64,000 nt of DNA from Zoogloea sp. (GTDB lineage: Bacteria; Pseudomonadota; Gammaproteobacteria; Burkholderiales; Rhodocyclaceae), in NCBI RefSeq assembly GCF_023150065.1, contig NZ_JAKLLN010000007.1, forward strand, positions 1-64,000. The letters run 5' to 3'. Below, piece after piece: positions 1 to 64,000 of the stretch (position 1 is the stretch's first letter; each line of letters begins with the position of its first letter). Position numbers and translations under genes: made by a program. The notes below the pieces were generated by a model, which ran no database searches, was not told where the DNA came from, and worked only from the letters and a program-made list of their open reading frames with translations.

Positions 1-11253: not shown

Positions 11254-12047
11254 TCTCCGGTGAACTTCGGCGCGCGCTTTTCCATGAAAGCGGCCACGCC
11301 TTCGGCGTAGTCCGGGCTCCAGCCCAGCTCGCGCATGAAGCCGCCTTCAAAGGAGAGCTGCTGCTCCAGGGTGTGGCCCGGGGCGGCGTGCATGGCCTGG
11401 CGGGTCCGCACCAGGGCCTTGGTGGGCATGGCCGCCAGCTGGCTGGCCAGGGCGTCGATGCGGGCGGCGAAGGCGTCATCGGCCACGGCTTCCCAGATCA
11501 GACCCCACTCGGCGGCCTTGGCGGCCGGCAGCTTGTCGGCCAGCAAGGCCAGGCCCATGGCACGGGCCATGCCGACGCGCTGGGGCAGGAACCAGGTGCC
11601 ACCGGTATCCGGCACCAGGCCGATCTTGCTGAAAGCCTGCAGGAAGGAGGCGGACTGGCTGGCAATCACCAGATCGCAGGCCAGGGCCACGCTGGCGCCG
11701 GCACCGGCGGCGATGCCATTGACCGCGGCGATGGTGGGCACGCGCAGGTTCTGCAGGCGCAGCACCAGGGGCTTGTAGTTCTTCTCGACCACGTTGCCGA
11801 TGTCCGGCATGCCGCCGCTGGGGGTGCGGGCCATGTCCGGGTCGGCCAGATCCTGGCCGGCGCAGAAGGCGCGCCCGGCGCCGGTGAGCACCAGCACGCG
11901 GATCGAGGTGTCGGCCTGGACGGTGTCGAGGGCGTCACGCAGCTCGGCGTGCATCTCGCCGGTGAAGCTGTTGAGCTTGTCGGGGCGGTTGAGGGTCAGG
12001 CGAGCGACGCCGTCGGTGATCTCAAACAGAATGTTCTTGAATTTCAT
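11250..12047 (-). CDS. paaG: Ring-1,2-epoxyphenylacetyl-CoA isomerase PaaG
   Basis: A 265-residue crotonase-family isomerase. It converts the epoxide to oxepin-CoA and later shifts a double bond in the ring-opened product. The segments GRAFCAGQDLADPDM and GIAAGAGASVALACD are the PaaG-type oxyanion-hole motifs, and FSKIGLVPDTGGTWFLP is diagnostic for this subfamily. An AGGAGA ribosome site lies before the ATG. A 130-base gap separates it from paaN upstream. Confidence 0.96.
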   Translation of the reverse strand: MKFKNILFEITDGVARLTLNRPDKLNSFTGEMHAELRDALDTVQADTSIRVLVLTGAGRAFCAGQDLADPDMARTPSGGMPDIGNVVEKNYKPLVLRLQNLRVPTIAAVNGIAAGAGASVALACDLVIASQSASFLQAFSKIGLVPDTGGTWFLPQRVGMARAMGLALLADKLPAAKAAEWGLIWEAVADDAFAARIDALASQLAAMPTKALVRTRQAMHAAPGHTLEQQLSFEGGFMRELGWSPDYAEGVAAFMEKRAPKFTGE

Positions 12048-12177
12048 TCAAATCTCCTGAACTCGTGCAGAAATCGTAGCGAGCCCGTTCAGGCCGGTTC
12101 GAGAAGCGCAGCCGTACTCATGTACGGCGAGCATCGCAGGGCCGGGATGGGCAGGCGCAGTAGATTTATGCGCGGGT
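12048..12177. repeat. Intergenic spacer with a perfect 7-bp inverted repeat between paaN and paaG
   Basis: The spacer holds GCCGTAC-TCAT-GTACGGC at 12111-12128, a perfect hairpin without a T-run. It looks like a dispersed palindromic element or a processing/attenuation hairpin, not a classical terminator. No open reading frame with gene-like features is seen here. Confidence 0.45.
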
Positions 12178-13845
12178 TCAAACGTGGTAGCGGCGCTGAA
12201 TGACACGGAAGCGGTTGGCGACGAAGGCCGAGTCGGCATAGGACGCGTTGGCCGCCGGGTTGCCGCCGGTACCGTGGTAGTCGGAGTAGGCCGCCGACTG
12301 ATTGACGAAAACACCACCGGTGAGGTTGATGGACAGGGCCACCTTGCTGCGCCAGGTGGCCTCGGTCATGGCGTCGATGACGCTCTGCTGGGTGGAATAC
12401 ACGCCGGCAGTGAGGGCACCGTGGGTGCTGACGACCCGCTCGGACAAGGCGATGGCGGCGGCAGTGTCGGCCACCTTGACGATGAAACTGATGGGGCCGA
12501 AACGCTCCTCCATGTACGCCTTTTCATCTGCGGCGTCGCAGGCCAGCAGCACCGGGGTGCGCACCTTGGCGGCCGGGAATTCGGGGTTCTCCAGGGCGGT
12601 GGAAGCCAGCACCACCTTGCCCAGGGCACCACTGTTGGCCAGCTCGATGCGCTCGGCGGTATCGGCGGACTGGATGGCGCCCAGCACGGCGTGGGCCACT
12701 TCGGGCTTGGACAGGAAGCGCTCGATGGCCTTGCCCAGGTCGGCGCAAAACTCGTCATAGCTCTTGGGGCCGTCTTCGGTGTCGATGCCCCCGGCCGGCA
12801 CAAACAGGGCCTGGGAGGTGGTGCACATCTGGCCCGAGTACAGGGACAGGGTGAAGGCCAGATTGCCCAGCATGGCCTTGTAGGCGTTGGTGGAGTCGAT
12901 GACGATGTTGTTCACCCCGGCCAGCTCGGCATACACCTGGGCCTGGCGGCTGTTGTCGATCAGCCACTGGCCGAACACGTTGCTGCCGGTGAAATCGACG
13001 GACTTGACCGCCGGGTGGGTGGCCAGGGCCTGGGTGGTGGCGCGCTTTTCGGCCACGCACAGCGTCACCAGGTTGGGGTCGATGCCGTTTTCGGCAAGCA
13101 CGGCGCGGATGGTGCGCACGGTGATGGCGGCCGGCAGGATGGCGTTGCTGTGGGGCTTGATGATCACCGCGTTGCCGGTGGCCAGGGCGGCAAACAGGCC
13201 CGGGTAGGTGTTCCAGGTGGGGAAGGTGCCACAGCCCACCACCAGGCCAATGCCACGGCCGACGATCTGGAAGTGCTTCTTCATGACCAGCGCCGGGTTC
13301 TTGCCCTGGGGCTTTTCCCATACCGCGTCGGCGGGCACGAAGCTCTGCTCGCGCCAGGCGTAGGCGACGGCCTCGAGACCGCGGTCCTGGGCGTGGGGCG
13401 CGCCAGCCTGGAAGGCCATCATCCAGCCCTGCCCGGTGGTCATCATGACGGCGTGGGCCAGCTCGAAGCTCTGCTTGTTGAGGCGGTCGAGGATCTCGGC
13501 GCAGATGCCGGTGCGGCCATCGGCACCCACCGCCTGCCAGCCCTGCATGGCGGCCAGACCGGCGGCGATCAGGGCCTCCGGATCACACACGGGGTAGCTC
13601 ACCCCCAGGGCCACGCCGTAGGGCGAGGACTCACCACCATGCCAGCCGCTCTGGCCCGGCTGGCCGAGCTCGAAGGGCTTGCCCAGGTGGGCTTCGAAAG
13701 CACGCTTGCCGTCATCAGGAGCCGTTTCGCCATACAGCTTGGGGCTGGGCATCTCGGGATAGGCCGACCAGTAGCTGCGGGTGGCGATGGCGCCCAGGGC
13801 GCCCTCCAGGGTGGCGCGATGCTTCTCGAACAGGGGGTGAGTCAT
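12178..13845 (-). CDS. paaN: Phenylacetate degradation aldehyde dehydrogenase PaaN (PaaZ aldehyde dehydrogenase part)
   Basis: A 555-residue aldehyde dehydrogenase-superfamily protein that oxidises the semialdehyde formed when the oxepin-CoA ring is opened. E. coli PaaZ (about 680 residues) joins this domain to a MaoC-like hydratase. Here the protein stops after the dehydrogenase part (last residues VIQRRYHV), so the hydrolytic ring-opening step must come from another enzyme. The visible catalytic region is SGQMCTTSQALFVP with its cysteine, and VDFTGSNVFGQ lies before it. A GGAG site precedes the start, and a sigma-70-like promoter lies at 13883-13911. First gene of the operon. Confidence 0.94.
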   Translation of the reverse strand: MTHPLFEKHRATLEGALGAIATRSYWSAYPEMPSPKLYGETAPDDGKRAFEAHLGKPFELGQPGQSGWHGGESSPYGVALGVSYPVCDPEALIAAGLAAMQGWQAVGADGRTGICAEILDRLNKQSFELAHAVMMTTGQGWMMAFQAGAPHAQDRGLEAVAYAWREQSFVPADAVWEKPQGKNPALVMKKHFQIVGRGIGLVVGCGTFPTWNTYPGLFAALATGNAVIIKPHSNAILPAAITVRTIRAVLAENGIDPNLVTLCVAEKRATTQALATHPAVKSVDFTGSNVFGQWLIDNSRQAQVYAELAGVNNIVIDSTNAYKAMLGNLAFTLSLYSGQMCTTSQALFVPAGGIDTEDGPKSYDEFCADLGKAIERFLSKPEVAHAVLGAIQSADTAERIELANSGALGKVVLASTALENPEFPAAKVRTPVLLACDAADEKAYMEERFGPISFIVKVADTAAAIALSERVVSTHGALTAGVYSTQQSVIDAMTEATWRSKVALSINLTGGVFVNQSAAYSDYHGTGGNPAANASYADSAFVANRFRVIQRRYHV

Positions 13846-13882
13846 TGTCTTGTCTCCGGTTGGGTGTGTTCTCCTGACTCAA

Positions 13883-13911
13883 ACGTTACAAATACACATG
13901 ATCTATGTCAA
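13883..13911 (-). promoter_or_regulatory. Putative sigma-70 promoter of the paa operon
   Basis: On the minus strand TTGACA (13906-13911) is followed after exactly 17 bases by TAACGT (13883-13888). The -35 box is perfect and the -10 box is weak, which fits an activated or repressed catabolic promoter. The -10 box overlaps a GTTACAAAT half-site resembling the shared operator words at 14158 and 19050. Confidence 0.5.
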
Positions 13912-14083
13912 TGCTTGGTATCGAATTTATCTGGTAGAAAACCATCAAATTCTGCAATTCAGAACTTGTTTACAACTAAGAAATACAAATAAAAACAGAA
14001 ACTTAAACAATATTTTTAGGCCCATAAGCGGGATTTAAAGAATTTTTTTATGGCTGAGCTGTTTTCCCACTCCAAACAAAAGC

Positions 14084-14169
14084 GATACGTTTTTGTTGAC
14101 GTTTAATTTGTTTTTGTATCATTATTGACCTCACAAACCACATGGGTTTGGGTCACTATCGATTACAAA
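14084..14169. promoter_or_regulatory. Putative operator, copy 1 (GATAC / TTTTGTATCATT / ATCGATTACAAA)
   Basis: GATAC at 14084-14088 faces GTATC at 14116-14120. TTTTGTATCATT (14112-14123) and ATCGATTACAAA (14158-14169) form an imperfect inverted pair. Both 12-base words occur again, exactly, upstream of livH at 19025 and 19050, with the distance between them changed by 21 bases, about two helical turns. Binding by PaaX or the IclR-type regulator is inferred. Confidence 0.5.
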
Positions 14170-14191
14170 CAGAGCACACCAAGGAGGAGTC

Positions 14192-15220
14192 ATGGCCAGT
14201 CACAAGGAACGTTTTGCCGACAAGATGGAGTTTCCGCCGGAAACCGCGCAACCCAACATCTATCCCCTGTCGTGGAACAGCAAGACCAAGAAGCTGCAGG
14301 AGGTCTGGGAGGCTTCCCTGCGCGAGAACTGGGATCCGGAGAAGCTGCCCTGGGACACCCTGGACCTGGACAGCTACACCTGGGAAGAGCGGGAATCGAT
14401 CGCTTACTGGTGGAGCCTGCTGTCGGTGTTTGACGCCTCCGCGCCGCCGGTCTTCGCCGAGGCCCTGATCAAGACCTACGAAGTGCATGAGGAAGACCCC
14501 GTGCGCAAGTGCTTCTTCTCGGTAACCCGGGACGAGCAGAACCACGAGATCATGTGCGGGCTGGCCATCACCCGGCTGCTCGGCCACCCCGACCCGCTGA
14601 CCTATCAGCCCAAGACCGAGCTCGGCAAACGCCTGCAGAAGAACGTGGCCTGGCTGTACTTCAACGGCGGCCGCTACTGGACTGGCTACAAGCAGGCCGT
14701 GCCCAAGTACGACCTGGCCGTACTGTTCAGCTCCTTCCTGATGGGCGAGATCGCCGCCGCCACCATCTTCAAGCAGATGTACGAGAACTCCCGCGAGGCG
14801 GTGTTCAAGGAAGGCTTCCGCAACATCGGCCGCGACGAAGGCCGCCACATGGCCATCTGCATGGCGGTGATGGAGCGCGACTACCCGGGTCTCAAGGAAG
14901 AGACCAAGTCCATCGTCACCAAGCAGATCCGTGCCGGCTACCTGTTCCTGTCCGCCGTGCTGTTCGAGCCGCCCATGGAGTTCTGGGACCTGCCCGCCGA
15001 CTTCATCGACAACCAGCGCGAGGCCGAGGAAGTGGCCCGCGGCGCAGGCTTCGGCATTCCCACCTACGAGGCCAAACTGCAGAACTGGAAGAACGCCATG
15101 ATCAACCTGAAGGGTGTGCTCGACCGCTACAACATCCCCTTCCCTGCCATCCCCGAGGTTGGCATCACCGGTCAGGAGGTCAGCGATCTGGATATGGAAG
15201 ACATCATCCCGGTGTTCTGA
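14192..15220 (+). CDS. R2-like (ferritin-fold) diiron oxygenase of unknown substrate
   Basis: A 342-residue helical protein of the ferritin/R2-like diiron superfamily. Two ExxH motifs are clear: E115-x-x-H118 (RDEQNHE) and E216-x-x-H219 (RDEGRHM). E186 (LMGEIAA) and an acidic residue near 90-101 are plausible further ligands, giving a complete carboxylate-bridged site. It is not PaaA, BoxB or a ribonucleotide reductase subunit by length or motifs. The next gene is a dedicated ferredoxin-type reductase, so together they look like a two-component oxygenase. The gene sits between the paa operon and paaX with a strong AAGGAGGAG site. The substrate is unknown; an aromatic acid, CoA ester or side-chain oxidation feeding the pathway is only a guess. 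Confidence 0.8.
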   Translation: MASHKERFADKMEFPPETAQPNIYPLSWNSKTKKLQEVWEASLRENWDPEKLPWDTLDLDSYTWEERESIAYWWSLLSVFDASAPPVFAEALIKTYEVHEEDPVRKCFFSVTRDEQNHEIMCGLAITRLLGHPDPLTYQPKTELGKRLQKNVAWLYFNGGRYWTGYKQAVPKYDLAVLFSSFLMGEIAAATIFKQMYENSREAVFKEGFRNIGRDEGRHMAICMAVMERDYPGLKEETKSIVTKQIRAGYLFLSAVLFEPPMEFWDLPADFIDNQREAEEVARGAGFGIPTYEAKLQNWKNAMINLKGVLDRYNIPFPAIPEVGITGQEVSDLDMEDIIPVF

Positions 15221-15241
15221 CCGGCCCGATAACACCAGACC

Positions 15242-15267
15242 GTGGGGTCGCATCCATTCGACCCCAC
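15242..15267. repeat. Perfect 9-bp palindrome GTGGGGTCG...CGACCCCAC
   Basis: The two 9-base arms (15242-15250 and 15259-15267) are perfectly complementary around an 8-base loop, between the diiron gene and its reductase. No T-run follows, so it is more like a REP-type palindrome or mRNA-stabilising hairpin than a terminator. One arm recurs at 101-109, and a near copy (TTCGACCCCGCAC) lies at about 33671. Confidence 0.6.
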
Positions 15268-15286
15268 ATAAAAACAGGAAACCCCA

Positions 15287-16336
15287 ATGTCCCGCATCAT
15301 CATGCAACCCTCGGGCAAGTCGGTGGACTGCGCCTATGGCGACACCGTCCTGATGGCCCTCGAGAAGGCTGGCTACGCCCTTCCCAACAACTGCCGCGCC
15401 GGTGCCTGCGGTGAATGCAAGGTCAAGGTCACGGCGGGCCAGTTCGACCAGGGCATGGTCCTGGACATGGCCCTGTCCCAGGAAGAGCGCCGCCAGGGCT
15501 ACGGCCTGATGTGCATGGCCAAGCCCATCTCCGACGAGCTGACCATCGAGTGGGGCACCGAAGACGCCAAGCCCAAGCTCTTTCCGCCTCGGGAGGACGC
15601 CCTCTTCGTGCTCGTCGACAAGCGCCAGGTGGCCGAGCGGGTGGTCGAGCTGCGCCTGCGCCCGGTGGGCCAGCCGATCCGCTACTGGCCGGGCCAGTAC
15701 GTCACCCTGGGCAACCCCCGGGCCGACATCCCCGCCCGGGCCTACTCCATCTCCAACGCCCCGCGCCCGGATGGCGAGCTGGTGCTGCAGGTGGCCCGGG
15801 CCGACGACGGCCTCACCAGCCAGTGGGTCCATGACAGCCTGGCGGTGGGCGACAGCGTGAAACTCTCCGGCGCCTACGGCACCTTCATCGGCGACCCCGG
15901 CGTAGACACGCCCGTGCTGTGCCTGGCGGCCGGCACCGGCCTCGCGCCCATCCTCGCCCTCACCGAAGCGGCCCTGCGCCGGGGCTTCCGCAAGCCGGTC
16001 ACCGTGATCTTCTCGGCCCGCAGCGAAGCCGATGTGTACAGCCGCGGCATGCTGGCCTGGTGGCGCACCAAGCACCGCAACTTCGACTACAAGATCACCC
16101 TGACCCGTGAAGTCCGCGATGACAGCCTGTCCGGCCGCATCGACAGCGTACTGCCCGGACTCTTCCCGGACCTGTCGAAGCACACCGTATTTGCAGCCGG
16201 CAGCCCGGCCTTCGTGGATAGTTGCGTGGCCACGGTAAAAGCGCTGGGAGCCCTGCCGGAGCGGGTGCATACGGAAGGCTTTTTTGCCCAGCAGCAGCCG
16301 GTGGTGGCCGATGCGGATCACCTCCTCAACTTCTGA
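15287..16336 (+). CDS. NAD(P)H:ferredoxin-type oxygenase reductase
   Basis: A 349-residue flavo-iron-sulfur reductase with the [2Fe-2S] domain first and the FNR domain second, the order seen in phenol hydroxylase (DmpP), BenC and CDP-glucoseen reductases. Cluster ligands are in NCRAGACGECKV (C-x4-C-x2-C), with the distal cysteine in YGLMCMAKP. RAYSISNAP binds FAD, and CLAAGTGLAPI binds the nicotinamide nucleotide. It starts 66 bases after the diiron oxygenase gene, across a strong palindrome. It most likely supplies electrons to that protein; electron transfer to PaaA is less likely because paaE is present. Confidence 0.85.
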   Translation: MSRIIMQPSGKSVDCAYGDTVLMALEKAGYALPNNCRAGACGECKVKVTAGQFDQGMVLDMALSQEERRQGYGLMCMAKPISDELTIEWGTEDAKPKLFPPREDALFVLVDKRQVAERVVELRLRPVGQPIRYWPGQYVTLGNPRADIPARAYSISNAPRPDGELVLQVARADDGLTSQWVHDSLAVGDSVKLSGAYGTFIGDPGVDTPVLCLAAGTGLAPILALTEAALRRGFRKPVTVIFSARSEADVYSRGMLAWWRTKHRNFDYKITLTREVRDDSLSGRIDSVLPGLFPDLSKHTVFAAGSPAFVDSCVATVKALGALPERVHTEGFFAQQQPVVADADHLLNF

Positions 16337-16418
16337 GCCGCCCCGGAAGCGCGCTACCCATAAGGCGGGCGAGTCGCTAAACTCGCCGCTTTCGTGCTCC
16401 ACCCCCACGCCGGCTACA

Positions 16419-17363
16419 GTGCTTTCCCCCGTTCAGAAACGCCTCGACGACTTTCGACAGCAAGGCCGCGTGCAGGCCGGCTCGCTCATCATTTCGGTGT
16501 TCGGCGACGCCGCGCTCCCCCGGGGCGGGCGGATCTGGCTGGGCAGCCTGATCCGCCTGCTCGAGCCCCTGGAGCTCAACGAGCGCCTGGTGCGCACCTC
16601 GGTCTTCCGTCTCGCCAAGGAGGAATGGCTGCGCACCGAGCCCTCGGGGCGGCGCACCGACTACCTGCTCACACCCTCCGGTCAGCGCCGCTTCGAGGAA
16701 GCCTCGCGGCACATCTACGCCTCCAGCGCCCCCCAGTGGGACCGCCGCTGGCGCCTGATCGTCACCGTGGGCGACCTCGCCCCGAAAGAGCGCGAGGCCC
16801 TGCGGCGCGCCCTGTTCTGGCAGGGTTTCGGGGTGATCGGCGGAGACTGCTTCGTGCACCCCAGCGCCGACCTGTCGGCGGCCTTCGACGCCCTGATCGC
16901 CGAAGGCCTGTCGGATCTGCTGGGCAAACTCAAGCCCCTGCTCGCCGCCGACGCCCAGTTCGGCAACGCTGCCAACGACGTGGACATGGTGCACGGCGCC
17001 TGGAACCTGGAACGCCTGGCCGACATGTACGCCGAGTTTGTCGACCGCTACCAGCCGGTGCTGGCCCAGCTGCGGGCCGACGTGCAGGAGGACATCGACG
17101 GGGAAAGTGCCTTCCTGCTGCGCACCCTGCTGATCCACGACTACCGGCGCCTGCTGCTGCGTGACCCGGAGCTGCCCGACGTGCTGCTGCCCGCCGAGTG
17201 GCCGGGCCAGAAGGCCCGCCTGCTGTGCAAGGAGGTCTACCGCCGCCTGCTGCCCGCCTCCGAGGGTCATCTGGACACCCTCTTCCAGCTCGCCAACGGC
17301 CAGACACCGGAAGCCTCCCCCCTGCTCCTCGAACGCTTCCGCGAAGCCGACCCCCTGGCCTGA
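16419..17363 (+). CDS. paaX: Phenylacetate catabolon transcriptional repressor PaaX
   Basis: GntR-like repressor that in known systems releases its operators on binding phenylacetyl-CoA. The 314-residue reading from GTG 16419 has an N-terminal winged-helix region (around GGRIWLGSLIRLLEPLELNERLVRTSVFRLAKEEWL, interrupted here by no gap) and a PaaX C-terminal domain ending RLLPASEGHLDTLFQLANG. The start is uncertain: no good ribosome site precedes the GTG, and in-frame ATGs at 16284 and 16311 would overlap the reductase gene. Length from the GTG fits the family (about 305-315). Probable targets are the paa promoters near 13.9 kb, 18.0 kb and 19.0 kb. Confidence 0.9.
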   Translation: MLSPVQKRLDDFRQQGRVQAGSLIISVFGDAALPRGGRIWLGSLIRLLEPLELNERLVRTSVFRLAKEEWLRTEPSGRRTDYLLTPSGQRRFEEASRHIYASSAPQWDRRWRLIVTVGDLAPKEREALRRALFWQGFGVIGGDCFVHPSADLSAAFDALIAEGLSDLLGKLKPLLAADAQFGNAANDVDMVHGAWNLERLADMYAEFVDRYQPVLAQLRADVQEDIDGESAFLLRTLLIHDYRRLLLRDPELPDVLLPAEWPGQKARLLCKEVYRRLLPASEGHLDTLFQLANGQTPEASPLLLERFREADPLA

Positions 17364-17372
17364 AGGCCCGGC

Positions 17373-17993
17373 TCAGCCCTCCTTCTTGCGCAGTGCCACC
17401 AGGGGCACCACGTCGGGCAGGTGGATGCGTTTGCGGTCGGGTTCGATTTCGGTGAGCGGGTCGGTCTCCACCAGGGTGGCGAGGCAGCGTCGGGTGAGAT
17501 CCTGATACGTTGCCGTCCCCTCCCCTTTCCAGCGGATCTCCTCCTCGCTGAGCTCGCGGATGACCTTGGCAGGCATGCCGGCCACCAGCACCCGTGGCGG
17601 AATCTCTGCGCCGGCCTTGACGAAGGCCGATGCCGCCACGATGGAGGATTCGCCGATCACCGCGTTGTCCATGATCACCGCGTTCATGCCCACCAGGGCG
17701 TTGCGACCGATACGGCAGCCATGCAGCACCGCGCCGTGCCCAATGTGGCCGTCCTGCTCCACCACGGTGTCCGTACCGGGAAAACCGTGCATGACGCAGG
17801 TATCCTGGACATTGGCCCCCTCCTCGAGGATCAGCCGGCCGAAGTCACCGCGCAGGCTGGCGCAGGGGCCCACGTAGCAGCCCGGGCCGACGATCACGTC
17901 ACCGATGAGCACAGCAGAAGGGTGAACGTAGGCGCTGGGGTGCACCACCGGAACGATGCCGTCGATGGCATACACACGCAAAGTTGTCGTCAT
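17373..17993 (-). CDS. paaY: Phenylacetate pathway thioesterase PaaY (gamma-carbonic anhydrase fold)
   Basis: A 206-residue left-handed beta-helix protein of the hexapeptide-repeat family. In related bacteria PaaY hydrolyses CoA esters such as the dead-end 2-hydroxycyclohepta-1,4,6-triene-1-formyl-CoA. The hexapeptide pattern covers roughly residues 14-135, with the metal-ligand-type histidines in TCVMHGFPG and [12 protein letters not shown]. The ATG at 17993 is preceded by AAGGAGA. An upstream in-frame start at 18050 adds a non-conserved tail. It converges with paaX. Confidence 0.93.
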
Positions 17994-18012
17994 GATTGGC
18001 TGTCTCCTTGGC

Positions 18013-18044
18013 TTGACACTGGGTTTCTTATGATGAAATCTATT
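18013..18044. promoter_or_regulatory. Divergent promoter zone of paaY and the iclR-type gene
   Basis: TTGACACTGGGTTTCTTATGAT at 18013-18034 resembles the stretch upstream of livH (TTGACTAGGGATTTTGTATCAT at 19014-19035): both start with TTGAC and end in a TATnAT word at the same distance. It may be a shared regulator site, or simply a -35 hexamer plus chance similarity. Confidence 0.35.
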
Positions 18045-18088
18045 GTGCAATACGTAACACCCATCACCTTACCCGAGAATTCACGATC

Positions 18089-18898
18089 ATGAGTGACGAG
18101 CTGGAAGGCAAACACGGCGTCCAGTCCCTGGAAGTGGGCATGGGCATCCTCAAAGCCATGGTGAGCGGCAAACGCTCCATGATGCTCAAGGACATCGCAG
18201 CGGCTGCCGAGATGCCCCCCTCCAAGGCCCACCGCTATCTGGTCAGCCTGATCCGGGCCGGCCTCGTGGAGCAGGACCCGCTGACCTCCCGCTACAACCT
18301 GGGGCCCTTCGCCCTCAACATCGGGCTCGTCGCCATCGACCGCCTCGACCGGGTGCGGGTGGGCATGGCCGCCATCGCCGAACTCCGCGACCAGATCAAC
18401 GAGACCACGGCGCTGGCCGTGTGGGGCGACAACGGCCCCGTGGTGGTGCGCTGGGAACGCCCGCGCCGGGCCATCACGGTGAACGTGGTCACGGGCACCC
18501 GCCTCAGCCTGCTCAACTCGGCCGCCGGGCGGGTGTTTGCCACCTGGCTGCCCCGCACCCAGATCGACCCTCTGCTGGAGCAGGAACTCCTCAGCGAAAA
18601 AAGAACGCCCCCCGGCGTCCATACCCTGAAAGACGCCCACGCCCTGCTGGCCGAAGTCGAGGCCCGGGGTGTGGCCGCCATCACCGGCAATTACATGGTG
18701 AAGGGTGTCGAGGCGCTTTCTGCCCCGGTGTTCAACTTCAAGAACGAGCTCACCATGGCCCTGATCATCGTGGGGGTGGAAGGATCGGTGGACATGGGCC
18801 CCGACAGCAGCGTGATCGCCGAACTCAAGCGGGCCGCCGACTCCCTGTCGCGCCGCCTGGGTTCAACCCGGGATGGCAACGCCCCTCCGGCCGACTGA
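18089..18898 (+). CDS. IclR-family transcriptional regulator
   Basis: A 269-residue regulator with an N-terminal winged helix (about 10-75, recognition segment AEMPPSKAHRYLVSLIRAGLV) and a C-terminal IclR effector domain (about 85-255, with AAGRVFATWLP and the GVEALSAPVFN core). It is divergent from paaY and followed, after a terminator, by livHMGF. It is probably a local regulator responding to an aromatic acid or CoA ester, controlling paaY, itself or the transporter (inference). The effector cannot be read from the sequence. Confidence 0.9.
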   Translation: MSDELEGKHGVQSLEVGMGILKAMVSGKRSMMLKDIAAAAEMPPSKAHRYLVSLIRAGLVEQDPLTSRYNLGPFALNIGLVAIDRLDRVRVGMAAIAELRDQINETTALAVWGDNGPVVVRWERPRRAITVNVVTGTRLSLLNSAAGRVFATWLPRTQIDPLLEQELLSEKRTPPGVHTLKDAHALLAEVEARGVAAITGNYMVKGVEALSAPVFNFKNELTMALIIVGVEGSVDMGPDSSVIAELKRAADSLSRRLGSTRDGNAPPAD

Positions 18899-18948
18899 CC
18901 CCACCACCTTGCCCACGGGCGGAACAGCTCTTTCTGCCCGAAGCTCCA

Positions 18949-18981
18949 CCCCGCGCTGCCCACGGCAGACGCGGGGTTTTT
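18949..18981 (+). terminator. Rho-independent terminator after the iclR-type gene
   Basis: CCCCGCGCTGCC pairs with GGCAGACGCGGGG (one bulged A) around a CAC loop and is followed by TTTTT. It separates the regulator from the livH promoter. Confidence 0.85.
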
Positions 18982-18997
18982 CCTTTCAGGGCATTTC

Positions 18998-19061
18998 GAT
19001 ACATATTTTTGTCTTGACTAGGGATTTTGTATCATTTCTAATCTGCAGAATCGATTACAAA
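18998..19061. promoter_or_regulatory. Putative operator, copy 2, upstream of livH
   Basis: GATAC at 18998-19002 faces GTATC at 19029-19033. TTTTGTATCATT is at 19025-19036 and ATCGATTACAAA at 19050-19061. Both 12-mers are identical to those upstream of the diiron gene, which suggests that the same regulator controls the two plus-strand units. Confidence 0.5.
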
Positions 19062-19161
19062 ATACAGAACCCGCCTCAAGGGCGCCGGTCATCCGTCCTA
19101 CAACAATCACGACAGGAGACATCATGGACCATCGAATCGAGAACGGCCGGACAGGGGGGCA

Positions 19162-20043
19162 ATGAGCATGCTTGCCCAGTTCCTGCAATTCCTCTTCTCC
19201 GGCGTCACCGTGGGTGCCACCTATGCGCTGGCCGCCCTTGGCTTCACGCTGATCTACAACGCCAGCAACGTGATCAACTTCGCCCAGGGCGAGTTCATCA
19301 TGCTGGGCGGCATGCTGGCGGTGTTCTTTGTACAGTCTGGCCTGCCCCTGCCGGCCGCGCTGGTGCTGGCCATCCTGGTACCGGCGGTCGTCGGCATCCT
19401 CATCGAAAAGCTGGCCATCGAGCCGGTCAAGGGGGCCGAGACGGTGACCCTGATCATCATCACCATTGGCGCCTCCCTGGTCATCCGCGGCCTCACCGCG
19501 GTGATCTTCGGCAAGGGCACCCACAGCCTGCCGGCCTTCTCGGGCGACGAGCCAATCCAGATCCTCGGTGCCACCCTGATGCCCCAGAGCCTGTGGGTGC
19601 TGGGCGTCACCGCCATCGTGGTGGTGGTGCTGTGGTACTTCTTCAACCGCACCCTCACCGGCAAGGCCATGCTGGCCACCTCCTACAACCGGGTGGCGGC
19701 CGAACTGGTGGGCATCAACACCAACGGGGTGCTGTTCATGAGCTTCGCCATGTCGGCCGCCCTGGGCGCCCTGGGTGGCATCCTGGTCACCCCCATCACC
19801 CTCACTTCCTACGACGCCGGCATCATGATGGGCCTCAAGGGCTTCGTCGCCGCGGTGCTGGGTGGGCTGGGCAACGGGCTCGGCGCGGTGGTGGGCGGGC
19901 TGCTGGTGGGCATTCTGGAGGCCATGGGCGCGGGCTACCTGTCCTCGGCCTACAAGGACGCCATCCCCTTCGTGCTGATCCTCTTCATCCTCTTCTTCAT
20001 GCCCCGCGGCCTGTTTGGCGCCCGGGTCACCGACCGGGTGTAA
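19162..20043 (+). CDS. livH: ABC transporter permease LivH-type
   Basis: A 293-residue integral membrane permease of the branched-chain amino acid/aromatic acid uptake family. Hydrophobic segments run through the whole chain, starting at FLQFLFSGVTVGATYALAALGF. The GLKGFVAAVLGGLGN segment is the ATPase-contact (EAA-like) region of LivH proteins. It starts an operon livH-livM-livG-livF that follows a terminator. With the binding protein encoded in the paa operon, it probably imports phenylacetate or other aromatic acids (inference). Confidence 0.93.
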   Translation: MSMLAQFLQFLFSGVTVGATYALAALGFTLIYNASNVINFAQGEFIMLGGMLAVFFVQSGLPLPAALVLAILVPAVVGILIEKLAIEPVKGAETVTLIIITIGASLVIRGLTAVIFGKGTHSLPAFSGDEPIQILGATLMPQSLWVLGVTAIVVVVLWYFFNRTLTGKAMLATSYNRVAAELVGINTNGVLFMSFAMSAALGALGGILVTPITLTSYDAGIMMGLKGFVAAVLGGLGNGLGAVVGGLLVGILEAMGAGYLSSAYKDAIPFVLILFILFFMPRGLFGARVTDRV

Positions 20044-20045
20044 AC

Positions 20046-20978
20046 ATGCGCAACCGTGCTTACAACGGGCTCTACGTCGTCATCGCGATCCTCGTCGTGC
20101 TGCCCTTCGTGCTGCCCAACAGCTTCTATCTCGACCTGGCCATCCGCATGGCCATCAACGCGGTCATCGTGCTGGGCCTCAATCTGTTGATCGGCTTTGC
20201 CGGGCAGATCAGCCTGGGGCACGCCGGCTTCCTGGGCATCGGCGCCTACGCCTCGGCGGTGCTGCCCACCCACTTCGGCTGGCATCCGGTGCTGGCCATG
20301 GTGGCCGGCGCGGTGGCCACCGGCGTGCTGGCGGCCCTGGTGGCGCGGCCGATCTTCAAGCTCAAGGGCAATTACCTGGCCATGGCCACCCTGGGCCTGG
20401 GCATCATCCTCAGCATCGCCCTGCGCAACGAGGCCCAATGGACCGGCGGCCCCGACGGCATGCCGGTGCCGGCCTTCGGCGTGTTCGGCTTCGAGCTGTC
20501 CAGCGACAAGCACTGGTACTGGGTGGTGGCGATCCTGCTGTCGGTGAGCGTGTGGGCCTCCCTCAACCTCATCGACTCGCCCTTCGGCCGGGCGCTGCGG
20601 GCGCTGCATGGTTCCGAGGTGGCGTCGCGGGTGGTTGGCGTGGATGTGGTGCGTTACAAGGTCTCCATCTTCGTGCTGTCGGCGGTATTTGCCAGCCTGA
20701 TGGGCAGCATCACCGCCCATTACGTGGGCTTCGTGACCCCCAATCTGGCCGACTTCTTCCACTCCATCGAGCTGGTGACCATGGTGGTGATCGGCGGCAT
20801 GGCTTCGGTATATGGCTCCCTCGTGGGCGCCGTGCTGCTCACCGCCCTGCCTCAGGCCCTGGCCACCTTTGAAGGCTGGGAGACCGTGGTGTTCGGCGCC
20901 ATCCTGATGATCTGCATGATCTTCCTGCCCAAGGGCCTCGTGCCCACGCTGGCGGCGAAGTTCGGCAAGGGGGAATAA
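20046..20978 (+). CDS. livM: ABC transporter permease LivM-type
   Basis: A 310-residue second permease subunit, two bases after livH. It has repeated hydrophobic helices and the LivM signatures LIGFAGQISLGHAGFLGIGAY and VVIGGMASVYGSLVGA (the coupling-helix region). The ATG at 20046 was chosen because it directly follows the livH stop. Much longer reading frames through this region are not coding. It forms a heterodimeric channel with LivH. Confidence 0.93.
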   Translation: MRNRAYNGLYVVIAILVVLPFVLPNSFYLDLAIRMAINAVIVLGLNLLIGFAGQISLGHAGFLGIGAYASAVLPTHFGWHPVLAMVAGAVATGVLAALVARPIFKLKGNYLAMATLGLGIILSIALRNEAQWTGGPDGMPVPAFGVFGFELSSDKHWYWVVAILLSVSVWASLNLIDSPFGRALRALHGSEVASRVVGVDVVRYKVSIFVLSAVFASLMGSITAHYVGFVTPNLADFFHSIELVTMVVIGGMASVYGSLVGAVLLTALPQALATFEGWETVVFGAILMICMIFLPKGLVPTLAAKFGKGE

Positions 20979-20982
20979 CACT

Positions 20983-21744
<762 letters not shown>

Positions 21745-21762
21745 GATCGAGGAAGAACAAAG

Positions 21763-23073
21763 ATGGAAGCACTCCGCATCATCAAGGACGAGCACCGCAA
21801 CCTGTGGCGTCTCGCCATCACCCTCGATCAGGTCATCGGGGAAATGCAGCAGGCCAACAAGGCCGACCCGGCCTTCATCAGCTCGGTGCTCGACTACTTC
21901 GAGCACTTCATGGACGGCTGCCACCACCGCAAGGAAGACGAGCACCTCTTCCGTCTTCTGCGCCTGCGCAGCGATGCCGCCGCCCCCTTGCTGGATCGCC
22001 TGCAGGCCGAGCACCGCAACGCGCCCCACAACCTGGCAGCCCTGCGCCAGCGCCTGGCAGACGTGCAGTCCGGCCGCGGGACGGTGCAGGACCTCACCGA
22101 TGCCCTGCGCCGCTACATCGACGAGCAGAAGGCCCACATCCGCGCCGAGGAGCAGGACATCTACCCCCTCGCCCGGGACGTGCTCACCCCGGACGACTGG
22201 GCCGAGATCGACAAGGCTTTTCTGGACAACGACGACCCCGTCTTCGGGCAGGAAGCCCGGGCCGAATTCCGCGAACTCTTCCACAAGGTGGCCAGCCTGG
22301 CCCCCGTGTCGGTGGGCCTGGGTGGAGCGACGGCCGGCGAGCTGCAGCCGGCCGACGCCCCGGCCGATGTGCTGCTCAAGGTGGAAGGCCTGGAGAGCTG
22401 TTACGGCCGCATCAAGGCCCTCAAGGGCATCAGCCTCGAAGTGCGCCGGGGCGAGACGGTGGCCCTGGTGGGCGCCAATGGCGCCGGCAAGACCACCTTC
22501 CTGCGCAGCCTGTCGGGTGTGCAGCCCATGAGCGCCGGGCGGATCAGCTTTGACGGGGAAGACATCTCGAAGCTCCGCTCCGACATGCGCATGCGCCGGG
22601 GCATCTGCCAGTCGCCCGAGGGGCGCCAGGTGTTCGGCCCCCTGTCCATCGAGGACAACCTGCGCCTGGGCGCCTACACCCAGCCCAAGGAGCAGGTGGA
22701 GGGTGACCTGGAGAAAATCTACGCCATGTTCCCCATCCTCAAGGAGAAGCGGAAGCTGCCGGCAGGCACCCTCTCGGGCGGTCAGCAGCAGATGCTGGCC
22801 ATCGGCCGCGCCCTGATGGGGCGCCCCAAACTGCTGCTGCTGGACGAACCCTCCATGGGCCTGGCCCCGCTGCTGGTGGAGGAAGTCTTCAACGTAGTGA
22901 AGGCCCTCAAGGCCCAGGGCATGAGCATCATCCTGGCCGAGCAGAACGCCTTCTCGGCCCTCGCCATCGCCGACCGGGGCTATGTGCTGGAAACCGGCAC
23001 CATCACCCTCAGCGGCAGCGGCCGGGAGCTCATCGAAGACGAACAGGTGCGGGCGGCCTACCTGGGGATGTAA
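21763..23073 (+). CDS. livF: Hemerythrin-LivF fusion: hemerythrin HHE domain joined to ABC ATPase
   Basis: A 436-residue protein. Residues 1 to about 180 form a hemerythrin/HHE four-helix domain with a full set of candidate diiron ligands: H11, H54-x-x-x-E58, H84 and H125-x-x-x-E129. A short Ala/Pro-rich linker (about 185-203) leads into a complete LivF ATPase: Walker A GANGAGKTT at 237-245, signature LSGGQ at 337-341, Walker B LLLLDEP to 363, and AEQN at 392-395 where LivF proteins usually have EQN. Ordinary LivF is about 235 residues, so the N-terminal domain is an added module. A GAGGAA site precedes the ATG, and no start or stop signal separates the two parts. An oxygen- or iron-responsive control of uptake is inferred. 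Confidence 0.93.
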   Translation: MEALRIIKDEHRNLWRLAITLDQVIGEMQQANKADPAFISSVLDYFEHFMDGCHHRKEDEHLFRLLRLRSDAAAPLLDRLQAEHRNAPHNLAALRQRLADVQSGRGTVQDLTDALRRYIDEQKAHIRAEEQDIYPLARDVLTPDDWAEIDKAFLDNDDPVFGQEARAEFRELFHKVASLAPVSVGLGGATAGELQPADAPADVLLKVEGLESCYGRIKALKGISLEVRRGETVALVGANGAGKTTFLRSLSGVQPMSAGRISFDGEDISKLRSDMRMRRGICQSPEGRQVFGPLSIEDNLRLGAYTQPKEQVEGDLEKIYAMFPILKEKRKLPAGTLSGGQQQMLAIGRALMGRPKLLLLDEPSMGLAPLLVEEVFNVVKALKAQGMSIILAEQNAFSALAIADRGYVLETGTITLSGSGRELIEDEQVRAAYLGM

Positions 23074-23122
23074 GCCGGGGTGAAGGATGGCAGGTGAAGG
23101 CCTGCCGATCTTTCAGCGTGTG

Positions 23123-23144
23123 GAGGTCGGATGAATCCGACCTC
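23123..23144. repeat. Perfect 10-bp inverted repeat between convergent genes
   Basis: GAGGTCGGAT and ATCCGACCTC flank a GA spacer between the convergent livF fusion and the ABC ATPase gene. There is no T-run. It could act as a bidirectional transcription barrier or be a REP-like element. Confidence 0.6.
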
Positions 23145-23170
23145 GGACCTCGCGGTCAGGCTCCCCTGGT

Positions 23171-25195
<2,025 letters not shown>

Positions 25196-25353
25196 CGCAA
25201 AGAAAACGGACCGCGCTGCGGCCCGTTCAAGTGCGGCCCCGGGGCATCACGTCTGCATGACACCCGGGCCCGTTGAGGCGAACGATCAAAGGGGATTCTG
25301 CCCGACATGCGGCCCACACAAGGCGCCAGACCGGCAGAACCGCTCCCATACCC

Positions 25354-25833
25354 TCAGTGGTGGTGACCACCCTCGCCATGCACATGGCCGTGGCCGATCT
25401 CTTCGGCGCTGGCGGTGCGGACTTCCTTGACGGTGATGTCGAAGATCAGCGCGGTGCCGGCCAGGGGATGGTTGCCATCCACGACCACCTTGCCGTCGGC
25501 GATGTCGGTGATGCGATAGACCACATCCTCTTCGCCGTCTTCACCAACGCGCTCGAAGGACATGCCGACTTCGATGTTGTCGGGGAACAGGGAAGCCTCT
25601 TCCACCAGCACCAGCTCTTCGTCGTACTCGCCGAAGGCATCTTCCGGCAGCAGCTTGACCTTGGTGTTGTCGCCGACCTTCTTGCCGTGCAGGGCCTCCT
25701 CGATCACCGCAAAGATGCCGTCGTAACCGCCATGCAGGTACACCAGCGGGTGCTGGCCGTCGTCGATCATGTTGCCTTCCGGATCGGTGACCGTGTAGTT
25801 AAGCGTGACGACCGTGTTCTTGGCGATTTCCAT
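25354..25833 (-). CDS. slyD: FKBP-type peptidyl-prolyl isomerase SlyD
   Basis: A 159-residue FKBP with an inserted IF chaperone domain and a histidine-rich tail (GHGHVHGEGGHHH) that can bind Ni or Zn, as in SlyD. It begins MEIAKNTVVTLNYTVTDPEG, the family opening. The ribosome site AAGGA lies inside the end of the peroxiredoxin gene, and the two coding regions overlap by 35 bases. It acts in cytoplasmic protein folding and possibly in metal supply for hydrogenases or urease. Confidence 0.94.
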   Translation of the reverse strand: MEIAKNTVVTLNYTVTDPEGNMIDDGQHPLVYLHGGYDGIFAVIEEALHGKKVGDNTKVKLLPEDAFGEYDEELVLVEEASLFPDNIEVGMSFERVGEDGEEDVVYRITDIADGKVVVDGNHPLAGTALIFDITVKEVRTASAEEIGHGHVHGEGGHHH

Positions 25834-26386
25834 TTACATTCCTTGAGTTGAGCTGCTTGATCAGCTGGAAGACTTCGGCGGCATGGCCGCGCGGATTGAT
25901 ATCGTGCAGTACGTGCTGCAAAACCCCATCGGCAGAGATGATGAAGGTCGAGCGGCGCACATTGCGTTTCATGACCCCATTCACCAGCGCCGACTGCCAC
26001 ACCCCGTAGAGCCTGCACACTTCGCCCTCCTCATCGGAGAGCAGCTCGACCGACAGGCCGTGCTCATCGCGAAAATCCGCATGAGTCAGGCAGTCATCGG
26101 GGCTTATGCCGACCACGATGCACTTTTCCTGCTCGAAATCGGCATCGTGATCGCTGAAGTCGATGGCCTGGCGGGTGCAGCCGGGTGTGTTGTCACGGGG
26201 GTAGAAATACAGGACCACATGATGGGAACCCAGCACCGACGCCAGATCGAACATTTCCATGTCGGCATCGGGCAGGGAAAAGAGCGGGGCCGGCTCGCCT
26301 TCGCGGGGCTCGGCCGGCACGGCTGGGGATTCTAACCGAGCCGCCTTGAGAACTCTACCCGAAGCGTGTTGGGGGCTGACATGCAT
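25799..26386 (-). CDS. Bcp-type thioredoxin-dependent peroxiredoxin
   Basis: A 195-residue AhpC/TSA-family protein with the peroxidatic cysteine C70 in FYPRDNTPGCTRQA. The usual Bcp resolving cysteine five residues later is absent; another cysteine is at 89, so the recycling mechanism is unclear. It reduces hydroperoxides in the cytoplasm. The start at 26386 has a GGAGGAG site. The N-terminus has about 25 residues before the conserved domain. It overlaps slyD by 35 bases and is divergent from lexA. Confidence 0.88.
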   Translation of the reverse strand: MHVSPQHASGRVLKAARLESPAVPAEPREGEPAPLFSLPDADMEMFDLASVLGSHHVVLYFYPRDNTPGCTRQAIDFSDHDADFEQEKCIVVGISPDDCLTHADFRDEHGLSVELLSDEEGEVCRLYGVWQSALVNGVMKRNVRRSTFIISADGVLQHVLHDINPRGHAAEVFQLIKQLNSRNVNGNRQEHGRHA

Positions 26387-26637
26387 GAAGATCTCCTCCG
26401 GGGGCTGTGGGCTCTGGCGTGAACCCTGGCTGATTGGGCGATACGACTTGCGCTGTTCTCTGTTCTTGTCTTTTTGTGTTTCGGCCGCCACGGCGGCGGC
26501 ACGCTTTTTAGCCTGCGTCCTTGAAGGGATAGCCCATGGGGGCCGGGGCCTCAAGGGAATTATGGTTTGCGTTTGACGTTTATCACGGCCCGATGCGCCT
26601 TTGCGCAAGGATGCGACAACTTGCGATTGGCGCAAAC

Positions 26638-26653
26638 CTGTATAAAATTACAC
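26638..26653. promoter_or_regulatory. LexA box of lexA
   Basis: CTGT-N8-ACAC (CTGTATAAAATTACAC) matches the CTGT-N8-ACAG consensus at 7 of 8 arm bases and overlaps a TATAAA -10-like hexamer, 20 bases before the lexA start. This is consistent with autorepression. Confidence 0.7.
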
Positions 26654-26672
26654 AAACCCTACAGGAGTCCCC

Positions 26673-27275
26673 ATGTCAGACATGCTCACCCCCCGTCAGC
26701 AGGAGATCCTGCAACTCATCCGCGATACCGTCGAGCAGGAAGGGCGCCCCCCCACCCGGGCCGAGATCTGCACTGCCTTCGGCTTCCGCTCTCCCAACGC
26801 GGCGGAAACCCACCTCCGCGCCCTCGCCGCCAAGGGTGCCATCACCCTTGAAGAAGGCCGTGCCCGGGGCATCCGCCTGATGGAAGCCCTCGGCCTGCCC
26901 CTGATCGGCCGGGTCGCTGCCGGCAGCCCCATTCTCGCCGCCGAACACGTCCAGGGCCGCTACCAGGTGGACCCCGGTCTGTTCTCCCCCCGCGCCGACT
27001 ACCTGCTGAAAGTGCGCGGCATGAGCATGCGCGACGCCGGCATCCTCGATGGCGACCTGCTGGCCGTCCATCGCACCAGCGAGGTCCGCAACGGCCAGAT
27101 CGTCGTCGCCCGTGTGGAAGACGAAGTCACCGTCAAGCGCCTGGCCCGCAAAGGGCCGATCGTCGAGCTGCTCCCCGCCAACCCGGAGTTCGAGCCCATC
27201 GTGGTGGACACCCGCAGCTCGCCCCTGGAGATCGAAGGTCTCGCCGTCGGCCTGATCCGCTCCGATCCCCTCTGA
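26673..27275 (+). CDS. lexA: SOS repressor LexA
   Basis: A 200-residue LexA with an N-terminal winged helix (1 to about 65), autocleavage site A83-G84 and the catalytic dyad S118 and K155. It represses SOS genes until RecA filaments trigger self-cleavage. AGGAG stands seven bases before the ATG. It begins a probable operon lexA-imuA-imuB. The recognisable LexA boxes at 26638 and 50456 show which genes in this window it controls. Confidence 0.97.
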
Positions 27276-27297
27276 GTCCTTCGGCGCCCCCAGCACC

Positions 27298-28089
27298 ATG
27301 GCCACCCCGGCAGCCCTCTCCGCCAGCGCCCTGGCCGCCCTCGACCACCTGGTCTGGCGGGGTGACCGGCTGGCCACCGAAGCGGCCCCCGGGCGGCCCA
27401 CCGGCCACCCGGATCTCGACGCCGTGCTGCCCGGTGGCGGATGGCCCGCCGGCGCCCTCACCGAACTGCTGATCCCCCATTTCGGCGTCGGCGAACTGGG
27501 GCTCCTGCTGCCCCAGCTCTGCAATATTCCCGCCGGGCGCTGGGGCGTGTGCATCGCCCCGCCCGGCCTGCCCTACGCCCCGGCCCTCGCTGCGGCCGGC
27601 GTCCCTCTCGGGCGGCTGCTGCTGGTGCACGCCGAAAGCCCGGCCCATGCCCGCTGGGCCTGCCGCCAGGCCCTGGCCTCACGCAGCTGCGAAATCGTCC
27701 TGCTGTGGCTGGCCGAGGCCGACATGGCCGCCCTGCGCCGCCTGCAGCTGGCCGCAGAAGACAGCGGCACTCCCCTGATCCTGCTGCGCCCTGCCCACGT
27801 CGCCGCCCAGGCCTCCCCGGCCGTACTGCGTCTGGGGCTGAGTGCCGACCGGGGTGGCCTCCAGGTCCGCGTCCTCAAGCGCCGCGGCCCCCTGCTGGCC
27901 GCCCCCCTGCATCTCCCGCTGCCCTGGCCCGGCCTCACGCCCCGACCTGATGCTCCCCTGTCGGAAGGACACTCCCCGGGCGTGCCCCCCTCCCGCCTTC
28001 CTCCCAACACCAACGCCTCCGTCCATGCTCTGGTGCGCCCTCGTCCTGCCCGATCTGGCCCTGCAAGTCTTCACGCGGGGGCGCAGTGA
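27298..28089 (+). CDS. imuA: SOS mutagenesis accessory protein ImuA (SulA-like/RecA-like)
   Basis: A 263-residue ImuA homologue. It opens with the conserved GHPDLDAVLPGGGWPAGALTEL block, a RecA/SulA-like core lacking an obvious functional Walker A, followed by a proline-rich C-terminal tail of low conservation. It acts with ImuB and DnaE2 (ImuC) in damage-induced translesion synthesis. It lies 22 bases after lexA and overlaps imuB by 65 bases, so co-transcription under the lexA promoter is likely. Confidence 0.88.
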   Translation: MATPAALSASALAALDHLVWRGDRLATEAAPGRPTGHPDLDAVLPGGGWPAGALTELLIPHFGVGELGLLLPQLCNIPAGRWGVCIAPPGLPYAPALAAAGVPLGRLLLVHAESPAHARWACRQALASRSCEIVLLWLAEADMAALRRLQLAAEDSGTPLILLRPAHVAAQASPAVLRLGLSADRGGLQVRVLKRRGPLLAAPLHLPLPWPGLTPRPDAPLSEGHSPGVPPSRLPPNTNASVHALVRPRPARSGPASLHAGAQ

Positions 28090-29497
28090 CGCCGCCCCGC
28101 TGGCCATTCTCGGCCCCCGCCCGCAACTCCGCGTGGTGGCTGCGGATCCGACGGCAATGGCATGCGGCGTGGCGCCGGGGATCAGCCGCGCCAGTGCTCT
28201 GGCCCTAGCCCCCGGCTTGCACCTGCAGGAACGCACTCCCGCCCTCGAAGACGCCGCCCTGATCGACATCGCCACCTGGGCGGGTCGCTTCACCTCCAGC
28301 ATCAGCCTCGATCCACCCGACACCCTGCTGCTCGAAATCCAGGCCAGCCTGCGGCTCTTCGGCGGGCTCGCGCCCCTCTGCGCAGCCATCGCGGAGAACC
28401 TGGAAGAGCTCGGCTTTGCCGGACAACTGGCTGTCGCCCCCACACCGCTGGCCGCACGCTGGCTGGCCCGCTGCGCCCCGGGCAGTCTGATCGATTCGAA
28501 CGCCAGCCTGGCCGTCGCCCTCGACCCCCTGCCCGTGGCCGTCCTGGGCGATGGCCACGACGCGGCAACACCGGCCAGCCTGGACCTGCTCACCGGCATC
28601 GGCGCCCACGTGCTGGCCGACGTGCGGCGCCTGCCCCGCAGCGGCCTGGCCCGGCGCCATGCCCGGGCTGTCACCGCACAGCTCGATCGGGCCTACGCCC
28701 GCGTCCCCGACCCGCGCCCCTGGTTCGTCCCCCCCGAACGCTACGCCGCCCGCCTGCCCCTGCCGGCCCCCACCGACCAGGTGGACACCCTGCTGTTCGG
28801 CGTACGGCGTCTGCTCACCGGTCTCTCCGGCTGGCTGGACGCCCGCCAGGCCGGGCTGGAGCGCTTCACCCTGGTGCTCGAATACGAACGCCACCGTCAG
28901 GGCCATGAAGGCCGTGAGGAACCCCACGAGATCGTGCTGGGCGCCCTGTCCCGGGACATGGCCCGCTGCCAGCTGCTGGCCCGCGAGCACCTCACCCGCA
29001 GCCCCCTGCCCGCCCCCGTGGATGCCCTGCGCCTGGAGGCCGACGCCCCCAGGCTGCTCACCCCGCCCCGCAGCGATCTTTTCGATGGCGACGACGGACG
29101 GCAGGGCGACCCGGGCCTGCTCCTCGCCACCCTGCGCGCACGCCTGGGCCATGATGCAGTGCGCTGCCTGGCTGCCCATCCAGACCACCGCCCCGAGCGA
29201 GCCTGGCGCTGGATCGACCCGCCGCCCGAGCGCAATGTCACCCCCGCCGGCCTCCCTGACCTGCCCTCATCACCCCGCCCCCTGTGGCTGCTGGCAACCC
29301 CACGGCCCATCGCTCGCCCCGCAACAGAGAACCTGCTCGCCGGCCCCGAGCGCATCGAGGCCGGCTGGTGGGACGGGCCCGAGGCCACAGTCAATCGGGA
29401 CTACTTCGTCGCCCGCAGCCACGACGACAGCCTGGTATGGATCTTCCAGGAGCGTCAGCCCCCCCACGGCTGGTTCGTCCATGGCTATTTCAGCTGA
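28025..29497 (+). CDS. imuB: ImuB, inactive Y-family polymerase adaptor
   Basis: A 490-residue Y-family DNA polymerase homologue. The palm region where active enzymes have an SxDE motif reads TLLLEIQASLRLFGG, so the metal-binding acidic pair is missing, as in ImuB proteins. It works as the hub of the mutasome, linking the beta clamp, ImuA and DnaE2. The start at 28025 (MLWCALVLPDLALQ) matches the family N-terminus. The preceding in-frame stretch is a proline-rich shadow of imuA. The partner dnaE2 is 21 kb away at 50479. Confidence 0.9.
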   Translation: MLWCALVLPDLALQVFTRGRSDAAPLAILGPRPQLRVVAADPTAMACGVAPGISRASALALAPGLHLQERTPALEDAALIDIATWAGRFTSSISLDPPDTLLLEIQASLRLFGGLAPLCAAIAENLEELGFAGQLAVAPTPLAARWLARCAPGSLIDSNASLAVALDPLPVAVLGDGHDAATPASLDLLTGIGAHVLADVRRLPRSGLARRHARAVTAQLDRAYARVPDPRPWFVPPERYAARLPLPAPTDQVDTLLFGVRRLLTGLSGWLDARQAGLERFTLVLEYERHRQGHEGREEPHEIVLGALSRDMARCQLLAREHLTRSPLPAPVDALRLEADAPRLLTPPRSDLFDGDDGRQGDPGLLLATLRARLGHDAVRCLAAHPDHRPERAWRWIDPPPERNVTPAGLPDLPSSPRPLWLLATPRPIARPATENLLAGPERIEAGWWDGPEATVNRDYFVARSHDDSLVWIFQERQPPHGWFVHGYFS

Positions 29498-29598
29498 AGA
29501 CGCGTGATTACAGCCATCCACCCGATCGAAGCGACAGAGGCTCTCCGGAGGTTCCGACGCTGACTGGAGCGCCTGCGAGTCGCTACACTACGCCCCCC

Positions 29599-30978
29599 AT
29601 GAGCCACAACACAGCCCACCCCGGCCTTGCCCGCCGCATCATCGACCTCGCCTGGCCGGTTCTGATCGCCCAGCTGTCGTCCATGACCCAGATGGTCAGC
29701 GACACCGTCCTGACCGGCCGCTACGGCACCACCGACCTCGCGGCCGTGGCCGTCGGCAGCGGCATCTACATCTCCATCGTGATGCTGATGGTCGGCATCC
29801 TGCAGGCGGTCTCCCCCACCGTGGCCCATCACGTGGGCGCCGGGCGCAAGGACGCCATCGCGCCGGCGGTACAGCAGGGCTTCTGGCTGGCCCTAGGGCT
29901 GGCCATCCCGGCGGTGCTGTTCCTGCGCCACCCGGACTGGCTGATGCAGCTCTCCGAGATCAGCCCCGAGGTCGAGACCGGAGCCCGGGACTACCTGTCC
30001 ACAATCGCCTGGGGGCTGCCGGCGGTGCTGCTCTACCGCACCTTCTACGCCTTCACCAACGCCCTCGGCCGCACCCGGGTACTGATGGTGATCAGCCTCA
30101 CCACCACGGGCGTGCACATCCCCCTCTCCTGGGCGCTGATCAACGGACACCTGCCGGGAATCCCCGCCCTCGGGGGCAGCGGCTGTGCCGTCTCGAGTGC
30201 CTGCATGGGCTGGCTGGCGCTGCTCTGTGCCGGCCTGCACGTGCTGCGCTCCCCGGCCTATACGGCCTATCCGCTGTTTTCCCGGTGGACACGCCCCCAG
30301 GCCGGGCCCATCGGTGAGCTGCTGCGCCTCGGCCTGCCCATGGGTTTTTCGAGTTTCGTGGAGATCACTGCCTTCACCCTGATCGCCCTGCTGGTAGCCC
30401 GGCTCGGTGCCACGGTGGTGGCCGGGCACCGCATCGTCGGCAATCTGTCGGCCCTCATCTACATGCTGCCCCTGGCCCTGGCCATCGCCACCCTGGTGCT
30501 GGTCGGCCAGGCCCTGGGCGCCCAGGACAGGCATGCCGCCAGGCAGGCGGCGCGGGTCGGCATCCTCCTGGCCACCGGCCTGTCGACCCTGGTCAGCATC
30601 GTTGCCTGGATGTTCCGGGATGCCCTGATGGCGGCCTACACCGCCGATCCGGCGGTGAACAGCCTGGCCGTGTCCCTGGTGATCTACATCTGCCTGTACC
30701 AGTTCTTCGACGCCATCCAGACCGTCGCCGCCCATGCCCTGCGCGGCTACAAGATCACCTTCGGCCCCATGCTCGTGCATACCCTGTGCTTCTGGGGCAT
30801 CGGCCTGGCAGGGGGCTACGGGCTGGCCTACCACGGCCTCGGCAGCCTCCTGCCTCCCCAGGGCGTGGCCGGCTTCTGGCAGGCCTGCGTGCTCAGCAAC
30901 GTGGCCGCTGCGCTGCTCTTCGGCGCGTATCTGCACATCGTCTCGCGTAACGGAGCCCACCCTGTCACAACGGGATAA
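29599..30978 (+). CDS. MATE-family multidrug efflux transporter
   Basis: A 459-residue, twelve-helix membrane protein with two MatE domains (first starting ARRIIDLAWPVLIAQLSSMTQMVSDTVLTGRYG, split here only for reading). Members export cationic drugs by Na+ or H+ antiport. The ATG at 29599 fits the family start. The longer frame upstream overlaps imuB in another frame and is not supported. NorM-like length. The substrate is unknown. Confidence 0.92.
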   Translation: MSHNTAHPGLARRIIDLAWPVLIAQLSSMTQMVSDTVLTGRYGTTDLAAVAVGSGIYISIVMLMVGILQAVSPTVAHHVGAGRKDAIAPAVQQGFWLALGLAIPAVLFLRHPDWLMQLSEISPEVETGARDYLSTIAWGLPAVLLYRTFYAFTNALGRTRVLMVISLTTTGVHIPLSWALINGHLPGIPALGGSGCAVSSACMGWLALLCAGLHVLRSPAYTAYPLFSRWTRPQAGPIGELLRLGLPMGFSSFVEITAFTLIALLVARLGATVVAGHRIVGNLSALIYMLPLALAIATLVLVGQALGAQDRHAARQAARVGILLATGLSTLVSIVAWMFRDALMAAYTADPAVNSLAVSLVIYICLYQFFDAIQTVAAHALRGYKITFGPMLVHTLCFWGIGLAGGYGLAYHGLGSLLPPQGVAGFWQACVLSNVAAALLFGAYLHIVSRNGAHPVTTG

Positions 30979-31002
30979 CAGGCCGGCCCCACACTTCGTA
31001 CC

Positions 31003-31698
31003 ATGAAAAAACTCGCCCTGCTGGGCCTGCTCCAGGCCATCGCCCTGCCAGCCCTGGCCGCCCGCCCCTTCGTGACCGACGACGCCCGCATGACCACCGC
31101 CGGCAGCTGCCAGCTCGAAAGCTGGATGCGGGTCTATCCCGAAAGCCGTGAAGTGTGGGCGCTGCCGGCCTGCAACCCGTGGGGCGACCTGGAATTCACC
31201 TTCGGCGGCGGACGCGCCAAGAACAGCGGCGAGAACGCCACCCGGGACTACATGTTCCAGTTCAAGACGCTCTTCCGCCCCCTGGAGACCAATGGCTGGG
31301 GCTGGGGGCTCGCCGCCGGCAGCGTGCAGCATCCGGACATCAACCCCGGCCCCAACCTGCTCGGCAACACCTTTGTGTATGTGCCGATCTCCTTCTCCTT
31401 CGCCGACGACAAGGTGGTGATCCACCACAACCTGGGCTGGCTGAAGGACAAGGCCACCGGCGACCACCGCCTGACCTGGGGGGTGGGCGGCGAATTTCAC
31501 GTAAGCCAGCGCCTCACGGCCATCGCCGAAGCCTTCGGCGACAACCGCAACGGCCCCTTCTGGCAGGCTGGCGCCCGCTTCGCCATCGTGCCTGAGCGGG
31601 TCCAGGTGGATGCCACCTTCGGGCGCGAACTGCATGGCCCTACCGAAAACCGCTGGTTTTCCTTCGGTCTGCGCCTGACCCCCGACCGCTTCCTCTGA
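31003..31698 (+). CDS. Uncharacterised envelope protein, probable beta-barrel
   Basis: A 231-residue protein with a clear signal peptide (MKKLALLGLLQAIALPALA-A). The rest alternates polar and aromatic residues (for example GWGWGLAAGSVQHP, WFSFGLRLTP) and ends in Leu after Phe, consistent with an outer-membrane beta-barrel. No family with a known role is recognised. It follows the MATE gene by 24 bases and may be co-transcribed with it. Confidence 0.75.
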   Translation: MKKLALLGLLQAIALPALAARPFVTDDARMTTAGSCQLESWMRVYPESREVWALPACNPWGDLEFTFGGGRAKNSGENATRDYMFQFKTLFRPLETNGWGWGLAAGSVQHPDINPGPNLLGNTFVYVPISFSFADDKVVIHHNLGWLKDKATGDHRLTWGVGGEFHVSQRLTAIAEAFGDNRNGPFWQAGARFAIVPERVQVDATFGRELHGPTENRWFSFGLRLTPDRFL

Positions 31699-31704
31699 GC
31701 GCCC

Positions 31705-33486
31705 TCAGCCTCCCAGCCAGGCCTCTCTGAGTGCCTGGTGGGCCGGGCTGCCCTCCTCCATCACGTTCAGCCTGGCGGTATCCCGAGGCGCCTCCTGCAG
31801 GCTGGCCTCGAAGCGCATCAGCTCGTCCCGGCGGAAGGCGTGGATCTCCACCTCCTCGCCCGGCAGGCGGCGCGCCAGCAGCTTGTCGAGATTGCCGGCA
31901 GTCACCTTCAGGCCATCCAGGGCCACCAGCACGTCCCCCGCCGACAGACCCGCCACCTGGGCCGGGCCGCCGTCGAAGACATTGGCAAGGCGCACGGCAT
32001 CGCCATCGGCCGCAGTGCGCACGCCCAGGCCCGGCGCCGTTGTTGCCGCCTCCCAGACGAGGCCCACATCCACCCGCTTCAGCCAGGCTTCCAGGGGCAG
32101 TTCGTCGGTACCCTCCACCAGGGCCTGCAGCCAGGCACCGGTCTCCACGCCGCCCAGCTCCGCCGCCAGCGCAAAAAGTCCATCTTCCGCCACTCCCACC
32201 CCGGTCTGGCCATGGCGCTGCCACAGGGCCCGCATCAGGTCGTCGAGACTGCGGGCGCCCCTGCTCTCCACACGCAGGCGCAGATCAAGGAGCAAGGCCA
32301 CCAGCGAACCCTTGGTGTAATAGCTGACGATGGCGTTGGGGCTGTTCTCGTCCTGGCGGTAATACTTGGTCCACGCCTCGAAGGACGATTCGGCCACGCT
32401 CTGTTTGTGGCGGCCGCTGCCCTTGTGCACCTGGGTGATGGTCTTGCCCAGCAGTCCCAGGTAATCGGCCACGCTGATGCGCCCGCTGCGTACCAGCATC
32501 AGATCGTCGTAATACGAGGTGAAGCCCTCAAAGGCCCACAGCAGGCGGGTGTAGTTCTCCCGGGACAGATCGTAGGGCACAAAGGCCGCCGGCTTGATGC
32601 GCTTGACGTTCCAGGTATGGAAGTACTCGTGGCTGCACAGGCCCAGGAACTGGCGATAGCCCTCACCCACCGTCTCCATGCCCACATGGGGCAGATCGGC
32701 ACGGCCGCACAGCAGGGCGGTGGAGGCCCGGTGCTCCAGCCCGCCGTAGCCGTCCCCCACGGCCATGACCAGGAAGACATAGCGATCCATCGGTGCGGGC
32801 TCGCCAAACAGGCGGATCTGCGCTTCGCAGACGGGCTTCAGATCCTCCACCAGGCGCCCCAGGTCGCAGTCGTGGCGGCCGGTGATGGCCACCGCATGGG
32901 GCACCCCGCAGGCGTCAAACTCGGCCAGGCTGAAACGCCCCATCTCCACCGGATGATCGATCAGGGCATCGTAGTCCGGGGCCCGGTACAGGCCGAAGCC
33001 GTAACGCTCGGCGGCCCCCTTCTCACCCTCGGCCTCGGGCAGGCTGGTGGCCACCCGCCATCCCGCCTCCTCCAGACCCGCCGGGGGGCGGATATCCACC
33101 AACTGCGCCCGCCCCTCATGGCCCTGGGCGCACAGAAAGACGCTGGTGCCATTGAAAAAGCCATGGGTCTGGTCGAGGTGGGCCGTGCGCACCGACAGAT
33201 CCCAGGCATACACGGTGTAGCGCAGGGTCACGGGGCCCTCGATGCCCGCCGGCAGTTGCCAGGTGTGCTTGTCGGGTCGCGTGACATCCAGCACTTGTTT
33301 GCCGGCCCTGGCCGACAGGCTGACGATGTTCCGGGCGAACTCGCGGATCATGTAACTGCCCGGGATCCACGCCGGCAGCGTGAACACCTGCCCCGCCGGA
33401 TCCGGGTCGTCAAGCTGCAGGCTGACCTCGAAAAGATGCGCCGCCGGATTGACGGCCTGGATGGTGTAGCGGACGGGAGTGGTCAT
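31705..33486 (-). CDS. M61-family glycyl aminopeptidase with PDZ domain
   Basis: A 593-residue metallopeptidase of the M61 family. The zinc motif is HEYFH in CSHEYFHTWNVKRIKP, followed by the downstream glutamate region WAFEGFTSYYDDL. A C-terminal PDZ domain (around FDGGPAQVAGLSAGDVLVALDG) is usual for the family. No signal peptide is seen, so it is probably cytoplasmic. The ATG at 33486 was preferred over a TTG at 33495. It converges with the beta-barrel gene. Confidence 0.93.
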   Translation of the reverse strand: MTTPVRYTIQAVNPAAHLFEVSLQLDDPDPAGQVFTLPAWIPGSYMIREFARNIVSLSARAGKQVLDVTRPDKHTWQLPAGIEGPVTLRYTVYAWDLSVRTAHLDQTHGFFNGTSVFLCAQGHEGRAQLVDIRPPAGLEEAGWRVATSLPEAEGEKGAAERYGFGLYRAPDYDALIDHPVEMGRFSLAEFDACGVPHAVAITGRHDCDLGRLVEDLKPVCEAQIRLFGEPAPMDRYVFLVMAVGDGYGGLEHRASTALLCGRADLPHVGMETVGEGYRQFLGLCSHEYFHTWNVKRIKPAAFVPYDLSRENYTRLLWAFEGFTSYYDDLMLVRSGRISVADYLGLLGKTITQVHKGSGRHKQSVAESSFEAWTKYYRQDENSPNAIVSYYTKGSLVALLLDLRLRVESRGARSLDDLMRALWQRHGQTGVGVAEDGLFALAAELGGVETGAWLQALVEGTDELPLEAWLKRVDVGLVWEAATTAPGLGVRTAADGDAVRLANVFDGGPAQVAGLSAGDVLVALDGLKVTAGNLDKLLARRLPGEEVEIHAFRRDELMRFEASLQEAPRDTARLNVMEEGSPAHQALREAWLGG

Positions 33487-33965
33487 GGGAGGCAAGCAGG
33501 GAAAGCAGGAGTGGCCCGGATTCTAACAAAGGCCGCACAACCCGGCCCCGGAAGCCTTCAGCACCCCACTGCCTACTTTTTAGGCAGCAGGACAAAAGCC
33601 TTACGGGTGAAGGCCTTGCCGCCCAACCCCACAGTTTGTCCACACCCTTGCCCACGTCCCATGGGGACAATTCGACCCCGCACCAAACTGGACAAGCCCT
33701 GCCCCATTTTGTGGCAGAGCGTCTTTATCCTTTTATATCAACGCTCTGCTGCACCGCCGCACAGGTTGTCCACAGCTTATCCCCGGATTTTTGTGAATAG
33801 ATAAAAACTATTCAAGCCACCAAACCAACAGGATTGCCCTATTTTTAGGCAGCACCAAAAACTCCTTATGTGTCCGACACATGACAGCGCCCCCCACACC
33901 TTGTCCACAGGCTTGCCCACGCTCTGTGTGAATTCCCGGGGACTTTCCCACAGGGGCTTGGAGGC
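33487..33965. other. Non-coding region rich in DnaA-box-like words and paired palindromes
   Basis: A 479-base gene-free region. Three identical TTGTCCACA words (33636-33644, 33766-33774, 33901-33909) differ by one base from the DnaA box TTATCCACA. Near matches are TTATCCCCG (33777), TTGCCCACG (33648, 33913), TTTCCCACA (33944), and on the minus strand TTGTCCCCA (33662-33670) and TTGTCCAGT (33687-33695). An AT-rich stretch runs 33785-33846. TGCCTACTTTTTAGGCA (33571-33587) and TGCCCTATTTTTAGGCA (33835-33855 region) are near-identical palindromic words at the two sides. ATGTGTC-C-GACACAT is a perfect palindrome at 33868-33882. No dnaA or dnaN is nearby. Confidence 0.6.
33868..33882. promoter_or_regulatory. 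Perfect 15-base palindrome ATGTGTCCGACACAT
   Basis: Seven-base arms around one central C. It is a plausible dimeric protein-binding site, but the target gene is unclear because both flanking genes end or start on the minus strand away from it. Confidence 0.35.
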
Positions 33966-34892
33966 TCAGGGCACGTAGGGCAGATCGATCAGGTCGCTGC
34001 GCATGACGCCGGCCGTCAGCTTGCGGCACAGGGCGATGAACTCGCGCATGCCGGCGGTCACGTACTTGCGCTTGTGGGTCACAAACTGGAACTGCCGGCG
34101 CAGATCGAGCTGCGGCGTCTCGACCGGCACCAGGCTGCCCCGGCGGAAAGCATCGCGCAGGGCCAGCCGCGAGATGCAGCCAATGCCCAGCCCGCTCTCC
34201 ACGGTGCGCTTGATGGCCTCGGTGTGCTCCAGCTCCAGGCGCACCTTCACCTCTCCGGAGAAATGCCGCAGGGCCTGGTCGAAGGTCTCGCGGGTACCCG
34301 AGCCGATCTCCCGCAGGATCCAGTCCTGCCCGGCCAGTTCATCCATCTCCACCGGGCGGCCATGGGCCATGGCATGGCCTGGCGCACAGAACACCACCAG
34401 CTCATCCTCCACCCAGGGCTCGACGAGGAGATCCGGGTGGCGGCAGCTTCCCTCGATCAAGCCCAGGTCGAGTTCGTAACGGGTCAGCTGCTGGACGATG
34501 GTCGCCGAGTTATGCACCGTCAGCCTCACCCGGGCGCTTGGGTGCTGGCGCAGAAAATCGGCGGCAATCATCGTCGCCAGGTAGTTGCCGACGGTCAGGG
34601 TGGCACCGACCTGCAGGGGGCCGAAGTCGGTCTGCCGGGCCAGCAGGGCCTCGATCTCCCGGGCGTGCTCGATGAGCTGCACGGCGTGGGGCTGCACCAC
34701 CTGCCCCAGCTCGTTCAGGCGCAGGGCCTTGCCGATGCGGTCGAAGAGCTGGGTGTCGAACTGGCGCTCCAGCTCCCCCAGGGCAGTGCTTGTCGCCGAC
34801 TGGGACAAGGACAATTCCTCGGCGGCCCGGGACACGCTTTCGTGGCGGGCCACGGCAAGAAAGATCTCAAGCTGGCGCAGGGTGCATTTCAT
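33966..34892 (-). CDS. LysR-family regulator, probable FinR-like activator of fpr
   Basis: A 308-residue LysR-type regulator: winged helix at about 1-60 (LRQLEIFLAVARHESVSRAAEELSLSQSATSTAL) and a type 2 periplasmic-fold effector domain from about 88. It is divergent from ferredoxin-NADP reductase. In pseudomonads the equivalent divergent LysR gene, finR, activates fpr under oxidative stress, so the same role is inferred here. The AT-rich intergenic stretch 34893-34989 should hold its operator. Confidence 0.88.
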   Translation of the reverse strand: MKCTLRQLEIFLAVARHESVSRAAEELSLSQSATSTALGELERQFDTQLFDRIGKALRLNELGQVVQPHAVQLIEHAREIEALLARQTDFGPLQVGATLTVGNYLATMIAADFLRQHPSARVRLTVHNSATIVQQLTRYELDLGLIEGSCRHPDLLVEPWVEDELVVFCAPGHAMAHGRPVEMDELAGQDWILREIGSGTRETFDQALRHFSGEVKVRLELEHTEAIKRTVESGLGIGCISRLALRDAFRRGSLVPVETPQLDLRRQFQFVTHKRKYVTAGMREFIALCRKLTAGVMRSDLIDLPYVP

Positions 34893-34989
34893 ATCTGAAA
34901 AACAGAATATATATATCGATACAATCCATTTTACAGATTCATGACGCTAACTAAAATGGGCACATCAACGCCAACCCGCAGGCCATGTC

Positions 34990-35766
34990 ATGAGCAAACT
35001 GAGTACCCAGACCGTTCTGTCCGTCCATCACTGGAACGACTCCCTCTTTAGCTTCAAGGTCACACGTGACGCCGGTCTGCGTTTCGAGAACGGTCAGTTC
35101 GTGATGATCGGCCTGGAGGTGGAAGGCCGCCCCCTGACCCGCGCATACAGCATCGCCAGCCCCAACTACGAAGAGCACCTGGAGTTCTTCAGCATCAAGG
35201 TGCCCAACGGCCCCCTGACCTCCCGCCTGCAGCACCTGCAGCCCGGCGACCCCATCGTGATCAGCAAGAAGCCCACCGGCACCCTGGTGCTTCACGACCT
35301 GCTGCCCGGCCGCAACCTCTACCTGTTCTCCACCGGCACCGGCCTGGCGCCCTTCATGAGCGTGATCCAGGACCCTGAAACTTACGAGCGATTCGACAAG
35401 GTGGTGCTGCTCCACGGCGTGCGCTACGTGTCCGAGCTGGCCTACAGCGAGTTCATCGAGGACTACCTGCCCCAGAACGAGTTCTTCGGCGAGGAAGTCC
35501 GCGACAAGCTGGTGTACTACCCCACCGTGACCCGCGAGGAGTTCCGCAACCAGGGCCGCGTCACCGACCTGATCACCACCGGCAAGTTCTTCGAGGACAC
35601 CGGCCTGCCGCCCCTCGATCCGGCGCTGGACCGGGCCATGATCTGCGGCAGCCCGGCCATGCTTGACGACTGCTGCAAGATGCTCGACGCCCGCGGCTTC
35701 CAGATCTCCCCGCACATCGGCGCCCCCGGCGACTACGTGATCGAGCGGGCCTTCGTCGAGAAATAA
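34990..35766 (+). CDS. fpr: Ferredoxin-NADP(+) reductase
   Basis: A 258-residue FAD enzyme of the bacterial FPR type. It has RAYSIASPNYEEHLEFF for FAD binding, STGTGLAPFMSV for the pyrophosphate of NADP, CGSPAMLDDC near the C-terminus, and an end at AFVEK typical of the subclass. It exchanges electrons between NADPH and ferredoxin or flavodoxin in the cytoplasm. It is divergent from the LysR gene. Length and motifs are standard. Confidence 0.95.
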   Translation: MSKLSTQTVLSVHHWNDSLFSFKVTRDAGLRFENGQFVMIGLEVEGRPLTRAYSIASPNYEEHLEFFSIKVPNGPLTSRLQHLQPGDPIVISKKPTGTLVLHDLLPGRNLYLFSTGTGLAPFMSVIQDPETYERFDKVVLLHGVRYVSELAYSEFIEDYLPQNEFFGEEVRDKLVYYPTVTREEFRNQGRVTDLITTGKFFEDTGLPPLDPALDRAMICGSPAMLDDCCKMLDARGFQISPHIGAPGDYVIERAFVEK

Positions 35767-35769
35767 GCC

Positions 35770-36828
35770 TCAGCGCCCGTTGTTGCTACGGGGCTCGGCC
35801 AGACGGGTGATCATCTTGCGGACGGCCGCCATCTGCGGCCCGTTGCGGGTGGCGTAATCCAGCGACGCATAGCCCCACCAGTCCCAGCAGCCCTTCGGGT
35901 TGTACACCCAGCGCAGCGATCCGGCAGCCGGGCCGCTGCGCGCCACCGTCTGGGGATACAGCACCACCAGCCGGTTACTCTCCGCCCAGGCGTTGTAGCC
36001 GGCGCCCTCCACAAAGCGGCGCCCCACCTGGTCTTCACTCTGACGGCAGCCGTGGAAGGCCACGTGCACCTGGCAGCCTCCCGACCGGCAGGCCGCCGGG
36101 ATGTAGGCAAAGCCCTGCTCCGCCATGCTGATGTCCGAGGGCGGGCCCTTGATGAAGGGGCGCTGGTCAAAGGCCACCAATGACTCGGGACGCCCCGTGG
36201 ACTTGGGCCTCAGGGGGCCGAGTAGATGGCCGAGCAACTCCCCCGGGGCATCGAAGTCACCACAGCGGTTGATGAAGGGCGGCTCCGACGTGGCGCAGGC
36301 GTTGGGCCGCGTATCGGACACCGAGATCATCGCGTGGCCCGCATCCGGCAGGGGCACCAGGCGGATCGCCCCGGCCGGCATCCACTGCTTGTAGAAGGCC
36401 ACCAGCGCGTCCACCACCGGGCGCTCCACGGTATGGTCGGCACTGCCGGTCAGCACCCACACCTTGTCGTCCGCCAGCCCGGCGGGCGGGTCGATCAGGT
36501 CGAGCCGGGCGCGGGACTCCATGCGCGGCTTGATCGACTCGGGCGTCGGCGGCAGGGCCCAGCTCTTGGGCGCCATGCAGTTGTTGAGGGCGCGCCAGGT
36601 GCTGCCCTCGGCGCAGTCGTAGGGCCCTGCAGCAAGCACCCCGGCACCCTTGACCAGACTGGAAAAGGCCACCTGGAACTGCACCGCCATGTAGCCCCCC
36701 GATGAAATCCCCGACACGGTGACCGCATCACTCCGGGCGCCCATGGCCGGCAAGGTTGGCGCGGCTTGGGCCGGGAGCACCCATCCGGCCAGGAAAAGCA
36801 CTGCCCAGGAACCGTATTTCATATCCAT
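35770..36828 (-). CDS. Secreted PHB-depolymerase-like esterase
   Basis: An alpha/beta hydrolase of about 352 residues related to extracellular poly(3-hydroxybutyrate) depolymerases. It has a signal peptide (MKYGSWAVLFLAGWVLPAQA) and the lipase box G-x-S-x-G in SGISSGGYMAVQ. A second conserved block is VAFHGCRQSEDQVG, with cysteines around it, and YPQTVARSG follows. A GGAG stands well before the second ATG (36822), so translation may begin there and not at 36828. It overlaps the end of the MAPEG gene by a few bases. The substrate (polyester or short ester) is not certain. Confidence 0.85.
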   Translation of the reverse strand: MDMKYGSWAVLFLAGWVLPAQAAPTLPAMGARSDAVTVSGISSGGYMAVQFQVAFSSLVKGAGVLAAGPYDCAEGSTWRALNNCMAPKSWALPPTPESIKPRMESRARLDLIDPPAGLADDKVWVLTGSADHTVERPVVDALVAFYKQWMPAGAIRLVPLPDAGHAMISVSDTRPNACATSEPPFINRCGDFDAPGELLGHLLGPLRPKSTGRPESLVAFDQRPFIKGPPSDISMAEQGFAYIPAACRSGGCQVHVAFHGCRQSEDQVGRRFVEGAGYNAWAESNRLVVLYPQTVARSGPAAGSLRWVYNPKGCWDWWGYASLDYATRNGPQMAAVRKMITRLAEPRSNNGR

Positions 36829-37259
36829 GCTCCAATCAGCTGCCAGATCACCCCACCACCCGCCATCAGCCCCAGGGCACCAAAGGCCAATGCCCCCACA
36901 GTGAAACCACGGGCACGCTTGGCCGGATCGGCGGCGTAGGCCACGGCATAGGCGATACGGCCCAGCCACCACACCACGCCCAGGCCTGCCGCTGCAGCAT
37001 CACTTACGTAAGCAGCGGCGATCCACAGGCAGGGCAGCGTCATCACGGCCCATTCGAGGGTGTTCATCTGCACCCGGTACAAGCGCTCGAACACCGGATG
37101 GCCGGTCACGGCGGGGGCCTGGACCCCATACTTGTGGCGCCCCTTGCCCACGGCAAAGGTGGTGCCGAACATCAGCAGCACGATCAGCAGGGTCGCCCCC
37201 GCGGTCAGAGGTGTCGAAGACAGCATGTCAGCAGACGTCGTCATGTTTTGAAGCGCCAT
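36819..37259 (-). CDS. MAPEG-family membrane protein
   Basis: A 146-residue protein with four hydrophobic segments and the MAPEG-family core RHKYGVQAPAVTGHPVFERLYRVQMNTLEW, where the polar residues in ERxxRxQxNxxE bind glutathione in eukaryotic members. The bacterial function is mostly unknown; it may be a glutathione-dependent detoxification enzyme. An internal ATG at 37244 is an alternative start. It overlaps the downstream esterase gene, suggesting a two-gene operon. Confidence 0.88.
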   Translation of the reverse strand: MALQNMTTSADMLSSTPLTAGATLLIVLLMFGTTFAVGKGRHKYGVQAPAVTGHPVFERLYRVQMNTLEWAVMTLPCLWIAAAYVSDAAAAGLGVVWWLGRIAYAVAYAADPAKRARGFTVGALAFGALGLMAGGGVIWQLIGAWI

Positions 37260-37321
37260 AGCTTACCGGCCAATTGTGCATTGCACATAAAATCCATCCA
37301 CTCCCCAGCCATCGCCAGCCC

Positions 37322-39058
37322 ATGCCCACCCATCCTGCCCGCGCCCTCCTCCATCTCCTGGCCCCCTACCGACAGCGGGTGATCATCGCCGCCATCGCCC
37401 TGGTGCTGGCCGCCGGTGCCATGCTGGCCGTGGGCCAGGGCCTGCGCACGGTGATCGACAGGGGCTTCTCGGCGGGCGACCCGGCCTGGCTGGATCGCAG
37501 CCTGGCGGCCATGTTCGGGGTCATCGTGCTGCTCGCCGTGGCCACCTATCTGCGCTTCTACAACGTGTCCTGGCTGGGGGAGCGGGTCACCGCCGACATC
37601 CGGCGACGGGTCTTCGACCATCTGCTGAGCTTGCCCCCGGCCTGGTTCGAAGCCGGCCGCACTGGTGAGGTGATCTCCCGCCTCACCTCCGACACCACCC
37701 AGATCGAGAACGTGGTGGGCTCCAGCCTCTCCATCGCCCTGCGCAACGCCCTGCTGCTGATGGGCGGGCTGGTGATGCTGTTCACCACCAGCGTCAAGCT
37801 CACCCTGCTGACCCTGGCCGGGGTGCCCCTGGTGGTCACGCCCATCGTGGTGTTCGGGCGCAAGGTGCGCAAGCTGGCCCGGGAGAGCCAGGACCGGGTG
37901 GCCGAGCTGGGTAACCGCATCGACGAGACCATTCACGAGATCCGCATCGTCCAGGCCTATGGCCACGAAGACGCCGACCGCCAGGACTTCGGCCAGCGGG
38001 TGGAGAACAGTTTTGCCACCGCCCGCCAGCGGGTTGCCAGCCGGGCCAAGCTGGTGGCAGCGGTGCTGCTGCTGGTGTTTGGCGCCATCGCCTTCATCCT
38101 GTGGGTGGGCGGGCATGACGTGCTGGCCGGGCGCCTGACGGCGGGCGAGCTTTCAGCCTTCGTCTTTTACGCCGCCATCGTGGCGGGCAGCATCGGCGCC
38201 CTATCGGAGGTGTGGGGCGAGCTGCAGCGGGCAGCCGGCGCCACCGAGCGCTTGATGGAGATCCTGGCCACCGCACCGGCCATCCAGGCACCGGCAGCCC
38301 CCCGCCCCTTCCCCACACCAGCGCGGGGCGCCATCGCCATCGACGGGGTGCGTTTCCACTATCCGTCGCGGCCCGACACGCCCGCCCTCGACGACTTCAG
38401 CTTGGCAGTACAGCCGGGCGAGACGGTCGCCCTGGTCGGGCCTTCCGGGTCGGGCAAGAGCACGGTGTTCCAGCTGCTGCTGCGCTTCTACGACCCGGAG
38501 GCCGGCCGGCTCTGCATCGACGGCGTGCCCCTGGCCGAGGCCGACCCCCTGGCCCTGCGCCGCCACATCGCCCTGGTATCCCAGGAGGCGGTGATCTTCG
38601 CCGCCAGCGTGGCCGACAACGTGCGCTACGCCCGCCCCGATGCGTCCATGGATGAGGTGCGGGCGGCCTGCCGCGCCGCCTTCGCCGACGAGTTCATCGA
38701 GCGCCTGCCCCAGGGCTACGACACCGATCTGGGCGAGCGCGGTGTACGCCTGTCCGGTGGCCAGCGCCAGCGCATCGCCATCGCCCGGGCGATCCTGGCC
38801 GACCGCCCATTGCTGCTCCTCGACGAAGCCACCTCAGCCCTCGACGCGGAGAGCGAACGCATGGTCCAGCAGGCCCTCGATGGCCTGATGCGCCAGCGCA
38901 CCACGGTGGTCATCGCCCACCGGCTGGCTACTGTGCAGAAGGCCGACCGGATCGTGGTGATGGACGGAGGGCGCATTGTCCAGCAAGGCAGTCATGCAGA
39001 TCTTATTGCTGCAGATGGCCTTTACGCACGCCTGGCTCGCCTGCAATTTGTGGCGTGA
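37322..39058 (+). CDS. ABC exporter (MsbA-type half-transporter)
   Basis: A 578-residue fused membrane-ATPase protein. Six helices occupy about residues 15-305, followed by a nucleotide-binding domain with Walker A GPSGSGKST, signature LSGGQRQR, Walker B LLLLDEATSALD and H-loop IAHRL. It works as a homodimer to export a lipid or hydrophobic compound; MsbA itself is possible but not proven. The ATG at 37322 matches family starts. An upstream in-frame ATG at 37274 overlaps the opposite promoter region. Confidence 0.92.
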   Translation: MPTHPARALLHLLAPYRQRVIIAAIALVLAAGAMLAVGQGLRTVIDRGFSAGDPAWLDRSLAAMFGVIVLLAVATYLRFYNVSWLGERVTADIRRRVFDHLLSLPPAWFEAGRTGEVISRLTSDTTQIENVVGSSLSIALRNALLLMGGLVMLFTTSVKLTLLTLAGVPLVVTPIVVFGRKVRKLARESQDRVAELGNRIDETIHEIRIVQAYGHEDADRQDFGQRVENSFATARQRVASRAKLVAAVLLLVFGAIAFILWVGGHDVLAGRLTAGELSAFVFYAAIVAGSIGALSEVWGELQRAAGATERLMEILATAPAIQAPAAPRPFPTPARGAIAIDGVRFHYPSRPDTPALDDFSLAVQPGETVALVGPSGSGKSTVFQLLLRFYDPEAGRLCIDGVPLAEADPLALRRHIALVSQEAVIFAASVADNVRYARPDASMDEVRAACRAAFADEFIERLPQGYDTDLGERGVRLSGGQRQRIAIARAILADRPLLLLDEATSALDAESERMVQQALDGLMRQRTTVVIAHRLATVQKADRIVVMDGGRIVQQGSHADLIAADGLYARLARLQFVA

Positions 39059-39189
39059 ATGCTTGATCTCCGGCCGACAGAGGCGCAATAAACTGCATGG
39101 CAGGGACATGATTGGTTACAAGGCAACTCGTGACTTAAGTCCCTGTAAATGCTCAAATCTGGCGCATCTTTCTGCCTCGCCAAGCCCCC

Positions 39190-39933
39190 GTGAAAACTCG
39201 CCAATCCGCCCACGGCGCCCGAGACTGGCGCCCTGAAGTAACGCCCTCCGCATCCTCCTACCCCCTCACCGACAGCCCTTTCAGTGCTTCGGACACGGCT
39301 TCCTATCTGGTGCAGTGTGCCGACCCCCACAGCCACGGCCATGCCGTGCGCCTGCTGATCGAGCGCCGCTACGCCTGGCGGGGTCTCCACGCCGGTGACG
39401 CCCATCACCATCAGACCCGCCCCGACTGCATCACGCTGGTCGCCTCCAGCGGCAAGGAGGTGTTCGGCACCGTCACCCTGCGCCTCGACGGCCCGGAAGG
39501 TCTCCTCGCCGACACCCTGTACGGGGACGAGCTGGCCTACTACCGCCAGGGCAATGCCCGCCTGTGCGAGCTCACCCGCCTGGCCGTGGACACCCATCAC
39601 AACACCAAGGAAGTGCTCGGCGCCCTCTTCCACCTGATCTACATCCATTCCCGCCTCATTCACGACAGTACGGCCGTCGTCATCGAAGTCCATCCCCGCC
39701 ACGCCGGCTTCTACAAGCGCATGCTGGGCTTCACAGAGATTGGCGGCGAAAAGACCTGCCCGCGGGTCAACGATGCGCCAGCCGTGCTGCTGCACCTGGA
39801 CATGCGCCATGTGGATGAGCAGATCGCCCTGCTCGGTGGCACGGGTGCCGGCCGGGGCCGTTCCCTGTATGCCTACTTCCTGTCCCGGGAAGAGCAGGAC
39901 GAGATTCTCGCCTCCCTGAATCAGGGCCACTGA
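39190..39933 (+). CDS. FeeM-like N-acyl amino acid synthase (GNAT fold)
   Basis: A 247-residue GNAT-fold acyltransferase of the FeeM/autoinducer-synthase-like group. Core segments are RLLIERRYAWRGL, CITLVASSGKEVFGTVTLRLD, CELTRLAVD and EVHPRHAGFYKRMLGF. Relatives join long-chain acyl groups from acyl carrier protein to amino acids such as tyrosine. The start is a GTG at 39190 with only a weak ribosome site, so it is tentative. The gene stands alone between the ABC exporter and ettA. The role (signal molecule, membrane lipid or exopolysaccharide-linked) is unknown. Confidence 0.78.
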   Translation: MKTRQSAHGARDWRPEVTPSASSYPLTDSPFSASDTASYLVQCADPHSHGHAVRLLIERRYAWRGLHAGDAHHHQTRPDCITLVASSGKEVFGTVTLRLDGPEGLLADTLYGDELAYYRQGNARLCELTRLAVDTHHNTKEVLGALFHLIYIHSRLIHDSTAVVIEVHPRHAGFYKRMLGFTEIGGEKTCPRVNDAPAVLLHLDMRHVDEQIALLGGTGAGRGRSLYAYFLSREEQDEILASLNQGH

Positions 39934-40051
39934 CGCCCGGCTCCCGCGCCCGCCCCAAAGCCGGGGCGGCAGCCGTTTTCAGATGCCGATCATGGGGGCA
40001 ATCGGGTAAAGTCACGCCTTCGATTTTTCGCCTTACTGGAACCCTTCCCCC

Positions 40052-41716
<1,665 letters not shown>

Positions 41717-41756
41717 TCAGCCGAACCCTTCGGCCTGCAGCAGCTCGCAGGCCAGC

Positions 41757-41786
41757 AAAAAGCCCCGGTTTTGGCCGGGGCTTTTT
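41757..41786. terminator. Bidirectional terminator between ettA and the porin gene
   Basis: AAAAAGCCCCGG and CCGGGGCTTTTT form a perfect 12-bp stem with A- and T-runs on both sides, so it can stop ettA transcripts and the convergent cytochrome operon. Confidence 0.92.
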
Positions 41787-41832
41787 GCATGGCGGGCAGC
41801 GAAAGCCGCCCGGGGGCTAATTGCGACTCTGC

Positions 41833-43968
41833 TCAGAAGGAGTGCAGCAGGGACAGGCCGATCACCTGGGTGGTCTGCTCCGGCTTCACATACACCCGCG
41901 TCCCGTCGGCATACACCCAGTTGCTCCAGGTGTAGTCGTCCATCTTGCGCATGTCGTAGATGTAGTCGAGACGCACGCGGGTGGCCTTGCTCACCGGATA
42001 CATGCCGAACAGCTTGAGGGTGTTCTGGGTGTACTTGGTGTCGGGCAGGATGCCCATGGCGCTGGCCACCGGGGCCGTGGTGGTGCAGGCCGCGTTGGTG
42101 CAGGTGGTGGCCGGCATCTTGCTCACCTCCTGCTTGTTCACGTCCTGGTAGATCAGCAGCTGGGCGCCCACATCCACCCGGCTGATCCGACCATTGAGGC
42201 CGACGCCGAACTGGTCGGAGTCCTGCTTGAGGTTGGCATCCCACTGCACCAGGGTGCCGGTGCGGAAGGTATTGACCGTGCAGTTGCTGCTGTTGCCGGT
42301 GGTACACACCGCGCCCTGGGCGTACTGGCGGGTTTCACCGTTTTGCTTGGTGTACCAGGCATTGAGCTTCCACACATCGCTGATGGCATAGCTGCCGTCC
42401 ACCGAGAAGATCTGCCCCTGCCCCTTGTCGAGGCCGTAGGTGCTCTTGTTGTAGTCCTCGAAGTAGGCTTCAACAGCAAACTGCAGGTTCAGATTCTCGG
42501 TGGCCGCCAGATCGAGCATGCCGCGGACACGATCCCGGTTGCGGTCGGCCAGGTACACCGGAAGGATGGGCGGCGTGATGCCTTGATTCCATTCGGAGCC
42601 CTTGCGCTCGGCGTGGGAGAAGCTGAGGGTACCGTTGATGGACTCGCCCATGCTGCGGGAAACGGCGATGCGCGAGGTCAGCTCGGACACATCGTGACGC
42701 TCCCACTCCTTGCTGCTCTTGTTGGTGTAGTCGAAGCCGCCGGTCAGGTTGAAGCCCGCCCCCAGCCGGTAGCTGGCCTCGAGCTTGCCCCAGTTGGCCG
42801 TGTGGGACTCGGGGTTGTTGTAATAGTTGGTCGTGACGCCACTGCTGGTGGAGGTACCGAAGATGCGCACCGGGGTCTTGTCCTGGCGGTCTTCGTAGCG
42901 CCAGGAGGCGAGCAGCTTCAGGTCTCGGGTCAGGCGGGACGTGATGGCGGAATAGACTTCGGTGGTCTGCACCTTGGCGTTCAGGTTGCCGCCGATGCCG
43001 GCCAGGGTGGGCTGGCCCACCAGGAAGGCGTCATCCTGCCGCCCCTCGGACCAGGCGACCTTCAGGTTGGCCCGGGTGTCCCTGGAGAAGTTGTAGGCGC
43101 CCGTCACGTAGAACTGCTGCACGGAGTTGTCCGGCGCCAGGGCGATGGGCGACAGGTTGGCTGCCACCAGCGCGGTATTGGTGCCGGGCGCCACCGTGAG
43201 GGCGTTCTGCTTGGTCCCCAGGAAGCTGCCGTAATAGCCCGCGGCCAGCTGGTACTTGTCGGTGGCGTACTCCACCGTGGCCTCCAGCTGCTTGTGGTTC
43301 TGGTTGATGGGCTCCGGCGCAAACAGGAAGGCGCTGTAGATATTGGCCGGCGTGGCGCCGCTGCCGGTCACCCCACGCACGCCACTCAGGCGGGTGCCCA
43401 CCTTGTCCTCGTTCTTGACGGTGAAGCCGAGCTTGAGCCCCGGCATCAGGAACTTGCTGGCCGCCAGGGTGGTGATCTCCCTTTCGGTCTTCAGGGTGAC
43501 GTCGTAGAGGCCGGCGTTGTTTGCCGCAGCGGCGGTGCTGGCGATGTTCGGCTGGACGATGCCCGTGCTGCCCACGCCCGTCACCGCGGTGTTCACCTGG
43601 TAGGGGCTGTAGCGGGGAATCTGGTCGTAGTCGAGGCTGATCGACCAGTCGCCCTGCTTCTCGTAGGAGATGCCCATCTCCTGGGTGCGCAGGCCAAGGT
43701 TGCGGGCGTTGATGCGGAACCACTCGGCGTCCTTGCGGCGCACGTAGTCGAGATCGGCATTGGCGTTGATGCCGGCGTTGTTCACCCCGTCGTACTGGCG
43801 GTACAGGGGGTTGATCTTGTCCGTGTAGGGCAGATTGATGGCGGCCTCAGCGGTGTTGGGCGAGGTCAGCTCGGCGATTTCGTCCTCAGCCCAGGCAGAA
43901 GCAGCCGGAAAGGCCGCCGCCAGCGCAATGGCAAGGATGGTCGGCCTGAAAATGGATTGCGTGCTCAT
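41833..43968 (-). CDS. mtrB: MtrB/PioB-family outer-membrane porin for multiheme cytochrome
   Basis: A 711-residue outer-membrane beta-barrel of the decaheme-associated MtrB/PioB family. It has a signal peptide (to ASAWA-ED) and a beta-strand-rich pattern throughout, ending in LLHSF with the terminal Phe of outer-membrane barrels. MtrB barrels sheath a decaheme cytochrome so that electrons cross the outer membrane. The N-terminal CxxC pair of Shewanella MtrB is not seen after the signal peptide; the few cysteines are in later loops. It is the last gene of the cytochrome cluster, 15 bases after the decaheme gene. Confidence 0.9.
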   Translation of the reverse strand: MSTQSIFRPTILAIALAAAFPAASAWAEDEIAELTSPNTAEAAINLPYTDKINPLYRQYDGVNNAGINANADLDYVRRKDAEWFRINARNLGLRTQEMGISYEKQGDWSISLDYDQIPRYSPYQVNTAVTGVGSTGIVQPNIASTAAAANNAGLYDVTLKTEREITTLAASKFLMPGLKLGFTVKNEDKVGTRLSGVRGVTGSGATPANIYSAFLFAPEPINQNHKQLEATVEYATDKYQLAAGYYGSFLGTKQNALTVAPGTNTALVAANLSPIALAPDNSVQQFYVTGAYNFSRDTRANLKVAWSEGRQDDAFLVGQPTLAGIGGNLNAKVQTTEVYSAITSRLTRDLKLLASWRYEDRQDKTPVRIFGTSTSSGVTTNYYNNPESHTANWGKLEASYRLGAGFNLTGGFDYTNKSSKEWERHDVSELTSRIAVSRSMGESINGTLSFSHAERKGSEWNQGITPPILPVYLADRNRDRVRGMLDLAATENLNLQFAVEAYFEDYNKSTYGLDKGQGQIFSVDGSYAISDVWKLNAWYTKQNGETRQYAQGAVCTTGNSSNCTVNTFRTGTLVQWDANLKQDSDQFGVGLNGRISRVDVGAQLLIYQDVNKQEVSKMPATTCTNAACTTTAPVASAMGILPDTKYTQNTLKLFGMYPVSKATRVRLDYIYDMRKMDDYTWSNWVYADGTRVYVKPEQTTQVIGLSLLHSF

Positions 43969-43983
43969 GATCCCTCTCCTCGA

Positions 43984-44970
43984 TCAGCGGAAGAAGCGGA
44001 AGGGTCCGCTGGACGTCGCATTGCTCGGGCTGTTGCTGCCATGGATGTTGGTGTGGCAGTTGGAACAGCCCCGGGCCTGGGCATAACCCGGGCCGATGTT
44101 GCTGCTGACGGCATTGGGCATGTTGGCGCGGATGGCCGGCACATTGCCCGGGTGGGATGCATCAGCGTGACATTGCTGACAGAGGAAGGGCTGGCGGGCC
44201 TTGAGCATGGCCTCGGCAGTGGTGCCGTGGGGGTTGTGGCAGTTGCCGCAATCCTCAACGACCGGCTGATGGTTATGCACGAAGGGGCCGCGCTTTTCGG
44301 CGTGGCAGGTGTAGCAGGTGGCGTTGGTGGTGTCCTTGACCAGCATCTTCGGCCCGGCGGAGCCGTGGGCGTTGTGGCAGTCGGAACAGGTCATCTTGCC
44401 TTCGGGGATGGGGTGATGCGAGGGCTTGCTGGCCTCGGCACGCTGCTGCTTGTGGCAGGTGTAGCAGACCTCGGCCTGGGCACGCTTGTCACGCACCTTA
44501 TCCTTGGCCACGTGCACCTGGTGGCAGGAGGTGCAGCCCACATCGCGGTTGGCGTGGGCGCTGGTGTTCCAGTTCATGTGCTTGCCATCCTGGTGGCAGG
44601 TGGTACAGGCAGCGCTTTTCTCTTCGGCAGTCAGCCGGGAGGTCTTGCCGAAGTTGCGGTCGGTGCCCGGGCGATCCTTGAGTTTCTGCGGGTTGTAGGT
44701 GTGCAGATCGCTCTCGCCGTGGCAGTTGGTGCAACTGGGCGTGCGGCCGTCGGCCAGAGTGCCGTGCTTGGTCTTGCCGATGTGCAGGATCTTGGGTTCG
44801 TCGGACTCATCGTGGCAACTGGTGCACTTGGCGTCGCCCTTCAGGACCAGGTCCTTTGCGGGGGGCTTGGCTGCGCTGGTGGCCGGCACATCGGCCGCGA
44901 GGGCGGCAGACGAACCGGCAAGGGCCCCGAGCATGAGGCACGAGGCAAACAACTGTCGCAAGACTTTCAT
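43984..44970 (-). CDS. mtrA: Decaheme c-type cytochrome of the MtrA/DmsE family
   Basis: A 328-residue periplasmic cytochrome with a signal peptide and exactly ten CxxCH motifs, starting at residues 49, 80, 122, 146, 169, 195, 219, 241, 264 and 302. Size and heme number match MtrA, MtoA, PioA and DmsE. Inside an MtrB-type porin it forms a wire across the outer membrane. GGAGAAAG precedes the chosen ATG (44970). No outer-surface MtrC/OmcA-type decaheme cytochrome follows, which resembles MtoAB/PioAB-type modules more than the full Shewanella Mtr set. Confidence 0.93.
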   Translation of the reverse strand: MKVLRQLFASCLMLGALAGSSAALAADVPATSAAKPPAKDLVLKGDAKCTSCHDESDEPKILHIGKTKHGTLADGRTPSCTNCHGESDLHTYNPQKLKDRPGTDRNFGKTSRLTAEEKSAACTTCHQDGKHMNWNTSAHANRDVGCTSCHQVHVAKDKVRDKRAQAEVCYTCHKQQRAEASKPSHHPIPEGKMTCSDCHNAHGSAGPKMLVKDTTNATCYTCHAEKRGPFVHNHQPVVEDCGNCHNPHGTTAEAMLKARQPFLCQQCHADASHPGNVPAIRANMPNAVSSNIGPGYAQARGCSNCHTNIHGSNSPSNATSSGPFRFFR

Positions 44971-45038
44971 TTCTTTCTCCCTGATCCTGCTATCGGTTTC
45001 CACCAGGCCCCGGCAAGTCGGGGCCTGTCCTGCGGGTA

Positions 45039-45395
45039 CTATTTGGCGAGGGACAAGATCCAGTCCGTCAGATTCTTGATGGCGGCCTTGTCCTTGGTCT
45101 TCAGTACTTTGTGCTCTTCCTCCTTGCCGTCATCGAACTTGACCATCTCGGCGGAGGTCAGGTGATGGACGAGCTTGGCTTCGGCGTCGGCCTTGCCTTT
45201 CAGGGACTTGGAAATGTCCGTGAGGGACTTGGCTTCCTTCTTCTTGTCGAGGGCATGGCACTTGAGACAGCCCTCCTTCTTGGCCAGGGCCTGGGCGGCG
45301 TCCGCATCGACGGCCTGGGCATGGACCTGGGCCGACAGGAACAGGCCGGTGCTGCAAAGACCGCCAAGGACAAGGGCCTGCAGGGTGGATCTCAT
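45039..45395 (-). CDS. Small monoheme cytochrome c
   Basis: A 118-residue periplasmic class I cytochrome c with a signal peptide (to QVHA-QA), one CLKCH heme site near residue 43, and a probable axial methionine in TSAEMVKF. It is likely an electron shuttle between the membrane cytochrome complex encoded upstream and the decaheme protein. It has a GGAGAG site and is co-oriented within the cluster. Confidence 0.9.
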   Translation of the reverse strand: MRSTLQALVLGGLCSTGLFLSAQVHAQAVDADAAQALAKKEGCLKCHALDKKKEAKSLTDISKSLKGKADAEAKLVHHLTSAEMVKFDDGKEEEHKVLKTKDKAAIKNLTDWILSLAK

Positions 45396-45447
45396 CTGAA
45401 CTCTCCTTGAGGATGGTTTTTAGGTTGGGGGAAACGGGTCGGGTGGC

Positions 45448-46062
45448 TCAATGTTCGTACCAGCCGGTGAACATCATCTTGAACAGGCTGCTGACCTTGG
45501 GGCCCATGGTGCCGAGGTAGATGTGGCTGACCATGAACAGCAGGATCACCGCCGCGCCGAGGTAATGCACCAGCGCCACCGGCAACAGGCCGTCCAGGCC
45601 GAACAGGGTGGCCGGCGCGAACTGGGGATAGAGGAAGACGAGCCCGCTGAGGATCACCACCGGCATCACCAGGTACATGATCGACCAGTAGGTGACGGCC
45701 TGCAGGGCGTTGAAATTGACCTCCGGGGTCGGCGGGAAGGGCTCGGCCTCCCCCTTGAAGATGCCCGACCCGTAGAACTGCATCTGGCGCAGGCAGCGCT
45801 GGATGACGCCTGGCGATTTGGGCACGTACTGCCACCAGTTGCCGGAAACGATGTTGCCGATCACGAAGCCGGCGTAGAGCACCGCCAGACAGACGCCGGC
45901 AATGTTGTGGATGCGGGCCGCCAGGGAAAACTCCACCAGGGGCAGGCCAGGGTCGGAGAAATGCAGGCTGATGCCGGTGATCGACAGCACGATGATCGCC
46001 AGGGCATTGCTCCAGTGCCACAGGCGGATCCACAAGGGCAGCATGAAAACGCGCTTAGTCAT
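45448..46062 (-). CDS. Membrane cytochrome b (hydrogenase/formate dehydrogenase gamma type)
   Basis: A 204-residue integral membrane di-heme cytochrome b. Four hydrophobic helices are visible, with histidines in LWHWSN (H16), ARIHNIAG, ALVHYLG and VSHIYLG as likely heme ligands. Such subunits exchange electrons with the quinone pool. The start overlaps the heptaheme gene by eight bases, so the two are probably subunits of one quinone-reactive complex. A longer in-frame start at 46149 is rejected because of that overlap. Confidence 0.9.
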   Translation of the reverse strand: MTKRVFMLPLWIRLWHWSNALAIIVLSITGISLHFSDPGLPLVEFSLAARIHNIAGVCLAVLYAGFVIGNIVSGNWWQYVPKSPGVIQRCLRQMQFYGSGIFKGEAEPFPPTPEVNFNALQAVTYWSIMYLVMPVVILSGLVFLYPQFAPATLFGLDGLLPVALVHYLGAAVILLFMVSHIYLGTMGPKVSSLFKMMFTGWYEH

Positions 46063-47026
46063 GGTTCTTGCTCCTGCGCAGACGGGTCGTGATGATGCGG
46101 ACGATGCCATGGCCGATGACGCCCAGCACGGTGGCGATGAACAGGGCAATCAGGGCCTTGTCGAGGGTGGGGTTGCGGGTGGCGCCAACCACGTAGGCGC
46201 TGCTCAGCATGACGCTGTTGAGGAAGCCGTACTTGTTCTGCTCCTCGGCCTGCAGGTGACGGTAGAGACGGGCGTTGAGGGAGGAGTTGGCGCTGTGGCA
46301 GGTGGCGCACTTCTTCTCCGCCTTGTCCTTGTTCTGGATCTCGTGGGACAGGGAGAGCTTGTCTTCGGTGGGGGTATGGCACTCGACGCAGCGCACGGCC
46401 TTCCAGTGCAGGCGGGTGTTGGGCAGCCAGTCGTGGATTTCGTCGATGGGCGGACGCTTCTTGTTGTCCGGCGCCATCTTGGCGAAGGCCAGATCGGAGT
46501 CGTGACAGTCGAGGCAGATCTTGTTGTCCTGGGCCACGATCTTGTGGGGATCGCGCAGCTTGCTGGCCAGGGCCATGGTATGGGCGTTGTGGCAGGTCTT
46601 GCAGGTGAAGGTGTCACTCAGGTTCTCGGCGTGCACCGACTTGTCGAACTGGCGTTCGATGCGCATGGCCTTGCGGGCATGGCAATCCTGACATTCGGCT
46701 ATCTCATCCTTGGCATCGGCGGCGTGGGGATGTTCGGCATAGCCGTCGCCGTGGCACTTGGTACAGGCCATCTGCCCGTGATCCGATGCCGTGAAGGTAT
46801 CCAGGTGGACCAGGTGACTGCGCAGTTTCTTGAGATCCATCCCCTCCTTGGGAGGCTTCTTGAGCCCCGCTTCCGAGTGACAGCTGAGGCACTCGGCATT
46901 GGCGGCCCGGATCTTCACGAGCTCTTCGGGGGTGGGGGGTGGATCATCGCCAAAGGCCAGCGGCGCGGCCAGCAGAGCCAGTAGTGCCGCGGCTCCACGC
47001 ATTTTTTTTCCAAGATTCCCGAACAC
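46055..47026 (-). CDS. Membrane-anchored heptaheme c-type cytochrome
   Basis: A periplasmic multiheme cytochrome with seven CxxCH sites. Counted from the GTG at 47026 they start at residues 46, 88, 112, 142, 171, 213 and 240. An N-terminal signal and a C-terminal membrane helix (ALIALFIATVLGVIGHGIV, about 291-309) anchor it in the inner membrane. An ATG at 46999 (after an eight-A run) is an alternative start with a full signal peptide; both have partial ribosome sites. It overlaps the cytochrome b gene. Together they resemble quinol-oxidising b/c complexes feeding extracellular electron transfer. Confidence 0.9.
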   Translation of the reverse strand: MFGNLGKKMRGAAALLALLAAPLAFGDDPPPTPEELVKIRAANAECLSCHSEAGLKKPPKEGMDLKKLRSHLVHLDTFTASDHGQMACTKCHGDGYAEHPHAADAKDEIAECQDCHARKAMRIERQFDKSVHAENLSDTFTCKTCHNAHTMALASKLRDPHKIVAQDNKICLDCHDSDLAFAKMAPDNKKRPPIDEIHDWLPNTRLHWKAVRCVECHTPTEDKLSLSHEIQNKDKAEKKCATCHSANSSLNARLYRHLQAEEQNKYGFLNSVMLSSAYVVGATRNPTLDKALIALFIATVLGVIGHGIVRIITTRLRRSKNHD

Positions 47027-47277
47027 TTGAATTCCCCTGTTGGCAGATCGGGAAATTATCGGCTTCTGTTTTTTACATAGGATAAATCGATGCAGTTAAT
47101 TGCCCTGGATTTGACGGAGATCAAGGCTGGAGACCCATTTCCAGCTGATTTCGGGGAACCCAATTTGGGAAAAAAAGACACATCAGGAATAGCTAATTAA
47201 GCAAATGTTGATTCACTTACCCTCCGTTGGGCCTTTACCTGCCCTTTGCTCTCCCCCTGCCCCGGGACAAGGCAGCA
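47027..47277. promoter_or_regulatory. Upstream region of the cytochrome cluster with an FNR/ANR-like site
   Basis: TTGAC-GGAG-ATCAA at 47111-47124 matches the FNR/ANR consensus TTGAT-N4-ATCAA at nine of ten arm bases, about 85-110 bases upstream of the first cytochrome gene. The remainder is AT-rich and shows no gene. Oxygen-dependent control is inferred. Confidence 0.5.
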
Positions 47278-48078
47278 TCACTCCAGAACCTCCACGGGCA
47301 TCCCACACTGCAATTCCGTGCGCCCCTCGGCAATCACGTTCTGCCCGAAGATCACCCCATCAGGGGTCTTGCGATACTTGGCAAGGGTTCGCAGGGGCTC
47401 CTGATCCAGCGCCTTGCGTCCGGTCTCCGGATCGACGGTCGTAAATACACAGCGCTCGCAGGGCTTGGCAATGCGGAAGGTGGCCGTGCCGATGCGGATG
47501 CGCTTCCAGCCATCTTCGGCAAAGGCTTCCGCCCCGGACACCACCAGGTTGGGGCGGAAGCGCGCCATGGCCAGCGGGCGCCCTACCCGCGCGGACAGGT
47601 CGTCGAGGGAAGCCTGACCAATGATGAGCAGCGGGTAGCCGTCGGCAAAGGACAAGGGGACGCATTCATCCGTCCTGACGCGCCTGGCCGTCTCGGTGCC
47701 GGTCCACAGGAGCCGAAGGCGCGTGCCCACGTAGGCTGAGATCCAGTCCGCCGCCTCCGGGCTCCCCTCCCAGGCGGCAAAGCGGTCGCCCCACACGGTG
47801 GTCTCACAGGCTTCGGTGAAGGCACTGTTGGGCACGAAGAGGGCTTCCCTGCCCGGCGCCGAGAGGGTCAGCCCGAGCGCCGTGGGATGGGCATCAATCA
47901 GGACCAGCTCCGGGTAGTCACGCCCCGTGACAAAGCGGCCGGACGGATCAGCCACCATCCACATGCGATCGAATGGCAGGCCCAGGGGGCTGACCGGGCT
48001 GGCATCCAGGCGTTGCCCGCGCATGGACTTGACGGGATAACGGTAAAGGGCGGAGAGAACGGGCGAGGTGTCGGACAT
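47278..48078 (-). CDS. MOSC-domain protein (YcbX-like)
   Basis: A 266-residue protein with a MOSC N-terminal barrel (LYRYPVKSMRGQRLDASPV) and a MOSC domain carrying the conserved cysteine region KPCERCVFTTVDPETG, as in E. coli YcbX, a molybdenum-cofactor enzyme that reduces N-hydroxylated bases. The shorter start at 48078 (MSDTSPVLSALYRYP) fits the family. It is monocistronic, divergent from the small gene at 48201. Confidence 0.9.
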   Translation of the reverse strand: MSDTSPVLSALYRYPVKSMRGQRLDASPVSPLGLPFDRMWMVADPSGRFVTGRDYPELVLIDAHPTALGLTLSAPGREALFVPNSAFTEACETTVWGDRFAAWEGSPEAADWISAYVGTRLRLLWTGTETARRVRTDECVPLSFADGYPLLIIGQASLDDLSARVGRPLAMARFRPNLVVSGAEAFAEDGWKRIRIGTATFRIAKPCERCVFTTVDPETGRKALDQEPLRTLAKYRKTPDGVIFGQNVIAEGRTELQCGMPVEVLE

Positions 48079-48200
48079 GGTGGCGGCTAAGAGCGGATGG
48101 TGGCCCCGATTATCCGCGCAGCCCGGACAGGCGGGCAATGCGCCCGCCCGCCTGCCGGTACAATGCGAGGCTTGTCTCCCGCCCTGCGATCATTCACGCC

Positions 48201-48452
48201 ATGACCTACGAAGAACACCTGGACGAAGTCACCACCCTCATCTTTGAGCGTTTCGGCCTCAGCGAACACGCCGCCATCCAGCTTGTCATGAAAGCCCAGG
48301 CGGCCGGCTATTTCAGCGAACACGACGACGACCCGAGCCTGTGCACCCAGCTGCGGGCCGAGCAGGATGCCAAGCGGGTGTTCAAGGAATACGGCAAGCC
48401 GGCGCCCGCCGCACCGTCCGGCGGCCCGACCAAGGGGCGTCAGCGCCGCTGA
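48201..48452 (+). CDS. Small hypothetical protein
   Basis: An 83-residue acidic/basic protein (MTYEEHLDEVTTLIFERFG...) with a predicted helical N-terminal part and a Pro/Gly/Arg-rich tail ending GRQRR. No cysteines beyond one and no membrane segment. No known function is recognised. Codon usage and its position between two real genes support it as coding. Confidence 0.65.
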   Translation: MTYEEHLDEVTTLIFERFGLSEHAAIQLVMKAQAAGYFSEHDDDPSLCTQLRAEQDAKRVFKEYGKPAPAAPSGGPTKGRQRR

Positions 48453-48543
48453 ACGGGAGTCCGCCAAAGAGCCGGGCTGTTTTTTTCATGCGCAATCAAT
48501 CCTAATGGCATAAAGTGGCAAGCCCTTTCCAAGCGGAAATCCC

Positions 48544-50430
48544 ATGTTCACCCGAAATATCCCTGCACGCCCGATGAAAGTGCTCACCCGAATCAGTCTG
48601 GCCTTGACTGCCCTGGCAGCCCTCCCCTTGTGCGCCCATGCGGACGAGCCCAGTGAAGCCCGGGTCATCGTCAAGCTCAAGGCCAGCTCCACCCTCAAGC
48701 AGATCCAGGCGGCGGGACGTGTCGAAACCCTGGGCACCCGGCTCGGGCTGACCGCCCAGATGGTCAGCCAGCCCGGCCGGGATCTCCATGTGATGCGCGC
48801 CAGCGGCCTGACATCCGAAGCGCTGGCCGCCCGGCTGGCCCGGGACGCCGACGTGGAATACGCCGTCCCCGACCGCATCAAGAAGATCAGCGCCCTGCCC
48901 AACGACCCCCTGTACGGGTTCCAGTGGTATCTGCAGGCTCCCGACACCACCCGCCTCGCCGCCACCAACGCCCAGGCCGCCTGGGATCTGACCCGCGGCA
49001 GCAGCGCGGTCATCGTGGCGGTGGTGGACTCCGGCGTACGCCTCGATCACGAGGATCTGGCCCCGCGCCTGGTGGCCGGTTACGACTTCATCACAGACAA
49101 CCTCAATGCCAACGACGGCCAGAGCGGCCGCGACGCCGACCCCTCGGACCCTGGCGATTACGTGTCCCTGGCCGACCGCAGCAATCCGGCCCTGGTCGCC
49201 CTGTGCGGCACCCTGAGGACCCAGGCCAGCAGCTGGCATGGCACCCAGGTGGCCGGCATTCTGTCTGCAGAAACCAACAATTCCCGGGGTATCGCCGGCA
49301 TGGGCGGTTCCACCCGCATCCAGCCCATCCGCGTGCTCGGCAAATGCGGCGGCTTCGACTCGGACATCATCGCCGGCATGCGCTGGGCGGCCGGGCTGGC
49401 CGTCCCTGGCGTCCCCAGCAATCCGACACCGGCGCGGGTGATCAACCTCAGCTTGGCTGGTGCAGGCACCTGCAGCGCCGCCTACCGCTCGGCGATTGCC
49501 GAAATCCGCGCCGCCGGCACCCTGATCGTCGCCGCAGCCGGCAATGAATCCGGTGCCGTCGATGAGCCCGCCAACTGCCCGGGCGTGCTGGCCGTGGCCG
49601 GCATCCGTCATGCGGGCACCAAGGTCGGCTATTCGAGCCACGGTATCGAGGTGGGCATCAGCGCCCCGGCCGGCAACTGCGTCAATATCCTGGAGGGCCA
49701 GCCCTGCCTGTTTCCCCTGGTCACCCTGACCAACCAGGGCAGCACCAGCCCGGCGGGCAATACCTACACCGGAACGGGCGACAGCACCGTGGGCACCAGC
49801 TTTGCCGCACCGCTGGTGGCGGGCACTGCCGCGCTCATGCTGGCCGCCAACCCGGCCCTGACCGAGACGGACGTGAGCCGCTTCATCAAGAGCAGCGCCA
49901 CCCCCTTTCCCCTGGAAAACACGCTGCCCACCTGCCCCATCACCTCCGCAGATGGCCAGTGCAACTGCACCACCACCACCTGCGGCGCGGGCATGCTGAA
50001 TACCGCGGGTGCCGTTTCCGCCGCAGCGGCGGCGGCTGTCACCGATCCGGTGGCAAAGATCAGCGTGCCGGCCTCTCCCACGGCAGGTGCGGCCATCACC
50101 CTGGGCTCGGCCGGCAGCACGGCCCCCGGCGGAGCCACCCTGGTCGGCTGGAAGTGGACCCAGCTCAGCGGCCCGGGCACCGGCAGCTTCAGCGCCGACA
50201 ACGTCGCCAGCCCTTCCTTCACGGCCCCCGTGGCCGGCACCTATGTACTGAGCCTGACCGTCACCGATGACACGGGGCGCCAGGGAACGAGCCAGGTGAC
50301 GGTCGAAGTCCAGGCCGCAGCGACAAAATCCTCCGGCGGCGGAGGTGGCGGCGCGATGGACCTCGGCAGCCTGGGCGTCCTTCTGTGCCTGGCGATCCTG
50401 ACGGCAAGGCGACGCCTCCTCAGACGCTGA
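48544..50430 (+). CDS. Secreted S8 subtilisin-like protease with GlyGly-CTERM tail
   Basis: A 628-residue serine protease. It has a signal peptide (cleaved near AHA-DE), an inhibitor I9-like propeptide (about 35-115) and the catalytic triad D162 (VVDSGV), H232 (WHGTQVAG) and S419 (GTSFAAP). A PKD/Ig-like domain covers about 500-590. The last 35 residues are a Gly-rich stretch, a hydrophobic helix and an RRR cluster: the GlyGly-CTERM sorting signal cut by rhombosortase in organisms with type II secretion. It is probably exported and possibly surface-held. GCGGAAA precedes the start. Confidence 0.9.
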   Translation: MFTRNIPARPMKVLTRISLALTALAALPLCAHADEPSEARVIVKLKASSTLKQIQAAGRVETLGTRLGLTAQMVSQPGRDLHVMRASGLTSEALAARLARDADVEYAVPDRIKKISALPNDPLYGFQWYLQAPDTTRLAATNAQAAWDLTRGSSAVIVAVVDSGVRLDHEDLAPRLVAGYDFITDNLNANDGQSGRDADPSDPGDYVSLADRSNPALVALCGTLRTQASSWHGTQVAGILSAETNNSRGIAGMGGSTRIQPIRVLGKCGGFDSDIIAGMRWAAGLAVPGVPSNPTPARVINLSLAGAGTCSAAYRSAIAEIRAAGTLIVAAAGNESGAVDEPANCPGVLAVAGIRHAGTKVGYSSHGIEVGISAPAGNCVNILEGQPCLFPLVTLTNQGSTSPAGNTYTGTGDSTVGTSFAAPLVAGTAALMLAANPALTETDVSRFIKSSATPFPLENTLPTCPITSADGQCNCTTTTCGAGMLNTAGAVSAAAAAAVTDPVAKISVPASPTAGAAITLGSAGSTAPGGATLVGWKWTQLSGPGTGSFSADNVASPSFTAPVAGTYVLSLTVTDDTGRQGTSQVTVEVQAAATKSSGGGGGGAMDLGSLGVLLCLAILTARRRLLRR

Positions 50431-50454
50431 CCCCCGGGGAGGCTTGCCCGAAGG

Positions 50455-50472
50455 ACTGTTTATTTATACAGT
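50455..50472. promoter_or_regulatory. Perfect LexA box of dnaE2
   Basis: ACTGT-TTATTTAT-ACAGT is a perfect extended palindrome with CTGT-N8-ACAG, ending seven bases before the dnaE2 ATG. There is no ribosome site between it and the start, so the transcript may be nearly leaderless or the promoter may overlap the box. Confidence 0.85.
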
Positions 50473-50478
50473 CAACCC

Positions 50479-53400
50479 ATGACAAGCCTCCTCACCCCTG
50501 CGTTTGCCGAACTCTACTGCCGCAGCAACTTCAGCTTCCTTACCGGCGCATCCCACCCGGAAGAGCTGGTCGCCCAGGCCCAGGCCCTGGGCTACGCGGC
50601 CCTGGCCATCACCGACGAATGCTCCCTCGCCGGCGTAGTCCGGGCCCACGCCCAGTGGCGCCAGCAGCCAGACACGCTGAAACTGCTGATCGGCACCTCG
50701 CTACAGCTCGCCGACGGCCCCCGGCTGGTGCTGATCGCCACTGACCGCTCCGCCTACGGACACCTCTCCAGCCTCATCAGCAAAGGCCGGCGTGCTGCGG
50801 ACAAGGGGGCTTACCACCTGCGGCGCGGCGATCTGGAAGATGGGCTGCCCAGCTGCCTGGCCCTGCTGATCCCTCCTGATACGACGGGAGACCGCCCCGA
50901 CGAGCTCGCTACCGATGCCTGCTGGCTGGCCGGCCTCTTTCCGGGCGCGAGCTGGCTGGCGGCCCCCCTGCAGCTAGGGCCCGACGATGCCTGGCGCCGC
51001 CGCTGGATCGCCGATGCAGCCCGGCGCGCCGGCATTGCGGTGGTCAGCTCCTGTGCCCCCCTGATGCACACCCCGGAGCGCAAGGCCGTGGCCGATGTGC
51101 TGGGCGCCCTGCGCCACCGCTGCAGCCTGGACGAAGCCGGCTATCTGCTGGCGCCCAACCGCGAAGCCCACCTGCAGCCCCGGGCCCGGCTGGGCGAACA
51201 CCACCCGGCAGAATGGCTGGCCGAAACCCTGCAGGTGGCCGCCCGCTGTGATTTCACCCTGGACACCCTGCGCTACGAATACCCTGAGGAGATCGTGCCC
51301 GCCGGGGCCACGGCGACGCGCCATCTGCGGACGCTGGTGGAACAGGGGCTGCGTCGTCGCTACCCCGACTGGGCGGCCGGCAGGACTCCCCTGCCTGAAG
51401 GCATCCAGGCACAGGTGGACAAGGAGCTCGCCCTGATTGCCGAGCTGCGTTACGAGGCCTTCTTCCTGACCGTCGAGGACATCGTGCGCTTTGCCCGCAG
51501 TCAGAAGATCCTGTGCCAGGGACGTGGTTCGGCGGCCAACTCGGTGGTCTGCTATGCCCTGGGCGTCACCGAGGTCGCCCCGGCCGAAGCCAGCCTGCTG
51601 TTCGAGCGCTTCATCTCCCGGGAGCGCAACGAGCCCCCCGACATCGACGTGGATTTCGAGCACGACCGCCGCGAGGAGGTCATCCAGTACATTTACCGCA
51701 AGTACGGCCGTGACCGGGCGGCCCTGGCCGCCACCGTGATCCGCTACCGCCCCAGGAGCGCCCTGCGCGACGTGGGCCGCGCCCTGGGTTTCGATGGCGG
51801 CCAGCTGGATCAGCTCACCCGCCGCCTGGCCTGGTGGGATGGCCTGACGGTGTCACCGGAGCGGATCCGCGAAGCTGGCCTCGACCCGGCAAACCCCCGC
51901 ATCAGTCTGCTGCTCGAACTGGCCAACGAACTCGTCGGCTTTCCCCGCCACCTGTCCCAGCACGTGGGGGGGTTCGTCATCTCCCGGGGCCCCCTGGCCG
52001 AACTGGTCCCCGTGGAAAACGCCGCCATGGCAGACCGCACCGTCATCCAGTGGGACAAGGACGACCTGGAAGCCCTCGGCCTGCTCAAAGTGGATGTGCT
52101 GGCCCTGGGCATGCTGTCGGCCATTCGCCGCAGCCTGGCGCTGATCAGCCAGTGGCGGGGCGCACCTTTTGCCATGGGCGACATCCCCCGGGAGCAGCCG
52201 GAAGTCTACGACATGCTCTGCGAAGCCGATGCGATGGGTGTCTTCCAGGTCGAATCCCGGGCCCAGATGAGCATGCTGCCGCGTCTGCGCCCCCGCCGTT
52301 ATTACGATCTGGTGGTGGAGGTCGCCATCGTGCGGCCCGGGCCGATCCAGGGTGGCATGGTGCATCCCTACCTTTCCGCCCGGGAGAAGCTTGCCCGGAA
52401 TGAAGAAATCACCTATCCCCGGCCGGAAATCGAACCGGTGCTGCGCCGGACCCACGGCGTACCGATCTTCCAGGAGCAAGTGATGCAGCTGGCCATGGTG
52501 GCCGCCGGCTTCACCGCCGGCGAGGCCGACCAGCTGCGCCGGGCCATGGGCGCCTGGGGGCGCAAGGGGGAACTCACCCGCTACCAGGACAAGCTCGCCG
52601 CCGGCATGCTGGCCCGGGGCTACGAGGCCAGCTTTGCCGAGGCCCTGGGCCGCCAGATTCAGGGCTTCGGGAGCTACGGCTTTCCGGAATCCCATGCGGC
52701 CAGCTTCGCCCTGCTGGTGTATGTATCCGCGTGGATCAAGCGCTTCGAGCCCGCCGCCTTCCTGTGCGGCCTGCTCAACAGCCAGCCGATGGGCTTTTAC
52801 GGCCCCGCCCAGCTGATCCAGGACGCCCGTCGCCATCATGTCGAAGTCCTGCCGGCCGATGCAGCGGACAGCGATTGGGAGTGCACCCTGGCCCCCTCCT
52901 CCCTCCCTGGCCGCCCGGCAGCCCGGCTGGGATTGCGTCTGATCAGGGGCTTCACCCCGGAGGCGGCAACACGCATGCAGATGGCACGCCAGCAACGCCG
53001 CTTTGAATCGGTGGCGGATCTGGCCCGGCGCGCAGGCCTTAGCGCGACCGAACTGCAGGTGCTCGCCACGGCAGGCGCGCTGGGGAGCCTCGCCGGCCAC
53101 CGCCGCCAGGCCTGCTGGGCTGCTGCAGGGAGTGAAGTCGCACCCGGCTTGCTGCGGGATGCCCCCATCCCCGACCCCATGCCATCTCTGCCCCCTCCCG
53201 GTGAAAGCCAGGAAGTGATCGCCGACTACGCGCGTCTGGGTTTCAGCCTGGGGCGTCACCCCCTGAGTTTCCTGCGTGGTCTGCTGCGTGAGGAGCGCTT
53301 CCTGAGCGCCGCAGAAATCGCTGCCTGCCCCGACCGCAAGCTGGCGCGGGCAGCAGGCATCGTCACCTGCCGCCAGCGCCCGGGCACCGCCAAGGGCACC

Positions 53401-53619
53401 CTGTTCGTCACCCTGGAGGACGAAACCGGCTGGGTGAACGTGATCATCCGGCCAGAACTTCTTGAGGCCGAACGCCGCATTTTGCTGGGCGCACGCCTGC
53501 TCGGAGTATATGGACAGATCACCCGCCAGGGCTGCGTGGTGCACCTGCATGCCAAGCGGGTCGTTGACCGCTCTGCCCAATTGGGCCACCTGGCCCCACG
53601 AAGCCGGGATTTTCATTGA
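50479..53619 (+). CDS. dnaE2: Error-prone DNA polymerase DnaE2 (ImuC)
   Basis: A 1046-residue C-family polymerase: PHP domain at the N-terminus (ELYCRSNFSFLTGASHPEELV), polymerase core with the catalytic aspartates in PPDIDVDFEHDRREEV, then fingers, helix-hairpin-helix and an OB-fold domain near the C-terminus (GIVTCRQRPGTAKGTLFVTLEDETGWVNVI). It performs SOS-induced translesion synthesis with ImuA and ImuB. It is under its own LexA box and separate from lexA-imuA-imuB at 26.6-29.5 kb, whereas many genomes keep imuA-imuB-dnaE2 together. Confidence 0.96.
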   Translation: MTSLLTPAFAELYCRSNFSFLTGASHPEELVAQAQALGYAALAITDECSLAGVVRAHAQWRQQPDTLKLLIGTSLQLADGPRLVLIATDRSAYGHLSSLISKGRRAADKGAYHLRRGDLEDGLPSCLALLIPPDTTGDRPDELATDACWLAGLFPGASWLAAPLQLGPDDAWRRRWIADAARRAGIAVVSSCAPLMHTPERKAVADVLGALRHRCSLDEAGYLLAPNREAHLQPRARLGEHHPAEWLAETLQVAARCDFTLDTLRYEYPEEIVPAGATATRHLRTLVEQGLRRRYPDWAAGRTPLPEGIQAQVDKELALIAELRYEAFFLTVEDIVRFARSQKILCQGRGSAANSVVCYALGVTEVAPAEASLLFERFISRERNEPPDIDVDFEHDRREEVIQYIYRKYGRDRAALAATVIRYRPRSALRDVGRALGFDGGQLDQLTRRLAWWDGLTVSPERIREAGLDPANPRISLLLELANELVGFPRHLSQHVGGFVISRGPLAELVPVENAAMADRTVIQWDKDDLEALGLLKVDVLALGMLSAIRRSLALISQWRGAPFAMGDIPREQPEVYDMLCEADAMGVFQVESRAQMSMLPRLRPRRYYDLVVEVAIVRPGPIQGGMVHPYLSAREKLARNEEITYPRPEIEPVLRRTHGVPIFQEQVMQLAMVAAGFTAGEADQLRRAMGAWGRKGELTRYQDKLAAGMLARGYEASFAEALGRQIQGFGSYGFPESHAASFALLVYVSAWIKRFEPAAFLCGLLNSQPMGFYGPAQLIQDARRHHVEVLPADAADSDWECTLAPSSLPGRPAARLGLRLIRGFTPEAATRMQMARQQRRFESVADLARRAGLSATELQVLATAGALGSLAGHRRQACWAAAGSEVAPGLLRDAPIPDPMPSLPPPGESQEVIADYARLGFSLGRHPLSFLRGLLREERFLSAAEIAACPDRKLARAAGIVTCRQRPGTAKGTLFVTLEDETGWVNVIIRPELLEAERRILLGARLLGVYGQITRQGCVVHLHAKRVVDRSAQLGHLAPRSRDFH

Positions 53620-53678
53620 ATCCGGCGCTAATCTTGCGGTCTCATGCATTCAACCGACACTTCCGCACCGGAGCATCC

Positions 53679-54305
53679 ATGTCACTCAAGCACATCATCG
53701 CCCTGGTTGCCGCAGGCATCCTGCTCACGGGCTGCGCCAGCTCCACCCTCAAATCCACTTGGCGCGACGATACCGATTCGGGAGTCGTGCCCCGCAAACT
53801 GGTGGTTTTTGTCGCCGTGAAGGATGAGAACCTGCGCCGGATGGCGGAAAACCGGGCCCTCCAGTCGATTCCCCCTGGCACCAGCGCCACCGCCGGCCAC
53901 ACACTCGAACTCGACCCCACCCTCGAAACTGCCGAAGTCCGCGCCCGACTGGCCCGCGAGGGCTTCGATGCAGCACTGCTGTCCCGGCTGGTGTCGGTGG
54001 ACAAATCCCAGGTCGTGGTGCCCCCCCAGACCCAGTTTGCCAACGACCCATTGTTCCGCCGCTTCGGGCCCCGTTACGGCTCCTTCTACACCTTCTACCC
54101 CTATGTTTACACCACGCCGGGATACACCGTGGAAAACACCACCGTTGTGGTGGAGACCCTGCTGTATCGCCTTCCGGAAGGCAAACCCGTGTGGACCGCC
54201 GTGAGCGAAACCCTCAACCCCAGGTCATCCGCCCAGGTCGTCGAAGAACTCATCAAGCTGTTAGGGAGCAAGCTCCAGTCGGAAGGCCTGCTGCCCACCC
54301 GCTGA
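53679..54305 (+). CDS. DUF4136-like lipoprotein
   Basis: A 208-residue lipoprotein: MSLKHIIALVAAGILLTGC gives a lipobox with the acylated cysteine, followed by a DUF4136-like domain (STWRDD... LVVFVAVKDENLRRMAE... LYRLPEGKPVWTAVSETLNP). Function is unknown; relatives are envelope proteins. A longer in-frame start at 53616 is less likely because the lipoprotein signal begins at 53679. It is not clearly in an operon with dnaE2. Confidence 0.8.
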   Translation: MSLKHIIALVAAGILLTGCASSTLKSTWRDDTDSGVVPRKLVVFVAVKDENLRRMAENRALQSIPPGTSATAGHTLELDPTLETAEVRARLAREGFDAALLSRLVSVDKSQVVVPPQTQFANDPLFRRFGPRYGSFYTFYPYVYTTPGYTVENTTVVVETLLYRLPEGKPVWTAVSETLNPRSSAQVVEELIKLLGSKLQSEGLLPTR

Positions 54306-54348
54306 GGGCCGGAGCGCCGCACTCCTGCCTTTCAGCCAGCCGGGCCGC

Positions 54349-56511
54349 TCAGGCCCCGGCGCCCGCCCGCTCCCGGCGCCGGTAGTGAATGACGGCCGGT
54401 GCCACCGCCAGCGCCCCGACCAGAACAACCAGCGCCAGGGGCCACACCATCGGGCTGTTCCATTCGGCACGCAGACGCTGCCGCGCCTCCACATCGATGC
54501 GCTGATACTTGAGACCATTGCGGATGATCTTGCCCGGCTTGCGATTGAGCAACCAGCCATGCTGCAGGGAGTAGGCCTTCTCGTAGAACCCCCACACCCA
54601 GGGCGCGTCGTGCTGCAGGATGGACAGCATGCGCTCGATGATGGCCTGACGCTCCGGGCTGTCGGGCATGGCCTTCATGCGTTCGAAGAGACGATCGTAT
54701 TCGGCGTTTTCATAGTTGGCCGCATTCTCACCCTGGCCCTTGACCTTGCCCTGGGCCCCGTAAAGGAGGAACAGGAAGTTCTCCGGATCCGGGTAGTCGG
54801 CATTCCAGCCCCAGTAGAATAGCTGCGCGTTGCCTTTACGGATCTTGTCCTGAAAACGGTTGTAATCCGTCGCCCGGACCACGAGCTGCACATCCAGTTT
54901 GCGAAACTGCTTCGACAGCCAGTCGACGGTGGACTTGTCACCCATGCCACCCGCCGTGGTATCCAGATTGACCACCAGCGGCTCGCCGGTCTTCGTGTCC
55001 CGGCCGCCAGGGTAGCCTGCCTCGGCCAGCAGACGCCGGGCTTCCTCAACCGATTTGCGCCGGGGTAAGCCGTCCACCCAGTCATACACTTGGGGGTTGA
55101 TCCCGGCCTTGTCTGCCCGATAGCCGAAAATACCCGGAGGAATCGGATGCATGGCCGGAACACCCCGGCCATTCTGAAAAACCGCAATGAACTCTTCCTG
55201 GTCGATGGCAATGGAAATGGCCAGACGCAGCTTGCGTGCCCGTTCGCTGCTGCCCCCCACCACCGGGTCGAGCATATTGAAGCCCATGTACATCACGCTC
55301 GGCGCAACCGAAGTGTTGAGCCTGATTCCTTTGGCGACCATCTCGTCACTGAGGGTCACATCCCCCTGCCCGCCCATCTGGACGGCCTGGTCGAAGTTGT
55401 CCGACGACACCCCCGAGGCGTCGTAGTAACCCTGCAGAAACTTGTTCCAGTAGGGAATGCTCTCCTTTTCCCGGGTGAACACCACCTTGTCGATGAAAGG
55501 CAGCGGCTTGCCACAGTCCGCCAGCAACGCTACCGCCTTGTCCTCGTCCTCCCCTTCGCAGGGGTAGCTCTCGCCGTGATAGTTGGGGTTTTTCACCAGC
55601 ACCATCCGGGCGTTCGGGTTGTTCTCCTGGAGCATGTAGGGCCCGGTGCCGATGGGCCACCAGTCGAGGGTCAGGTTGCGTTCGGCCATGCCGGGCTGGG
55701 AAAAAAAGCGGTCCACCTCGTAGGGCACTGGCGCAAAGAAGGGCATGGCCAGCCAGTAGGGAAACTGGGGATACGCCCCTTTGATCCGCACCCTGTAGGT
55801 ATAGCGATCCACCACCTCGACGCCGCTCATGGGGTAGTTGCGCAGATCGATCCACGCCTGCCTGTCCTTGCTGGCCTTCTCTCCAGCCACCAGGAGCGCG
55901 TGCAGATCCTTCAAACCGATGATGTAGTCCCCCATCAATTCGAGCACAGGGGAGTGCAGACGCGGATGAGCCAGACGCTTGATCTGGTAGACATAGTCCT
56001 CTGCGGTCAGCTCCCGCGTGCCGGTAAGCGGAAAATCACCCAGGCTGCGCTTGTCGGCCAGCACAGCGGCGCTCATGTCCAGATAAACCGGCTTGCCCGC
56101 ACCGTCTGTGGCAAACGCCGGATGTGGCTGATAGCGGATTCCCGGCTGAATCTGGATCTCGTACTCGCTGCGTGCCACCCTGGCCGGATCAACGCCGGCA
56201 GGTAACAGTTGCCCTGCTTCGTCGTACTGCCGCAGGGCAGGCATGGCCCGTGCTGTCGCCGGCGCAAGCTGGAACGGACGCTTGAGATAGTGATACTGGA
56301 GCGGTGGCTCGTAGATCTGGTACAGGAAAGTCGCCTCGTCCTCACTGTAGGACTGGACCGGATCGAGATGTTTGGGGCGCTGGGTGAAGGCCGAATACAG
56401 AATGTTCTGGCCCCGCTCGGCAGCAGGATAGGGATCATTCCAGACCTGCCCGCAGCCCGCAGCCACGGCAACCAGGAGGAGAGTTGCAAGATATCGGATC
56501 ATCGCACGCAT
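54349..56511 (-). CDS. Large lipoprotein solute-binding protein of a peptide-type ABC system
   Basis: A 720-residue SBP_bac_5-family protein. The N-terminus [20 protein letters not shown] has a lipobox, and the C-terminus carries a membrane helix ([20 protein letters not shown]) followed by [10 protein letters not shown]. The double anchoring is unusual for a binding protein. The middle part is a typical peptide-binding fold with [28 protein letters not shown]. No permease gene is adjacent. The double-ATPase at 23171-25195 is the only possible partner in the window, which is speculative. The substrate is unknown. Confidence 0.85.
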
Positions 56512-56604
56512 GCCCCCAGTCTACCGGATGTCCCGGAATCCGCGACAGGACGCAGCCGGAAAGCATCCGTTATAATCGAGTGGTTATTCAATGGAGACAC
56601 CTTG

Positions 56605-57399
56605 ATGGGCTTTCTCGCCGGCAAACGCATTCTCATCACCGGATTGCTGTCCAACCGCTCGATCTCCTACGGGATCGCAAAAGCCATGCACCGGGAAGGC
56701 GCCCAACTGGCCTTCACCTATCAGAACGAGCGTTTCCACGATCGCGTCATCAAAATGGCTGCCGAATTCGACAGCACGCTGGTGTACCCCTGTGATGTGC
56801 AGAGCGACACCGAAATCGCCAGCCTGTTCGAACAACTCGGTCAGCAATGGGACGGCCTTGATGGCCTGGTGCACTCCATCGCCTTTGCACCCACCGAAGC
56901 CCTGGAAGGCGATTTCCTCGACAGCGCTTCCCGGGAAGCCTTCCGCATCGCCCAGGACATCAGCGCCTACAGTTTTCCCGCTCTTGCCAAGGCTGCCCGC
57001 CCGATGATGAAGGGGCGCAACGGGGCCATGCTGACCATGTCCTATCTGGGCGCCGTGCGCACCATGCCCAACTACAACATCATGGGTCTGGCCAAAGCCA
57101 GCCTCGAAGCTGCCGTCCGCTACATGGCCGTCAGCCTCGGGCCGGAAGGCACCCGGGTCAATGCCATTTCCGCAGGTCCGATCAAAACCCTGGCCGCCTC
57201 CGGCATCGGCAGCTTCGGCAAGCTGCTGGCATTCAACGAACGCAATGCCCCCCTGCGGCGCAACGTGACCATCGATGAAGTCGGCAATGCCGCAGCCTTC
57301 CTGTGCTCCGACCTCGCCAGCGGCATCACCGGCGAAATCATGTACGTGGATGCCGGCTTCAACACCACAGCCCTCGGCAACCCCGACCAGGGCAGCTGA
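56605..57399 (+). CDS. fabI: Enoyl-ACP reductase FabI
   Basis: NADH-dependent enoyl-acyl carrier protein reductase of fatty acid synthesis, 264 residues. It has a divergent SDR fold with the N-terminal [14 protein letters not shown] nucleotide region and the catalytic Y157-x6-K164 (NYNIMGLAK) with Y147 upstream. The family length is about 260. A GGAGA site lies before the ATG. A terminator follows, and ppiD converges from the other strand. Confidence 0.97.
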
Positions 57400-57421
57400 G
57401 CTCCTCCCGATCAGCACAAGC

Positions 57422-57454
57422 AAAAAAGCCCCTGATCATCAGGGGCTTTTTTTT
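57422..57454. terminator. Terminator after fabI
   Basis: AAAAAAGCCCCTGA pairs with TCAGGGGCTTTTTT, giving a strong stem with A- and T-runs on both sides, between the convergent fabI and ppiD genes. Confidence 0.92.
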
Positions 57455-57500
57455 GCATTCCCGCTCCCTCAAAGGAAGCGGGGCTCCACACCTGCGGCGA

Positions 57501-59408
57501 TTACTTGTCCTTGCTGCCTTCCAGCATCGCAGCATTCACCTTGACGTCGTAGCGCTTGCGCAGCGACGCCACATAGGCCGCAAAATCCTGCTCTGCCAGC
57601 AGACGGGAATACTGCTGCTTGATGGCCTGCATCCGCGGATCGTCCTTGCCCGTCGACGTCGGCCGCGTCACCTTCTCGACGCGGAAGAGCACATAGCCAG
57701 CCCCCGGAAGCTTCACCCCCGCATAGCTCGGCAGCTTGTCGGACGGCGCACGGAAGATCGCCCTCAGAACCTCCGGCGGAATCCCCTGTTCCATCCGCTT
57801 GAGCGGACGTGAAGGACTCCAGTCAATGCTTACGGCCTCACCCTTGTTCAGCTGGACGAGCTTCTTCTCACCATCCTTCTCAGCCTGAACGACAGCCTCC
57901 TCCTGGACCAGGACCTTCTCGATCTCTGCCTTCACCTCATCAAAGGGGCGCAGGGCAGCAGGCTTGGATTCGACAACCCGGGCAGCGACCAGCACGCCCT
58001 TGCCCACATCCACGGCATCGGTATTGCGCTTGTTCTTCACCGCATCATCGGAGAACACTGCCGTCACAAGCTTCTCGTTGTTGAACGGTGCGGGTGCCTT
58101 GCCATTTCGGGCAATCCAGTCCGTGGTCTGAACCGTCAGCTTGTACTTCTCGGCAGCGGGCTTGAGGCTGTCGGCCTGCTCATAAACCAGGTTGGAGAAA
58201 CCCTCTGCCAACTCGGCAAACTTCCGGCCCGCTTCAAGCTTCTTTAACTCGGCTGCAATCTCGTTCCGGACCTCTTCAAACGGGCGAGCCTGCTCGGCCT
58301 TCACCCCCGTCAGCTTGATGACGTGGAAGCCAAAATCAGACTGCACCACACCCGACACGTCCCCTTCCTTGGCGAGACCAAAAGCCGCATCCTCAAAGGC
58401 CTTCACCATGGCACCACGACCGAAGAAGCCGAGATCGCCCCCTTTCTCAGCCGAACCCGGATCCTGGGAATGCTCCTTGGCAAGCTTGGCGAAATCGGCG
58501 GGGTTGGCCTTGATCTGGGCAGCGATACCTTCGATCTTCTCGCGGGCGGCCTTCACGGCAGCCTCACCCGCATCCTTGCGCGCCTGGATCAGGATGTGGC
58601 TGGCACGACGCTCCTCACCCTGACGGAAACGTTCCGGATGCGCGTCGTACTCCTTGCGCAGATCCGCATCGCTCAGACTCAACTGGGCTGCCAGGGCTTC
58701 CTGGCTGAGCATCACGTACTCGGCCCGAACCTGGGCCGGAATCTCGAAGCGGCTGCGATTCGCATCGTAGAATTTCTGCGCGGCGCCATCAGCCAGCTTG
58801 ACGCCTCCGACGAACGGCTGGGTACCGATGCGCGCATCGCTGACCTGCCGCTCCTCGAACTGCACAGCAAAGACACGCTCGGCAGACACACTGGAAACAA
58901 GAGCGCCTTCGGCCACTGCACCAACCACCTGCTTCAGTGCCAGATCGCTGCGCAGGCGGGATTCAAACATCGGCTGATTCATTCCCTGTGCCTTGAGCAG
59001 TGCCTCATAGCGGGGCAAAGAGAACTGTCCGTTGTCCTGAAAGGCAGGAATGGCGGCAATCGTCTCGCGCATCTGCTGGTCGGAAACAGTCAAGCCCATC
59101 TTGCTGGCGTCCAGGGCAAGCAGGCGCTGATTGATCAGATTGTCCAGAACAGCCTTGCGTGCCTCGGCAGTCTCCAGCATCGCGGGATTGAAGTTCTCAC
59201 CCATGGCGTTGCGCAGGCGCTCCTGCTGTTCCCGCATGGCCTGCTGAAACTCCACCTGGGAGATCGGCGAGCCGCCGATGGAAGCCAGGTCGCCACCACT
59301 GCCCGAATTCTTGACGTAGGAATCGACACCAAAAAAAGCGAAAGGAAGAGTGATCAGTAACAGAAAAAGCTGAACAATCTTCTTGTTGTTGCGTACGGCG
59401 TCAAACAT
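57501..59408 (-). CDS. ppiD: Periplasmic folding factor PpiD
   Basis: A 635-residue SurA/PpiD-type protein: one N-terminal membrane anchor (IVQLFLLLITLPFAFFGV), a SurA_N-like chaperone region, and a parvulin peptidyl-prolyl isomerase domain around 255-365 (ERRASHILIQARKDAGE... DLGFFGRGAMVKAFEDAAF). It helps outer-membrane protein folding at the Sec exit. An ATG at 59522 adds a non-conserved extension. The position beside hupB, lon and clpX is the common bacterial arrangement. Confidence 0.95.
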   Translation of the reverse strand: MFDAVRNNKKIVQLFLLLITLPFAFFGVDSYVKNSGSGGDLASIGGSPISQVEFQQAMREQQERLRNAMGENFNPAMLETAEARKAVLDNLINQRLLALDASKMGLTVSDQQMRETIAAIPAFQDNGQFSLPRYEALLKAQGMNQPMFESRLRSDLALKQVVGAVAEGALVSSVSAERVFAVQFEERQVSDARIGTQPFVGGVKLADGAAQKFYDANRSRFEIPAQVRAEYVMLSQEALAAQLSLSDADLRKEYDAHPERFRQGEERRASHILIQARKDAGEAAVKAAREKIEGIAAQIKANPADFAKLAKEHSQDPGSAEKGGDLGFFGRGAMVKAFEDAAFGLAKEGDVSGVVQSDFGFHVIKLTGVKAEQARPFEEVRNEIAAELKKLEAGRKFAELAEGFSNLVYEQADSLKPAAEKYKLTVQTTDWIARNGKAPAPFNNEKLVTAVFSDDAVKNKRNTDAVDVGKGVLVAARVVESKPAALRPFDEVKAEIEKVLVQEEAVVQAEKDGEKKLVQLNKGEAVSIDWSPSRPLKRMEQGIPPEVLRAIFRAPSDKLPSYAGVKLPGAGYVLFRVEKVTRPTSTGKDDPRMQAIKQQYSRLLAEQDFAAYVASLRKRYDVKVNAAMLEGSKDK

Positions 59409-59732
59409 GCTGAATCCTCGATTGCTGCTAACGGCGGATGATCTGATGAGTGGCAAATACAAAGAAGGCGAACTTGCGTTCGCCTGGTGGAATGCAGTGG
59501 CAGCCTGAACGACATGCTTCAATCAGGCCAATTCACGCGTCCTGAATCATGATGCGAGCCTGACTTCTCGCCAAACGACCAAAGCTTTCAAAGTCTACCT
59601 GCTGCGGGTTTGGGGAACAAGCCCCGCCAAACCCACGCGAGCCTCACTCGCAGAGATGCACGAAAAGGAGTTGACGCAAAAAAGGCCACTCACGTGGCCT
59701 TTTTTACTCACGGTTGTCAGACCGCTGAAACC
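59409..59732. other. ppiD leader and tRNA downstream region
   Basis: A 324-base gene-free stretch. It holds an 8-bp hairpin AGGCGAAC-TTGC-GTTCGCCT at 59466-59485, which on the minus strand is followed by a T-rich run 58-77 bases before the ppiD start, and a strong terminator at 59678-59705. Nothing else is seen. Confidence 0.6.
59678..59705 (-). terminator. Terminator of the hupB-tRNA transcript
   Basis: AAAAAAGGCCAC...GTGGCCTTTTTT: a perfect stem around TCAC with an A-run on one side and a T-run on the other. It stops the minus-strand hupB-tRNA-Val-tRNA-Asp transcript. Confidence 0.9.
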
Positions 59733-59809
59733 TGGCGGAGTGGACGGGACTCGAACCCGCGACCCCCGGCGTGACAGGCCGGTATTCTAACCAACTGAAC
59801 TACCACTCC
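59733..59809 (-). tRNA. tRNA-Asp (anticodon GTC)
   Basis: A 77-base gene that begins GGAGTGGTAGTTCAGTTGG and ends CCACTCCG-CCA, with CCA encoded. The acceptor arms GGAGTGG/CCACTCC pair fully. The anticodon loop CCTGTCACG gives GTC. It is the last gene of the hupB-tRNA transcript. Confidence 0.97.
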
Positions 59810-59834
59810 AACTCATCATCCACCTGGATCAAGG

Positions 59835-59910
59835 TGGTGGGTGCTGACGGGGTCGAACCGCCGACATTCGCCTTGTAAGGGCGACGCTCTACCAACTGAG
59901 CTAAGCACCC
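59835..59910 (-). tRNA. tRNA-Val (anticodon TAC)
   Basis: A 76-base gene beginning GGGTGCTTAGCTCAGTTGG with acceptor arm GGGTGCT/AGCACCC and encoded CCA. The anticodon loop CTTACAA gives TAC. It lies 25 bases before tRNA-Asp and 35 bases after hupB. Confidence 0.97.
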
Positions 59911-59945
59911 GATTGCTTCGCTGATGCAGCGAAATCAATAGCCAA

Positions 59946-60218
59946 TCAGTTTAGCGCATCTTTCAACGCTTTGCCAGGCCTGAATTTAGGAATTTTTGCC
60001 GACTTGATCTTTATCGTCGCTCCGGTCCGGGGATTACGGCCCGTTCGGGCCGCCCGCTTGCCGACATGGAAGGTGCCGAACCCCACCAAGGTGACACTGC
60101 CGCCCTTCTTCAAAGTCTGTTTGACGGCTGCCACGGCAGCATCAAGCGCTCGACCCGCCGCAGCCTTGGAGATCTCGGCATCTGCAGCAATGTGATCAAT
60201 CAACTCGGATTTATTCAT
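59946..60218 (-). CDS. hupB: DNA-binding protein HU
   Basis: A 90-residue HU/IHF-family nucleoid protein ([26 protein letters not shown]... [13 protein letters not shown]... [10 protein letters not shown]). The GRNP(R)TG arm contacts DNA. A GAGGGGG site precedes the ATG, and a strong sigma-70 promoter lies at 60321-60349. The following two tRNAs are probably on the same transcript. This is the classical lon-hupB neighbourhood. Confidence 0.97.
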
Positions 60219-60320
60219 ACTCGCCCCCTCGTTATATAAATTAACAAACAGGAAACTCCGACATCAACTGCCAAAAACCGAACACTTCTCAAGACGGATC
60301 GATACCTTGTTCTGACCTTT

Positions 60321-60349
60321 ATATAACGCGCTAAAAATCACGATGTCAA
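60321..60349 (-). promoter_or_regulatory. Sigma-70 promoter of hupB
   Basis: Minus-strand TTGACA (60344-60349), 17-base spacer, TTATAT (60321-60326), about 100 bases before hupB. It is a near-consensus housekeeping promoter. Confidence 0.75.
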
Positions 60350-60387
60350 GGGAACGAATCAAGCAGGACAGGGAAATCTGACACAGC

Positions 60388-60413
60388 AAAAAGCCCGCAA
60401 AAGCGGGCTTTTT
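60388..60413 (-). terminator. Terminator after tRNA-Arg
   Basis: AAAAAGCCCGC-AAAA-GCGGGCTTTTT: an 11-bp stem with flanking A- and T-runs between tRNA-Arg and the hupB promoter. Confidence 0.92.
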
Positions 60414-60441
60414 GAATGCTGCAATACAGCAGGAAACCAAC

Positions 60442-60516
60442 TGGTCCCCCCGACAGGAATCGAACCTGTATCTAGCGCTTAGGAGGCGCTTGTTCTATCC
60501 ATTGAACTACGGAGAG
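60442..60516 (-). tRNA. tRNA-Arg (anticodon CCT)
   Basis: A 75-base gene with anticodon loop CTCCTAA (anticodon CCT), T-arm ACAGG-TTCGATT-CCTGT and encoded CCA. The acceptor arms CTCTCCG/CGGGGGG pair with two G-U wobbles, so the first base is slightly uncertain. It lies downstream of lon. Confidence 0.93.
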
Positions 60517-60618
60517 CGAGGCCCGGCATTCTAGCCGGCTCGAACCAGGAACGCCATGCCCAAAGGCGAGAGGCAAGGAAGACCGGCATTTACGCCGACC
60601 TCCCACCTCAACGCGCCA

Positions 60619-63033
60619 TCAGTGCTTTACAACCTCACCGTTGGCCAGGGGCTCGGCAGGAGCAACATTTGCTTCACCGGCGGGTACATCCGGCAGGGCC
60701 TCCGGCATTCTTTCAAGTGCATGCTCAAGCACCTGATCAATCCATTTGACGGGAATGATCTCCAGTCCATTCTTGACGTTGTCAGGGATTTCGGTGAGGT
60801 CCTTGACGTTTTCCTGGGGAATCAGTGCAGTGCGAATGCCACCGCGGACGGCAGCAAGCAGCTTTTCCTTCAGGCCACCGATCGGCAGGACTTCTCCACG
60901 CAGGGTGATTTCACCCGTCATGGCCACATCACAGCGCACCGGAATACCCGTCAGTACGGAAACCAGCCCCGTGCAGATGGCGATACCGGCAGACGGGCCA
61001 TCTTTGGGGATGGCACCTTCCGGCAGGTGGATGTGGATATCCGACTTCTGGTAGAAATCCTCCTGAATACCCAGGGAGCGGGAACGACGGCGCACCACGG
61101 AGAGCGCAGCCTGGATGGACTCCTGCATGACTTCACCCAGCTTGCCGGTGGTCATGATCTTGCCCTTGCCTGGCAGAGCCACGGCCTCGACGGTCAGCAG
61201 TTCGCCGCCGACTTCCGTCCATGCCAGCCCCGTCACCTGACCAACCTGGTTTTCCTTCTCGGCCACACCAAAGCTGTACTTGTGTACGCCCAGGTACTTG
61301 TCGATGTTCTTGGAATTGACCACGACCTTGGCCTTGCGTTTGCCGAGCACCAGCGCTTTAACAACCTTGCGGCACACCTTGGAGACCTCGCGCTCCAGGC
61401 CACGCACGCCCGCTTCGCGGGTGTAGAAGCGCACGATGTCGCGGATGGCGTCTTCGGTCACCGAAAGCTCCTCACGCTTGATCCCGTTGTTCTTCATCTG
61501 CTTCGGAACAAGGTAGCGCTGGGCGATGTTGACCTTTTCGTCTTCCGTGTAGCCGGACAGGCGGATCAACTCCATGCGGTCCAGCAACGGCGCCGGAATG
61601 TTGAGGGTGTTGGCCGTCGCTACGAACATCACGTCGGACAGGTCGTATTCCACCTCGATGTAGTGATCCACGAAGGTGGAGTTCTGTTCGGGATCCAGCA
61701 CCTCCAGCAGAGCCGAAGACGGATCGCCACGGAAATCCTGGCCCATCTTGTCCACTTCATCCAGCAGGAACAGCGGGTTACGAACCGCAACCTTGGACAT
61801 GTTCTGCAGGATCTTGCCGGGCATCGAACCGATATAGGTGCGACGGTGACCACGGATCTCGGCTTCATCACGCACGCCACCCAGGCTCATGCGCACGAAC
61901 TTGCGGTTGGTGGCGCGAGCCACCGACTGGCCAAGAGAGGTCTTGCCGACGCCCGGAGGCCCGACCAGGCACAGGATCGGCGCCTTGAGCTTGTCCACGC
62001 GCTGCTGCACGGCAAGGTATTCAAGGATGCGTTCCTTGACCTTCTCGAGGCCGTAGTGCTCGGTATCCAGCACCTTCTCGGCCTCGGCCAGATCCTTGCT
62101 GATCCGGGACTTCTTCTTCCAGGGCAGTCCGACCAGCGTCTCAATGTAATTGCGCACCACGGTGGCTTCGGCCGACATGGGCGACATCAGGCGCAGCTTC
62201 TTGAGCTCGGCCTGGGCCTTGGCCATGGCTTCCTTGGTCATCCCGGCGGACTTGATCTTCTTGTCCATCTCCTCGAGATCGGCGCCGTCTTCGCCTTCGC
62301 CGAGCTCTTTCTGGATGGCCTTGACCTGTTCGTTCAGGTAGTACTCGCGCTGGCTCTTCTCCATCTGGCGCTTGACGCGGCCGCGGATGCGCTTCTCGAC
62401 CTGGAGGATATCCAGTTCGGTCTCGAGCTGATTCAGCAGGCGCTCAAGGCGCTCGCCGGCGTCCAGCATTTCGAGGATTTCCTGCTTCTGCTCGAGCTTC
62501 AGCGGGAGGTGGGCTGCAATGGTATCTGCCAGCCGGCCCGGCTCCTCAATGCCCGACAGGGAGCTGAGGATCTCGGGAGGAATCTTCTTGTTGAGCTTAA
62601 CGTACTGGTCGAACTGGCTGATGATGGCCCGGCGCATGGCCTCGACCTCGTTGTTCGGCGCCTCGGCGGCCGGCATGGGGCTGGCCTTGGCGACAAACAG
62701 GGTACGCAGGTCTTCAACAGACACCACACGGGCACGCTGGACACCCTCGACCAGCACCTTCACGGTGCCATCGGGCAGCTTGAGCATCTGGAGGATGTTG
62801 GCGATGCAACCGAGATCGTAGAGATCCTCGGCGGAAGGCTCGTCCTTGGCTGCGGACTTCTGGGCCACCAGCAGGATGCTCTTGCCGGCTTCCATCGCAT
62901 TCTCGAGCGCCTTGATGGACTTGGGGCGACCCACGAACAGCGGGATCACCATGTGCGGGAACACCACCACGTCGCGCAGCGGCAGCAGCGGCAGTTCGAT
63001 CTGTTCTTCGGGGAGGTCAAGCGTGCTCGACAT
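60619..63033 (-). CDS. lon: ATP-dependent protease Lon
   Basis: An 804-residue LonA protease: N-terminal substrate-binding domain (LPLLPLRDVVVFPHMVIPLFVGR), AAA+ domain with Walker A GPPGVGKTS and Walker B-like LFLLDEVDKMG, and a C-terminal peptidase with the Ser-Lys dyad in PKDGPSAG and the downstream KLLAAVRGG. It degrades misfolded and regulatory proteins in the cytoplasm. AAAGGA precedes the ATG. A sigma-32-type promoter lies just upstream at 63063-63091. It directly follows clpX. Confidence 0.98.
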   Translation of the reverse strand: MSSTLDLPEEQIELPLLPLRDVVVFPHMVIPLFVGRPKSIKALENAMEAGKSILLVAQKSAAKDEPSAEDLYDLGCIANILQMLKLPDGTVKVLVEGVQRARVVSVEDLRTLFVAKASPMPAAEAPNNEVEAMRRAIISQFDQYVKLNKKIPPEILSSLSGIEEPGRLADTIAAHLPLKLEQKQEILEMLDAGERLERLLNQLETELDILQVEKRIRGRVKRQMEKSQREYYLNEQVKAIQKELGEGEDGADLEEMDKKIKSAGMTKEAMAKAQAELKKLRLMSPMSAEATVVRNYIETLVGLPWKKKSRISKDLAEAEKVLDTEHYGLEKVKERILEYLAVQQRVDKLKAPILCLVGPPGVGKTSLGQSVARATNRKFVRMSLGGVRDEAEIRGHRRTYIGSMPGKILQNMSKVAVRNPLFLLDEVDKMGQDFRGDPSSALLEVLDPEQNSTFVDHYIEVEYDLSDVMFVATANTLNIPAPLLDRMELIRLSGYTEDEKVNIAQRYLVPKQMKNNGIKREELSVTEDAIRDIVRFYTREAGVRGLEREVSKVCRKVVKALVLGKRKAKVVVNSKNIDKYLGVHKYSFGVAEKENQVGQVTGLAWTEVGGELLTVEAVALPGKGKIMTTGKLGEVMQESIQAALSVVRRRSRSLGIQEDFYQKSDIHIHLPEGAIPKDGPSAGIAICTGLVSVLTGIPVRCDVAMTGEITLRGEVLPIGGLKEKLLAAVRGGIRTALIPQENVKDLTEIPDNVKNGLEIIPVKWIDQVLEHALERMPEALPDVPAGEANVAPAEPLANGEVVKH

Positions 63034-63050
63034 GATTTTTCCTTTAAAGG

Positions 63051-63078
63051 CACTAAGGCCCCATATGGGGCCCTAGTG
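63051..63078. repeat. Palindrome in the clpX-lon spacer
   Basis: CACTA-A-GGCCCC-ATAT-GGGGCC-C-TAGTG folds back on itself almost perfectly and overlaps the -10 box of the lon heat-shock promoter. No T-run is present. Confidence 0.55.
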
Positions 63079-63091
63079 ACATCAATTCAAG
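63063..63091 (-). promoter_or_regulatory. Sigma-32 (heat-shock) promoter of lon
   Basis: Minus-strand CTTGAAT (63085-63091), a 14-base spacer and CCCCATAT (63063-63070) match the sigma-32 consensus CTTGAAA / CCCCATnT at all but one position, in the clpX-lon gap. It implies heat induction of lon. Confidence 0.75.
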
Positions 63092-63119
63092 CAGTCCTGC
63101 GAAAAACTTCTGCTTGATG

Positions 63120-64000
<881 letters not shown>

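Follow-up and report, generated by a model that had tools for sequence, protein, structure and literature searches.

Hemerythrin-like domains have been found on a number of different output domains, including the chemoreceptor DcrH, the diguanylate cyclase Bhr-DGC, Bhr-HD-GYP and P1B-5 ATPases, and the hemerythrin ligand set consists of five histidines, one glutamate and one aspartate (PMC9388753). No ABC protein is among the hemerythrin sensors in the available text of that article, in which the words "ABC" and "transporter" occur 0 times. A count of O2-binding hemerythrins arrived at 56 architectures, and "ABC" is likewise missing from the main text of that study (PMC4919030). A further article makes one mention, in its available text, of a hemerythrin protein in R. 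palustris (PMC12844201).

Closer to the locus presented here are the COG3945 HHE genes of benzoate clusters in Rhodocyclales and Rhodoferax ferrireducens, which occur together with a putative benzoate ABC transporter (PMC6449761, 2019). The role of these HHE proteins was called unclear, perhaps that of an O2 store or scavenger or of protection from toxic compounds, and in the available text the control of aromatic catabolism is treated via transcription factors (BoxR, BenR, AphS and others), with no control of the transporter proposed. In the open-licence literature, supplementary files aside, we recognised no published report of an HHE domain fused to LivF. To our knowledge, no gas- or redox-sensing ABC importer ATPase has been described before.

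Here, we describe such a fusion in Zoogloea sp. The window, by which we mean the whole stretch of 64,000 nucleotides that was analysed, encodes a LivF-type ATPase with an N-terminal HHE domain. Hemerythrin-domain sensors and Liv-type importers are both already known, and the fusion is a new variant of these.

Architecture of the fusion protein

The fusion gene is the last of an operon with the order livH-livM-livG-livF, which adjoins a paa cluster (Table 1). Its ATG lies 18 bases past the livG stop and is preceded by a GA-rich stretch. The protein begins with a hemerythrin/HHE domain, which a linker connects to a complete ABC ATPase of the LivF type: Pfam places Hemerythrin (PF01814) at residues 4-137, with 58.9 bits against a curated cut-off of 25.3, and ABC_tran (PF00005) at residues 220-364, while the top NCBIfam match is the LivF model at residues 203-435. 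An initial annotation of the window had read this region as one uninterrupted frame joining an HHE domain to a complete LivF, and had named six candidate diiron ligands; the frame is confirmed, and the six residues were found where it had placed them.

The Walker A (GANGAGKTT), signature (LSGGQ) and Walker B (LLLLDEPS) motifs of the cassette are invariant or nearly so among 64 aligned fused proteins, and the operon supplies LivH, LivM and LivG partners, as expected of a LivF-type importer ATPase. With LivF, the ATPase of the branched-chain amino acid ABC importer, the protein shares the complete ATPase domain, the livH-livM-livG-livF order and a LivK-type binding protein. It differs in having about 200 more N-terminal residues, which contain the HHE domain, and in its score of 259.2 bits, below the LivF equivalog cut-off of 441 bits. 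As judged from its sequence, the ATPase works like LivF, without being classed as a leucine-type LivF itself.

In the whole-protein model (pTM 0.70), residues 188-199 have a pLDDT below 50. A fold search with this model brought up ATPase-containing proteins among its best 50 hits, and the HHE part was therefore modelled and searched separately. Modelled alone (pLDDT 92.7), it is predicted to form helices at residues 2-31, 36-69, 71-103 and 108-140, a four-helix bundle with the conserved His and Glu ligands, plus two more helices. Within these two, D145 and W146 are invariant also in ten aligned stand-alone HHE proteins.

Table 1. Features of the fusion gene and its neighborhood in the window. 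Locus counts refer to 70 loci of the fusion (see text).
Feature	Coordinates	Strand	Basis
HHE-LivF fusion protein	21763..23073	+	436 aa + stop; single open frame, ATG 21763 to stop 23073; Pfam, NCBIfam, alignment
Hemerythrin/HHE domain, residues 4-137	21772..22173	+	PF01814; predicted helices; candidate ligands H11, H54, E58, H84, H125, E129
Two extra helices, residues 143-179	22189..22299	+	Structure models
Linker, residues 188-202	22324..22368	+	Whole-protein model
LivF-type ATP-binding cassette, residues 203-436	22369..23070	+	NCBIfam LivF model 203-435; fold match 1ji0, 52% identity
livH-type permease	19162..20043	+	Pfam BPD_transp_2, 137 bits; same-strand LivH in 59/70 loci
livM-type permease	20046..20978	+	Pfam BPD_transp_2, 153 bits; present in 64/70 loci
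livG-type ATPase, partner subunit, unfused	20983..21744	+	NCBIfam LivG top match; present in 65/70 loci
LivK-type protein, probable substrate-binding protein of transporter	5499..6644	-	Pfam Peripla_BP_6; within divergent paa cluster
paa gene set	122..13845	-	PaaE, PaaA, PaaK, PaaH, PaaN above NCBIfam cut-offs; rest named by resemblance and order
PaaX-type regulator	16470-17363	+	Above NCBIfam cut-off (tested as longer frame 16284-17363)
PaaY	17373-18050	-	Above NCBIfam cut-off
IclR-type regulator, immediately 5' of livH	18089..18898	+	Pfam IclR_C; homologue in 19/70 loci

Reality and distribution of the fusion

The HHE part was scanned against one genome per species, covering 84,980 species, and the best 80 of 244 relatives were analysed; as these were selected by score, the counts do not give a population fraction. 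The HHE domain was joined to LivF in 69 of the 80. Sixty-three of these are full-length, including L090, whose first three residues are absent at a contig end; four are cut by a contig end inside LivF (L056, L083, L086, and L087), the frame of L071 stops early in LivF, and L042 lacks an inner LivF stretch. Ten of the 80 carry an HHE domain without LivF fusion, and L094, in which the contig stops exactly at the HHE/LivF junction, was not counted as fused. The fusions occur in Beta-, Gamma- and Alphaproteobacteria. A second complete fusion, 76% identical to the window protein, is present on contig C218 of the same genome in another aromatic cluster, which we take to be a meta-cleavage set with phenol-hydroxylase-like genes about 16-21 kb upstream. 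A sequencing error or chance joining of two genes, which the initial annotation had considered, is ruled out by the 63 genes that are fused over their length, and the second copy in the same genome likewise speaks for a real fusion.

The nearest named relatives among the matches listed were two Zoogloea MAGs, with 86% identity over the HHE part. Three samples of genomes, in each of which the Zoogloea genome itself is counted, indicate how widespread the pairing is, a matter that the initial annotation had referred to database searches. In the family sample, 12 of 121 genomes had a match at E ≤1e-120, 11 of them fused; in the order sample, 12 of 399 matched at 1e-100, with 10 fused; and in the phylum sample, 6 of 398 matched at 1e-95 or better, the 4 fused ones being the Zoogloea genome and three of one other genus. 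With 4 of 398 genomes at 1e-95, a cut-off that more distant fusions could escape, the notion that the fusion is common across Pseudomonadota is unsupported. Among plasmids, 280 records matched at 1e-60, one of which, from Azospirillum lipoferum 4B, spans at least 80% of the protein; the fusion region is unannotated in that record. Four genomes occur in two of the collections used here (L068/G031, L103/G117, L108/G055, and L047/G012), so that their counts are not additive. Overall, the HHE-LivF fusion is real, conserved and uncommon, and is spread across several families.

The putative metal site and the type of hemerythrin domain

H11, H54, E58, H84, H125 and E129 are invariant in the 64 aligned fused proteins. 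All six are found among the only 11 invariant positions of the first 138 columns (P = 5e-8 for a random draw, ignoring kinship), and of the 31 His, Glu and Asp positions of the HHE part, only these six and E130 are invariant. Over 76 fused proteins, the mean identity to the window protein is 51% for the HHE part and 83% for the LivF part; because the HHE part is far less alike than the LivF part, the invariance of the ligand site is selective. The domain probably binds iron and, from the conservation of the site, would hold two irons.

The six ligands are complete in 73 of the 76 fused proteins. The three exceptions (L126, L127, and L128) belong to one genus and carry E58 to T and H84 to Y replacements, which were repeated in a second alignment, so that the general loss of ligands in close homologues that would have spoken against the initial annotation did not appear. 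In this genus, the HHE domain may have a metal-free role. At locus L133, from one of its three genomes, the fusion is surrounded by PaaX-, LivK- and PaaABCDE-like genes. A 1172-aa gene with weak likeness to indolepyruvate oxidoreductase follows there on the opposite strand.

When a profile of the HHE domain was compared with solved structures, YtfE was the best match over the whole sequence (1.4e-7 to 2.2e-7), a score that sums two overlapping stretches, of which a single one reaches 9e-4 to 0.0014. NMB1532 came second, in one stretch (4.6e-6 to 4.9e-6), and FBXL5 third (1.2e-4). The YtfE alignment pairs H54, E58, H84, H125 and E129 with H129, E133, H160, H204 and E208, which are diiron ligands of YtfE in the available text of PMC9268430. 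The register is completed by H11 and YtfE H84, which are matched by order only, giving the H...HxxxE...H...HxxxE pattern of RIC/YtfE proteins. RIC is defined by an N-terminal ScdA_N domain, and this domain was absent from the Pfam matches to the fusion protein at E 0.001; a further difference from RIC/YtfE is the fusion to an ATPase. In the fold search with the HHE part alone, the nearest solved fold was NMB1532 (PDB 2p0n; TM 0.64/0.75, probability 1.00), with a weak Foldseek E-value of 0.06. All E-values of that search exceeded 0.05, and FBXL5 was present at E ~2. NMB1532 is a protein of 172 aa with no ATPase joined to it.

O2-carrying hemerythrins are characterized by an HxxxH motif in helix three and HxxxxD in helix four. 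In at least 90% of the 64 aligned fused proteins, P occupies position 88, four residues after H84, so that HxxxH is missing; in the window protein, E129 and E130 come after H125, and the D is lacking. The seven-ligand set of O2-carrying hemerythrins is thus incomplete, which also sets the protein apart from the hemerythrin-domain sensors as described in the available text of PMC9388753, with which it shares the joining of a hemerythrin-like domain to an output domain; one of those outputs is a transport ATPase. As the ligand pattern is of the RIC/YtfE type and not that of O2-carrying hemerythrin, reversible O2 binding should not be presumed. The HHE domain is as likely to respond to NO, redox state or iron loading as to O2.

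These relationships bear on two other explanations. The first is that the domain acts as a RIC-like iron donor or repair module, which keeps nearby diiron or Fe-S pathway enzymes metallated. In its favor, no solved structure matches the whole sequence better than YtfE/RIC, with five ligands in register, and the diiron enzyme PaaA is encoded in the window; nevertheless, with the ScdA N-terminal domain absent from the Pfam matches and no reason for such a module to be fused to LivF instead of to the enzymes, we regard this as highly improbable. The second is that the domain is an iron gauge resembling that of FBXL5, in which iron loading folds and stabilizes the HHE bundle, the iron-free fused ATPase is unstable or inactive, and import proceeds only when iron is available for the oxygenases. 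Most aerobic pathways linked to the fusion use iron enzymes, and the profile places FBXL5 close to the domain among solved structures, as the fold search also lists it. However, both YtfE and NMB1532 outscore it, and the genus without two of the ligands still has the fusion, which makes an iron gauge unlikely.

Genomic context of the fusion

The contexts of the fusion were compared over 70 loci, comprising the 69 fused ones and L094; one gene sufficed to assign a locus to a category, and categories overlap. LivG, LivM and LivH genes, wherever present, were always on the strand of the fusion, and 58 of the 70 loci contained at least one gene of the scored clusters. Genes of the paa type were found in 44. 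A recurrent cluster, encoding a metallo-beta-lactamase-like protein, an FAD monooxygenase, a VOC protein and a fumarylacetoacetase-like protein, was found in 18, and from this content would act on aromatics. Phenylglyoxylate dehydrogenase (pad) genes adjoined the transporter, with PaaK and box genes, in five loci; box alone was found in one, PaaK alone in one, and phenol-hydroxylase-like genes in two. PadG, BoxA and BoxC scored above their NCBIfam cut-offs, and the label phenol hydroxylase is our presumption, the genes in question having no NCBIfam match at 1e-20. The 12 loci without scored cluster genes each span less than 12.5 kb of DNA.

Judging from these neighbors, the transporter would import an aromatic acid, here probably phenylacetate or a relative. 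Since pad genes serve anaerobic phenylacetate oxidation, an explanation by O2-dependent catabolism alone would be too narrow. Of the initial proposal, an aromatic-acid importer with a regulatory domain serving the O2-dependent paa pathway, the first part agrees with the fusion, the ligand set and the paa neighbors, while the specificity for that pathway conflicts with the pad, box, FAD-monooxygenase and probable phenol-hydroxylase loci, and at 44 of 70 loci the fusion is not always beside paa. The same annotation had supposed an organism that also respires other acceptors. Three strong cytochrome-d1 places in the Zoogloea genome would be consistent with denitrification, whereas no NarG was found above the cut-off in that genome.

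Within the window, the LivK-type protein of the divergent paa cluster (Table 1) would be the binding protein of the transporter; its homologues adjoin Liv genes in L020, L030, L032 and L135. Two further genes of the paa region drew our attention. One, at 14192-15220, encodes a 342-aa protein that matches AurF, a diiron N-oxygenase, below threshold; it has homologues in 18 of the 70 fused loci and had no PDB relative by sequence at E 1. The other, at 15287-16336, encodes a BenC/MmoC/PaaE-like reductase with homologues in 20 of the 70. Together, they could constitute an undescribed two-component diiron oxygenase.

Related HHE domains outside the fusion

The same HHE family also occurs as a separate protein. 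Contig C111 of the Zoogloea genome has a livM-livG fusion, then an unfused livF and then a separate HHE gene (livF-HHE pair at C111:439424-440747), with DmpE above its cut-off nearby. This HHE gene and its partner are alike in kind to, and may belong to the same orthologue group as, those of the benzoate clusters in the available text of PMC6449761; the window protein differs from these in that its HHE domain is fused to the N-terminus of another LivF lineage. The gene in which livM and livG are joined (L021:7573-9405 on C111, 610 aa) has counterparts in L192, L196 and L207, and operons of this type end in livF followed by a separate HHE gene.

Among the ten stand-alone loci of the best 80 of 244 relatives, the HHE gene immediately follows livF in five (L106, L110, L111, L112, and L113), of which L111 has LigK above its cut-off nearby, and lies away from Liv genes in the other five (L096, L105, L107, L114, and L115). 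A second HHE frame immediately follows the first in L096, L107 and L115.

A profile search of 121 family genomes detected the HHE family in 58 of them, at 109 places, 12 of which are LivF fusions. Neighbors were analysed for the best-scoring 60 of the 97 unfused places; this ranking is biased by the make-up of the profile, for which 43 fused and 10 stand-alone sequences had been used. Twenty-two of the 60 HHE genes lie immediately behind livF (21) or livK (1) on the same strand, at gaps of 10-174 bases, for which we estimate a chance expectation of about 0.2% of genes (some 5,000 genes, of which about ten are LivF-like). Gap sizes rest on a simple codon-score gene caller, which set some starts wrongly. 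Another 15 have a box, thiolase, benzoate-ligase or regulator gene within two genes, and 18 are linked to a universal stress protein (13 adjacent, 5 fused); of the rest, 2 have other neighbors and 3 are without a called HHE gene. All six ligand positions are present in 50 of the 57 HHE calls, the other 7 being N-terminally cut and having fewer than six. Apart from the five fusions to universal stress proteins among these 60, the Zoogloea genome itself encodes one, at C88:3102-4118 (L022).

That the family is found beside box-type genes (15) and universal stress proteins (18) among these 60 loci is in line with another explanation, tethered gas handling, in which the HHE domain buffers or scavenges O2 or NO, or feeds O2 to oxygenases, its attachment to the importer serving only co-production and co-location. 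The same guess has been published for the separate COG3945 protein (available text of PMC6449761). A single domain per transporter subunit would be a poor buffer, however, the fusion partner is an importer ATPase even in the 5 of 70 loci with anaerobic pad genes, and the fifth His of O2 carriers is missing. The paa, box and phenol hydroxylase oxygenases all require O2, as gas handling would have it; weighing these points, we think it an unlikely account of the fusion.

HHE genes are also lacking near several close unfused LivFs: none was detected by profile within about 1.5 kb of G094, G226, G050, G756 and G525, nor by BLAST in about 20 kb around G094, G226 and G050. A Paracoccus operon of this Liv kind adjoins paaN and is likewise without HHE. 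Two facing Liv operons are present at locus L138 (G050), one paa-like with an unfused LivF and one of the livM-livG-fusion type, with no HHE gene in 20 kb.

Evolutionary history

In a tree of HHE domains (85 rows, including 19 of the 76 fused HHEs; the short call L200 was left out), all 19 fused rows are on one side of a branch (100/95), so that a single fusion event is likely. Separate branches contain the HHEs of livM-livG-type Liv operons (14 rows, 100/100), those of box loci (14 rows, 100/93) and those of universal stress proteins (19 rows, 18 of them labelled as such, 99/96). The Liv-neighbored HHEs are scattered, requiring 6 changes on the tree, 2 of which are forced by well-supported branches.

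The LivF tree (65 rows, including 41 of the 76 fused LivFs) unites these 41 with seven unfused relatives in one group (97/95), within which the fused label needs 4 changes. The two LivF types that have HHE encoded after them fall outside it, those of the L106/L110/L176 type in one group (8 rows, 98/82), with L169 on a long branch, and those of the L021/L192 type in another (2 rows, 100/99). Given Liv operons without HHE, and HHE coupled in three LivF lineages, the coupling most simply arose more than once; alternatively, one ancient HHE-Liv coupling may have been followed by many losses. The unfused G226 (3 rows, 99/98) and G094 (8 rows, 99/91) are nested among the fused LivFs, a placement that the loss of a regulatory add-on would produce, and these lineages probably lost the HHE domain while keeping the transporter. 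For the basal unfused LivFs (Variovorax, Paracoccus, G050, G525, and G756), the lack of HHE may reflect loss or a pre-fusion state. With two ligands lost in one genus and two lineages probably without HHE, the domain appears to be accessory.

Such losses raise the question whether the domain is a structural or decaying add-on with no role in sensing. Besides the two probable HHE losses in retained operons and the genus with two ligands gone, it would account for an HHE part that is conserved far less than LivF. Yet invariance in the 64 proteins extends to all six ligands but to few further positions of the HHE part; this requires selection on the site, and we consider the add-on explanation quite improbable.

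Proposed role and implications

We tentatively prefer a reading, about evenly poised between right and wrong, in which this ATPase fills the LivF position of an ABC importer for aromatic acids and carries at its N-terminus a diiron domain of the hemerythrin type as a sensor in cis. The HHE bundle would hold two irons via its six ligands, as suggested by their invariance and the YtfE register. The state of this site (O2-oxidised, nitrosylated or unloaded) would alter the bundle or the pair of helices at its C-terminal end, and the short flexible linker at the LivF N-terminus would pass the change on to ATP hydrolysis or LivF-LivG pairing, and so to the rate of uptake. The outcome would be an immediate, post-translational match of uptake to conditions permitting the ring-opening enzymes, in bacteria that alternate between O2 and nitrate. 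Candidate signals are redox state, O2, NO and iron loading; the three cytochrome-d1 places of the Zoogloea genome make NO a plausible one.

Sensing in cis is supported by the recurrence of the fusion in 69 of the best 80 of 244 relatives, the ligands retained in 73 of 76 fused proteins and the coupling of HHE to Liv genes across three LivF lineages. Against it, the genus that has lost two ligands (three genomes) still keeps the fusion, and the HHE branches with box-type genes and universal stress proteins fit a general O2, NO or stress protein equally.

More broadly, the HHE family could have diverged by partner, one branch being fused to LivF, others encoded after livF in two further Liv lineages, and others again accompanying benzoyl-CoA epoxidase genes or universal stress proteins. 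The fusion would then belong to a guild of aromatic-acid ABC importers gated post-translationally by a diiron gas or redox sensor, through which facultative denitrifiers decide between the aerobic and the anaerobic route of ring degradation at the point of uptake. This wider picture is possible, if doubtful.

Ready-made natural controls exist in the fusions without two ligands and in G094, an HHE-less relative of the same genus with a LivF that is 82% identical. If sensing in cis holds true, the HHE gene of benzoate clusters would gain a testable physical partner, and a diiron domain in the motor of an importer would add a fast post-translational control point to the usual account of aromatic catabolism in terms of transcription factors.
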